Source of the DNA: Saccoglossus kowalevskii
Lineage: Eukaryota > Hemichordata > Enteropneusta > Harrimaniidae
Length of the DNA: 64,000 nt
Assembly (NCBI RefSeq): GCF_000003605.2
Contig: NW_003134343.1
Coordinates: 41,024-105,023 of the forward strand
Reading direction: 5' to 3'
The stretch's first letter is position 1, and each line of letters starts with the position of its first letter. This document shows positions 1 to 64,000 of this stretch, piece by piece. Position numbers and translations under genes: made by a program. The notes below the pieces were generated by a model. That model worked only from the letters and a program-made list of their open reading frames with translations. It did not search any database and had not been told where the DNA came from.

Positions 1-629
1 GTAATATAAATGCATTTTGATAATGCCCAGTTAGCTAGGAGGCTTGCCCAGCTGCGGAATTAGAATAGAAAACATGTATTGGCATTGCTAATTAATATTC
101 TTTTGATTGTGCAAGACGAACGTGATCACGAGTGAGTCAGTTGTCACCCAGCTCCCGACCAGTGCAGTGCAGTTCAGTTCAGCTCACGGACGGTATGGAA
201 GTCACGTAACATTACGGTCAGTTTCGTATAGTTTTTATTCCCCGAGGCCTCGTAGTTTGGAGCTGTAGAACTGATATCGTCGTCGACGTTGCTGTGAATA
301 ACTGTACTATCGCTGACACTACACCGTACGAGTTCTGCACCTAGGTAGGGTAGGCAATTCCGAGCTGGGCTATTACCATTAATGTTATTATTATTGTGAT
401 GTATATTGCTGACCAGTTTGTGATTTATATTACTCCTGTTAATGGTTTATGCTTATTGTATTATTAAATAAGTATTATTTGACATATTCTGGTTGTTTGC
501 CTTTGTTTGACCTCTAGTGTTGCGTCCTGGGGTGCGGGATATTGGCGGCCAGGTTCGCGGGAGACTAACTCGTATTCCCGTTCGTAACAAAACACAAATA
601 AGCAAAATCACCAACCATGTCTCAACCAT
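1..629. other. Left edge, no gene recognised
   Basis: I see no exon with convincing splice sites or domain similarity here. The short open frames have no recognisable composition or motif. Confidence 0.4.
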
Positions 630-915
630 AAACACCAGACTATAAATGCAAAGTGTTAATGAGAGTAACTAAATCATTGTCTTCCAAATTGTTTTATCGT
701 GAAGCAATAACTAAAACAAACACACATGTAATGTTTCAAGGTAAAACACCCGACTATCTATGTTTCATGAATGTTTATGTGTACGACATGTACAAAAGTC
801 TATAAGAGTAACTAAAACACCTTTCTTCCAAACCGTTTTATTTTGAAGCACGTCACAAAACAAATACACATGCAATGTTTCAACCTAAAGCACCCGATTA
901 GATTAAGTGTTCATA
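630..915. repeat. Two-copy tandem repeat, period about 143 bp
   Basis: A block running from GAGAGTAACTAAATC near 661 to the run ending in ACACCCGACTAT near 757 is repeated, diverged, from AAGAGTAACTAAAAC near 804 to about 900. Shared landmarks in the same order are TCTTCCAAA, GTTTTAT, TGAAGCA, ACACATG, AATGTTTCAA and CACCCGA. A partial third unit precedes the first. It looks like decayed satellite or a short segmental duplication and carries no coding signal. Confidence 0.7.
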
Positions 916-3900
916 TACAGGACACTTTTGTATGCCGTCCGCGGTATGCATCTATAATATACACAGTACTTATTATCGACTGTATGCAGCATATTTATTG
1001 TGAAAAATGCTCACACACGCCACATTTGTCAGCAAGTCGTATACTGTGCATGTAGCGATAAATTTATCGATTTTGGTATTTTGCGAGTGTGCATACCATG
1101 TACCTGTCACAAGTTGAATAATATATTGGCTTAGTTTGTTGCCTTTCGAATAGATGGAATACATATGAGCATACGTAAGCGTGTTGTACGTAGTGTTGTC
1201 GTCATTTGCACCTGTTCTATGAAGGCGTTTGAAAGAATACATGTCGTGTAGTGTAGACCATGTCGCCCTTCAGTGATGACGCGTGTACGCCGTAAAGTAC
1301 CGAGATTGAAACCACCTGCTGTACGTGTTGACTGTGTAGTCTAAACTAGTACGACACAGCAATCACTGACTCCCTACACCAGTTAATAATGGACATTGAT
1401 ATACTTGTAATGTGGCTCAAAGGGGAATTTTGGGGATTACTCGCTTCTGCAGTGTAGGGATACCACAAGACCTTATAACGGAACACCTGAAGTCTTTCAC
1501 ACACCCATGTAGTCAGACACAGTCAGTTTCTGGAGTTGAGCTTCGATGTTCTTTAATATTAAGACACGTGAGACACCCCTTGCTAGGTTATCGCAACAAT
1601 CCGTCAAGACCTGCACCTGGTATGACGTCCCAACGTCCACCCCTATTCCATTTCCCCCCTCCCCACCATTTAAGCGTTGGCGAGAAGTCAGTTCACACCT
1701 GTTGGCACATGAATTCACACTACGTGGACAAATAGTAATGCAGGAACAAAGAAATTTGAGTCGGCATGGGTTCCCACGCCTGCTTCCGTTTTCGAAGTGT
1801 GGTGTTAAAATGCCAGCATGATGCAAACATGACATACTTGTTAAAACAAATCTTATAAAACATTTACGGAATTTGTAAGATGTGGGTATCCGTTAACATC
1901 TAACGTATATATCATAATAATATATTTATCGCATTCGAATTGACCAATGGCTATACTAGGGAGAAGAGATGAAATATCCGTCACACAATACGATGATATC
2001 TTGTTACAGACATCCAAATTAATATTGATAATAATATCGCAAACCGATAGCGTGTTATGCCACTCGTACAATTCGAGTGGCGTATTGGTTTTATGTTGAA
2101 ATCATGGTATTTCCTAACTTAGCTTCATCCAACGGAGTTCCTTGGATTATAACACAAGCTCAACCAACTTGATCTTTTATACTTGACATTGAATCTCCTC
2201 CATTTACACGAAACGAATAAACAAGTAAGAATATCGTAAAATATTCATTTAGTTTCCGCCCCATAGTCTTTTACATTTCCATTCGTAAACTCATTGGCGT
2301 ATATTTACTATTTGTATGTAGCAATGGCTGATGCTTCACACGGGCATTAAAATGCACACTTTGCAGGTGTTTTTGTTCAATAAGAGACTTCATGATAATT
2401 CAATTATAGCAATAAATATAAACGTTTTCTCCATATCAAGAGAACGTTCGAGACCGTCAACAGGTTTGAATTGTACCTTTTCAACTGTAGTATATTATAT
2501 ATACTAACAAAGTCCATGCTAATATTATCACACGCATACGGTTGTATTGATTAATTATATCAACTAACAGGTATTGTATATTGTCTGAGCACATCAATTA
2601 CATATTTGTTTGTTATTCAAATAGCACTTGGTGTTCATCATTCAGTAACGCCCATGTCATCTTTAGCAGCGCGTGGTTACCTGGAATTGTCTGCAGTTGT
2701 TGTAGTTGGAATGACATGAAATAAAATGTAATACATTAAAGATATTTTGTGGCTAAATGACCTAACAATTAGGGGGCAATGATTCATATCTCGCATTATT
2801 TACAAACACACTTTTACCGCAATTACCTGGTTCCGTCCGTGCACAAGGTATAGTTTTATTCGGAATTAGTGAACAATAGCAAATATTGGAACCACATTGC
2901 AGTCAGACAATGAAATCTGATAGTCTGTTTCAGGTGGCCAATTATCGTAATGTTTGATTTGTGTAAAATACACTTACTATTCATTATTACAAGTCAACAT
3001 TATTATCTGTTTCTATTTTTATGTTTTATTGTGTAATAAGCTATTGACCATACTCTTCTCTAGTGTCATATGGTCATGGTGCAGTATTACGAACATTATT
3101 CCAGCAGCTGTCGTATTCGCGGTGTTATATTGCTTTAGTGGTGACAATATTTCGCGGTGTGATTTTTTTTTTTAAATAATTTGAGTCAATATTCTGGCAA
3201 AGCAAATAGTGTGATGTTCGTCAGTAAACCCCACAAATATTTGCGACGGGTAATATATTTTCAATAACGAATACGCGTTTATTAATAAAGTGGGAATTAT
3301 TGAAACTTTTGCTTCTGGCATAAGAACTTCTAGTTATCAATATTTCAGTAAATGTTTAGGCTGTGCCATATTTTGCAGGTGTTGGATATTAATGAGTGTT
3401 GGGTTACGTTAATCGTTTGGATCAAGATTATCCCAGCGCTACACGAAAGAGTTTATTATCTATAATTCAGAATGACATGTACAGTAAGATTACGTAGAAT
3501 TTCCGTCTCGTTCGCGTGTCCTTTCATTATGTCATATTTTGACGTTTGGGAGCATGGGAAAACATTGAGAACACAAGAAAAGTGTATCAAGTGTAATACT
3601 TTAATCCATTGTCTAGCGACGCAGCGTGTAAGTTGAGGACAAAGACCATCGCTCACAGCGTTGATATAAAATGTTTTTATTAATACTATATTATACAAGT
3701 TGTATAACATGTACAACGTGCATTTCTCCGAGTCTCTTGTTTGTTTTGTGCGAGTAGCATCTTAGGGGGAAATGCTACCAACGATTTATTTTAGAATTTA
3801 GTCTAGAAACATAGAATACGTATAATAACAAGCTCAATTTGGTAGCGTAACACGGCCTAAAAACTCCCTCTGGGTCTTATCCTCTCAGTGCACATATTCT

Positions 3901-3944
3901 TCTCACGACAATAAAGGTTATACCCATTCAGTCTTGATGCAGTG
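916..3944. other. Gene-poor AT-rich stretch
   Basis: No exon, RNA gene or clear repeat could be supported. The opposing ORFs around 1412-1835 are shadows of one another and have no domain-like composition. Confidence 0.4.
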
Positions 3945-4262
3945 TAGTTCATATATATATCCATAGGGTTCTGATGATGATTGTCTGGGTTATATTCATC
4001 CGGAATACCCCCAACTCCGTCAAGAGGTCCTGTTCATAAGGTATAGTGTATATAACAGTACGCATTGTAGTTCATATCCTCGCAGTACTGATGAGGATCT
4101 CTTTATAGTTCAGTTCCTCGCATTACAGAAGTCCTGTTTATAACAGTATAGTTCATATACTCGCAGTACACAGGTTTTATTCATGAAGTTCATAACCACC
4201 AAGTACAGACGTCATGTCCATGTCAATACAATTAATAGGAACCTAGATATCTGACCATCGAG
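3945..4262. repeat. Degenerate tandem array, left part
   Basis: Variants of the phrase GTCCTGTTCATAA, AGTATAGTTCATAT, CTCGCAGTAC recur roughly every 45-60 bases with substitutions and indels. Examples are near 4028, 4070, 4128, 4152 and 4215. The same unit reappears at 5690-5795 beyond the fold-back structure, so the array is probably older than whatever now separates the two parts. Confidence 0.6.
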
Positions 4263-4278
4263 AGGTCATCTTCATTTC

Positions 4279-4440
4279 AATAATAACACACGTTTGTGAG
4301 GGCAATATCACGATTTGTTGCCTGCCCAAGGGATTGTGGTCATGACCACAGTATTGATAATATAATATTATGGTCTTGACCAACAGTTCGAGGGCAGACA
4401 ACAAATCGTGATATTATTCGAATAACCATGTGTTATTATC
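4279..4440. mobile_element. Palindromic MITE-like hairpin, about 160 bp
   Basis: The left arm reads AATAATAACACA, then ATATCACGATTTGTTG and CTGCCC. The right arm reads the same in reverse complement, with GGGCAG, CAACAAATCGTGATAT and TGTGTTATTA. Only about 30 bases separate the arms near 4350. Arms are about 65 bp and imperfect. This is the shape of a non-autonomous inverted-repeat element. I could not identify a target-site duplication. Confidence 0.65.
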
Positions 4441-4451
4441 ACATCGAGCAG

Positions 4452-5004
4452 ACATCAACCTAGCCCTGAGTACAGTCCTGTAGGTTAGCCTCCTTCCGTT
4501 GATCATTCGGCCCCACAGTCCTGAGAAGTCGCATAGACCGAGTAGTCGACACCCGCCCACAAATTTATGGCGGAGAACCGCTCTGCAGTTTTCATGATTG
4601 TAACCAGCTAAAACATCTATCGACAAATCTAGCGATCACAAATACCATTTTTGTGGCCGAAAAATGAATCTAAAGTACTGGAACGTTGGCGAATGTTTTG
4701 TTAATAAATATGTCAAGAACAAGATGGCGGCGTATATTTTCGGTTGACGTTGGAAAATGTCGATTTGATCGACCTTAATGGGCAATCTTATGTAATTTCG
4801 CTTCCAGTTAGGGTATTTAGAATAGTTAGACGTATCGACCTGCTTATTTTTTAACTGCAAAGCTGAATGCCTCTTAAATCGCCCGATACATTCCTTCACA
4901 ATAGTGTCGAATTCCCGTTCTATGCGACTTCTCAGAACTGTGGGGGCCGAATGATCAGCGGGAGAAGGCCAACCTACAGGACTGTACTCAGGGTTAACAT
5001 CAAC
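4452..5004. repeat. Long inverted repeat (85-bp arms, about 380-bp spacer)
   Basis: The left arm at 4452-4536 is matched in reverse complement by 4920-5004. Both carry CCTGAGTACAGTCCTGTAGG, TGATCATTCGGCC and GAGAAGTCGCATAG in mirrored order, with scattered mismatches. The spacer holds a 139-codon minus-strand frame (4636-5055) with no recognisable domain. The left arm begins directly beside the palindrome at 4279-4440, so the two may be parts of one fold-back transposon. Confidence 0.7.
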
Positions 5005-5689
5005 CATGCACAATGACATTGAACTTACACCCACTCTCCCACAAAATAACAACACTTATATTTAAGGTATGCAATATTTTATTTTATGTATATGACAAGT
5101 TTTACATTACTCAATATCATATATACATCGTTTACCGAAAAGAATGCGAACCGTGTTTCAGCAGTGTGAACTACACAATTTATCGAGTATAACATTTTCT
5201 CGAACGCAAGTTATTTGACCACTTAAAAATACCAGTTAGATAAAAATGTCAGAGTGCCGTGGAAGTGACTGAAATTACTTTCTCACGAACGTACTACACC
5301 TTCTATTCACAAGCCACACAGCTTCAGAGCGTTTTCGGTTAGCATCGACGTGGAACACGTAGGAATGCTCACAGCGTAGAAAGCGCCACTGCTTCATATA
5401 AAGAATACCTTAATCATGTAAACAGAGATGGATAAAATTCCTTCAAAACTTTTAAAGCAACCCCGGAAGCAACCGGACGGGGCAGCACCAGTGCAGCGAA
5501 CGACAATTTGTTATGCGCAGTATTGTTGCGCAGTAGATTCAGTGACGTCATCCATGTGATATACCCATGTATTATCTATTTGGCGGTTATATTCCATGTA
5601 ATATGTTTATTCAATGTCATGTGATCGAATCTCAACCAATCACATCATACGTAACAGCAGTGAGATGTGATAAAACAGTATAATTCATA
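5005..5689. other. Unannotated spacer
   Basis: Nothing recognisable lies between the long inverted repeat and the second part of the degenerate array. Confidence 0.35.
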
Positions 5690-5795
5690 TCCACCGAGTA
5701 CAAAAATCGTTTTCATAAGTTTATTTTGTATCCACCCAGTACAGAAGTTCTGTTCATAACAAAATAATTTATATCTAGCTAGTCAAGAGAGCGTA
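5690..5795. repeat. Degenerate tandem array, right part
   Basis: About two units with ACAGTATAATTCATAT, CCACCGAGTACA, then CCACCCAGTACAGAAGTTCTGTTCATAAC. This is the same unit as the array at 3945-4262. Confidence 0.55.
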
Positions 5796-6683
5796 TCACA
5801 AGCATTGTATTTAACATGCATTCGGTACAATGACAATGTTCATGCCATTTTAATAAAAAATGCACAATGCGTGTTATAATAAATGCTCTGTCGGTTCTTG
5901 AATAAGACAATATTTATGTCTAATTGCAAGTTTGATTTTATGATTGCGATTATTGTGAATCATCGGTATGGAAGTTGAGACATATGTGTAGATATACACA
6001 AAATAAATCTTATATAGTGTGTATTAGGCGGAAAGTCTTGCAAAAAGAACATCAAAGTTAGATTGCAGTTAAGTGAATCAGCTGTGTAAACTACGCTGTG
6101 AGTGCTGTGTTAGATGGAGTTGGACAGTAACTACGGTGCAGTAATATATGGTATTATAAACATTTGTCTATGCATGCTAAAACTACTAAGTGGTGGATTT
6201 GTTATTTCGAAATACTCTTGTGCTAAACACCAAAGTGCTAAACGAAATAAATATTGGCATCAGGCACCTGGTCCGGACCTCCATATAAGATCGTTTTCAC
6301 TACATTATTGGTAACGATGAGGGAACACCTGCACACTGTGATTTAAACGCATATGTTTGAAAACAGACATCTAATATGTACAACAAGGGTATGGATCGTA
6401 TACTTCCGGTCTCAACAATGGCTGCCACTAGATCTAATGCAGTGTGCCAAGTTTGTGATACACAACTACAGGTTACAATGTTGGATCAAGTGTTGACTGA
6501 TTAGATTTTATAACAGAACGGTACAAATACAAGTGTGGGACTAAATCGGATCCATTATAATTCATATAGTGAAAGTACAAATATATACATAAATCAAAAT
6601 CCAGTGAATAAATTAAAATCGTCATAGTGTTTCAGTCAGGCGAGGGTCTGCTTTACCATACCCATGTGAATACAAACGTAGTC
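5796..6683. other. Gene-poor stretch
   Basis: No supported exon. The ORF at 6114-6314 has no domain signature or flanking splice context. Confidence 0.35.
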
Positions 6684-6893
6684 ACAGTTTTTATATGAAT
6701 ATAATTATTGTGGTTAACAATCTCTATATAAATGCAACCATGGTAGTTTATATCTCAATTTAAATGCAATTCTGGTGGTTAACAATTCCCATCTAAATGT
6801 AGCATAGTGGGTTACAGCTTCGTATAAATGCAAACGTTCTGGATTACAATTCCTATATGAATGCAATTCTGGTGGTCTACAATCTGCATATGA
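6684..6893. repeat. Tandem repeat, 32-33 bp unit, about 6.5 copies
   Basis: Successive units begin ACAGTTTTTATATGAAT, ACAATCTCTATATAAAT, ATATCTCAATTTAAAT, ACAATTCCCATCTAAAT, ACAGCTTCGTATAAAT, ACAATTCCTATATGAAT and ACAATCTGCATATG. Each is followed by a GCAATTCTGGTGGTT-like tail. Units are diverged from one another, so the array is old. It has no coding frame. Confidence 0.8.
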
Positions 6894-7782
6894 TTCTTCA
6901 CAATTGTCAGAATTTTCAGGAAGTGTTTAGGAGGGACTATTTTTACCACTAGACCAATCGATTAGTTTTGGATAGGTCTGAATCCGGTACCATAGAGAGA
7001 GCAATTGAAGAATTCCCCGTTTTTGAGAGTCAATATTATGATTAGTTGAGTGAATAAACTATTTATTATGCTAAGGTATTTTCTTATAAGAAGACATATT
7101 AATACAATAGGGTAGAAGTATTGCTAATTTTATTTAGTACTTTCTAGACGTATCGGACGGTTTCGCTTTCGGAGTGTCCTCTAATCAACAGTCTTATACC
7201 ATAACCATGGCCAGATTTGTACATTATTTTAGCAAACAAAAAGTGTAAGTGATTTCTGTGTGAACACAATTTAACGTTTACCAAATTCTCATCATCACTT
7301 TAACCTGCATCCTGGTATAAGCATCATGTAGTGGAAATGAAAAGAGGGAATATGCCTTGCCTTTAAAGCTTTTGATGTAGTTTATTTATATACAGTGACA
7401 CAGGCTACACTCATAGCATCATACATACATTCTTGTATGTTTGTACAATGGTATGTACTAGGATTATATTTCGCGTGCGTACGTTTCATGTTAAATGGAA
7501 AATATTCATATACTAGTTATTACAAAAAATACATCAATATTTTGCTGGCCCAGTGACCCGACTATTTTTTTTATATTATATAGCGCTGTTGTCATGTTTC
7601 CATATAAAAGAGATTGTGACTAGATACGCCGAAACAAAATGAGATAGCACGCTGTGTTATATTGATCGTCGCGATAATAACGTTGGTGTTGATGGTATCT
7701 TATCTCAAATCCTTATACTTATATGCATCAATGTCTGAAATGCATTATATATTTCTAATGTAATAATTTCACAGGGACTAAA
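6894..7782. other. Gene-poor stretch
   Basis: No gene or clear repeat was recognised. Confidence 0.35.
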
Positions 7783-7849
7783 TATTTCGTAAATACAATT
7801 ATATTTCGTAAATACAAATATATTTCGTAAATACAATTACGTAAATACG
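7783..7849. repeat. 19-bp tandem repeat, about 3.5 copies
   Basis: The unit ATTTCGTAAATACAATTAT is repeated three times with one or two changes and a truncated fourth unit (GTAAATACG). It is young compared with the neighbouring 33-bp array. Confidence 0.85.
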
Positions 7850-10800
7850 TTAAAAATTATTTTTAAATGGAAAACCATGATAACACGTCACGCCTGCAAA
7901 TAGCGCCTGATTCAATAATTTGAATTTATGCCATGCACTTCAACAAATACATTAATAACTTGTCTGTCGCATGGAACGTAATTCACGATCATACATATCT
8001 CTTTCATAGATACATTACTTCACTAATGCAAATATTTGAATAATCAAATATTGTGTATGTGTTTGACGACGAAGCACAACAGACAGCTAAAATTGCCCAG
8101 CAACAAATGTCCATCAGACGGAATGATACATTCGCAGCACGATTTTATTTATTTCCCTAGATTTTCTTTTTAATATATTTCACACTATACTATATTTAAA
8201 ACTGATAGATGGATACTATATTTGAAACTGGCAGACGGGCAACAAATATGCCTCCCGCATCTGTATTATTTTATTGTTATTATGATTTTTTTGTCAAATA
8301 ATATTTGCGTGAGTAGCAAATGCGTGAATACACGGATTGAAGATTGTCACGAGGATGGCATAGATGGCCGCACATATTCTGCAAATACCGGTATTCATTG
8401 AGCATACACGCAACAAAATACAGAATGATAGATTCATTTTCACGATGGCGATTTCCATTCAATGTCAACTAATCGAAAGTACATTTTACTTGGGCGAGTA
8501 ACAATAACAGCAATACAGGAGTGAAATGATTACTGTGAGTGCTTCGAATTGCTATTTGCAGATTAGGTGTTTCCATGGAAGGGACGTGGTTAAGCTAACT
8601 GCAATGTGCATAGTACGGTGAATCTCGATGATTACGCATACACGGAGGATCTTAAAATATTAGACTTATGTTATTCAACGACTGAACTATTTTGCGATGA
8701 TTACCTCACAGTAATGGGTAAGTCCATAAAGCGTACTAAAATGTCTTGTTTTGAAGTAAAAAACAATTGGAAATAAATATGCTATTGTAGTCTATATATG
8801 TATACCTACCCCATTTACGTCATTCAGTCTTTATCACAGTAAGCCTATCCCGAAGAGTACCCACGTACACTGAATAAATTCGGGTTAGTTGTACTATTGT
8901 TGCGAAAGCGGCTCACGCACAATGAATAGAGAAAGCAACGTGGCTCATGTATACGCGATTTACAATTGACTCGGTGTTTATGATCATTTCAGTACTAGTC
9001 ATCCAGGATATGTTATTCATCCAACTGGAAACATAAATTATGATATATGTCTAAAAAAACGGCTATGAAATGTTCATTTCTCAAGTCAAGCTTCTGTTCG
9101 AATGTGTCGTGAAAATTTTATCTCTATATCGATTGCATGGTGGTGATTTTTCGTCAATTGCTATTGAGTAGATAAAAGGTTATTTGACGACCATAAAATA
9201 ACGAGCCAGCCAGCAAGTCCTAATTGCTCAAAAAAACATCAAATTCCGATCATTGTCGGAGTTGATTTTCCGTAAATATCGTCAATAGGCAATATGGCAA
9301 TTAGAGGAACAGTTAAATTCCCCACTGACAAATACAAACCATCGTTCTAGCTTAAATGCAGATAATCACATTTAAACTATATGCGTCGTAAATCATTTGC
9401 GTTTGACACTATAGTGTTTTGGCTCTGTCAGCTTATATTACACATACATACTGACAGTTGAATTGAAACATCGCTCACAACAGTACACTTGGTACCTGTT
9501 ATAAAAACATGTCTCTATTATATGTTTGTATTAGATGATGTCTATATGAGTATGACACACCCACTGTACCACATTGTCTAGCAATTAGTTCTAATTTACT
9601 GTATTCATCTGGTTTAAAGTAATCATTATTCATGCATATTAATTCACTGACTCAGACTATCACCTATTTAATCGAATCATCGACCAATTGTATGCAATTA
9701 AGTAGAAATGAACAAAAATATGAATGGGAAACTCAAGTAAACCTATTTACAAATTGTAATTCCAGAAGGATAAAACAACATAGGAACAAACAATACTAAT
9801 CATTTCAACAAAGACATTCCGTTTTCGTCATTGCGAAATTCTTTTGTTTTAATGGAGGAAAATATAGCATTTTAAAGTTATTATTCATACATGAGTTGTT
9901 AACCACGCTATATATTTTGTAATTTTATTCAACAATTTTATTCAAGACAAATAAAATGCAAACACACATGTGTAATCGGTGGTTATAAACATTATTATTG
10001 GTGTGCATGTGGAATACATTTCGTTATGGATTATTTCAAATATATTGCATGATTCAGTAGTCAAAATCTTTTGTCTTCAGGGTTTTCAAAAACAAATCAA
10101 AGGAATTTCACTTTACCACAGTGTTACCACTACAAATAAAGCGTGTGCATGTTTCGTGTAAATTGAACAACCTGCCAGTGAAAGTTGTCAAGGCTACGAT
10201 GTACTAATTTAAAACATATCTTGCCTAAGAAGTTACAAATTATTATTTTGTTTAGAATCTCAATAAAAGAACACGGTCGACACAATATGACAAACTAACT
10301 ATAAAAAAACAGACAGTATACATATGTTTATCCAATCGACGTTTAAGGTCAGGTTAAAGATAAAAATAATATAAATTGTTTGAACAACTTTTGTCTAAAT
10401 TAAAACTGAAATCGCTAGTGAATATATAAAATGAAAAGAAATTTAAATAAGTATTGCCGACAGTATTGGACAACTGACCCATAAACTCTCGTATCACTCA
10501 AGGATTTCCGACATGGCGGCAGAGAGCACGTTATTCAGTATCAAAAGATTCGCTCTTGATATGATATGTGTATGCATCATATTGTCTTTAGACTATCCAA
10601 TCAATAAATCTACCTCTAAACGCATTGAGTGTTTGTTCGTTACGCTTTGTGATAATAATCAAGAAACTCGTTTCCATGTCACCATTTGTTACTGTGAAAT
10701 TAGCTTCATCGTCCCCTTTGAAATGAAAGCTTTACATTTGTATTAATTACACAGATAATACCATGTCATACGATAAATATCTGACTCTATGTGAGAATAA

Positions 10801-13429
10801 GAACATTTAATTCAAAGACCTAAAGAATACATGTGATAATATTGTTATTTCAACCTATCGTTACATAACACGTATCTACCAACAAAAAAGCATATGCAAA
10901 TATGTTGGTAATACAGGGTGATCTATCAGCAAGCTTATTTTGTTTTAGAGCGGCATAATTCTCAACCTGTCACTGTTTTAATCTGATGATCGAGGCAAAT
11001 TGAAGTAGAGGCTGAGATGACCTGATTGAACCAAATCCGGAAATCTGTGTAAAATACAATGGAGCGGTGAAGGATGTCGATGTTGCAGGTGACGGTCCAA
11101 TCATTGAACGCTAGCAGAACACGTATGTAATCAACCTAGGTGTGGTAAGCCAGTCACATGACTACTAAATTGGGGTCAGGGTTAATGTATAAAGTTTAAA
11201 ACTCAAACACTGCAACACTGTATAGAGCTATGTGATTGAAATAAATATTACTTATACCTTATATTATAGTGTATTTGTCTATATATCGTGGAGTAATGTT
11301 ATCAATGTATTTTCTATTTCCATTTGGCAGTCCTATTCGCATTCATGACACTTCAGTCGATGTCGTAATTCCCCACGGTGCGTGTGCTTTCAACGGTACA
11401 CATCGTCTAAATTAAATAGCCTATGGCTATTCCGATAACAGCATGTTCTCCATATGATGCTTCATCGTCTTATTGATACCGCGTGTTTCGGGAGAAATGG
11501 ATCGAAACATTTATGTAATTAGGACAAACATTGAAACATTTTAATTAGTACTAAAAACCATTGGGGGATTTGCTTTCAATCTAAAATGTCTCCATTCAAT
11601 GTAAAATTAAAATTGCCTAAAGTGCCAAAATGTGGCGCTATTATGTGCAGATAATAATTACGCTGCTGATTTTCGCAATGGGTAGTCTTAAATAAGCATT
11701 TCACGCCGTGGGCGTATGGTTATTTCATTGGTGTTAAGCAGTGTTAGTGCGATAATATAATATACATTTGCCTGTATTTAGGGTCATTGGTGTTTTCACT
11801 GAAGCTTAGAATGCGAAGGTTTGAATTTACGTGCATTGGAGGAGGAGACGTTTACTATGCAATCATAAATAATACTATTTAATGCCAAATGACGGGGTTA
11901 GTCGGGGGTATCAAAGCAAAGCTACGAATCATTTTAAATGTAACGTATTCTTTGCACGTAATACACTCTATTTTCATGTTCGATTGCCATATTGGAGATC
12001 AAAAATCGTTTTGGAAGCCCGTTTTAACAGCGACTTTTAATGAACCGATGAAAGTAGTATTATCATTTTTTGTAAATGAAGCCTATAAAGAACTAAGTAT
12101 ATTTGCTAACATGGATATATTATGCATTCACATATTTGAGAGGTTTCATTTAAATGGACTGAATTTATACCATGTTAGAACAGTGTACACATAGTTACCA
12201 TGCCAGTGATGTCAATCCACCATATTATACAAATTGGCACTTGGATGAAGGAGAAAGACAGTACTTGTTATAATGAATGTATTGTCTATCACAATAGGTA
12301 ATCAATGAAATATCCGAACAAAAATTACTTTTCTAAATTTTGTGACATATTACATTTTATGTATATCTATTATATTGTATATATATTAATTCTGTTCATT
12401 GTCGTGGTAAGTATAACTGTCTTCCGCTGATCAAAGAGCGACTTCAGCTTTACATTCACCTTTACCTATATTGACAAGTCGTGAACAAAAATATTTAACC
12501 TATTTAGCTATTATATATATGGTATTTTTTATACACGGATTAAGTTTAATCATAAATTGTGACCCTTGCTTGAAAGTCGCCTTATGCAATTTGGAGACTG
12601 TGACGAAATGTAGGTATGTGTTACCGTTTGGTAGATGATGCACACATTACTATATGAAGCCTGTCACTCGATTTGCTTTTGTGGTCTTGGCAGAATCATT
12701 CACTAAATCGTATACTACTCACCTGCTTAACAAAAAATGACAACAATGTATATCGACTGTGGCGCTCTTTTGCTGTTATCATTGTTTGAATATTGTATTG
12801 TTAAACGGTCAGCCTCACTCTCGTTGCAGGCTATCTAGTATGTGGTGTGGAATTTTTAAATTACAAATACTCTATTCTCTAAAATTCTCTAGTACTGAAT
12901 GAGAGGTAACTTTCAAATCAATGAGGCGTGACATGTAATATAGGGGAATAACTTAAAATAAACTCACTCAAAGCATTGCCGTGACAAATGTTTGTAAAAA
13001 CATGGCAGGGAATACCGTTTATTATAATAATTAATACTAATTAAAAACCAATCTTACGTTAGACACAAAGTTCAGGTGGTCACGTGACTGCTAAGTCAAT
13101 AATCATTTATTGGTAATTCAAATGTGTTGTCATATGAACAGATTAAATGAATATCTATTTTTTCCTGACTATGCGATTTTGTCCTAAGTTTTTTTAAATG
13201 TTTATTCTTTTTCACAAAAATAAAGTTTTTCGTTTCTACATTCAGATATAACAAAAATTACTGTGGCTGTTATGTTTTTATATTTTTTATTAAATGGTCC
13301 TGACATCTTCTGTGATCAATCAGCGTGAAGAAAACCGGCCAGCAGGTCCATATAATCCATATAAGTCCCTATATAAGCAAACAACAACCAAAAAAAGCAA
13401 AATATGAATCAGTATAATAAGGTGGACCA
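7850..13429. other. Long gene-poor stretch
   Basis: AT-rich DNA with short scattered ORFs only (for example 8280-8468, 10513-10746, 11889-12194). None has a recognisable domain, a signal peptide followed by cysteines, or convincing splice flanks. I cannot exclude short exons of a gene lacking familiar motifs. Confidence 0.4.
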
Positions 13430-13958
13430 GTGGTTAAACAAAGTAGGTTTACTTTCTTACTTTCTACTTGCCTGTTCCAAATGCTAACCAATAATGATTG
13501 TCCAACACGCTCTTATGACGTAAACAATATTTCTATAAATTTCATAAAAAGACATCACGTAGTTCTGAACGAACACCATACTAACACTGCGGTCTTGAGT
13601 AACAAGAAACCAAAGAATATTTTGAACAATTTCCATTCGAAGTCTGAGCCACTTGTATCATCAACAAAACTGGATGAATCTGTATTTGCCCGAGGGCGAA
13701 GAAAGCGATATGTGTAATGCAATCAATATATTGTTGTATTGAATAATAGATACAGATTATTACCGTAGCTACCTATGTGCAAGGGATTCAACGTGCGCCA
13801 ATGAAGATGGTGTATTCATGTGTGTGTGTGCACCCGGGGGAATAGAAGGAAAAACGTGTAACATCAGTGACTACTGTTCAACGTATAAACATGGAGCATG
13901 TATCTGTGAAATACATTCGTGTCTCGCAGTGTTTATAGTATCACGATCAGAAAACTAA
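13430..13958 (+). CDS. EGF-like protein fragment, uncertain model
   Basis: A frame opening at 13430 (hydrophobic start FTFLLSTCLF, ending in the polybasic run RGRRKR) is followed 55 bases later by a frame with EGF-type cysteine spacing. That spacing is C-x5-C-x8-C-x-C-x9-C in CARDSTCANEDGVFMC and VCAPGGIEGKTC, then NISDYC and HGACIC. The two frames join in phase if a GT at 13714 is spliced to the AG at 13767-13768 (exons 13430-13713 and 13769-13958). That would be an unusually short 55-nt intron, and its donor (GTAATG) is weak. The first EGF cysteine is missing, so this may instead be a decayed gene. The EGF-like composition is visible in the sequence; the joined model is inference. Confidence 0.35.
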
Positions 13959-16900
13959 CTGATTCTTGGATTTGATGATGCATTTAATCATGAAATATTA
14001 CAAACAGTATTTGGTTATGGGGACAGCAGTATAGTGATCATTATATCTTACATAAACTTAGAGGGAATCCAGGATCAGAGGTCCAGTGAAGCGTGATTTG
14101 ATTTAATAGATAAACAATAAATATACTCCGTTAGTCTGTAAAAGTAGGTTATTTGTCTAACAGGATTTAATGTGTTTCACCACGCACATTGTATATTTCA
14201 TTTCACAGATGTACATTAAATTAATGTGACATTCGTCTAGATTCATTAGAATAAAGACGCCTTGAAGAGGGACAGGTATGTATATTTGCTATTTAAGGTG
14301 GAGATGCAGGTTCGTGGGCACTTGGGAGTCAAAAGACGATTTTAAAATATAGATAACAGGTGCAAACTTTATCTCTTTTGAATGCTTAGCAAGATTTAGC
14401 AAGACTGTACATAAATAATAAAAAGGAAACATGGTGAAAAAAAGAAAAGACGGGATCTCCATATTATGCACTATATTTAACTTTTTACAAAACGATAATA
14501 CATTTAAATTTGGAACTGTTACATCCATTTTAATTATGAGCATTAGCAAACTTCTTACTGAGTGAATTGTTATGCAAATTAGCAATTATCTCAGCTTCTT
14601 TTTAGTGCACATCCAAGAACTTTAAAAAGCAATAGCTCCTAGACGCTTTGACCTTTTGTTTTGAAATGTTCACAAATGATTGACAATGTGTTTATCTTCA
14701 AAACGCCGTCGGGGCATTGTTTTTGGTTGAGCAGTGTTACAACAATTGTACAGACAACTAGCCTGGGTGTTAATTTATGCATAAACTTGAAGTAGTGAAA
14801 TTTAAGCTGCTGCCCTGCAAAATTGACAACTGGTAGACAGTTTTCAAGACGGCACTTTCTTCATAGTAAACAGATGTACCCGTAAACCAATTCTGACAGG
14901 AAACAGAAGCATGGTTTAGAAGCTATTTTTTAAAATCACTTTTGACCAAAAAAGTACATTTTTGTGCATATTACAGTGTGCATAAAAAAATACTAACAAA
15001 ATTTTAAAATTCATACAATAAGCTTTCCGAAAATATATAGTTTTGTGAACAAGGGAGGTCATCTTGGTTTCCTAATTAACTAATTAAAATACCTGTCAGG
15101 TAAACTGCATCCTACCTAACACTCTTCCTCTCAATAGTTTGAAACTGGTCTGAGCATCGTTCACATCAGTAAACAATGTGATTGACTGACTGTGATTCAA
15201 CCTATAAACCACCTGTCAAAGTGTGCATTTCTGTGTATAGTTTAATTGTGTGGTACGAACTTGAATAAATCCTGGGTAGTCTAAATACACACGTAATTAG
15301 ATTTTAATTTAGCTTAGTGTTAAATACATATATTCACACTCGCTGGGACTGTTAATAGCCAATGTACCAAACCTTATATGTCTACATTGTGTGTCGGGTG
15401 ACACGTTGGACAGTTGATATTTCTGCAGTTTGGAGTGTGAACATAATCTGGTTACCATAGTGATAATGCTACACTTTCGATCTCGATTTTTATTTAACAC
15501 AGCTTGGTGAATGTCTGTGCATATTAACTGTTCGGTAACAACAAAATCACCTTAACAACAGCACTAAGAGGACATCACCTTGTACGCGTGGACAATTCAG
15601 CGTGTCATTGTTTGGCATAACTATGTCCTTTGGTTAAGATACAGCTGTACAGTAGACTCTGGGAGAATGCTCGGTGGTCAACCATTCAAAGGCGGTGTAA
15701 TAATCTAGTCTGGTGGACTAGTCTATAAAAAGGGGTCTAAATCAAGCCTCGTGGCTGTCGTTTACTACTGGGGTTCCCTCCATACAGCACGGGGTTCCAA
15801 GGAGCAACGTGACGAAGTGGTCGCTATTCGATGTTCGTTGTTCGCCGGTAAAGGCGACGACTACATTAAACATTAACTCACCACAGTTTGCTTTGTTGTT
15901 AGAAGACCACATGTACGGGGACTGCCGATGACGGAAAACTACAGTGAAGAGTAATACTTTGTGTGACCACATATTGGGACGTCGGACTTTGCGTCAAGAG
16001 ACTGGTTAGTAACAGGTCCCACAAACACATTAGAATAGGTGCATAGTCGTTCCTTATGTTTGTTTCGCATATTTCGGTCTTGGTCCAAACGCATGTAGTC
16101 TTTGCGAATCGTAATTAATTTTAAGTAGTGTATTCACAACAGAGATAGGCCACTAGTCAACTCGTGTCCTCGTGTGTATTATTATCCCAATAAATGCGGT
16201 TAGTTTGACCGTCAAAAATATTCTATTGTCTGTTTCATGTATTCACACCACACTACTACTTCGTTCTACAACTACGAGATACTATGATTGTAGTTTCTGG
16301 CTTGGTTTCAAGAACCCACACAAGTTGGAATATCTGCATTGTTTGGCATTAATTGGTTCGCCCTAGTCTCATCGCAATTTACTGGCCAGTTTATGCAAAT
16401 TACAAATTAATTAGAAATATCACAAACAAATCTTCATTTATATACCTGTGTTTGTTTTATAGAATATGTCCACATATAAAGTTACCTTTTATTTCAAGGA
16501 AGAGGAAGAAAATGTTTTAGAGATTTGTTTTGCTTGTTCTCCCGTTATGAAACCACCGTCGGTAAAGTTCCGGCCTACCCTGGACAGTAACTAATTTGTA
16601 GTGGACAATGTTTCTGGGATTGTCGATAGTACTGTATTACACTTTGAGCGTAAAACAACCCCTCAATATAGAAGTCGTCAGATAGCAAGCCTGCAATATT
16701 AGTCGTCACAGTCGTCAAAGATGCTGTTGTTAGAACAACTCTTGGCAACTTTGAACTATATATGAAAACGGTGATGACGATGATATTATTGTAACATGTA
16801 GACACACTGATGCTAATATAATATATAATACAAGATAATTTGATAATTTGATTGGAAAATAGTTGATGAATTGAACACAAATGGCAGGATTGGAATTGGT

Positions 16901-17233
16901 ATACATGTCACCGTTGCTGGAGTGAGTTGGTAATTCAATAGAAATATATGAAATTTACATGAGGCATGCAGAATGAAGTATAATTTATTATATTAAATTG
17001 TTTATTCGACATCGCTTCCAATTGACCTTGCACGACGAATATGTTTTTAAAGAGTGAGATAAGGACAGTCTGCCCATGACACCGATGAATGTCTGTCTAC
17101 GAGGAGGGAGATACGTTTCGAACAATGTGGAAGGCCATAAGTTGTACAACATAATAAAAATGTTAATTATTACTGTAAGGTTTAAAATATTTTATAACAT
17201 AATACAAGGAAAGATAGAATTATTTTTTTTCAG
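13959..17233. other. Gene-poor stretch
   Basis: No exon could be supported. The minus-strand frame at 15742-15972 has a possible donor (GTGAGT) but no recognisable product. Confidence 0.35.
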
Positions 17234-17745
17234 AAAGTGAAGGGATTTTCCAGATTTTCCCAATCGCCGGCGAATTGCAAGTATACCTTCTGCATTCGTT
17301 AGTCGAAGAGAAGAGAAGAAAAATTACATTACATAGAATGGAATCAAGGCATCCCTGTACAGGAGTCACTAACGCATGTGTATGTGAATATCACGGACAT
17401 GAACGACAACTCGCTAATAGTTGTTTTGTGCTACGTGTGCCTTGTTTATCATGTAAATGTATTGGAATTTCTATAACTGCGTTGCAACTGCAACTGAGCT
17501 AGGTAATGTATCCACTGAATAATACTGTAACAGAATATTTCGTAAAAACTCCATCAGTGGAAAAATTAATACAAATATAAGTATCGACGAATGTCGAACC
17601 AGTCAGAATTTCAACCGCCGAGTGAAGAGGGTGACATCAACGACAATACGCCATTTTTACAGACAAATCGTATACATCTACCTTGTTAACAGAACACTGT
17701 GTTGGTATTCTAGATGGTACTGATCATGGCGATGGGACTTTGTAG
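17234..17745 (+). pseudogene. Cadherin-repeat relic with frameshifts
   Basis: A strong acceptor (TTATTTTTTTTCAG, ending 17233) is followed by a cadherin-like frame with SEGIFQIFPIAGELQV. The similarity then moves to the next frame as NQGIPVQESLTHVYVNITD followed by MNDN, the calcium-binding linker typical of cadherin repeats. A further relic near 17630 reads EGDINDNTPFL and ends in a stop. The similarity resumes after a frame change as LTEHCVGILDGTDHGDGTL and stops again at 17745. Alternating frames and stops show a disabled copy. Cadherins are calcium-dependent adhesion proteins. Whether an intact parent lies nearby cannot be told from this window. Confidence 0.6.
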
Positions 17746-20172
17746 GTGATAGTATAGCTGACACAATATATAACGTTCTTGTGGGTATTTTGGAGTTGTA
17801 CAAGAGGGATCTAAAAGTTTCTCGAGGCAGAGGATTATTAAGTATAATTTTTTTGGGATTTCAATAGCATTAATATGCAATGTTAGACATATTGGATTGT
17901 GATTAAATTACTAGTACGGTTGCAATATGGCAATATTTACGAAATGGGCTCACTGCAAAACAAATATTAAAATAAAACCAACACTTATTTGATTTATGAA
18001 TAATTGAACTTGTGTAACACAGACTGGTCGAATAACTCGCACCTGCACATGGTGGCCGTGAGCGAAACGTTCTAAAATTAACCTTCTGCCTTGCATTAAT
18101 TAATTATTCATTATTATATACATGGATAATATATATTTGTTTTAATATTTCATTTATACGAAACATATAATTCACGTGTTACATCCACTTGACAGATAAT
18201 CAAATCCTAAAGTAGTATTCAATGACTTAGTGACGAACGATACAGATACGTTTATTTCTACAACGGTAAGTATAATCTTGCATTACTGATGAAGAGCAAT
18301 ATAGCTTAATCTATATATGTATTATCTCATACCTGTCCTATCATTATAGGTTTTTATCAATGATGAAGTTCTGTAGTTTGTTTACGAATCATGCTATGTA
18401 TTGTACGATAGAGAACACTGGGTTATTGATTATATCATTATTATATTTCACAAGTGTGTCACGCTTAATTTATGCAAGCTGGCATACCACAGTTTTCAGT
18501 GTTTAGAAATAGGCAAGGTGAATGACAAGCGAGTTTAAATACTTATTTTTGTATCTCAGAATTAGCTCTAATATGAAGTTGGTATAATATAAGATTATAC
18601 CCCCGTGTGTATACGCCATGAAACTAGTCTAAATATGCGTGGTAAAATCGCCTCTGTGGTAATTATTCGTTAATTGGTAATGGTAATACTTTGTCAATAG
18701 TATGTAATATATGTCATATGTCGCGTTCGCGACAATGTTGTGTGATAAAGTAGTGTAATAATTTTCGATATTTCTAAACTGTATTAACAAATCAGGTAAT
18801 CTGATTTGTCCGTACAAAATGATTACAACCATTGACATAATGGCTAGAAATCTCATAGTACGCCGACAACTCAATATATTGATGATTCAGCAACAATGTA
18901 CTTGGAGGTATGCTAGGAAGTATATGAATTTAAATATTTCAATTAAATACGATTTTGTTATAAAGCCGAGCATACATGACTCGCCATTTCTAATTTAATT
19001 TCTTCATGTACATGTTTCTTCAAAGTCCAATGGGAATTTCTCAAGCATTGTGTGAAGGTCATGGATTGAATTTACTCCAAAATTTGTAATCATCTTCCCA
19101 ATGTATGCCCGAATTCATAAATAAATTGGGAGCTTCAAAAATATATTTCTATTTATTTGAACACCTATTGCGGTTACTTTACGTTTATTTTTGTGGCAAT
19201 CAATACATGATTCCTGGAATGCATTGGTAACATGATTACTTTTTGGAGTCAAATCAATCCGCAAGAAATAATGGATTTAACTAAATAATGGATTTAACAA
19301 ACTCAAGGTACCCAGTACAATTTAGGATTATTCGAAATGATGTCTAGCGTGTATACACATTTTAGCCGACATACTGTAAAACCATCAGTATTGGCGTATT
19401 TTATGACTGCCTGGATCAATCAGATTCCGGGGCTTGTATTAAATATTATGGAACATTATTACTATGCTCCATTGACAGAAAGTAATAGTAGTTGGAGGTG
19501 AACCTTGCACGTTAATTTGAAAATATAACAAATTCTCGTGAACGAAGATATGACCATATATGATGCATGCAAAATTGAGGCACTCCTGGGAAACAAATCC
19601 CATCATTTTCCCAAAATCCAAAATGACGAACAAAACATTTGTTTCATTACAAGCTATGGTCATATATGCTAGGTGCGAAATATTCAGCTGAAACAACTGC
19701 GAAAATCCAAGATGGCGACGAAATCATACGGCTCACCCAAATAATTTGTTTTCTTTCTGAAGCATTTCGGTATAAATATGCAACATAGCAAATTTCAAAA
19801 TAATCCGATAAATGGTGCATCAGTAAAAACATACTTCCTGTCTAGAAGAAATCAAAGGTGGCAGCCAAACCATGTGACCAATCATAAATAACTTTGCAAA
19901 CTAGAATGAGCATTTTAAAAAATTCAGATAAATGTGTTCAGTGAAGATTTGTAAGAAATTTTGTCATTTTTCGGGAACAAACCTGGTGGAAAATGTTACG
20001 TAACCGCTAAGGTTCCGTGAGATGATCCCCCCCCCCCATCCAACAGAGCTTTTGGGGTTGGGGCTCATTATTGCTGTCATATTATACCTACGGTTATTTA
20101 TTTAGTAGCTACAGTCACATGATTTAAACATATTGAACTTTGACCCGACACAACGGTTAATAAATAGGATAG
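17746..20172. other. Gene-poor stretch
   Basis: No supported gene. A possible small exon ends at the GTAAGT near 18266 (frame VTNDTDTFISTT) but has no good acceptor. An 11-base C run lies at 20027-20037. Confidence 0.35.
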
Positions 20173-20442
20173 ACACACTCATGTAACAGATTTGCTAAAC
20201 TCTCGTCAGCGACATTATCTACTAGCCCTGTTCGTGAAGTACAGGGAATATACGGTAACCATGTGTACGACGATCAGCTGAACTGTCACACGCTGGAGTC
20301 GTATGAGAGAAGAAAGGTCAGCACAGGTCAGTACCATTCACAGGCTGTGCATCTATCAGGGTGGGTACGAGAACTGTATTTTTCCAATAATGATATAGTT
20401 TCTGAAAGCCCTAAAATTATAGTTCAACACCAAACTCTATGA
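20173..20442 (+). other. Met-less open frame of 89 codons, unknown
   Basis: An open frame without a start codon runs from the stop at 20170-20172 to the TGA at 20440. Its mixed composition (for example YGNHVYDDQLNCHTLESYE) is more protein-like than the surrounding AT-rich frames, and possible donors follow at GTCAGC and GTCAGT near 20310-20330. I do not recognise a family. It may be an internal exon or a chance frame. Confidence 0.2.
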
Positions 20443-22501
20443 TGCCATTAGTAATAATTAATGCGCCGTTCAAATTATATCTTCAAATGTCCGTAATATT
20501 TATATTTTAGAGTGAAGTTGAAGAATTTCGCGACAGAATGTTAAAGACAATTGTCGCATATAGTATACTATAGTATTGTAAAATGTAAACTGCAACATGT
20601 GTGATGAAAAAGAAACCTATGAATAGTGAGGTGCAACTTCGCCTCATCGCCAAACCTTGGCAGATTCTAGTGAGAAAGAAAAACATGGTTTAAGTGCACC
20701 GTCTTTAGCAAAGCTAGTGATATGTTCTTCAATGCACTGCCCAATAAAATCCATTATTATCACGGAAAATAAATCTGCAGTAGAAGATTTTCTTCCTAGC
20801 CGGTGATTTCGAGATGTTTCACAATCGGTTACCCGGGGGCTGAAAATCCAAATAATTAATTCAAAATAATTCAATCTATTAATTTGTCACCCTAGACACC
20901 AAAGATGATCGTCATTATGGCGTTTTTCCATGATCACTGGTTAATATATAGAGGTATAACAATTACTCATAATGGAATCAATAATAGATTATGATAAATA
21001 GTATTAATATTTTCACTATAAACATACAAATAACAATTGCATTCAGGCATATATTTAATATACTTGTCATTTGTGATGTCATGCGATATGCTATATGATT
21101 AACGTCCGAAGTGCAACGATTCCAAGTGTTTGTTCTTCAGGGTTGGGGGAATGTATTGTGAGTCTCACGGTAAAGAGATGAGCATGTATGATGATCCATA
21201 TTTCTGTTAGTATTGTATGGAGCAGCAGAGATGTAATCTGATTTTGTAGTTACGAGTAGTTGGAATAACCTGTGTGAAATGCGTGTTTCAAGGTAAAACG
21301 CAAGGTGGTGGGCATTTGATCATTTGAAAACAACCGACCAATGAGTGTTTTTCCCAATAAAAGAAACATTCTTATTCCGATTTCACTGTTACAATTTTCG
21401 CAACATAACATTGACGCGTATTCTTCAGCGGTTTTAATACGTGATTGAATGCAGTTGTACTTAACGGGGCGACAAATATCACTACTAATTTGGCAACTGT
21501 TATTAAAAGTGTGGGCTATCGTCAATGTGTGTATCCAAGGATATACGAGGTATACAGCACAATTACATGTAGGTCTTATTTTCTCAAAATACTTTGTTCA
21601 CATACCACACAGTCGACTGCAATGTTTAAACCATTATTTCATTTCTTTACAAATATAGTTGTCAATGATACATTTGCAAATACTAGTGATAAAAATGTGG
21701 GCATTATATAAATATGACTTAGGTGTCAATGTGAACCGACGTATTCAAACTATATCGTTATAAATTCAGTCAAAACACTTTTTAATCTGTGTAATTGACG
21801 TAATTATAAATAAGTAAAAAGGGTAAAATTTGTACAGTTTCCAAGCGAAATGAAATTCCAGTAAATAAATACAACTGTCCTTTTTGTAGTTTATATTTCA
21901 GACTAACTTCACTTACCCACTGTTAGGGAACAGCTATTAAGTAGAGTATTTTCGAAATTTAAATAACAGCATTATTGTTTATTACAGTAAGCATACTCGT
22001 AGACATACAGCTCCATTACATGCATAGGAGTGAAACCCGCCACCCTCCCTCAGGTGCGTGCATTCAAGCATGTGGCGGGTGCAGATTACCAAAGGTTTTT
22101 TAGACCCGTCATTATTCGGGTTTTTATTTCTGTTTTTTTCTGCACGGCTTATGTGCCGCTTATAGGAATCACCGTTTTTACTACCCCATGTACAATAGCT
22201 ATTAGTTTTCAATTTCCTCATCTATGTATACGTAGTTACTACACATATTTGTTAGTAAATCTTGAGATCCGTGTACTCATGGCAACGGCATCACACTCTG
22301 ATTGCCAGTGTGTGTGTGTGGTTTTATGGTGTGCCAGTGTGGTAGAGTGGAAACATAGTATATCTCAATATTGTATTAACAACGCCATGATTTCAGCTTT
22401 ACCAGTTGGATATAAAACTTGAATGTCTTATTTCGGTTTTTCAGGTTAATTTTTATGTTGTGCATTAGGAGCATTTTCTTTCGCCATATTTATATTCTCA
22501 C
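20443..22501. other. Gene-poor stretch
   Basis: No gene could be supported. Near 22038 and 22072 ACCCGCCAC and GTGGCGGGT form a short inverted pair. Confidence 0.35.
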
Positions 22502-22643
22502 GACATATGTGCATGGTATCTTTGATTCAAAATTGGATCGGGAAATCGTGACTGAGGCTGTGGATATTCGTTTCTCTGTACGAGCGTTGAATGAAATATG
22601 GAATGAGTCTGAATTTGCGATCCACACTAAAACTACGATATAA
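22502..22643 (+). pseudogene. Second cadherin-like fragment
   Basis: The frame contains HGIFDSKLDREIV followed by IRFSVRALNE, which matches the LDRE and V-x-A-x-D/N-E segment in the middle of a cadherin repeat. It ends at a stop without a donor. Together with 17234-17745 it suggests remains of one cadherin gene spread over about 5 kb, or independent fragments. Confidence 0.4.
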
Positions 22644-22823
22644 GTGAAGACGCAGTTAGAACTGACAACTCGATTTAATTATAAAAAATGTATATAATAC
22701 ATGTACCGATATTTAAAAATACTGTGCGTTTCTACCATGATCGCAGAATTCAAAATTTAATTACGATTATCGTGGTAACGTGCTACCACATTTTGCCATG
22801 CAAATGCATTTAGCATCAAACTC

Positions 22824-25800
22824 CTAATTATCATCACTCAAAAAATACATCCCCATAAACGTGGACTCTTGCTGTGAATCTAACCTCACCGAGTCGTCAG
22901 GAAGATACACTTTCATGTAAATTTTATCGTTTTTCATCAATCGAAATAATCCAGAATGGAAACTGCTGTAATAGAAATCAGAATGCCCCTGGGTACGTCC
23001 ACTCTTCATAAGATCTATTGGGTCAGGTTGGTAGGCTCGATTCTCTGTTCGAAAAAATGAAATGTTAAAAGTTAATGCACGAGCAATCAATATTTTATTC
23101 ATTATATTTCACTGTGCCGTTATTTGGTTTGTGGTAAAAAAGTTTTATGTTTGCTGGTTGCCATGGTTATTGATTCTCCGGTACGAAGACCGGGCAGTGG
23201 GTCTAATGAATAGCATAGAGAATAACGGTAAATACATTGCATCATAATGTGAGTTCACTAACCCCGCACGGTGTAGTGCAGATATTCGCTGGGGCGTCCT
23301 GCTAGCCGTTCGTTTCCTCCTGAATCGTCACGAAAGTACACCTAAGGGTGGAACAGGAACGTCATACGCTATCGTACATGGAATATGGCGTAAGTGGCTG
23401 TTGGGTGGTGTTCGGTTTTTGGTGTTTCAAGTTCACAGTCACGGTTGGTTTTCATTGAAACAGCGAGTGTGTGGATCATCATCTGACGCAAGACCACTTA
23501 ATAATTGCCCATGGCGACAGTATTAACATTCGTTCAATATCACTAATGCAAAATAGTCTGTCAAGCCAAATCATTGCCAGATATCTGTAGCCCAATTCAC
23601 TCATTGGATTTTAATAATAGGGAACTTTTACGAAATATAATATTATTTTCACTGATGATAAAAAGATGGCATCAGTGAATTTTAAAAAACACTAAAAAAT
23701 CTCAAATTACTGTTTGATGTTTCATCTTTCTAAACACAAAGTAAAAACTAAAAAACGATATGATCTGACACGGATTTAGGTCTTTCCAATATTTCATCTA
23801 ATTTTAGGCTGTGGTGGTGATAGTGTTATTGTTTTAAGTAACATACTTACTTGACTGTACACGTAGTAGATTCCAGACTTGGGGACCACTATGTGATGTT
23901 CATCAACATGTACTTGTTTAGTGAACGACTTGCCGTCATGACATTCCCAGGGACCAACCTTCTTGTAATTCGGTTGTTTACGAATACGTTTATCTAAACG
24001 AAGTACAAAAAAGGCTGATAAAGGCGTGACTTAGTTGTGACGTGAACATTCCTTAAATTATGTGAACTGCTTAGACCACATCTTCGCTAGCCAAGGTCTG
24101 AGTTTATTCGGCCAAGCCTCAGACGTTGGCAGAACGACCACGTGGTAGAACGACCATCAATTATACGTATTCTAACAGCGCCCCCAGTAGTCAGTTGCGG
24201 CTAATCATTGTCCAATAAGTTTGCGTGTTGCAAATCCCTCTTTGGCGTTTCATTTTAAACAAAATGGCAGCGCCCATAAATCGTGATATTTGTGATGATA
24301 AAATTGCAAAAGTTTTCGGTGTTTGTGCTCTCAAGCCTCATCAGGTACAGGCAATCGACGCAGTTGAATTTTATTTTATAATTTGTTACGTCCAAGCTGA
24401 TTGGGCGCCTTGTATCGAGGCGCGCCCAATCAGATTTCACTGCTTAAGATACGCAATTAACCTATGCGATCCCGTGCGGTATCGCGTAGAAGCCTATAGG
24501 TCGAAAACACGGGACCGTGCGATTCGGACGATGCTTAGACCACTGCATTTAATTTCGTATTCATGGTGTTTTCGCCGGGGTTATAGTTCCAACCAGTTTC
24601 CTATTCAAGTAACGTCGCTGATCGGATGGGAACATGAACATTTTAGGTGGCACAGTGTAGCTTTTGCGTGCATTCAAATACGTGACGATTGATGGTACGT
24701 GTATTGAATATGCAATATTATTATTTGATACGGCATGTTGGAGACCAAATTTGTTGTAATCTAAAAGAAACGTTTGTATTGGTTCGATGAAAACATGAAA
24801 AACGTTAATACACCTGTGCGATGACCTTCGTGAAAAAAAACACGGGTCAAAAATATCGCGTAGTGTGGATCGATACTGAACCCAAATAATTATTCACCGA
24901 TTCACTTTTAGCTTCAAGTACATTTTACGACAGTTGCAATTACTAAGAATCACTAACATCGACTTTCATCGTCATAAATTTGAAATAATCACCAAAACCT
25001 TATACATTAAAAACAAAATGATTACAGCCTTAAACGTTTACAAAATATAGCCGAGGTGCCATTACATTCTGATATATACACAGCTGTAAATACCATAAAG
25101 TACTTGTCCTTTTCTCAAATAATTCAGCCTAGAAATATGCCAAAGAAATTAAGAAACAAAGCAAAACATAATATGTGTTTCTTTTAGTTAGTCACTATTG
25201 AAATGAGCAAATGGCATCGTAATTAATGGATTGGACACTGATTCACGCATAAAATAGTTGTTTGTTCAATCATAAAATGTCAAGAGTTTACGTAATCACA
25301 TATGCTGTTATAGAAAACGCCCGCCGGACGGCGCCAATCTAAAAAAGCGCCCTCTGGCTGTATATCACAATCAGTGACTCGCCTTGCTGGCAGGTTATCT
25401 TCAGTTATTTACACCTGAATATACCTTAAAAACTTTACAGTCGTCACACTGGGATGTGTTTAATGTGGGTCCCATGCAGCGTGTATAACGCATGTAATAA
25501 TGTTTGTCTGCTAGACATTCGTGAAGTTTAACGTGAATTCATTGTAACATCCTTACTTGCGGTAAATCCGTATTGCGATGGTCGTCCAGTCACGTGCACG
25601 GCAAAGGGAAAACTATTGGTGTTGCCAGCGATAATCTCAGTTTTATTGTGATGTATAATCTGCTCAATCAATCGCTGTACATCTCTGATCGTTACATACG
25701 GTTCATCTGCAAAATAAACAAAACTCATGGTTTGACTGACCGGATTGTGTTATCCTGACAAAATGTTCTAGACGATCGCGACTTGGTACTTTCAACTACC

Positions 25801-28800
25801 TTGTGTTTGTCCTCTGTTACGTTGCTGTTCGTCTTCATCTATGACTTTCAAAATCAGCTGCAAGAGGGAATAGACCATATATTACGATTATTATACTATT
25901 ATTATACTTAGTCACTTATAGTTTTATAAAACAAGGGTTACAGGAAATAAACATTCCTATTGAATTGCCATCATGTTTAACATTTTCACAGTTCAAAGAA
26001 TATATTTATATTGTTTATATAAACCATAGTTTGTGATCAATGACTCGGGACTTCAGTTTATAAAAAAAACAGATTGTTATGGGCCATGTTTGTATTTTTG
26101 GACACAGCTGGATTGTATATACATATTTTTACTTTGTACCAAGGACATTTTAAATTAAACATTTCCAAGTTTAAATGCCATAAGCGTGTCCGCATCTGTC
26201 ACAACGTTGGTTTGTTCACCATAATTTATCATTTCTAAACAATTTTTGTTTTCGAAATATGAAGGGCTGAAACACGATGTGTCATCGCCCAATTTATGCG
26301 CGGGTATTCATCAAGATTGGGTTATTTGAGATGTTAAGATTTCACGAAACGTGTACGCGTACGTTCACATATATGCGCTGCAAATTCCAAATACGCACTT
26401 AAGATTCGTCAAAGTTTTCAACAGATATGTCTATTGTGAACAAATCGGTAGAATGGAGAGGGGACAAATACGTATTACCTCAACAACCAAGTAGATTATG
26501 AAGGGCTGTAAGTTCAGCTTGTTTGTATCATCAATAAATTACTCAGTTTGTATGAGTGCCCGCATACCAGGAATGGACATTAGACGTAAATTGACGCCGA
26601 AAGCAAGATCATGACAGCATGTGAGATTCATTTTATTTCATTAATAATTTTAACACAAATACTATATTATTCAACTTTTTACTATAAACCAGCTACCAAA
26701 TACATGTATCACTTTGACTCCACAGAGTGTTGTTTGGGTCACCAATAATTCACGACTGTTTGTGATGAAAGAAATACTGTAGAACACTTTATTTTCGCTG
26801 GAATTAATTTTTGCTGAAATTACTTTTTAAGTGTGTTGTATGGAATTTATTTTCACTGATTTTTGGCGAGTTGAATGTAAAAGATAGATAAAAAGGTATA
26901 TTCGTTGAGTTTTATTTTCACTGAATCATTCCTTCAGCGAAAATAGCGAAGATTAATTCAAAGCGAAAAATAGAATATTCGACAGTAGTTAAAATGATGT
27001 AGTCTTCAAAATTCGTTGTAATATCTTGTATAGAGATATAAATATAAAACATACATCACATTATGGTGAAACTCAACATTTTTTCAATTAAAATCATTTC
27101 ATCTTTGATTTTTCATATAAAGTAGGATTTTGTTATCTACTGCCAAAAGTATTTTTTTCCTAAATTTCAAACTTGTTTCTTGGTTGGATCGATTAAAAAA
27201 ATAAAGTTTTGTTTGTTTGATCTAAACATCAATAAACAACATTAATAAACACAAATAAAATAACTTATAATCTGAGGCTGGTTTATACAGTGTATTCCCT
27301 CATACTACCCGACTATACTATCTGATTTGCCATGGCAATAAGTATCTAGAACATTATCTAAACAAGAACAACAACTTTTTTTATAACTTCAAATGAGTTT
27401 AGGGTCTTCAAGCGAACAACAACAATACTAGTACGTTTGTCAAGAACACTAACCGACATATACAGCATTATAGTTTTTTGTGTGTGTCCGCCTCGTACGC
27501 TGGTCGTTGTTTGCGCGGCTAACCCCATATAAACTAACTGTGACAATATAGCGATAAGTTCAATTAAACAGTATTCTTTCATTGAGTTATTATACTTGTT
27601 TTTATGAATGCTACACTATTTATTTTTTGCATGGTAGTACACGACCACGAGGGCGCTAAACTTCCGAGGTCCACAGATCCAAAAGGACGTTTTCTAGGAC
27701 CAAAAGTACTTTCCTATTCAATTCTGAACAAAAATCGTCCGCTATCGAAGGTTAAAATGTAAGAAAAATAGGGACGAGCTATAAAGTATGATTACTGCAT
27801 TATCCACACTTCATCCACTGAGGTATTGTTCGAATTGTTTTACCGTTGGTGGCGTTAGCATTCCGAGTCTAGGAGTACTAGTATGTTTTTGTCATCGATC
27901 TTTACTCATTCATATTCATTTATGCTGGGAACTATTGTTCACATTGTGATCGGTGGTACATTCCCGCGACTTCCTACAAATAAATGATTTTATGCTTCAT
28001 GGAAAATTTTCACGAGTTTAATCACAAATAATTTGGACACATCAAGATTCAAAAAAAAATATACCCGGGGGATTTTGCTCCCTATATTCCGACTCCGATC
28101 ACGACAAACTATTGGAAACTATGGGCAGTAATTGTTTCGCTTCGCTAGTGCTCGTGGTACTGTGGAAAATTACGTAAAAGTGCAGTATCATTAAATCATC
28201 GGAATTACAAACATGTCACGTGATTCGTTGTTATTTACGGCGTTCAGAAATGGAGACTAGTGAGTTGTTTATAGAACGTAACCGTGTTTATAGTGTATAG
28301 CTGGTTATTCAACTATCGGCAGTTACGTGGTAGCCGTTTATACTAGTAATTTGTTTCAATGTTCTTGTTTAAGGATCTGTATTTGAGCGATCGAAGTAGG
28401 CTATTTAGGACTGTTTGCTGGACTTGTTTACAATTCGTCTTACTTGTTTATTTTTTTGTTTAAATACCAAAAAAACTATAAAGTATTAAGTGCACAGTAA
28501 AAAGGCAGTGAATGGTGTTATACCCACCAATCTTTGTGACGGGGGCTGTCCTGCGCTTTCTAAATATAATATTATAGTGGGCGATGGAGATACACATTCA
28601 ATGATTCATGAATGTAAGTGCGTGTATATCAAGATGCTGACTAACGTGGGGATACCATGAATAACCAGCCGACCCGAAAAAAGATGCTATACCTGTTTTT
28701 TTTTAAAATACGTATTTAAAAAGAAAATCTAATTTGTGTATTCGTCTCCCGTTGATTCCGTAACAGTAAGGATTCATGTGACCATGATGTGACCATGATG

Positions 28801-29837
28801 TGACCATGATGTGACCATGGAACTATAAACCCCTTATAGTTCCATGATGTGAGTGAGCTGACTGACAATCGAATCGAAAGGAAAGGAAAGAAAAAGACAG
28901 ATTTAAATTATTTACGCGCCTAAGTATAAACATGGAGGTAGAAAGTAGAAAGTACCCGGAACTAGATCATATCGACATCCTGGTAATAATGTTGAAGGGG
29001 GGATATTCACTGGGTTAAATTTTGGCGCATTTGTAATTGCATAGATATTCACAGGGTTTTTAGTAATTGGTTCGTGAAAGACGACATTTATTCTATGGCT
29101 AACTCGCATTAACACTGTGCCTGACACTGCGTTTGAATTTAGTGTGTTTAGCTATCAGTGAAATAAGTGAAAATAAGACCCAGTTAATAAGTAGGCCCTA
29201 TACAGTACAGATTTGTAAACGCTTCTTTCTTTGTTCACCTTTTTAGACTGGTATTTCCGCGTATGCTTTCTAAAAATAGCACACTAAAGCTTTGTCCTTC
29301 GACACGAGTAGGTGAACCCTTACAATCCGGGTCAACCGGACACGGTTCAGTGGTGGAGAATCAGGCCCGGGTTCAACTATAATAACCCGGACTTCGATAT
29401 CAAAGGTGATTTACTACATGTATGTTGATAATAACACCGGCTGCACTTGAATTATTTTGAAACATGTATGGAGAAAGACGTATATCTAACAAATTTAGCA
29501 GTATTACCTTTCTCATGTCGTCTTCATCTGCTGTACAGCAAAGTGGTAAATGTTCGTCTGTGACCGAAGTACTCACGCCTCGTGTTTCAGACATTTTTGT
29601 GCAAGTACATCGATTATCTGTTTCCAAGTTTGTCTCCGCATCCGGCGTACGTTGCAACATGCCTTGGGTTTTCATACTTAGGCTACCTATAGACGTTTCC
29701 AAGTTCCCGATTTCGCTTTCAAACTTCGCCACCACAATAGCTATAGCCGCTGGATATATTAGTAAAATTATCACCGTTTGGATAACTAAAAGCACAATAA
29801 CGATTGTGGAAAAATTGCAGCTAGTTTTGCTTTCCAT
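22824..29837 (-). CDS. TNF superfamily ligand, type II membrane protein
   Basis: Six coding exons on the minus strand: 29837-29508, 25857-25800, 25706-25557, 23993-23851, 23341-23263 and 23044-22824. All junctions agree in phase and give 326 residues. Residues 1-10 are cytoplasmic, about 11-38 form one membrane anchor, and a stalk follows with cysteines in RCTCTK and LPLCCT. The TNF homology domain starts near residue 162 (FPFAVHVTG), has the hallmark GIYYVYSQVYF at 220-230, and ends with NDKIYMKVYLPD and STFMGMYFL. Such ligands form trimers on the cell surface, or shed ones, that bind TNF receptors in immune, death or developmental signalling. No clear furin site is visible in the stalk. The subfamily is unresolved. 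The 3.6-kb first intron carries a MITE and a small repeat-hairpin, and intron 3 holds a helicase fragment on the other strand. Confidence 0.9.
24264..24692 (+). pseudogene. RecQ-like helicase N-terminal fragment
   Basis: The frame from the ATG at 24264 begins MAAPINRDICDDKI and continues KVFGVCALKPHQVQAIDAV, resembling the start of RecQ-type helicases, where a phenylalanine-glycine and a LKPHQ-AI motif precede the ATPase core. No Walker A follows. The next stretch contains a short inverted repeat (CTGATTGGGCG at 24398 and CGCCCAATCAG at 24422), and the similarity is lost. It sits inside TNF intron 3 on the opposite strand. It is probably a fragment carried by a repeat. Recognition rests on a short stretch only. 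Confidence 0.35.
26775..26987. mobile_element. TA-flanked MITE (mariner-like), complete copy
   Basis: Both ends read TACTGT then GAA and, a little further in, TTTCGCT and GAATTAAT, in opposite orientation, with internal TTTTCACTGAATC and GATTTTTGGCG segments. The element is about 210 bp and is bounded by TA on each side, as expected for Tc1/mariner-type target sites. A second copy lies at 32613-32807. It resides in TNF intron 1. Confidence 0.75.
28778..28846. repeat. 11-bp tandem repeat abutting a perfect hairpin
   Basis: GTGACCATGAT is repeated 3.8 times (28778-28819). It overlaps a 13-bp perfect stem, CATGGAACTATAA at 28816-28828 and TTATAGTTCCATG at 28834-28846, with a five-base loop. It is in TNF intron 1. 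Confidence 0.85.
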
Positions 29838-30076
29838 CGATAGTGTTCCGATAATTCACGTTGTAAATTCAACATTAATATGTTTTACGATACGTTGCCA
29901 CGTACGCCAGGTGGAGAATGGTGGACTCATGCAGTGTGCACAAGATGATGGCTGTTGTGATTTGGAAAATTGGAGAGATTCATCAACCGGACACGAACGG
30001 GAAATTACCGAAAAACCGGGAAGTCGGACCGGAGGTCATAATGCTGTGTTTACCTTTCAGTTCAGTCTGTGATTGA

Positions 30077-30083
30077 TTATATA
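30077..30083 (-). promoter_or_regulatory. Possible TATA box upstream of the TNF ligand
   Basis: TATATAA on the minus strand, about 240 bases before the ATG at 29837. No transcript start is known, so this is only a candidate. Confidence 0.2.
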
Positions 30084-30285
30084 CAGGTGACATTACAGAG
30101 CATGCGCGGAATAATGTCTTAACAATTTGATTTAATCGGTACTAGGAAATACACTCAAATAAATAGTAAATTATTGAGTGACCAAAATTGGTTGATGCAC
30201 ATTTCTATATGTATCAATAATCACCACAGACGGATCTGATAAATAATCTTGTTGAGTCAACTTAATTATTCCCCCGCCATTCAAG

Positions 30286-30609
30286 TTGTTACTTCAATCT
30301 CAGAGAACTAGTACATTTATTAGTTGTTTGACGAACAAACGACTGCGCCACACATTGGCTAGCTTAGTGGTTGTATTGGTTGTAAGTTTTGCGAACCAAG
30401 CATGTGAAAGGATAACCCCAGGTCCAAGTAAGCGTGTTCTGGACCCTGGATATCTTTTGAGCGAACACGGTGAAAAAATATCGCACCAAACCAAGTTGAA
30501 CTTGGGAATAGTACATTCGGATGGCTGTGTAATTCTATACAACTCCATGTCACCTCATACAGACCAGTCATGGCAAAGAACGGGATACGGCGTCTCTATA
30601 TACATGTAG
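30286..30609 (+). CDS. Bulb-type (B) lectin-like small protein
   Basis: A 107-codon frame with a hydrophobic segment near residues 24-39 (ASLVVVLVVSFANQA), possibly a signal peptide with a long leader. It is followed by one bulb-lectin-like unit: LDPGYLLSEHGEKIS, then HSDGCVILYNSM, then WQRTGYG. In this fold the sugar pocket is Q-x-D-x-N-x-V-x-Y. Here the Q and N positions read H and C, so mannose binding is doubtful. Family members normally have three such units, and only one is present, so this is either a partial gene whose other exons I cannot find or a relic. It is divergent to the TNF ligand, about 450 bases from its start codon. Confidence 0.35.
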   Translation: MLLQSQRTSTFISCLTNKRLRHTLASLVVVLVVSFANQACERITPGPSKRVLDPGYLLSEHGEKISHQTKLNLGIVHSDGCVILYNSMSPHTDQSWQRTGYGVSIYM

Positions 30610-32612
30610 TCAATAGCATTGTTTCAGATTCATAAATAACCCCGGAAATAAGTAAGGCATGAAAGTATTTATGAGGAAATATATTTAGTTTTATTTAATC
30701 CTGAATCCGGCTTCCGTATTTGCGTATTGACTACTAATCACGATGTATGTTACGAGAAACTCGATGAGGCAACCCTAAATGTCGTGTTATATATGGTTTA
30801 TAACTGCGTATGCAAAGTCACGAGGATTGACTAAGACTTTTTTATTCTGATTATATACAATACGCGAGCCTCGCCAGTGCTATGTTCCTCTCTTTATATG
30901 CGTGGTTTACCCCTTATTCTGCCAGCCCCCAATACAATGACTTTATCAGACAAGGGTTATACGGCGTCGCCTATTACGCTAAACCATTTCTATTTGTCAA
31001 TTCAGCATGTTTACATTAGTTAGTTTCATTAGGTCATTTAGTCTAAACGTATCAACTGTGGGTATTTCATCGTGATCTTAATTTGTTTCAGATTTGTCCA
31101 CGCAAAGCTGACACGACAGTCATGTAGAAGTGCGAGTTTGCTTCTTTACCTGAAATCTTGGGGTGTTGTTTCGTCACATTTGTTCGTGGCATACCGATAC
31201 GATTCATAACTGACGATGACGAAAAAACAACACGTTCATAATATAACGTACTATTCTGTCACTAGTGGAAAGATAGCAAATTCATCTAGTTGACGTAACA
31301 TTTATGCAGATATAATAATTAACAAATCACTAAACTATAAGTTTTCTGTGAATTGATTAGTGATTGTTGTCACTGTGGAAGCAAAGCAGTCTGACAACAG
31401 TAGCTTGTAACAGCCTCCAATATCCTAGTTATCCGTATTCAGATTTTCACGTGCAGCATTTTTACGGCGTAAATATTAAGGTCAACAAGTCTGCAACTGA
31501 ATTAAATTACAATCTTAGGGCAAAGATAAGAACAAAGTTCAATCAATAAAAAACAAATAACCAAGTACTCGAAACTTAACCAATATAAGACTTAAAGGGA
31601 CATGTGACTGATGCATATGTTTACCACTGTGTAATACTGAGTCAAATACGAATGAATAACCATGACATCGCATGATGAGGTCGAGTGTCTTAAATAAATA
31701 TTCATCGTTAAATTATGTAAATCTACCGTGTATTGTAGTATATAATTCACGTAACTCATACTCTTAGTATCGACATATTAGTGGTACACATCCACAAAAA
31801 CGGGTGTTGACGGGTGTGCGATGTATGGGTAAAAAATGTATTAATAACCGTCGCTGAGGGCGCAGCACAAGCTAATCACACTATGAAGAATCATTCCGAC
31901 ACCTGTTGCGCTGTCTGTCGGCTGATACACAATAAAGGTGAACCAGAACAAGATTTCGTGTAAAGAAGCAAACTCGAACTTCTACATGACTGTCGTGTCA
32001 TTAATCTATTTTTTGATTATAATACATTTCACAACACATGTACTACTACTATTCAAAATAATAGAGTTCGTTATGATTTGTATCGGCTACAGGAAATCGT
32101 ACAGTGACTCTTTTGTTAGCGGTTTGCTATTGTTTAACATTTAGTCACGTGACATCATAGCATGAATCTTATTGGATAATCTCTGACCAATGGTGGCAAC
32201 TCTATCAGTGATCAGTAATAAGCTGTCACATCCACGAACGATATCACTTTATATGAACAATCGCGATATGTTTACTTCAAATGTTATTGACAAGGTCACT
32301 CGACGAAGGTTTAAGAAGACAAAGAAGAATGTGCGTCATATACCCCAACAGTGAAGTAAGTAGTTACATTACGTGCACGGATATGTCTACACCGTCAACA
32401 ATTCCAAGGACCAAACTCGTTTACCTTTCATCGACACTGTGTAATAATCAAACAGAATAAGAAATATTCTTATACATTTCAGTTTTTGACTAATTTCCCA
32501 CTTAAATGTCATATAACATATATAATATTATCAGTTATGTAAGAATGTGTCGATACAATGCATAAGCATAGTATATCAAAAGTAAATACATAATTATATA
32601 TATATACGTATA
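30610..32612. other. Gene-poor stretch
   Basis: No supported gene or clear repeat; short AT-rich frames only. Confidence 0.35.
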
Positions 32613-32807
32613 TACTGTGGAATATTTTATTTTCGCTTGGAACTAATTTTCGTTACGAGTATTTTCGCTGGAGGAATGATTTAGTGAAAATAAAATCAAT
32701 ATACATTTTTCCCAAATTTTACTTTCAACTTGTCAAAAATCAGTGAAAATAAATTCCATACAAAACACCAAAAAAGTCTATTCTGTGAAAATTAATTCTA
32801 GCTAAAA
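32613..32807. mobile_element. TA-flanked MITE, second copy, cut by assembly gap
   Basis: It starts TACTGTGGAATATTTTATT followed by TTCGCT and contains CAGTGAAAATAAATTCC and ATTAATTCTAGCTAAAA, the same family as 26775-26987. The right end is lost in the run of Ns. Confidence 0.7.
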
Positions 32808-33102
32808 NNNNNNNNNNNNNNNNNNNNNNNNNNNNNNNNNNNNNNNNNNNNNNNNNNNNNNNNNNNNNNNNNNNNNNNNNNNNNNNNNNNNNNNNNNNNN
32901 NNNNNNNNNNNNNNNNNNNNNNNNNNNNNNNNNNNNNNNNNNNNNNNNNNNNNNNNNNNNNNNNNNNNNNNNNNNNNNNNNNNNNNNNNNNNNNNNNNNN
33001 NNNNNNNNNNNNNNNNNNNNNNNNNNNNNNNNNNNNNNNNNNNNNNNNNNNNNNNNNNNNNNNNNNNNNNNNNNNNNNNNNNNNNNNNNNNNNNNNNNNN
33101 NN
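32808..33102. other. Assembly gap (295 N)
   Basis: Unknown bases. The left edge is inside a palindromic MITE, a common cause of assembly failure. Confidence 0.99.
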
Positions 33103-35589
33103 TGAAGTATTTTACAATATGTAACTTACTAGTATTGACGTTACTGCGTTCTGGATACATATACTGTGCTATCATTAGTCCGTTCACAATACAACTGGTA
33201 ATATACTAATCCAGTCAAACATATATGTACTATTCCAGCCTTGCCATGGAAACCGAGATGCAGAGATACGAACCATTGATTGCCACTTAGAAACCTCTTT
33301 ATTGGACTCGTTGATTATCATTCCCTGGGGAGATTATTTCTTTTTCCAAAGATGGTTTTGGTGAGTTCATAAATGTTACCGCTTAATGTAACAGTATTCA
33401 ATATCACAACAAAATATATATTCAATAATAAAAAAAATGATTAAGGTTAATTTGGATCGGCAAGACGATTGGAAACAGAAAACTCACGTTTGCAATCTAG
33501 GTTTCAAACTAACGCACGCGATGACGAAAGTATTTTTTTTACATCAGAACATGTTTTTTATCTCATAATAAGATATATGTGAACATCAGCATGAATCTAA
33601 AGCTGAGATATGATGATTTTTCGTTTTATTACACAAGTTTATTCTTTCACATGTTATTGTACATGCAGCACAGTAAATTATTTCTCCGCATATTCTTCAC
33701 TTCCAGGATCTTTTGCAAAACTTCCTTACTGGCAATACAGGTACAACGTGCATATTATCGAAGAACAACATGGATGATGTGTTCAATTCATTAACTGGGT
33801 TGTTTTCTACGGACTATGTATTCACTAACTCTTATATATACTAGTAATAGTTAAAATAAAGTACACTGTAAACGGCGTGGTTTCCGATAGTTCGAGCCGA
33901 TTTAAAATTCAAAGAATTAAGGCAGAACAATTCACTTTAAATAACGAAGAAAATCACTGGAATTTCGCTAAATTAAATGTAAATTTTTTAGATACTAGTA
34001 TCTTAACAATATCAAGATTTATATCAATAATAATATATGATTGTTTTCATCCCTTTCACCATAGAAAGTAAAGCATACATGTATATTTCCGCCATTGTAA
34101 TTCGGAATCTTGTTTTCATCATCTGATTCGCTTTCAATTTGCGTACTAGTATTCAAGGAATTTCATGCGCGGCCATAACCCCACGTGACCCAACACTGGC
34201 CAATCATTACACAGTCAACATTTATCTACATTTCGTCTGTATTAACTAGTGGAAATGAATGTACTGTTTATGTTTATTTTTAGGCAGGTCTTATTTGTTG
34301 CACCCAGCATCAAAGTGAAATTGGTTCTCGCTTCTTGATTTTAACATCCAGTAGAGTTACCGGGAGCCTGACTGGCCTCATGCCACTCAACACGAAACAG
34401 TTTTTACGTCGTTTTCAACAGATTGTCGGATGTTATCTGTGGGTATATGACCAGTGACACGTTAAAGAAGTCTAATGGTGTCTGTAATGAAGAGTGTCCG
34501 CATTAGCGTGTAGAAATTATACAACAATCTGATCCAAGATTAGCCATGTCCATTTATATATCGGTTTATTTTCATTCAACTTTCAGACCCTTGATATATT
34601 TATTTATTATTTACTACATTGTTCTGCATCACTGACATGTAATATGAAATGTATATAAATGAGTTGTTTATTAACAATATTTAACATATTATGTGAATTG
34701 TTCAATAAAATTACATCCAAGATGACAACAGATTGTAATACACAACAAGAATTTCCATTATTTGGCACTGGATTCCATAGTTGATTTTTTTTTTAATTTG
34801 GTCAATAATTAGACAGTTTGCCAGTTCGTCACCCACGTGTAAATTCCTATCATAGGACAGTCACGTACATGTAATATAACCTTTCAATGTAGTAGACTGT
34901 GTAGGGTGCATGACTTGTTTGTATCACTTCTATTTCAGGCCCCTCTCTGAGGTCTATACTTACATGCAAATTATCAGAACACAGGTACAAATTATTAGCC
35001 CACCAGAAAATTACACGTGAATCTACAATTAAATTTACCGAGAGTCTATTTCTTTTGATTCAACATTTTATTTCAATTGCTGCACCACCACTGCATCTAA
35101 CATACCCATGGTCCAATATTAAAATTGCCCGTGTTTTTCCCGATTCGTGGACAGTTGCTTTTGTTGCATCCATAACATCTTTTCTAGAAAAGTAGATCTA
35201 CACAAAAAATAACCAATTAGACTAAAATTAGACTATCGGTAATTATTTCTAATCGGTTGTTATAAATATACTTTGACGTAGAAAAAGATAATGCAAGGAC
35301 TTCCCTGCCAAAAATGTAGCTTCCTTTTCATAAACCGTTACAAACGCCCGGCCAGTTGTGTTACTTATTACAGACCTAAAGCCAGTGGTGTTATTATACT
35401 GTTTACCTGGACCCCATTGGCGCATCATATCATAAGACAAGATGATTGTTGCCATCACTTCAGTGCAATGGCACTGTTACATGATCTCTTAGCAATCGAC
35501 CCAATTGCAAGACCCACTCCTCTTTCCCTTTACCTCGCATTGGTAGCTGTCTCAATTTTATAATTCTTTCTTAAATCTAGGCCCTATGC
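33103..35589. other. Gene-poor stretch
   Basis: No convincing gene. A 45-nt candidate exon at 34939-34983 has acceptor TTCTATTTCAG and donor CAG|GTACAA and is open in one frame (PLSEVYTYMQIIRTQ), but no partner exon was found. Confidence 0.35.
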
Positions 35590-35836
35590 GAAATTACCAC
35601 GACTGGTCTATTCCGAGGCGCATTTGCTATTAATTATTCATGCTACAGTGACGTTTTCGAACCCGGGAGTTGAACACTTCCAAACGAGGAAAGTATGCGT
35701 GAGTACAATTTTACGCGTCTGGCCACGCGTGTGTCACTGTTATAGTTGCAAAGAAGAGATCAGACCAAAATATCACCCCCAAAAAACGAAACGCGATGAC
35801 AACTATAGAGGGCGCAGTGGAAATTTCGCGTCAACG
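35590..35836. repeat. Interspersed repeat with CGAAATT-CCA inverted ends
   Basis: The left end reads CGAAATTACCACGACTGGT. The right end reads ACAACTATAGAGGGCGCAGT then GGAAATTTCG, so both ends share CGAAATT(A/T)CCA in inverted orientation. Both end segments recur fused at 58002-58048 with ACTATAGAGGGCGCAGT and CCAGTCGTGGTAATTTCG. Confidence 0.5.
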
Positions 35837-36063
35837 CGAGAGAATATACAAACTTGTTCTTTGAGAAATTATCACATAAAAGAATAAAATTGTCACGACA
35901 TGGCTAGTCTGATTGTAATCCATCACAATACCAACATGCATCATACCTGTACATACATACATATACAGGTATGTGGGTAGCGTTTTTGACAATTCTCAGC
36001 CATGGGCCAAAAGACAAAATAATATTTAGTTGTGAGACATTCTCGACGCTGAGGTCGCTGGTA
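35837..36063. other. Unannotated spacer
   Basis: Nothing recognised. Confidence 0.3.
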
Positions 36064-36956
36064 CTATTCAAGTTCGTTCAATACCACTGACTCTAAGAAA
36101 AGCAGTCTATCATAGAAACACTTTTCAACAATTGTAGCTTTTCTTAGTAAAGAAAAGTTTGAAAAGATGCCAAAATGTAAAAACTCTCTGCATTGAGTCA
36201 TACTTGATAATCCGATGAAAAAATAAATACGACTTTGTACTGTGGGCAAAACAATGCATTATTACATAGTTCAATAGATAACGATTCCACATTGCAGGTC
36301 ACGTCCTGATTGCTTGCCTTTGTACAGCTGAATGTTCTTTCTCTGCATTACATATAAGCCTAAATCAAATCGACCACACACACTGAGTTCGTGTGCAAAC
36401 CACAGGGTACTTAATTTGACAATACGAACGCTGGCGGCGCTATGTCCATTTATGACTTATTCACTTGAAACGTAAAGGGAAGTACATAAAAATATAGCCA
36501 GATTAAACGAAAGATCAAACGAAGGAAGAAATAGATGGATGGATGAATGAAAATAACCACACATTATAGACATGGTTTGAAGTTCCGAAAACACTGGGTG
36601 GTTGATTCGCGTGGTCTTAGCCTGGGCGTCGTTGCACTAAATACAGGACGTGGTTTAATGTTATGAATGTTATTAGTGTATTCGTTAATCAGGGTTTCTT
36701 CTTGTACAATGCCCTTTCTAGCAACCGTATTTGGCGAGATATTGGAGGGAACCAATGAATTGGCAATTGTAATTTAGATATGGTAGTAGTATACACTTAA
36801 CAAACTAGTGGGCAGTGGCAAAGTGACCTTCGACCCGGCCATGCGTGGATACCTACAATATTTCATTCGCTGTTAATATACCGGAATTATGGACATACCT
36901 GGCATATCGTAGTTACCGTTGACAACCCAGATGAACTCTGCACCGTTGTCGGCCAT
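36064..36956 (-). CDS. Possible two-exon gene, unknown family
   Basis: A start in good context (AAAATGGCC, 36956) opens a 58-nt exon, 36956-36899, beginning MADNGAEFIWVVNGNYDMP and ending at a good donor (CCAG|GTATGT). The first downstream acceptor that keeps the frame open is TTTTGCCCACAG. It gives a second exon, about 36246-36064, with QSRIYFFIGL through to a stop after LNELE. The joined product would be about 80 residues with no domain I recognise. The first exon looks real by start context and donor; the choice of second exon is a guess, and the true partner may lie further left. A plus-strand donor (CTG|GTAAGT, 37064) just upstream hints at a shared divergent promoter. Confidence 0.25.
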
Positions 36957-38961
36957 TTTATGCTTATATTAAAGCGCGATTTAATATCATTGGTGAGTTA
37001 AGCAACTGAGACCAGTAGAATCATCAATCCTACAAAAAAGCTGTCGTTTCCCATACAATTGAACTGGTAAGTTATTGTTGAATGAAACTAATATTGATAT
37101 TGACCGAATATTCAATTGCGAGTTCATGCAGGCCATGTTGTATGATGGCGGAGATTAGCAGCTTATATCGAGCCATGTCTTTACGTATCGTACCTACTAG
37201 AAATGTTGCTTTGTTGCTTATGTTGGATAATCATACCATACCAATTCATTTATGTGACAGATTGTGTGTTGGACATACATTCTACCGTGTATATAGAAAT
37301 TTGTCCTTATATTCAATTCCCCCAATGGCTTGAAAAAACCTCACCAGCAATCGGTTATATATGCTGTAACGACCAAACCACGCACACAGGTAAGCATAAT
37401 GTTTATTGAAACTTATTTTTAAATTAAAAAAAAAAATTAAGAAAATGATATGCCGAATTGTACCTCTTGGCATCTATACACGCGTTAATTAGACATAGAG
37501 TCAAGGTCAAGTATCAAGCCTTCTACGCTCAATATATTTCAGGTATCCCGAAGGTCAATTTGCTGTAACGACTTTGAACATACCAATAATCACACATGTG
37601 TTTGTTAGCTTGTATCATGCGGCATTTGACATGTAGCAACGCATACCAGCCCAACATAATTGTAGTATTTATAGCGTTATAATTATACTGGCGCTCTGTG
37701 TGTCACATACGCCTAGTGACCCGTTGCATTCAAATAAATTATGATAAGACGTATTGATGTATATATGTTCTTATGAGGACACAGTCGCACCTGTCGATTG
37801 AGATTGCCTATCATAAATATCTCCTCTGAAATGTCTATTTCTGAGGTTTCCACTATGCAGTCTTCATATACTACACCCCAATGCTGTATACTGTGTGTTT
37901 TCAATATAGTGTCGGTGATGTTGACACTTGTGCGACGAACACAATCTAGAATGAGCACTGTTTCGCAGTAAACACATGTAGCATAGTGAACATCTAACAA
38001 AGATTGAATCTATAATACGGGTGACGCTTTATTCGAATTTGAACTTCAAATCAAGTATTTGTGTATGTGATTTTGAAAAGGTACAATGGTAGAGCCACAT
38101 TCATAATTCCCTGATAATAATATCACATTATGTGATTTATGAAGATGGCTGACCGTTGACGTTGGCCCTACTACAATACGTGTCCAAATCAAAGAAGGGA
38201 ATACACGTGATTCTCTGCTATACAGCCAATAAATTGTATTGATAAAGAAAACATTGAACTCCATGTGAACGACAATGCAAACATAAAAATCATTTTACAC
38301 AAGAAGCCAAAATGTCAAAAACCCATAATTTTTAATAATTTAAAAAAAGTTGTAGTTTTTAAATTGAAATAGTATACGGCATCATTACAGTGTTGACAAA
38401 TCAAATTGTTTCAACTACACTTGCAGCATTGGAATAGTTCACTCAGCTGAGCACCCACTCAAAATATGTCCACCATTTTAAAACTGACTGGTTCTTATTA
38501 AAAAATCACTCAAAATTCTAAGGCTGTATAATTCTAATATCAGGATAAATAAAACTGTTTGAACAATTATCATACCACATTTTGCACAAAAAAATGTTTT
38601 CATAATTATAATTGTTTTGTGAAATCGTCTATTGATATTTTGTTTTTATTTCATTCATACTACATCTATATTTATAAATACATTGTGCTGCGAGTCAACC
38701 CATGTCATCTGATGTAGGGATATATGCCCTATTCCTACGTCATGTTCAAATATGTTTACTTGTTATCGATTCACTACCAGATTCAACCATGATTGCCCGC
38801 AGGGCGAGTTCGGTACACGACAAATTCAACTGCAGAACGGGAAGTACGAATGACTTTTAAAGAGAAGTGGGCGTGGGACACTATATGTATAGATCCCATC
38901 CGCATTTAACCTATATTAATCCACCTGTTATAATGATTTTTTTTCCTTTTTCCCAATTTAG
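36957..38961. other. Gene-poor stretch before the MS4A-like gene
   Basis: No supported exon. An acceptor (CCTTTTTCCCAATTTAG, ending 38961) marks the likely start of the exon that carries the MS4A-like ATG, so an untranslated first exon should lie somewhere in this stretch. Confidence 0.4.
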
Positions 38962-39017
38962 TGATGTGAAGACCGGCAAAATATACTATTGATAATTATA
39001 TAAGACAGCATTACTAC

Positions 39018-42000
39018 ATGAATGATTCGTCAACGATGCTCCCTAAGCTTGGTATTGGTCACATAGTCCTAGCGACTCTCACAATCATACTTGGCATTCT
39101 GTTGATTTTATTCTGGGACGAGGATACTAGTCTCGCGGCACAGGGACATGGATGGGAAATAGGTCTGCATATCGTCTGCGGTGCATTTGTGAGTTTCAGA
39201 TTAGATTTTTCTTCCGTCTAATACTGAGACGAAACTACTTCTGAGAAACAAAATACATGTAATCATCACTCATAGAGGAAATGTTTATGATACACTTCCA
39301 AAAAGCACCTAAACAACAGAAACTATTGTATTATATTATATTATCATATACATCATGTTATTTATTGTGATCATTAGTATTATACTTGATTTAAACATGA
39401 AAATATGTGAAAAAACGCAACTGAAGTCCATTTAACTTATATTTTATAAGAAAACAATAATGGCCCATTTTTAACGAATAGCGACTTTGCTATAATTTTT
39501 GCATGGAGTTATAAGAGTACGATGCACCATGGGGATTACAAAGTCAGCCTTCACGCAAGATGTAAGAGTATTAACATTGTGTTAACATTTGTTTTGCTTA
39601 ATCTTGATATGGTCAACTAACCACCACAGTAGTATGTAACAGCTCCCATGTACCACGTTGAAATGGAGTGTCTTATGCAAATGCAATATTTTATTATTTA
39701 ACTAAAATGGCTAGGGATGGGTAAGGCAAGGAAAATAATTAATATTATGTGTAATTAATATTATGTGTCTAATTTCTCTACTAAATTGCATCAATAATGT
39801 TATTTTCCTTGGTGTGGATGTCCATAGAATTGCCCTTTTCACTCCGTGATAACCCGCCCGGCCATATTAGAAGAAAAACACGTTTATTTTAATCGTTTCA
39901 GTACCTGGTACCAGGATTTATTGGATGCGTTTTGGGAAGGAAACGAAAAATATCAACGGTAAGAATTGGTTTAAAGAGTACTTGTACCCCATATACATCA
40001 TCAGTATATTCATTAACATTAATGTATTTTATTATATTAAAAATGCAGCAATACAAATTAACATGTGGTTTTCTATACTGAAGACAAAGTCTATTTTGGG
40101 TGGCCATACCTCAAATTTGGTCCTAATGTAGTAGGCGTGGAGCTTGTAATCAAACAAATTTTACGAAATTTACGTTTTTCTCTTGGTCTTCAAGTTACCT
40201 CCATTTTTAACTTGTAAATACCCGTGAATATATTCCTTAGCTTATGTATATGCTGTATGTCGGTTTAGAAAGTAAGCCGTTTTGTAGTTTGAAGTGGCTG
40301 GACAGTGCTCCGACTGTTATAAGTGTCAAATAATGACGTCACACATTTCAACAATGTTAGTTTATCAGGGTGTTTTATCATAAGCAGGAAGTTTTTAAAA
40401 AAATCGCATTATCTCACATGAGGTCATACAAACAAATGTTTACATTATATAACTATATTAGTTTCTGACTTTTTTCGGAAATATTTTTTTCTTATTACCA
40501 TATCTGCAATGCGTCAGAAAACATTTTCTTTATTCAATGTGTGTGTTGTTTTTTTACCAAGGTTGGTGGATTGGTGGCTGCGTCTGTATACGCCATTGTG
40601 ATGACTTTGGCTCAGACACTCCATGCAACATTCACAATTGTATCCGCAGTAAGTACCATCATAGCTTCATTCTTGATACCATGCTTCTGACACGGTTGTT
40701 ATGAAAAGAAACGAATGCGTTGCTGATCACGGGTAAAGGCCAGGGTTATTATTTATTATTCCGATGGCGTATGACAATTACCAGGAAGCATTGCGCGATC
40801 GAAATAAAATCTCACAAGTAGTTTTGAATGCCCTTCAACTGGAAGAAGATTATATTTTACTTGACCTTTATCGCGAGATTCGGTTAATTTGTCGCCCCGG
40901 AATACACAAAATAGGTTTATCCCGTCCCGGTGGGTCCACAGTTGTTATGTGTAATTTATATTTTCTAGGACTCGTTCGCCATGACACTCATATCGTTGGG
41001 CCTTATGGTTACAGCGATCATTGAGCTGATTATATCGGTAATAACAATTATTGTCGCAGTCCGGGTCATTTCAGTGGAGGAAAAACAACGGTTTCAGGTG
41101 ACTTTCAACTCTGCTTCAATCTACCTTTTCCGTGTCTAGTTTTAAAGGCGATGGTCGTCGCGTCGCGTTCTGTTCGATATGGGCTCATAGCGACGTATAC
41201 AACGCGTGTAAAATACATTGTTTATTTACATAAAATTCGAACACGCGACGACCACCGCGCTTTAAGCTCACATTTTGACTTGTTATTCGTTATTTTTAAT
41301 GGCGTCCATCTCAATTTCTTGAATGGTGACAGATATCTTGAGTTTCGGTTGTATTTCCAAAAACTCTCCAGAGAACTGATTTTCAACAAAGGTTGGCACT
41401 TAGTGCGTCTTCCACTTGTATAGATGATTTATTGTTGTCATACATATTTTTGTTTTTTGTATATATATATATATATTTTTTTGTGCCAGGCGACAGTTCC
41501 GGACATTCAGTGTCACTGTTGTCTCTCCTGACTTTTTTTTTGTATGTGCAAATTGCAAGTGCTAGTGCCGACACCTAGTGCATTTTGCCACCGAAGTCAT
41601 ATTCATGTTCGAGACTACATGACAGGGTTGTGTGGCCATCTCTCTGTCAAATGGCAATTTGTAATGCGCTATCCTGGCGTCAACCAGACCCAGTCGAACA
41701 CAAGCACCTGCGGACCTTAACCAAGTGTTCCCCAAAGTCGGATTCGTTAGTGAATGAATCTCGGCCAGTGGGATAAACCTTCCCATTGAGTCAGTGGTAC
41801 ACCCACCCAGGGTAGGGGTCGACCCTTTTGATGTTCAGCCTAAGGTAGGATTTGAACTTGGGTCTACCGATCATGAGTCTGATGCGACAACCACGATGCT
41901 ACCAGTGACCGGTTTGTCATACATGTTACTTATAAAACTGTTTAATTCACACAGCGGTTTACACGTACCAGATCCCGTTCATCGATTTGCAACCCGTGTC

Positions 42001-44896
42001 ATCCAGCTGCACGGTTTAACCCTATCGCACTTGAGTCGTTGGCAGATGAAAGATATCAAACACGAGGTACGTACTAATTATTATAATATCATGATGTCAT
42101 TTAAATAGTGTGACATAGGTTTCACGGGCTTTATATGGGAAACTGTACATATTATTATAATTTATTCATTGCTAATTTGCAAACATGCCAATTTCGATAA
42201 CACACGAAATAGGGATAATACACACAGTCAAACAATGAGCCGAAATGTTAACTGCACCCTCTTGGTCGCAATACCCGTAAAGGCCACCATATGCAGCGTT
42301 GACACTGATTGTAACGATAAAACTTATATTCCCCATTTTGAAATAAATTCGACAAAATATCATTTACACTTCATTACTGTGGGTGTTATAATTGATGACG
42401 AAATCGATACAATGATTTTCTGGAGTCAAATAATGTTGGTAGTGTAGCAGAGAACTCGGCGATATATTTATATCTTAACTCTTATTTCAATTCTGTCATT
42501 ATGTAGTTATATTAGTTACAATTCTCAAATTGTATGTGTGCCGATATAAAAAAAATTACAATGAAATGAAATGAAATATTATGAGGTTATTACGAAGATA
42601 CCGAAAAGTATGCACGAAGACAGTACAGCGGAAGTATCGACCGACGAGCATCGGAGTGTGGAGTCCGGTCAAACCCTGGGGGCTCCCATGTTTGTTTTCA
42701 TTATTAGAGGGGACCCCCACGCGTGTAATCGCTCCATATTTGGAATTCGCATTTCCTAATATGGTAGGATGAAAATACCACGTAAAATAACGCAAAATTA
42801 CGGCACGCTGTAACTTAAGGCGTTACGGTGACAGATTTATAATATCGAACTTTGATCAGCCCTTACTGTTTTACATGTCATGTCCATAATACCCGGTCAT
42901 TGTCCGCTTCATCACGAGATGACAATGACATGCAAGTCAGTGAGAAGGCATGGCAAAGAGATGCAGCAAATATTTAACAATGTGAACGAGTTTACAACAG
43001 CGTTATGTGTTGCCCCCAAGTACTACATGTAAAGTGAATTTTGAGATCATTGACACCGAATAGCAGTAAACTGGTATAAGGGGTGACAAGCTGCATTACA
43101 GCAAAGGAAATTACGTTTCTTACATAGCGTATTAAACTTGCACAATAGTCGTTAATATGTTCCTGTAGTTTTCATAAAATCCAGAAAGCTCTATGCGCAA
43201 TTAATTATGCAGGCGACATTGACTATAACATTGCATGCTAAATACCAGTCATTACAATATCGGATAGTACATTGTCAGCTAAATGGTTAACCATTCAGCT
43301 GAACATTGAAATGCAAAATTTGATTTGGAGTAACACTATCAAGAGACGAGCCACATCGTACAAGGAACATTAAATAGAGTTTTTCTTGCAGTAAATATAA
43401 ATTCACCTTCTTGATAATTGTATGACCCCCCATATCGAATCCCACATTCCAATAATGAGCTGAATGGTTATAGAAAATCAGCATGCCATGTTGCTGATTT
43501 GGTGTTCCATTCAGTCATACTCTTTCGTACGTTAATTTCAGGGAGAACATTGGTCAACAGTAGACAGAGAAACACGTCTTCCACCAGCCGCGTTGGAATG
43601 AGCACGACTAGTTTGAATACGAGCCCATCGGAAGTGACGACTGAGGTCAATATATTCGCTTCCACCATGTCAAACTTGTATTGTGGTAACCAATCAGAGA
43701 GAACCGAGTCTGCCCAGATATTACCGCCTGACATTGCCCAAAACTCCCATGTGACTCTCTCTAATGTCAACGCATCCTGTCGACCTGACGTTGCGTCAAC
43801 GCCCATACAACAAACACCTAGTCGTGGAACCAGCAGATATCAAAATCTTCGGCGGGATAGTTCGTATTCTCCTATGAAAAGAGAACATGAGATGCGAATG
43901 GCGGATTGTGGGGCAATTGAACGTGACTTACAGAAAAACGACACGGCACCTCCTCATGTTGTTAACTCGGGACAAAATCGTCTATGTAGAGAAGTAGTTG
44001 ACAATACATCCGATTTGCATCGACAGCGCCACGTAATTAGAAAACAGGGGCATTATGTTGACCCTCGTCAAAACACAAGCCCGAGTCATCATAATAGATG
44101 CAGTCAAGAAACAACATCAAACTCGAGCGAACCGCCCCCGGGCTACACTGAAGTCAATCTTTTTGACAACCACCGCGATGATAGGCCAACGTCGCCAGTG
44201 CCTCCCAATACTCGTATTGATGAACAAAGAGTGGTACATAAAGATTCACCTTTACAATACTCTACCGGGCAGCAGTCCACATCAGCGTTCCGAGATCCGG
44301 GCAAGTTATGCCATGCGCCAGTTGAAACAGTCACAGTTACGCGGAGAAGGGACAAGGCTAACATATCACAGACCGAAGAACACTCGAATTTCAAAATATT
44401 TGAGATGCAGACGGAGGGTGATTTGAATAACTACGTTAGTCGGGAAAGAATTACATTGCCACACGACGGTTACGGTGACACACTGACACCAAAGACAGCA
44501 CGCGAGCCGAAACCTCACAGTGATCGCGACAAAAGGTCGGCAATACGGTCCCCTCAAAATAAAGGGAGACGCCTGAACAGTAAATCCGGTAAAAAAATTG
44601 ACGTTGTGAGAAATCAAGGTTGTGAAAACTCTGTATGTCAAAAAGTGGAACAGCGTAGTCGATTCATTACAGGGAAACAAGTTGACGTTGCCATAGGTAC
44701 ACAGCAAGAGTATAGTCAACCGACCGATGAACGACTTTCTCGCGCGACTTCACATACATGTATGCGTGATTCAGATCAACATGCGGAATTCCAAATAGAG
44801 TTGCGAGTTAAAGATAACAAAGGTGCTTTAGGGAAGGAGGTGTTTTATTACTCCAACGCTTCTCTGGACTATAACACAGGGCATTCGGAAATTTAA
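39018..44896 (+). CDS. MS4A/CD20-like four-TM protein with long disordered tail
   Basis: Six coding exons: 39018-39188, 39902-39958, 40562-40648, 40969-41097, 41955-42066 and 43542-44896. All junctions agree in phase, giving 636 residues. TM1 is about 11-33 (LGIGHIVLATLTIILGILL), TM2 46-69 (GWEIGLHIVCGAF then GFIGCVLG), a basic loop RKRKIST at 70-76, TM3 77-105 and TM4 109-138. This is the arrangement of the MS4A (CD20) family of small membrane proteins that associate with receptors and channels. Residues 149-636 are hydrophilic, low in order and rich in S, T, R, N and Q, with a PPPGY motif at 383-387 that could bind WW domains. MS4A proteins are usually about 200-300 residues, so the tail is exceptional. 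The last exon is one uninterrupted 1.35-kb frame. Family assignment rests on topology and the LG/G-S patterns; related four-pass families remain possible. Confidence 0.75.
41142..41265. mobile_element. TTAA-flanked MITE (piggyBac-like)
   Basis: Left TTAAAGGCGATGGTCGTCGC and right GCGACGACCACCGCGCTTTAA are inverted copies with few mismatches, each at a TTAA. At about 120 bp it fits a non-autonomous piggyBac-type element. It lies in intron 4 of the MS4A-like gene. Confidence 0.75.
41580..41907 (-). mobile_element. tRNA-derived SINE
   Basis: Read on the minus strand from 41907, the head GGTAGCATCGTGGTTGTCG, then CAGACTCATGATC, then GTTCAAATCC resembles a methionine-type tRNA (CAT anticodon) with A-box and B-box promoter positions. 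A non-tRNA body of about 250 bases follows (GGGGAACACTTGGTTAAGG and onward). The loss of perfect stems and the attached body argue for a SINE and not a tRNA gene. The 3' end is approximate. It is intronic in the MS4A-like gene, antisense to it. Confidence 0.6.
42620..42846 (+). repeat. Interspersed repeat, copy 1 of 2
   Basis: Starts CAGTACAGCGGAAGTATCGA, contains GAGTCCGGTCAAACCC, TATGGTAGGATGAAAA and GCAAAATTACGGCA, and ends GCGTTACGGTGACAGAT. A diverged copy in the same orientation is at 62891-63226. It sits in intron 5 of the MS4A-like gene. Confidence 0.8.
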
Positions 44897-45961
44897 ATAT
44901 GGATAAAAAAATGTCTATGTAACCTCAGTACATCATTTTCATGTCACAATATTTGAAAGAACTTCAAATATGGCCTGATGAAGTGTGCAATTTTGGGTTT
45001 ATTTTAACTCATTGTCACCCGAACCATAGAAAGGTCTATGCCCGAACCACGATGTGTAGCTAACACACTTTTGGTTGGGATTATTTTGTATTCAAGTTGT
45101 AAGGTTTGTTCCTACATGATAAGAAAGCCCGTGTTATGTGCTTACGCAACTATTAGCAAGGTAAGTACGAAGTAAATCTGTGCCCCGTTTTTAAGACCCG
45201 GTCTAGAACCTTAGCACAGGCAGTATATCCTTGGCACAGGCTAATGTAGTTAGTGTGCGCGAACGCTTAGGCTCAAGTTAAGCGCCTAAACACCGTTGTA
45301 TTCAAGTTCAATGTCAATTTGGATGGATGTTTTACTACGAGTATTATGTTCATTTGGGTATGCCCTTTCCATCGTGACATTTGAACTGAGTAACAGAGGA
45401 TCGTACGAAGGGGTTTATTCCAAGTCGTATATAGTGGCGTTTACAACTGTTTGCAAAAGCATTAGACTGTCTGTCCTCAAAGCTACATACAGCCGTTGGT
45501 TGAAATAATCGTCTCATTTGCATAAATTAATATTCATGAGTAATGAAAAACTCGTCTTTTCAGTAAAATTGTGCCAAAATGCTTCCTGTCGTTACAAGCT
45601 AAAAAACTATTTGAAAAACTGATGTAAAAGTGTTTTTTGAGACACGTTTTTGATCAGACTCCAGCAAACTGTGAGTAACCAGAGGTTTTTTCTTTAACGG
45701 GAGAGAATGGAGAATGCAGAGACACTTTGATATTTCACTCTAGTACTATTGCTCAAAATAACTTTTACCAGTGACAACTTACCTAATTAGTATTCAATTC
45801 GATGAATTATTGTGTGTGTGCATGCGCAGTTTGAAATGGAAAATTTTGAACGTAATAAAATCACGCGTAGAACTGACTGCTGCAAGCAACTAGTAGAGTC
45901 AAACTGGTTGTCGGTTGAACTGTATATTTCTATGTAATGTTTCTAAGTTTCGTTGAGAGTT
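44897..45961. other. Spacer after the MS4A-like gene
   Basis: Probably includes its 3' UTR, but there is no AATAAA in the first few hundred bases. No other gene was recognised. Confidence 0.35.
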
Positions 45962-46105
45962 ATTTTATAAAGAAATCGCTTAAATGATTCCACCTATTCG
46001 TAAAAGGGACGTTGTTGCTTCGACGGTGGATCACAGACGACTGATTTGAAAACGTTCTATCCAGATCGGACAGCGCCCTCTCGTGCCAATCCCCCTGAAC
46101 GATGT
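45962..46105 (-). repeat. Inverted copy of the 53205-53330 sequence
   Basis: The reverse complement reads GGGGGATTGGCACGAGAGGG, then ATAGAACGTTTTC, CAGTCGTC and GCAACAACGTCCC. It parallels 53212-53320 (GGATTGGCACGAGAGGGCGC and onward) in the same order with substitutions. Confidence 0.7.
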
Positions 46106-46934
46106 GTGTTGATACTGTCGGTGGCAGCTTATGCACGTGACTGTATGTTCTATTGATTCCCAGACTAGTAATACAATTTTCATGATTTTCTGCCTGACTC
46201 AAACAGATTTAGACTCGTAGGCTCGTTCCAGGTTTGTTCACGACACGTCGGGTCATCGTGGTCGTGGGCTCGTGCAATACACCTTTCAAGTTCTATAAAT
46301 CGCGTTCTCTAGTGATGTAAATGGTTGACCGTACAGAAAGCCGTTCAAATCGTTGACACTGATTTGATCTGCCGTCGACAGTCGTTAATGAATGAAGATT
46401 TGGGTTTTGAGAGTTTTGATTATGTTCTCGGTGACGAACGACTACGCAGCTAAGCACAATTGACGATTTAAACGGCATTGCCTTTATCGAGTATGTCACT
46501 TTGATGTCACATAAGCGCTCTGCCACTAGAGGGCGTGATTTACGGGAAATTCAATACTAGTAGTGTATCGTATCAAGCGATTCCAAATTTGTTCTAATAT
46601 CGCATTTATCCGCTAGGTTCTGGTATGGTAAACTAATCTTTAGGACTAAGTAGTAAGAACTAGAAAGACAAAATGGCCAATACAATGACGTAGTGGAACA
46701 AAAATAAAACGTGAAACCGAAGCGGTATTTTATCAATTTGTTTTATATACAGCTATTACATCCTTTGATCATTATCAGAGCATTTTGACGATTAACTGTA
46801 CGTTGTGAGTCTTCTAATCACAATTGCGCAGTTCAAGTGTATACCAGAAACCAATTAAATATATTATTATATATTATTAAATATATATTAAATGATCGAA
46901 CATAGCATATCTACGGCACGTTTTTCTAAATGTG
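46106..46934. other. Spacer downstream of the LRR gene
   Basis: No gene recognised. Confidence 0.35.
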
Positions 46935-46940
46935 TTTATT
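46935..46940 (-). other. Polyadenylation signal AATAAA of the LRR gene
   Basis: AATAAA on the minus strand, about 40 bases past the stop codon at 46979, implying a very short 3' UTR. Confidence 0.5.
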
Positions 46941-46978
46941 AACATTATTATCTTTTTTTTGGTATTTTTGTAAATGTC

Positions 46979-49900
46979 CTATTCGTGTTTTCCACTCATA
47001 GCGTTCATCACCTTTAGTTTGATATGCTGGTTTTCAATGCTGTGAAGGAGATCGGATCGTCTCCGAAGAAAGCGTACCAATAGACCCAGTTCATATGGGT
47101 CATTGACATTAAGATGGACATCAACTATCTGTGGGATATCGGCCTGGATATCGAACTCTGCTGGAGCTGTGGAGAAAATAAATCAATTGCAGGTTATATA
47201 ACATAGCTTCAACGGAGGAGCTTTGTTCCAGTGATGTGTAATACTGAATGCACATAGCTAGATTAACAACCTTATACATGATACACATTATTCATGGCAT
47301 AAATATGTGGTTGAAGCACGATGTCCACATTTTTTTGTAAGCCACCCTTCCAAAAAAATATATAATTGTATTGCACGTGCTCGAATCAATGGAAACCTTA
47401 GAATCGAGGTCTCGTCTTATTCACATCATGTTAGTAGATACCTTCTGTGTCGCCTTTTAGCTGAGCTTCATCTACTTCCTTTCCGTCAATATTAGCTCGT
47501 ATATTCTCTGCCAGGTCGACTGTTCTATTACCTGACTGTTGCAAGTCGTACACAGCCACAGGCTGGTCATCAGCTATAATTACATCTGGGGCGTTGGTAA
47601 CAGCCTGAGTAACGGTGTTGTCCAATTCAAGTCTGCGGCGTCCTTTTCAGGACGAAAGAAAAGAGAAACACGTTGTTTCACTATGTTAAAAACACGATGA
47701 GTAGGCTATTATAAATACTCTAATTACAAGTGAATATATTTCAAACTGTTTTTCATGGTCAACGTGATATTGGAGGTACAACTGTAGGTTCAAGCTGTGA
47801 CGAATGGTTAATTTGCCACATTCCCATTGCATTAAGTATTCGCGCGTGTTAATAATTTCTCTTTCTAAAACGAATAAAAATATGAAAGACAATTAACGAA
47901 AACATGACGTACAACATGGGATATGAATATTGGCACGTTAAAGTTGCACTCCGAAATCATTTCTAAATTGCATTTGGGGTAAACATAAAATTATCAGGAT
48001 CTGCCTGGTTTCGAATTACAGTAACTGTGGACGGTAAATCGAAAATGAAACGAAATGAAAATGAAAGTTTCTGTTGAAAAAAATGTGTGTTATTTAAAAT
48101 AAATATATCAAATATGTTTACATTCAGTGCTAAAATCTTTTCAAAATGTTAAATTATGAAAAAGTAGATCCTGCGGTAGGAGAAGTTTTCGTTCGACTGC
48201 TATATGACGTCACAACTGAGCGATGTTAGGAAAAAGATAGCGAACTACGAAATCGATAGGTAAAAAGGTGTTTAGGTAATTTAGGCGTGATTTCAAAATA
48301 AATTTTATACGAGTTTCGCTCGCATAGCAACGGACAAATACATCTACTTCCTACCACGTCGTTTGGGGCACCCCCAGGGGGCGACGCGAACGCACTCATG
48401 GAAAAGCAAAAAGTAGGTCCGGTCATTAATATTTAAATTAGCTTGTGGCAGAGACTAGTCATTGACGCTGCAGGTCGGCGTCCCTACACCGATCAATCTC
48501 CTTCCCATAGGCCTTAGCGCTTTACGCAATAGTGCCTCTGCCACAGGCAGCCTTCAATTTTGTGGTCAATCACCTCACTACGCACGGCCATTTTCTTGTA
48601 CCTGTTACATCTGAAAACGTACTACAAAAGTGGGGGAAAAACTTATGTGACATCCGAACTATTTATTAATGTCAGACCCCAGTAAAAACGTAAATACGAA
48701 CCATTTTATCGCGGACTATGTTTTGCAAGGTAATGTTACTGTAGTGAAATGGCGCACGCGATACACTAAAACTTGGAAGAAAAAACGTTCTGTTATCGTA
48801 TATAGTTGGAAAAGAAACATTAAAGACTAATTTCACTGAAAGGGGTTTCCTAACATTTCCGTTCATCTTGTATTCTGGTGAATATTTCAATACTATTTCT
48901 GGCTTGAACGGGTTCGATTTTGCGCGTCTAACAGCAATAGAACACAAAGGTTCTAGTAAGTTTATAAAGTTAGCCATTTATTGTAGAAACTAATGCTTTG
49001 GCATGTAGGAAAGGATTGTACTTTTCTAACGCATCGATCTTTTGACGTCGTCCCTAAGTAACGCGTATCGAACTGTGCGGAGTTCGTCCTCGGGGCGATG
49101 CTACGTCACAAGACATCTGTCGAGGAGCCGGTGAAAATAAATTTGAGAAAGTAACACAAACTCAACTCCTGAATAACCGAATTTATATATGTTACACACG
49201 CAGGGGTAATCTTGTTACACTGTTCAGGGGAGTCCCAACAACCATCCTAAAGTACCATTTTCGGAGAGTTTTCACCGTGATGTCTGCCAGGCGGTAAAAA
49301 TGCCCGGATGTCCACCCCGAGAATAGTTCAATCCAGACTATCAAGAATGTCTTATGATAGCCCTCAAACTTTAATAAAACCATGCGAATGCTCTCAAAGT
49401 ACAATTTCAAAAGCGTTTTACATGTAAAACGCTAAAAGGGTGTATCCCTCGCCCTCGAGTGACATTGTGAGTACTCAGTAACGTTAGAACTTACTACACA
49501 GGTGTGAAAAAACTCGAAAACTGTAGATGTTGTGCTGAAAGCCGGTACAACCAGTAACGCGACCTTCTGCCAGAATGTGAATTCTGCTTTTACTGACGTA
49601 ATCCAACAGGTCACAGGTGCAAGCTAGGGCGTTATTACCAATAGTCCTGGAAGAAGGAAGGAAGAACCACAAAAACATGCATTTATCAGTTTGAAAATAA
49701 AAACAAGAAAGTCGACTCTATATTAGGGGAGCTAAATCAATCAATACTTACAACTCAACCAGTGTGGGTACTTTTTTAATTGCTTGGATAAAATTTTCGG
49801 GCATGCTCCGGGATGCCAATTCTTTCACGTGCCTGAAAAAATAACAAACTGAAATTTAAATCGTATATCGACATTATATAATACACTCAAGATGACAGCT

Positions 49901-50590
49901 CTTTGTATTGACCATTGTGAATTCGGTATGCAAATTACCGCCACAGAAATAATGTTTCATATTCCACATTCAAAACAAAATAACATGCAAATACGTCGCG
50001 AGGTTTGAGACGGAGAAAATACAATATTGTCTTTGTCAAATGTTATTTAATATTTTGCTGACACCTATACTGAGCTAGAATACCTACCGTTGTACAAATA
50101 ATGTGGATACTTACAATTTGCGCAGATGAGTCAGTGGTTGGAAGAAATTTACTGGAAGGATAGTTATTTTCTCAGGTCCGTGATCTTCAAGTCTAAAATA
50201 AATTATAACAATTGGATGTGTCATTCGTCTGAACATTTACAAACTTCAATACGGTTACATAAACGTCTTAAAAATGATGACACCTTTTTAAGGGATTTAT
50301 TATATAAGGTCATAATGTGAACAAAATAAAAACGCGTTAACAATTAACCCTAATTAGGGACTGGACAGGACATTGCATGCAGTTCAATCATGACAAGTCC
50401 TAAACTAATTTAAAATAAAGTAAATGTTTTGCCGTTTCAATAATCCAACGTATGCTAATACATCGGTGATCATGATAACATTTATAACATTTTTAGATAG
50501 TACTATATTTATATGGAAAATCACGTGACCGTCATTAATTCCATGAGTTCCACGATGTGACTGGCTCCGCTCAAATTTGCCTCATTTGCT

Positions 50591-50661
<71 letters not shown>

Positions 50662-53600
50662 GTGAAAAAATTATCTTGCTAAAATGTATTTTGATAAACT
50701 ACAACGTGGCTCTAAATTGTCTATTGTTAAACTAACAGAAAAATGTTAGTGTTGTATCAGAGTTAAGCAACCACAGGTGTTCTCTTAAGTCGCGTTAATA
50801 TTTAAATCCAAGATAATGGAATGCACTCCCGTTAATTGTCGGGCCTGTGTTCTGTTTCTAAGTTTTATTGAACATTATTAGGTTGTTGCCGAAATGCCGA
50901 AATTATTTCATATACTTATAAAATACGTAAAAGCAGTGTTAATAAATTAATAAACGCTGCTCGAACTGATAAATATGATGTATCAGAGGTACATTACTTG
51001 GGGTTTGCAACTCGCATAGTACTGTATGGTGACATCATGTCAAGATCCCATTGAAGTCTCTTCTCGTAGATAGCGAGACTGAGGCTACGACCTTNNNNNN
51101 NNNNNNNNNNNNNNNNNNNNNNNNNNNNNNNNNNNNNNNNNNNNNNNNNNNNNNNNNNNNNNNNNNNNNNNNNNNNNNNNNNNNNNNNNNNNNNNNNNNN
51201 NNNNNNNNNNNNNNNNNNNNNNNNNNNNNNNNNNNNNNNNNNNNNNNNNNNNNNNNNNNNNNNNNNNNNNNNNNNNNNNNNNNNNNNNNNNNNNNNNNNN
51301 NNNNNNNNNNNNNNNNNNNNNNNNNNNNNNNNNNNNNNNNNNNNNNNNNNNNNNNNNNNNNNNNNNNNNNNNNNNNNNNNNNNNNNNNNNNNNNNNNNNN
51401 NNNNNNNNNNNNNNNNNNNNNNNNNNNNNNNNNNNNNNNNNNNNNNNNNNNNNNNNNNNNNNNNNNNNNNNNNNNNTACCTCGGGCATGCGCATTCGCAT
51501 TTTTCTGAGTTGGAACGCTATGCGAGAGCGAGATTGTGATGGGATCTTGGTATCATGTCACCGTTGTTGCAAACCCTAAGTAATGTACCTCTGGATGTAT
51601 ACATGTAGTGGATAATATTTGGTAATCGTAGTCTAAGTAACTACATGTATTAAAATAGCTAGACGTTTCGAGCAATGGCTCTTTATCGATAGTATAGAAG
51701 TAAATGTTTAAACGTATAGGTAGAACATAAGTAAGCAAATAACACCGAATAAACGGCAAGGTAAATACTACGTCAAATTATAGTTAACACGTACTGCTTA
51801 ATAACCGAGCTTATTACGTGCAGAGAACATGAAACCCGTCCACGCGATCCGCGCAACACAGCGTGGCCAGATTGCGGCAAAGGTCTTCAGATTTGGCTGT
51901 ACTAGGATGGTGAAAGTAATGGTACAGCATTATAACAGTGAATAAGTACTTAGAAATAATTTTAAACTTATAGTTGCTGTTGACATAGGAAGTAAAGTAA
52001 GCAAATAACACCGAATAAACGCCAAGGTAAATACTACGTCAAATTATAGTAAACACGTACTGTGTGCGTGACTCGAATCGGCGCTCGTGTACCATTCTCC
52101 TTCCCAGAGTTCCTTGCGGTTAGATCACCGAAAGTATCTCTGCCACCACACACCGCCATTTTGTGGTGAAACACCACAAGACTTTTACTACGCGTGTTAT
52201 TTGCGTATTTTGTTATTAGAGGGATCTAGCGTTGATTTATTCCTACTGGAAAACAAGGTTTAAAATGTTTTATCGATAGCTGATAACGATTTTCCGTAAA
52301 TGCACTGTCAAGGGTGAAATAGTTCTAATTTACAGAAGAAAATAATTTCATGCGGCTGAATAACGGTTGCTAAGGTGTTAATCGGTTCATCAAACTGACC
52401 GTCCTGTCGATTTCCAGACAAAAATATAAAGAAACGATTGCACCGTTTGTGCTACAGAAAGAAAATAAAGCTTCTAACTTTGAAAACGGCCAGTATATAC
52501 AAACAACGCGTACACATTCGACGGATTCGAAAATCGAACACCTGCATGGTAATGTTTTGATGAGCGTTTTTGAAAGTAGTACCACTGCAGGGGCATTGAC
52601 GCTGCAGGTCGGCGTTTTCTACACCGATCTGACGCATATCGCGCTAGGTGTGCCGGGAGTTTGTTCGAAATTTCGAACGTTTCGAAGTCAATCGTCGATT
52701 GCCACATATTTTACGGATATATTAAATCGTTTAAGAGACCTGTTTACTAAATGATGATAAATGAAACTTAGAAAACTTGTAAGAACATACTGGGCCCAAA
52801 TTGCGCAAATTGCAATAAGTTTACGCTGCTAGAGTCTGGTTCGGATAGAGTTCTACGCGTGATTTTATTGCGCTCAAGGACGTTCTATTTTCGAACTAGT
52901 TGAAACCGGAAATAACGCAACTACTTTCGAACTTCAAACACAAATTTGATTATCGTTATTATGTGTTAGTTTCTGTTGTTTCAAAGATTGAATTATGTAT
53001 GGCAATAATATTTCACTCTATAAACAATATTTCACTAAAATATGTGATTCAAAGGCAACCCAAATTGTAAAAAGCAATATCAAGTTCCGCGTATAAACAC
53101 TGTTGTAAAGAGGCGGCGGAGCGGAATTTTAGCCAAAATCGGCTAGTAAGGCGTCATATGACACAGGTTTGTGCTGGGACAGCGCTTCCTGTGACGACAC
53201 AACGACTGCAGGGGGGATTGGCACGAGAGGGCGCCATCTGATCTGAATGGAACGTTTCGACCGTCAGTCGTCCATAGCCCATCGTCAAGCAACAACGTCC
53301 CGTTTACGAACAGATAAAATAATACCACTGTGACGCATCGACCAATCAACGACAAGCATAAGATCGCGTGGTGGCAGAGATATATTCATAATAGAACTCT
53401 GGCTGGGAGATTGCTCGTGTACGGCACCTAATTTCTTAGGTAGAACATAAGAACGCACACAACAACTATAAAATAGAATCACTAAATGATTCCACAATAG
53501 AACATGTTACGTGCATTAGGTAGTAAGTTCAATAATACCTGGTTCACATGGTCTAGAAAAACTAGTAGTTACTTAGGACAACAATTACCAAATATTATCT

Positions 53601-54197
53601 ACTAGTATAATATATCATATTGAATTTAGAGATGATGAATAATGAATGGATGAATGACTTACGACAACTCCGTTACGTGGGGAGCATGTCGGATGATGCC
53701 TTGGGCAGCTTCAACCGATACGCCTTCTATATCGCTGAAATAAAATGATGACAAAATATTAACCATATTTGATTAAGCGACAACAAGAACAACTGATCGT
53801 TTAAAATAAATCGTTATTCACACTATAAACCAAGTATAACCAAACTAAATTCCGGTTTCAGACGATGTTTGATATTTGTAAACAACTTGAAAACTGTTGG
53901 TGACTTCAGTAATTTAGCGGTTAATTTTCAATAAAAAACTTAACAAATTTTCGGGTTTCGAAACGGGTCTTAAAATGAACGTACGAGCTTAGAAACTTAC
54001 AGTTTATAATATTGTTCGGGAATGTCCGTTTCTGTCGTGTAAGGTGCAAAGCATGTAATCTCGTCGGCAGCACACGAACACCCTAGAGGACACTCAGGCT
54101 GATCATGGCGCCAGGCGCCGCCGGAAACATGACAGCACTGTGACGACAACATTGCAATCACCACCAATGCAACCAATCGGAATCTTTCAGAAGTCAT
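46979..54197 (-). CDS. Small secreted leucine-rich-repeat protein
   Basis: Seven coding exons: 54197-54001 (exon from the acceptor at 54202), 53734-53663, 50192-50115, 49832-49752, 49646-49495, 47642-47442 and 47166-46979. All phases agree, giving 322 residues. A signal peptide (residues 1 to about 27, LVALVVIAMLSS) precedes an LRRNT cap with C-x3-C-x-C-x6-C at 36-49. Three one-exon repeats of 72, 78 and 81 nt follow, all phase 2 as in many LRR genes. An LRRCT cap has cysteines at 152, 154, 176 and 193. Directly after it comes RRRR (194-197), a possible furin site, then a hydrophilic C-terminal region of about 125 residues that I do not recognise (one NRT glycosylation site, no membrane span). 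LRR proteins of this shape bind protein or glycan partners outside the cell. An untranslated first exon probably ends at 54529 (CAG|GTAAAC). Intron 2 is packed with transposons. Confidence 0.85.
48460..49090 (-). repeat. Composite repeat in LRR intron 5
   Basis: It starts with CATTGACGCTGCAGGTCGGC, the terminus of the 10-bp-TSD element family, but leaves it after about 30 bases. From 48697 to 49090 it is the inverted counterpart of 55274-55825: GCAAAACATAGTCCGCGATA near 48718, then TTTCACTGAAAGG, AAAGGATTGTACTTTTC and CGAACTGTGCGGAGT. No intact protein is evident. Confidence 0.7.
50594..50656. repeat. TA dinucleotide microsatellite
   Basis: About 31 uninterrupted AT/TA dinucleotides in LRR intron 2. 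Confidence 0.95.
50984..51593. mobile_element. hAT-like DNA transposon containing an assembly gap
   Basis: The left end CAGAGGTACATTACTTGGGG followed by TTTGCAAC and the right end GTTGCAAACC then CTAAGTAATGTACCTCTG are inverted repeats of 28 bp with one mismatch. GATGTAT flanks both sides (50977-50983 and 51594-51600). CAGAG ends and a 7-8 bp target duplication fit the hAT superfamily. The centre (51095-51476) is unsequenced, so a transposase cannot be judged, but the length of about 610 bp suggests a non-autonomous copy. It lies in LRR intron 2. Confidence 0.75.
51095..51476. other. Assembly gap (382 N)
   Basis: Unknown bases inside the hAT-like element. Confidence 0.99.
51729..52060. repeat. 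Spaced direct repeat, 68-bp units 264 bp apart
   Basis: The segment AAGTAAGCAAATAACACCGA through TATAGTNAACACGTACTG occurs at 51729-51796 and, nearly identical, at 51993-52060. The spacing resembles a partial duplication or ends of a deleted element. Confidence 0.8.
52594..53204 (+). mobile_element. 10-bp-TSD transposon, copy 1 (611 bp)
   Basis: It begins CATTGACGCTGCAGG and ends GTGACGACACAACG. The flanks are the perfect 10-bp duplication ACTGCAGGGG (52584-52593 and 53205-53214). It is about 90 percent alike to 54571-55162 along its whole length, with landmarks GGGAGTTTGTTCGAAATTTC, CCACATATTTTACGGATA and AAGAGGCGGCGGAGCGGAAT. There is no long ORF, so it is non-autonomous. The ends share only C(A/G)TTG as inverted repeat. 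A 9-11 bp duplication is typical of Mutator-like elements. It is in LRR intron 2. Confidence 0.85.
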
Positions 54198-54570
54198 GGT
54201 TTCTGAAATCAAAAGGTATTCATTATTTGGGTACTTAAACATTTGGGGTATTTTCCCCTAATTTAGACATAATTAACCTATTTTAACCTATTTAACATTT
54301 TATGTAAGGTAATATACATTTTCAACAACTCACTAGGAATATGCAGAATGATAAATTGTTGGAAGTTGGAACATACGGGCCAATTTGCACCATGTATCTT
54401 TGTAGATCTACTGTACTCTAAAACAGACTCACCTGTTTTTTTAAAAAAGCAACACAGAGCACCAACTGTACTACAAACAAAACTCACAGCTAAAAGAAAT
54501 ACAACGGAATGCTAAATTGACAGTTTACCTGATTCCAAATCGAACCATTCGACGTTTACTGTTCCAGTGT

Positions 54571-55162
54571 CATTGACGCTGCATTTCGGCGTCTTCTACA
54601 CCGATCTGACGCATATCGCGCTAGGTGTGCCGGGAGTTTGTTCGAAATTTCGAACGTTTCGAAGTCAATCGTCGATTGCCACGTATTTTACGGATATATT
54701 AAATCGTTTCAGAGACCTGTTTACTAAATAATGATAAATGAAACTTGTAAGAACACACTGAGCCCAAATTGCGCAAATTGCAATAAGTTTACGCTGGTTC
54801 GGATGGAGTTCTACGCGTGATTTTATTGCGCTTAAGGACGTTCTATTTTCGAACTAGTTAAAACCGGAAATAACGCAACTACTTTCGAACTTCAAACACA
54901 AATTTGATTATCGTTATTATGTGTTAGTTTCTGTTGTTTCAAAGATTGAATTATGCATGACAATAATATTTCACTCTATAAACAATATTTCACTAAAATA
55001 TGTGATTCAAAGGCAACCCAAATTGTAAAAAGCAATATCAAGTTCCGCGTATGAATACTGTTGTAAAGAGGCGGCGGAGCGGAATTTTAGCCAAAATCGG
55101 CTAGTAAGGCGTCATATGGCACAGGTTTGTGCTGGGACAGCGCTTCCGGTGACGACACAACG
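54571..55162 (+). mobile_element. 10-bp-TSD transposon, copy 2 (592 bp)
   Basis: Same termini as 52594-53204 (CATTGACGCTGCA at the start, GACGACACAACG at the end), flanked by a different perfect 10-bp duplication, GTTCCAGTGT (54561-54570 and 55163-55172). It sits about 40 bases upstream of the presumed donor of the LRR gene's untranslated exon, so it may lie in or beside that gene's promoter. Confidence 0.85.
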
Positions 55163-55206
55163 GTTCCAGTGTGCGTCCTTTTGGCATTTTATTCGGAAAT
55201 GCTGAA

Positions 55207-55825
55207 CTCCCTACAGTTCGATACACGCTTCTTATCACATCAGTGCGTTCGCGTCCTGGTGACAGGGGTGCCCGCAAACTCCGCACAGTTCGATACGCGT
55301 TACTTATCATCACTTTGCATATAACTCATTTGCATATTCGAATATGTTCGAACTACAAGACCCTGTCGGTTAACAAAGTTATGCGTAAGTCACTTGGTTA
55401 CTCTAATCACTTTAATAAGACGTTTCACGCCCGATTCCGAATAAAATGTTCAGTTAATTAAATTAAAATATACATGACTTGCGTTAGAAAAGTACAATCC
55501 TTTCCTACATGCCAAAACATTAGTTTCTACTATAAATGACTAACTTTATAAACTTACTAGAACCTGTGTGTTCTATGGCTGTTAGACGCGCAAAATTGAA
55601 CCCGTTCAAGCCAGAAATATTATTGAAATATTCACCAGAATACAAGATAAACGGAAATGTTAGGAAACTCCTTTCAGTGAAATTAGTCATTAATGTTTCT
55701 TTCCCAACTATATACGTTAACAGAACGTTTTTTTCTTCCCAGTTTTAGTGTATCTCGTTCGCCATTTCACTACACTAACATTACCTTGCAAAACATAGTC
55801 CGCGATAAAATGGTTCGTTTCCTAA
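55207..55825 (+). repeat. Composite repeat, counterpart of 48697-49090
   Basis: It contains two diverged short units (CTACAGTTCGATACACGC and GCACAGTTCGATACGCG), then the block GAAAAGTACAATCCTTTCC through CAAAACATAGTCCGCGAT. That block is found inverted at 48697-49041 and in part at 59940-60030. The open frame at 55536-55748 is shared by both copies but is short and has no recognisable domain. Confidence 0.7.
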
Positions 55826-55927
55826 GCTCCATAAAGTATGGCACCAATTATTCAGGTGCAAGTCCTGGCAATGCAACTGGCATTGACCCACATATGACTC
55901 ACAAACAGGAGGCAAATGTCAACGTTT

Positions 55928-56500
55928 AATGGCATCCTCAATCCATGCTCAACTGCATGTGTATGTCTAAAGACTGGGAGAAATACATAACGCCCGTTAG
56001 ACTCTCTGCATTCCCCCATATTGCGAGAGCGATCCCTAATTCTGAAATATATGATATGATCATTGACCTACACAATCGATTCGATGACACCTGCAAGCTT
56101 TTGAAATGTAAATGGCAAGAACCCTACTATGTTACGGAATGATTCAAGCGATATGACTATGATATAGAAAAAGATGGCCCAGATAAGCTGTACCACACCA
56201 ATATGTACGAGTAAAGTACGATGACAATGTAAACATACATACTAACACTTCTATGCCGCTGAGCACACCTATATGTATGTTGCTTGATTGAAATTCCGCC
56301 TACTGACTATAGATTGTCTAGAACACCTGAATCTTGCATTCAGGATGCTCTGAACTTAACAAAGTCTCTTATCGAAGAAGTGCAGCATGAATTAAGAGGG
56401 TATACTGCCACACTTACAGACACACCAGGCAAGTCAAATATACGTTGCCATGGCATGCATCTGACTCCCCGTTCATTCTATACCATTTTAAACACGTAAT
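55928..56500 (+). pseudogene. Eroded unknown coding sequence
   Basis: Two adjacent frames have protein-like composition. One (about 55945-56142) includes DWEKYITPVRLSAFPHIARA and continues past a TGA as RYDYDIEKDGPDKLYHTN. The other (56284-56499) includes SCIQDALNLTKSLIEEVQHE and LTPRSFYTILNT. The family is not recognised. Its position between interspersed repeats suggests the body of an old element or captured host sequence. Confidence 0.3.
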
Positions 56501-56545
56501 GTGATAAAGTCAGTATAATGATATATGGTGAAACTGGGGATCATT

Positions 56546-56920
56546 GGAAATCATCACCTCACCTCACCCCACCTCGCCTCACACATTGTATTTATTAAGA
56601 CGCTTGGTGGAAGTCTTTGATTTTGAACTGATCCCATGTCTATATCACGGGGAAATTCTTTTCTCTGGTGTTCTTCACACTTGTCAGCGGGGAATCTCGT
56701 CTCGTCTCTCTATCGCGTCCCCTGGAGGTACGGGATCGGGAAAGTCACTTAAGCTTTACAGTCAAATAAGACACACAACGAAATACGTTTCAGCTCTCGT
56801 CTTAGTCGATCAGTCGAGCACTCTATAAGACACAGCGCCCTGGAGAAAGTCCCCAAGACTATCACAAGGCTGCCCCAAGACTGTGTCAAGACTCGCCCCA
56901 AGACTCTCCAGGACTGCGTC
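56546..56920. repeat. Low-complexity CACCT and CCCCAAGACT repeats
   Basis: CCTCACCTCACCCCACCTCGC lies near 56558. CCAAGACT recurs at about 56852, 56874, 56899 and, as TCAAGACTC, near 56886. Confidence 0.6.
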
Positions 56921-58164
56921 TGTCCTGGTGTACTCGCCAAGACCAACTAAAACAACTTTATTCACTTTCAAAACAATACTTACAAAGCAGTATAAAGACT
57001 CTAAGGCGTGGCCTTCACACATACAGCCAATCACACTAAGTACTGAACATGTCATATTTTTTGATTAATCGTTCACTACATTAATAACTGCGAATACTAA
57101 CTGTCAGAAATAGTAGTCCAAATAGCGACGGTTATCTCGTAATTAGTTCCAAATCACTGAGTCGAGTTCCGTCCAGAACCTCAAATGGGCCAAAACGATG
57201 ACAGACATAACACAGCCATTCGCTAGTAATCGGCTAATTAAGTCAGTCAACAGATACGCAAAAACAATTTCATCATATCTAACCCAAAGGCAAAATAGGC
57301 TGATTGTAATTACTCGACCAAACTATATACAAAAAAATCATCATGCACTGCAGAATGCTTCGTGAAATTCACAAATTGTCTCAAATTTCGCCGCCATTGC
57401 TGCGCCTCTGCATGAATCATGTACAAAGAAAGATACAGATTCGAAAGTCAATTGGGAGTTTTGAACAACTAATAAACATATCTCATTTAATGACTAGACA
57501 AATTATTTGTGCGAAAACTTTTTGAAATATAATCAATCTAAATGTTCCCGCTATATACCAATAGTTTTATGCATTCACCAACATTAGTTTGCTTTGATTT
57601 TGCTGTTTCTAATTCTCGCAGCAGTCGCAACGCAGACGGTCAAATTCCTCAACTAAACTACACTACTGCTTGCTAATTTACTTTTAGGATGCGTGCAATA
57701 TCATACAAATAATTTATAACGTTATAACATTTAATACCGTATTGTTATATAGCATATATGCATCTTCCCTATGTACGTCATAGTGACGTTAGCTAAAAAC
57801 GCTTGAATTGTAGTTTCAAATGTCACAACTTTAGTGGAGTTATCAAAAACTTTGTCTATTAAATGGAATTGGTTCCGTGTGTCAATCTAAAATACTATTC
57901 TCTTGCCAAATAGAAATTAGACTGGCTCAGTCGTAGCGATTTTATTATCTTTATAATTTTATTTTACTCATTAGCATATTTACCACTACAAAAACGTGGT
58001 GACAACTATAGAGGGCGCAGTAGAATATACCAGTCGTGGTAATTTCGTCGTCATGTTGTTTCTACGGACGTAGACACGAATTCCCCGAAACACCCACCCT
58101 CTCTGTTCATGCCACTGTGCGTCCACGCGAACTTTTGTTCAGAATTCAGATAATAAATAATGTT
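56921..58164. other. Gene-poor stretch
   Basis: No supported gene. A fused pair of repeat ends (see 35590-35836) lies at 58002-58048. Confidence 0.35.
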
Positions 58165-58840
58165 TTGTTGTTGTTTTTTATTTATTTATTTATTCAGGAA
58201 TCTTCCTTTTTATAATACAATACAACACAACGTTCTTACATTGACTAGAGAAAAGAAAACGCATACAGACTTTAAAACATTACAATCTTTCCACTTATTT
58301 TGTTATTTTAGTGTTATATTTCTTTGACATAACATATTCCAATTGTTTTATTATTGTAATGCTATTACGTACTACTAGTATATTGATAGACGGTAAGCTA
58401 CCTTTCAGCCTGCACTCTTAAATAGTTTTCTTCGCAATAATTACTAGTCACGCGATTCTTTGAGTGACTAAAATCTCGCAGTAAAATTTGCTTTTATGTC
58501 AATTGATCTTGGTCAAATAATTGTGTAATTTGGCTTTTTTTAGCATTACGTCGCTCAAGACCAAGTAAATATTTTGTATTATTTTCACCCATCTCATACC
58601 ATGCTATCCGTGTAGGAATAATAGAGCCTTCCGTGACGTAATGTCACGTAATTTGCTGTTTAATAATTTCAGTGGGATTGTTAGCTAAATTAATGTTTTG
58701 TTTGTATAATTTTTCCAAACATTTTATATTATCTTTCCCTTGACAGGTCTTCTTTTTATTGTAGACATTTGTATTAATTTTTATTTTATATTTGATGAAT
58801 TTCCAAATAAGACGGTCGGCATTTCAATCGCATTATTCAT
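58165..58840 (-). mobile_element. LINE (non-LTR retrotransposon) remnant
   Basis: On the minus strand, between about 58640 and the stop at 58494, the frame reads GSIIPTRIAWYEMGENNTKY followed by LERRNAKKSQITQL. That is the conserved WYE-GE-NTKYF-LE-RN segment between endonuclease and reverse transcriptase in L1/Tx1- and CR1-type ORF2 proteins. The upstream frame carries stops. Further along (58174-58195) is a simple AATAAATAAATAAA tail such as ends many LINEs. Most of the reverse transcriptase is missing or unrecognisable. Confidence 0.65.
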
Positions 58841-59925
58841 CAACGCAGGTTTGTATAATTCTCACCTAACAATAAGCTGTTGTTTAATTTCACACCAAGC
58901 TTATGCCTAATATCGCCAATTGTAAGTGTGATGGTGGGATGGTCAGTTTGAATACTCTTGGAGAAAAGTAATAATAGAAGTTAACCAATTGAAAACACCG
59001 ACTCTTTTTTTATAACTCTGCATCTCTTTCACGTTCAACGAGATAACTTTAAAACACGCTGCCATGATTACATATTATATTTATCAGCATAACAACGGGT
59101 GGGACAGATTCTCAGTAGCTCTATTACAGCGCTTCTGTTCGATTCGGCACTAACCACGTGATTTTCAAACTTCCGGGGTCGACACGTTTTGTGCTCTGCA
59201 GTACAAACCACGCCTAGTGAACAATGTTTTGAGCTAAATGGCAATATAAAATGCAATGAACCGTCATATCAGCCATTATAGAAGTACGTGTGTTGTGTAT
59301 TTTCATCTAATAAAATAAAATAATAGAAATGCAGTATTCAACGTTTTTTTGACGTTAAATTTGTCATATGTATTCAAACTAATGTTTACACGTCACCGGA
59401 ACACATCAACTCATCAAAATGTATGAAATACTGGTTGGCCAATATATTAAACCTCAAAACATATCAGTAATGATAGAATTACACATCTTACTACCCTCGT
59501 TCGGCCGAGAATCAATAATAGGAACTATTTGCTATTTTTCCGGGAACATATATGTTTTTTTATTCAGCATTTTATTTTCCCTGTGTTGGTTCAGTTATGG
59601 GACCAAGTTAAAATCATGTCCATTTATTTTTCTGTTCACTTAAAATGCGTTAACTTAATATGCGACTTTTATTAAGCCTTAATACTACGGTAAGATTATT
59701 TTTATTTCACATTTTATTCTGCGACTAAACTGAGTGGAACTCTATCTAAGTTATAATAAGACTGACACTTGAACTTTATTTTGGACAACCTCAACACTCG
59801 GAAGAAGGTAGATCAGTTCTTCTCTTGAGTTATGCAAAATGTCTATCTTTTCCCGTGATGTAATGCGCGAAACACAGAGAAAATGTGGCTTGACGACTGA
59901 GTGTGTTTTATCAGGAGTCCACCGA
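58841..59925. other. Gene-poor stretch
   Basis: No supported gene. The 74-codon frame at 59419-59643 is hydrophobic but lacks any family signature. Confidence 0.35.
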
Positions 59926-59929
59926 GCAG

Positions 59930-60850
59930 GTTCAATTTTTTTTCCTGGTTTTAGTGTATCACGTGCGCCATTTCACTACAATAACATTACCTTGCAAAAC
60001 ATAGTTCGCGATAAATTGGTTCGTATTTACGTTTGTACTGAAGTCTAACATTAATAGTTCGGTTTCAAATAAAACAACCGCAGAAAAATGGCCGTGCGTA
60101 GTGAGGAGATTGACCACAAAATTGAAGGCTGCCCGTGGCAGAGGCACTATTGCGTAAAGCGCAAAGAGGAGATTGGTGGCAGAGATACTTTCGCATTCTC
60201 CGTCGTCGAGACTATGAGTCTTTTATCACTAAGCTAGGTAGTCGTCAGGGAACGTCCCACTAGTTGTTACATCTGAAAACGTACTACAAAAAGTGGAAAT
60301 AATATATATCCGTAAAATACGTGGCAATCGACGATTAACTTCGAAACGTTCGAAATTTCGAACAAACTCCCGGTACACCTGCAGCGTCAATGGATGAATC
60401 AATCTCCTTCCCAGAGTTCCTTGCGGTTAGTTCACCAACCATTTTGGTGTAAAATGTCGCCTGTGGCAGAGTCTAGTTGTGGCTCTATGTGGCTCTCTAT
60501 GGCTCCCTGGGCCAAGAAGACTGCAAAGGAGAGTGATACTTTCGGTGATTGCCACGTATTTTACGGATATATTAAATCGTTTCATGGACCTGTTTACTAA
60601 ATAATGATAAATGAAACTTAGAAAACGTGTAAGAACAAACTGGGCCCAAATTGCGAAAATTTGCAAAGTTTACGCTGCTAGTGTCTGGTTCGGAAGGAGT
60701 TCTATGCGTGATTTTATCGCGTTAAAGGATGTTATATTTTCGAACTTCAAACACAAATTTGATTATCGTTATCGTGTGTTTTTCTGTTGTTAATATTTCA
60801 CTCACTAAACAATATTTCACTAAAATACGCGATTAAAACGCAACTTAAAT
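59930..60850. repeat. Rearranged mosaic of the two composite repeat families
   Basis: 59940-60030 matches 55735-55825. 60070-60200 matches 48500-48590 inverted (ATGGCCGTGCGTAGTGAGG). 60302-60391 is the inverted start of the 10-bp-TSD element, ending in CAGCGTCAATG. 60546-60850 is its interior in direct orientation, so 60302-60330 and 60546-60570 form an inverted pair. No intact boundaries or target duplications remain. Confidence 0.65.
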
Positions 60851-60877
60851 TGGAAAAAAAACATTATCAAGTTCCGT

Positions 60878-60995
60878 CAGAGGTACATTACTTGGGGTTT
60901 GCAACTACGGTGACATGATACCAAGATCCCGTTTCAATCTCGCTCTCGCATAAGCGTTCCAACTCAGAAAAATTCGAATGCGCATGCCCGAGGTA
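60878..60995 (-). mobile_element. hAT-like element end fragment
   Basis: It begins CAGAGGTACATTACTTGGGG and follows the reverse complement of the right half of the element at 50984-51593 through GCGTTCCAACTCAGAAAAAT and GCATGCCCGAGGTA. It starts abruptly inside a 10-bp-TSD family sequence (after AAGTTCCG), so it inserted into or recombined with that element later. Confidence 0.7.
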
Positions 60996-61365
60996 ACTAG
61001 AATACTGGGATGTCCAGTTGGATCAAAATAGCTGCTCACGATATGACGGATTACGATAACTATATTTTCTGTACATTTTTTATGTATTACATTTTTTCAC
61101 TATGAATGTGGTAATACATGTTGTTTTATTTTATTACAAACCGCCTTTGTCAGGTCAGAAGGTCGTAGCATCAGTCTCGCTATCCCTATCACAAACGACC
61201 CGTGTTCATCATCACCAAAGATTTCATCTGAGATTTCACATAGAGACAGCTGCATCAGTCTGCTTGCACAAATCACATAATACAGAGATATAGAATAAAA
61301 TATTACACTACTTCATTATATATCAATCATTATGCATATATTCAAGTTATTTTATTTCCCTATTC
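60996..61365. other. Unannotated spacer
   Basis: No gene recognised. Confidence 0.3.
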
Positions 61366-61415
61366 TGTGTGTGTGTTGGGGGGGTGTATGTATGTGTGTG
61401 TGTGTGTGTGTGTGT
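61366..61415. repeat. GT microsatellite with G run
   Basis: TGTGTGTGTTGGGGGGGTG followed by about 14 GT units. Confidence 0.9.
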
Positions 61416-61929
61416 ACAAACTGACGAAGATACACAACATAAACCTGCTTACCAGAAGACAGTATAGAAAACGTTGTTAAACACTATCAGTTGGCCCTAA
61501 AATGATGACATTATATATGGGATAAAAAATACATTTCTATGAATAACCCAAACATTTTGTGTTAGGTAATGACCATTTATTATTCCTGAGGCGGGTCGGG
61601 CAAAACAGGGGGGGGGGTCAGCACATTTCTCGAAGCCACTAAGGGGGGCCAGTGACTTTTTATCAAGGCTGAAGGGGGCCAAATATTTTTTCTTAAAGAT
61701 TGACACAATTTTCTGTACTTTACGTTTTATTGATTGAACACAAAATAAATAAACTGAATATATTTAAATATAATAAAAAAATAACAGATTTGTTAACAGA
61801 TGTAAAATATTATATATCACAAAAATAAACATGAAATGTCAGTACATGCAAATATCTTGTGTTTAAAATATGTGCAAGTATCCATTATTGCAAAACAGAT
61901 CTTATTAAAGCTGACAATCCATCTACACT

Positions 61930-62440
61930 GCCACCTAATCCACTGGCAACAGACCAACACCAGGAGCAACATCCTCATTGCTTCCAACACAAGTGGTATT
62001 GGACCCACTACGATCACAAGTGACAATGTCATCACTACATCCTTATTACACCCAAGAAAAGTAGCATTGGACCCACTACAATTGTTACCACTGTCACCTA
62101 CACCAGACCTGTTGCCACTACATGTAGGCCTACCAACATCATCTCAACCACCCACACCACAGTCATCGGCCATACTGCAATCACAGTAACAAAATCGTCA
62201 TTGCCACCAACAAAAGCGGCCCAGTCCCCACTACTGTTGCTAGTACCAATATCATCACTACCACCTACACTACATACATCAGAGTCTGATGACCCTGGGG
62301 ATGATGACAATGTGGACCAGGAAATAGGCAGCAGCAGCGAAGTAGATGAAAAGTGCTATGTTAGAGTACACTGTAGTAACCAGGTCTGGACGACAAGCAG
62401 GCTCATGGAAACATGCAACTCATCGCAAATTATAATTCAT
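61930..62440 (+). repeat. Threonine-rich degenerate repeat, possible exon relic
   Basis: Phrases such as ATTGGACCCACTACNAT recur (61997, 62069) and translate to GIGPTTI and SIGPTTI in two different frames, followed by Thr/Ser/Pro-rich text. One frame is open from about 62020 to 62488 and ends in an acidic run (SESDDPGDDDNVDQEIGSSS). It may be a minisatellite-bearing exon of an unknown gene or a transposon fragment. The frame change argues against a simple intact gene. Confidence 0.3.
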
Positions 62441-62890
62441 TTTAGAGCAACACAAAGAATTTTCAGTTTTGTTTACTATATTGTTTAATTTACTAATTAC
62501 CAACTAATAACCAACACTTAGTCCAGTATTGTCAAATCAGTCGGATTACACACAAAAAAATATGATGATGTGAGGACTGGAGTGCATATACGCGGGGACT
62601 AGTGGCTTATAACACAGAATTGCGCCCTCACACCGACACTCTATGTGGAGGAAATATGATATCCTGAGTTTTGCATAGACAGGTGGTACATTTACACCGA
62701 TCATGGCAATATCTCAAACCATGTACTATGTCATTCAAGTCTATATGCAGTTACTGGCCGCGGATGAAGTATGAGACAGTTTTGATCAAAAGTACTCACA
62801 TCATCATTTGATAATTCTTGATATTGGCCTCAACTAGCGCATACTTGGGGGTTATAACACTAAATACAAAACTCAGTCACGATGTGATAT

Positions 62891-63226
62891 ACAGTACAGC
62901 CGGAGTATTGACCGACGCGCAGTGGAGGTCGATTTCGCGGCGTGCATAATTTGAGGTATTCTCGTAATAACCTTATTATTATAGATCTTTTCCTTCCAAG
63001 GATACACCATGGGAATGCCGAAATGTATAGAACAGAATCAGAGAACTTCTTTGTGTAGAGTCCGGTCAAACCCCGATAGCAGCGATGTTTGTCACTATTA
63101 GAGGACGCTTACACGCGTAATCATTCCATATTTCCTTATATGGTAGGATGAAAACACCCCGTAAAATACCGCAAAATTACGGCATGCTGTAACTTGTGGC
63201 GTTACTGTGACAGATGTATAATAATA
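62891..63226 (+). repeat. Interspersed repeat, copy 2 of 2
   Basis: CAGTACAGCCGGAGTATTGA at 62893 and the block GAGTCCGGTCAAACCCC through GTTACTGTGACAGATG (63057-63222) match 42620-42846. About 125 unrelated bases interrupt it, including an inverted GGTTATTACGAG piece. Confidence 0.75.
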
Positions 63227-63329
63227 TGCTGTTATGTGATTCTATAAAATTAGAAGAATTCTAGTTTGTTCTAATATCATATTAATGGAGATTCACTCTG
63301 ACTGACAGGGTAGAAATACATTCCCTATT

Positions 63330-63755
63330 CTATATGAGGCTATTAGGGTAGCTACCAGAGGCGACCTGTAGTCCAATGTCGTCACGGTGCTCGCATTGGA
63401 TTTTGTAAACGAGACTTTTTGGACTTCGTGTTGATCGGTTACATAGAGTTTGAGTTTGAAGCTGCCTAACTGATTTTGAGATATCTATGTTCGTCTCCAC
63501 GTTATGTTTTGGCACATCCGGTGTCACTCGATTTACACGAATAGGGAACAAATTTTTGACTGAATTTCGAAACGTCCTGTCCGAATAATAGTTAACTAGT
63601 GGGTTATACACGCACGACAACTTGGCAAACAAAGTTGGTAACGCCGTCACTATTATTGGAATGCCAGCAGAACTACCTTGTATTGCGGAAAATAACGACA
63701 AAACAGCATATGGAGTCCAAGAAACAAAGAAACATGTTGTGATAATTACGAACAC
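63330..63755 (-). CDS. Opsin, C-terminal exon (partial gene)
   Basis: The last coding exon of an opsin starts in phase 0 at 63755 after the acceptor TTGTTTATTTTCAG and ends at the stop at 63330 (141 residues). It covers TM6 (FFVSWTPYAVLSLFSAI), TM7 with the retinal-binding lysine in FAKLSCVYNPLVNYY, the NPxxY motif six residues after that lysine as in rhodopsin, and a cytoplasmic tail of about 70 residues. Opsins are light-sensing G-protein-coupled receptors. After NPxxY the sequence reads SDRTF where vertebrate visual opsins have NKQF. The motif pattern is closest to ciliary-type, encephalopsin or xenopsin opsins, but the subclass cannot be fixed from one exon. Earlier exons lie beyond the right edge. 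Confidence 0.9.
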   Translation of the reverse strand: MFVIITTCFFVSWTPYAVLSLFSAIQGSSAGIPIIVTALPTLFAKLSCVYNPLVNYYSDRTFRNSVKNLFPIRVNRVTPDVPKHNVETNIDISKSVRQLQTQTLCNRSTRSPKSLVYKIQCEHRDDIGLQVASGSYPNSLI

Positions 63756-64000
63756 CTGAAAATAAACAAAAACAAAATCAAACAAAGTAAGTTAGTGATT
63801 ATACACACGGGGCGGTAGAAAAATGACGAATCAAACATAGTAAATTGTAAACTTTTAAATGCATGAAATACTAGATTATGTTTAGTCAAGTCAACAATGT
63901 ATCAAGTGCTAACCAAACAAACATATCAAAGTTTTAATAGTAGTTTATAAATAAATAAACGCTGCTCGGACTGATAAGTATGATATATTGAAGATAATAT
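63756..64000. other. Opsin intron, right edge
   Basis: Intron sequence. Positions 63950-63987 (AAATAAACGCTGCTCG and onward) match 50945-50983, the left flank of the hAT-like element. Confidence 0.6.

Follow-up and report, generated by a model that had tools for sequence, protein, structure and literature searches.

A non-autonomous transposable element of 611 bp in Saccoglossus kowalevskii with 9–10-bp target duplications and almost no terminal inverted repeat

Two closely similar sequences of about 600 bp, separated by only ~1.4 kb in the genome of the hemichordate Saccoglossus kowalevskii, raise the question of whether both are insertions of one mobile element and, if so, what kind of enzyme moved them. 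The window, i.e., the whole stretch of DNA that was analyzed (64,000 nucleotides of contig NW_003134343.1), contains the following copies, fragments, and target duplications of this family.

52594..53204 (+): full copy 1 of the 611-bp element, termini CATTGACGCTGCA...GACGACACAACG
52584..52593 (+): target duplication to the left of copy 1, ACTGCAGGGG
53205..53214 (+): target duplication to the right of copy 1, ACTGCAGGGG
54571..55162 (+): full copy 2, with a length of 592 bp and 94% identity to copy 1, same termini CATTGACGCTGCA...GACGACACAACG
54561..54570 (+): target duplication to the left of copy 2, GTTCCAGTGT
55163..55172 (+): target duplication to the right of copy 2, GTTCCAGTGT
48460..48494 (+): 5' terminus of the element (36 positions), with a member of the R2 repeat family immediately after it
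60304..60392 (-): 5'-end fragment with the terminus and then approximately query 53-129, with an internal deletion between them
60547..60876 (+): diverged internal fragment, query 104-496, 75% identity
45834..46059 (-): diverged relative with profile positions 79-297 in common (nhmmer E 5.6e-12)

The two full copies, with their coordinates, termini, and perfect 10-bp duplications, had been claimed in an earlier note made from the sequence of the window, and all of these were borne out; the partial copies named there are also real, with the extents 48460-48494, 60304-60392 (minus strand), and 60547-60876. Copies 1 and 2 differ by 13 transitions and 4 transversions over 592 aligned sites (K2P distance: 0.029). 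Neither duplication can be extended by one base on either side and, given the base composition of the window, the chance of a 10-bp match at fixed boundaries is ~1.9e-6 (~3.5e-12 for two such matches). Exact occurrences of CATTGACGCTGCA in the window number four (both full copies, 48460 on the plus strand, and 60380-60392 on the minus strand), and those of GTGACGACACAACG number two, i.e., the full copies. We rejected the truncated copies at 48460 and 60304-60392 as short insertions with duplications of their own, because neither has a duplication that is flush with both of its ends. The sequence that precedes the relative at 45834..46059 is unlike the 5' end of the 611-bp family.

Using copy 1 as the query, we searched the assembly from which the window derives (572 Mb in 4830 contigs). 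Forty of the 330 first-look candidates were scored and gave 50 matches, making the copy count a lower bound. These comprise 40 separate long copies (L001-L030 and L031-L040; L041-L043 are longer stretches of the same loci), one more copy, interrupted, around L002, and short pieces of the ends. Query positions 1-611 are spanned by 25 of the 50 matches, which are 88–97% identical to copy 1 (copy 1 itself excluded). A majority sequence of 611 bp was derived from 18 copies of 590–640 bp, taken from the 24 two-ended copies among L001-L030, and the mean divergence is 2.3% (1.3–7.7%). Both ends are present in 31 of the 40 long copies, and the remaining nine are one-ended (seven with the 5' end, including L025, which also has an inverted 3' end; two with the 3' end). 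When six 5'-only copies other than L025 were traced for up to ~10 kb (L044-L049), no 3' end was encountered; about half or more of the sequence is N in three of these six stretches. L038, with two inverted 5' ends, was rejected as a single element because its outer flanks do not match. The 3' terminal unit is tandemly repeated in two copies (three ~40-bp units in L036, two 59-bp units in L014), and in both the target duplication is borne by the outermost unit. Several copies have breaks or insertions at element positions ~561-582, within which lies the perfect palindrome GTCATATGAC. Exact-pattern scans of viral contigs and prokaryote genomes returned no matches.

Duplications were accepted if they were exact over 8–14 bp, or 9–11 bp long with one mismatch. 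A flush duplication of 9 or 10 bp with at most one mismatch was found in 28 of the 31 two-ended copies (window copies included; for L010, L013, L014, and L036, which have two 3' ends each, the end that gives the duplication was chosen post hoc), whereas L012, L034, and L035 have none. Eighteen of these duplications are exact and ten have one mismatch; the length is 10 bp in 16 and 9 bp in 12. Among the first 24 two-ended copies, there are ten exact 10-bp, seven exact 9-bp, four one-mismatch 10-bp, and two one-mismatch 9-bp duplications, with none in L012. Among the next seven, L036 has an exact 9-bp duplication, L031 and L032 have 10 bp with one mismatch, and L033 and L040 have 9 bp with one mismatch. 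Outside the 31-copy count, an exact 9-bp duplication is also seen at the interrupted outer copy in L002. As a control, the left flank of one locus was combined with the right flank of another across the first 24 copies: only 3 of 552 pairs were positive, and all three fall among L006, L017, and L019, which share a common target site. Neither of the outcomes that, according to the earlier note, would refute the family was observed: 28 of the 31 two-ended copies have a duplication, and in these the shared sequence stops at the ends described. The 10-bp length described for the two window copies holds for both of them; across the family, it has to be widened to 9–10 bp.

The common target site lies in a host repeat, TR1, which L006, L017, and L019 interrupt at one identical base. 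L037, a 5'-only copy, has a left flank that likewise ends there, giving four copies at one base. L017 has CAATAACAC at both sides, L006 has CATTGACAC at both sides, and L019 has CATTGACAC at the left and CAATGACAC at the right. Because their 9-mers differ, the sequences argue that L006 and L017, at least, would be separate insertions; by the same test, this is less certain for L019 and L037. The element copies at the four TR1 sites differ by 2.5–4.1%, whereas identity among the left flanks in TR1 (L006, L017, L019) is no more than 87–88%. That the element copies are closer to each other than their TR1 flanks favours insertion after TR1 had spread. A TR1 copy in the flank of L003 runs uninterrupted through the insertion site and contains the 9-mer once, and those in L020 and L026 likewise continue through the site; the L003 copy is a paralogous empty site for L006, L017, and L019. 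Because four copies share one base of one host repeat, a target preference of the element is suggested.

What the two ends of the element have in common is limited to C(A/G)TTG, i.e., four of their first five bases. Inverted-repeat ends beyond this motif were rejected as no better than shuffled sequence (local alignment of the 60-bp ends: 672 and 722 of 1000 shuffles score as high), in agreement with the earlier description of almost no terminal inverted repeat (TIR). Two TGACGC motifs lie within the first 90 bases and a third, in inverted orientation, within the last 90; this pattern is reached 30 times in 1000 shuffles for copy 1 and 24 times for copy 2, and gives a weak hint of a putative binding site. 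The longest stop-free stretch of copy 1 is 56 codons, and none of ten reading frames of the window that were scanned against Pfam matched a transposase. We examined the longer copies L010, L013, L017, L019, L021, L029, and L040 as possible autonomous forms and rejected them: their extra sequence consists wholly or partly of repeats seen elsewhere, and that of L014 and L036 is the tandem 3' end. Neither a transposase (ten frames scanned) nor, among the 40 long copies, a longer coding relative ending in the same way came to light. The window contains no tRNA genes and no Rfam match at gathering score; for copy 1, with E values of up to 10, Rfam gave two weak snoRNA matches (E 4.7 and 5.8) and no tRNA or 5S. 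An A-rich or simple-repeat tail is absent from either end in the copies inspected.

Other repeats lie next to, around, and inside copies of the family.

52093-53413 (-): R5 element, with similar inverted ends CATTCTCCTTCCCAGAGTTC / CAATCTCCCAGCCAGAGTTC
52084-52092 and 53414-53422: 9-bp duplication of R5, CTCGTGTAC
48494-49085, 55277-55818, 59936-60166, and L029:2084-2835: R2 repeat family, ~750 bp, with weakly similar ends

The short repeat R3, at whose edge copy 1 is located, is flanked by the near-matching 10-bp repeats AGTACCACTG and AATACCACTG, and R3 and copy 1 are together nested inside R5. In L017, L019, and L029, other repeats are inserted near family positions 562-581 with 10-bp duplications (by eye). 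The one in L017 and L019 is a ~450-bp repeat with ends TTGGCTGGTTCCCG / TTCGCTGGTTCCCG, located near element position 562-571 at sites that lie within a few bases of each other, and each insertion carries a separate 10-bp duplication (GGCGTCATAT and CATATGACAC). In L029, a copy of R2 lies inside the 611-bp family copy and is flanked by the duplication AGGTTTGTGC. Read by eye, two of these repeats combine recognisable inverted ends with 9–10-bp duplications. Because several short families in this genome share the 9–10-bp stagger, the use of one transposase type is suggested; against a uniform picture, the R2 copy at 48494-49085 has no duplication at its ends (by eye).

The window also contains reading frames of the host. 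A Bindin match lies at 46982-47182 on the minus strand (Pfam E 5.7e-9; 37.1 bits versus a cut-off of 22). Upstream frames on the same strand, up to 54257, resemble a secreted leucine-rich repeat (LRR) protein by eye, with signal and N-cap at 54000-54257 (-) and C-cap at 49487-49717 (-); these two frames have no Pfam match. If these frames and the Bindin match form a single gene, it would encode an LRR protein with a bindin-like domain at its end, which would be notable. At 63333-63791 (-) there is an opsin-like exon (best PDB match: E 5.8e-9), in which the seventh-helix lysine seems, by eye, to be kept. By themselves, this exon and the Bindin match point to an animal host, probably an echinoderm or a close relative of echinoderms.

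We conclude that the 611-bp family is a real non-autonomous transposable element. Superfamilies of eukaryotic transposons other than Mutator are not known to give 10-bp duplications typically. Precise ends and duplications of near-constant length in independent copies place the family with class II elements, in which a TIR is usual, not universal. Because the ends are fixed and the duplication length is near-constant at 9–10 bp, we favour a DDE-type cut-and-paste enzyme: the family is probably a short non-autonomous DNA transposon, moved in trans by a transposase with a 9–10-bp stagger that is most likely Mutator-like. Supplied in trans, this transposase would make a 9–10-bp staggered cut at the target; it may recognise the short ends, C(A/G)TTG, together, perhaps, with TGACGC as a subterminal sequence, would belong to the Mutator superfamily, and may prefer certain target sequences. 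The duplications fall within the 8–11 bp of Mutator-like elements (MULEs), and the long TIR that is typical of MULEs, not universal among them, is absent (8–11 bp according to the consulted part of PMC6446971). The same source describes animal MULE groups, Curupira and Phantom, with 9-bp or 8–10-bp duplications, in which some or all members lack a TIR. Because the duplication length fits and TIR-less animal groups exist, Mutator affinity, the lead given in the earlier note, is probably correct and is still the best lead, with the superfamily assigned as a candidate from duplication length. The combination of 10-bp duplications with almost no TIR was indeed observed, although calling it unusual was an overstatement in view of the TIR-less animal groups in the consulted part of PMC6446971.

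That the family belongs instead to a different, perhaps undescribed, TIR-less superfamily of DNA transposons with a 9–10-bp stagger, again as a non-autonomous member, is unlikely, but deserves some weight: the two ends are almost unrelated and there is an apparent target preference, with four copies at one TR1 base, and, on the other side, 9–10 bp fits the Mutator range with its TIR-less animal groups (PMC6446971, consulted part). The specific version in which the enzyme of such a superfamily recognises two unrelated ends, cuts with a 9–10-bp stagger, and selects particular sequences, repeatedly using the same base of the same host repeat strikes us as quite improbable. We hold a SINE-like retroposon, inserted by target-primed reverse transcription, to be equally doubtful. 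The family is short, non-coding, and present in many copies without inverted ends, and the CATTGACG end is kept in seven of the nine one-ended copies, a pattern consistent with 5' truncation, provided that the element is read in the opposite direction; however, three of these seven run into long N stretches. All 28 duplications are 9 or 10 bp long, although exact ones of 8–14 bp were allowed, rather than variable in length, and the truncated window copies lack a duplication flush with both of their ends. SINE-like origin is further disfavoured because there is no tail at either end and no tRNA- or 5S-like start (copy 1 matches neither), nor was any pol III promoter match (tRNA, 5S, 7SL) obtained. 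Segmental duplication of a single insertion, for which the proximity of copies 1 and 2 might speak, is hardly conceivable, given that the perfect duplications and the flanks differ between these two copies and also at other loci.

Under the favoured Mutator-like reading, the closest known systems are the TIR-less animal MULEs (Curupira and some members of Phantom group 20), which are alike in having 9-bp or 8–10-bp duplications and no TIR; as described in the consulted part of PMC6446971, however, these groups are defined by their transposase, whereas no transposase is linked to the 611-bp family. Non-autonomous Muta1 and other MULE derivatives of Aedes are similar in their many copies and 8–9-bp duplications, but most share a TIR with the autonomous element (PMC5225508, consulted part), in contrast to ends that share only C(A/G)TTG. 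The gSaTar elements of guayule are also short and non-autonomous, with 10-bp duplications attributed to MULEs; unlike the present family, they have TIRs, largely target microsatellites, and occur in a plant (PMC5907723, consulted part). In the consulted parts of the literature on 10-bp duplications, MITEs, Mutator-like elements, and echinoderm or amphioxus elements, we found no description of the family, and the 13-base 5' terminus had no exact string match in the paper texts searched. Judged by these paper descriptions, the family may be new.

In kind, a non-autonomous transposon of this short length is ordinary for an animal genome. TIR-poor elements are easily overlooked by repeat finders that are keyed to inverted ends; for the 611-bp family, the ends are fixed by the duplications at many loci, so that the termini can be used to look for the parent transposase, and the repeated use of one TR1 site makes target choice testable.
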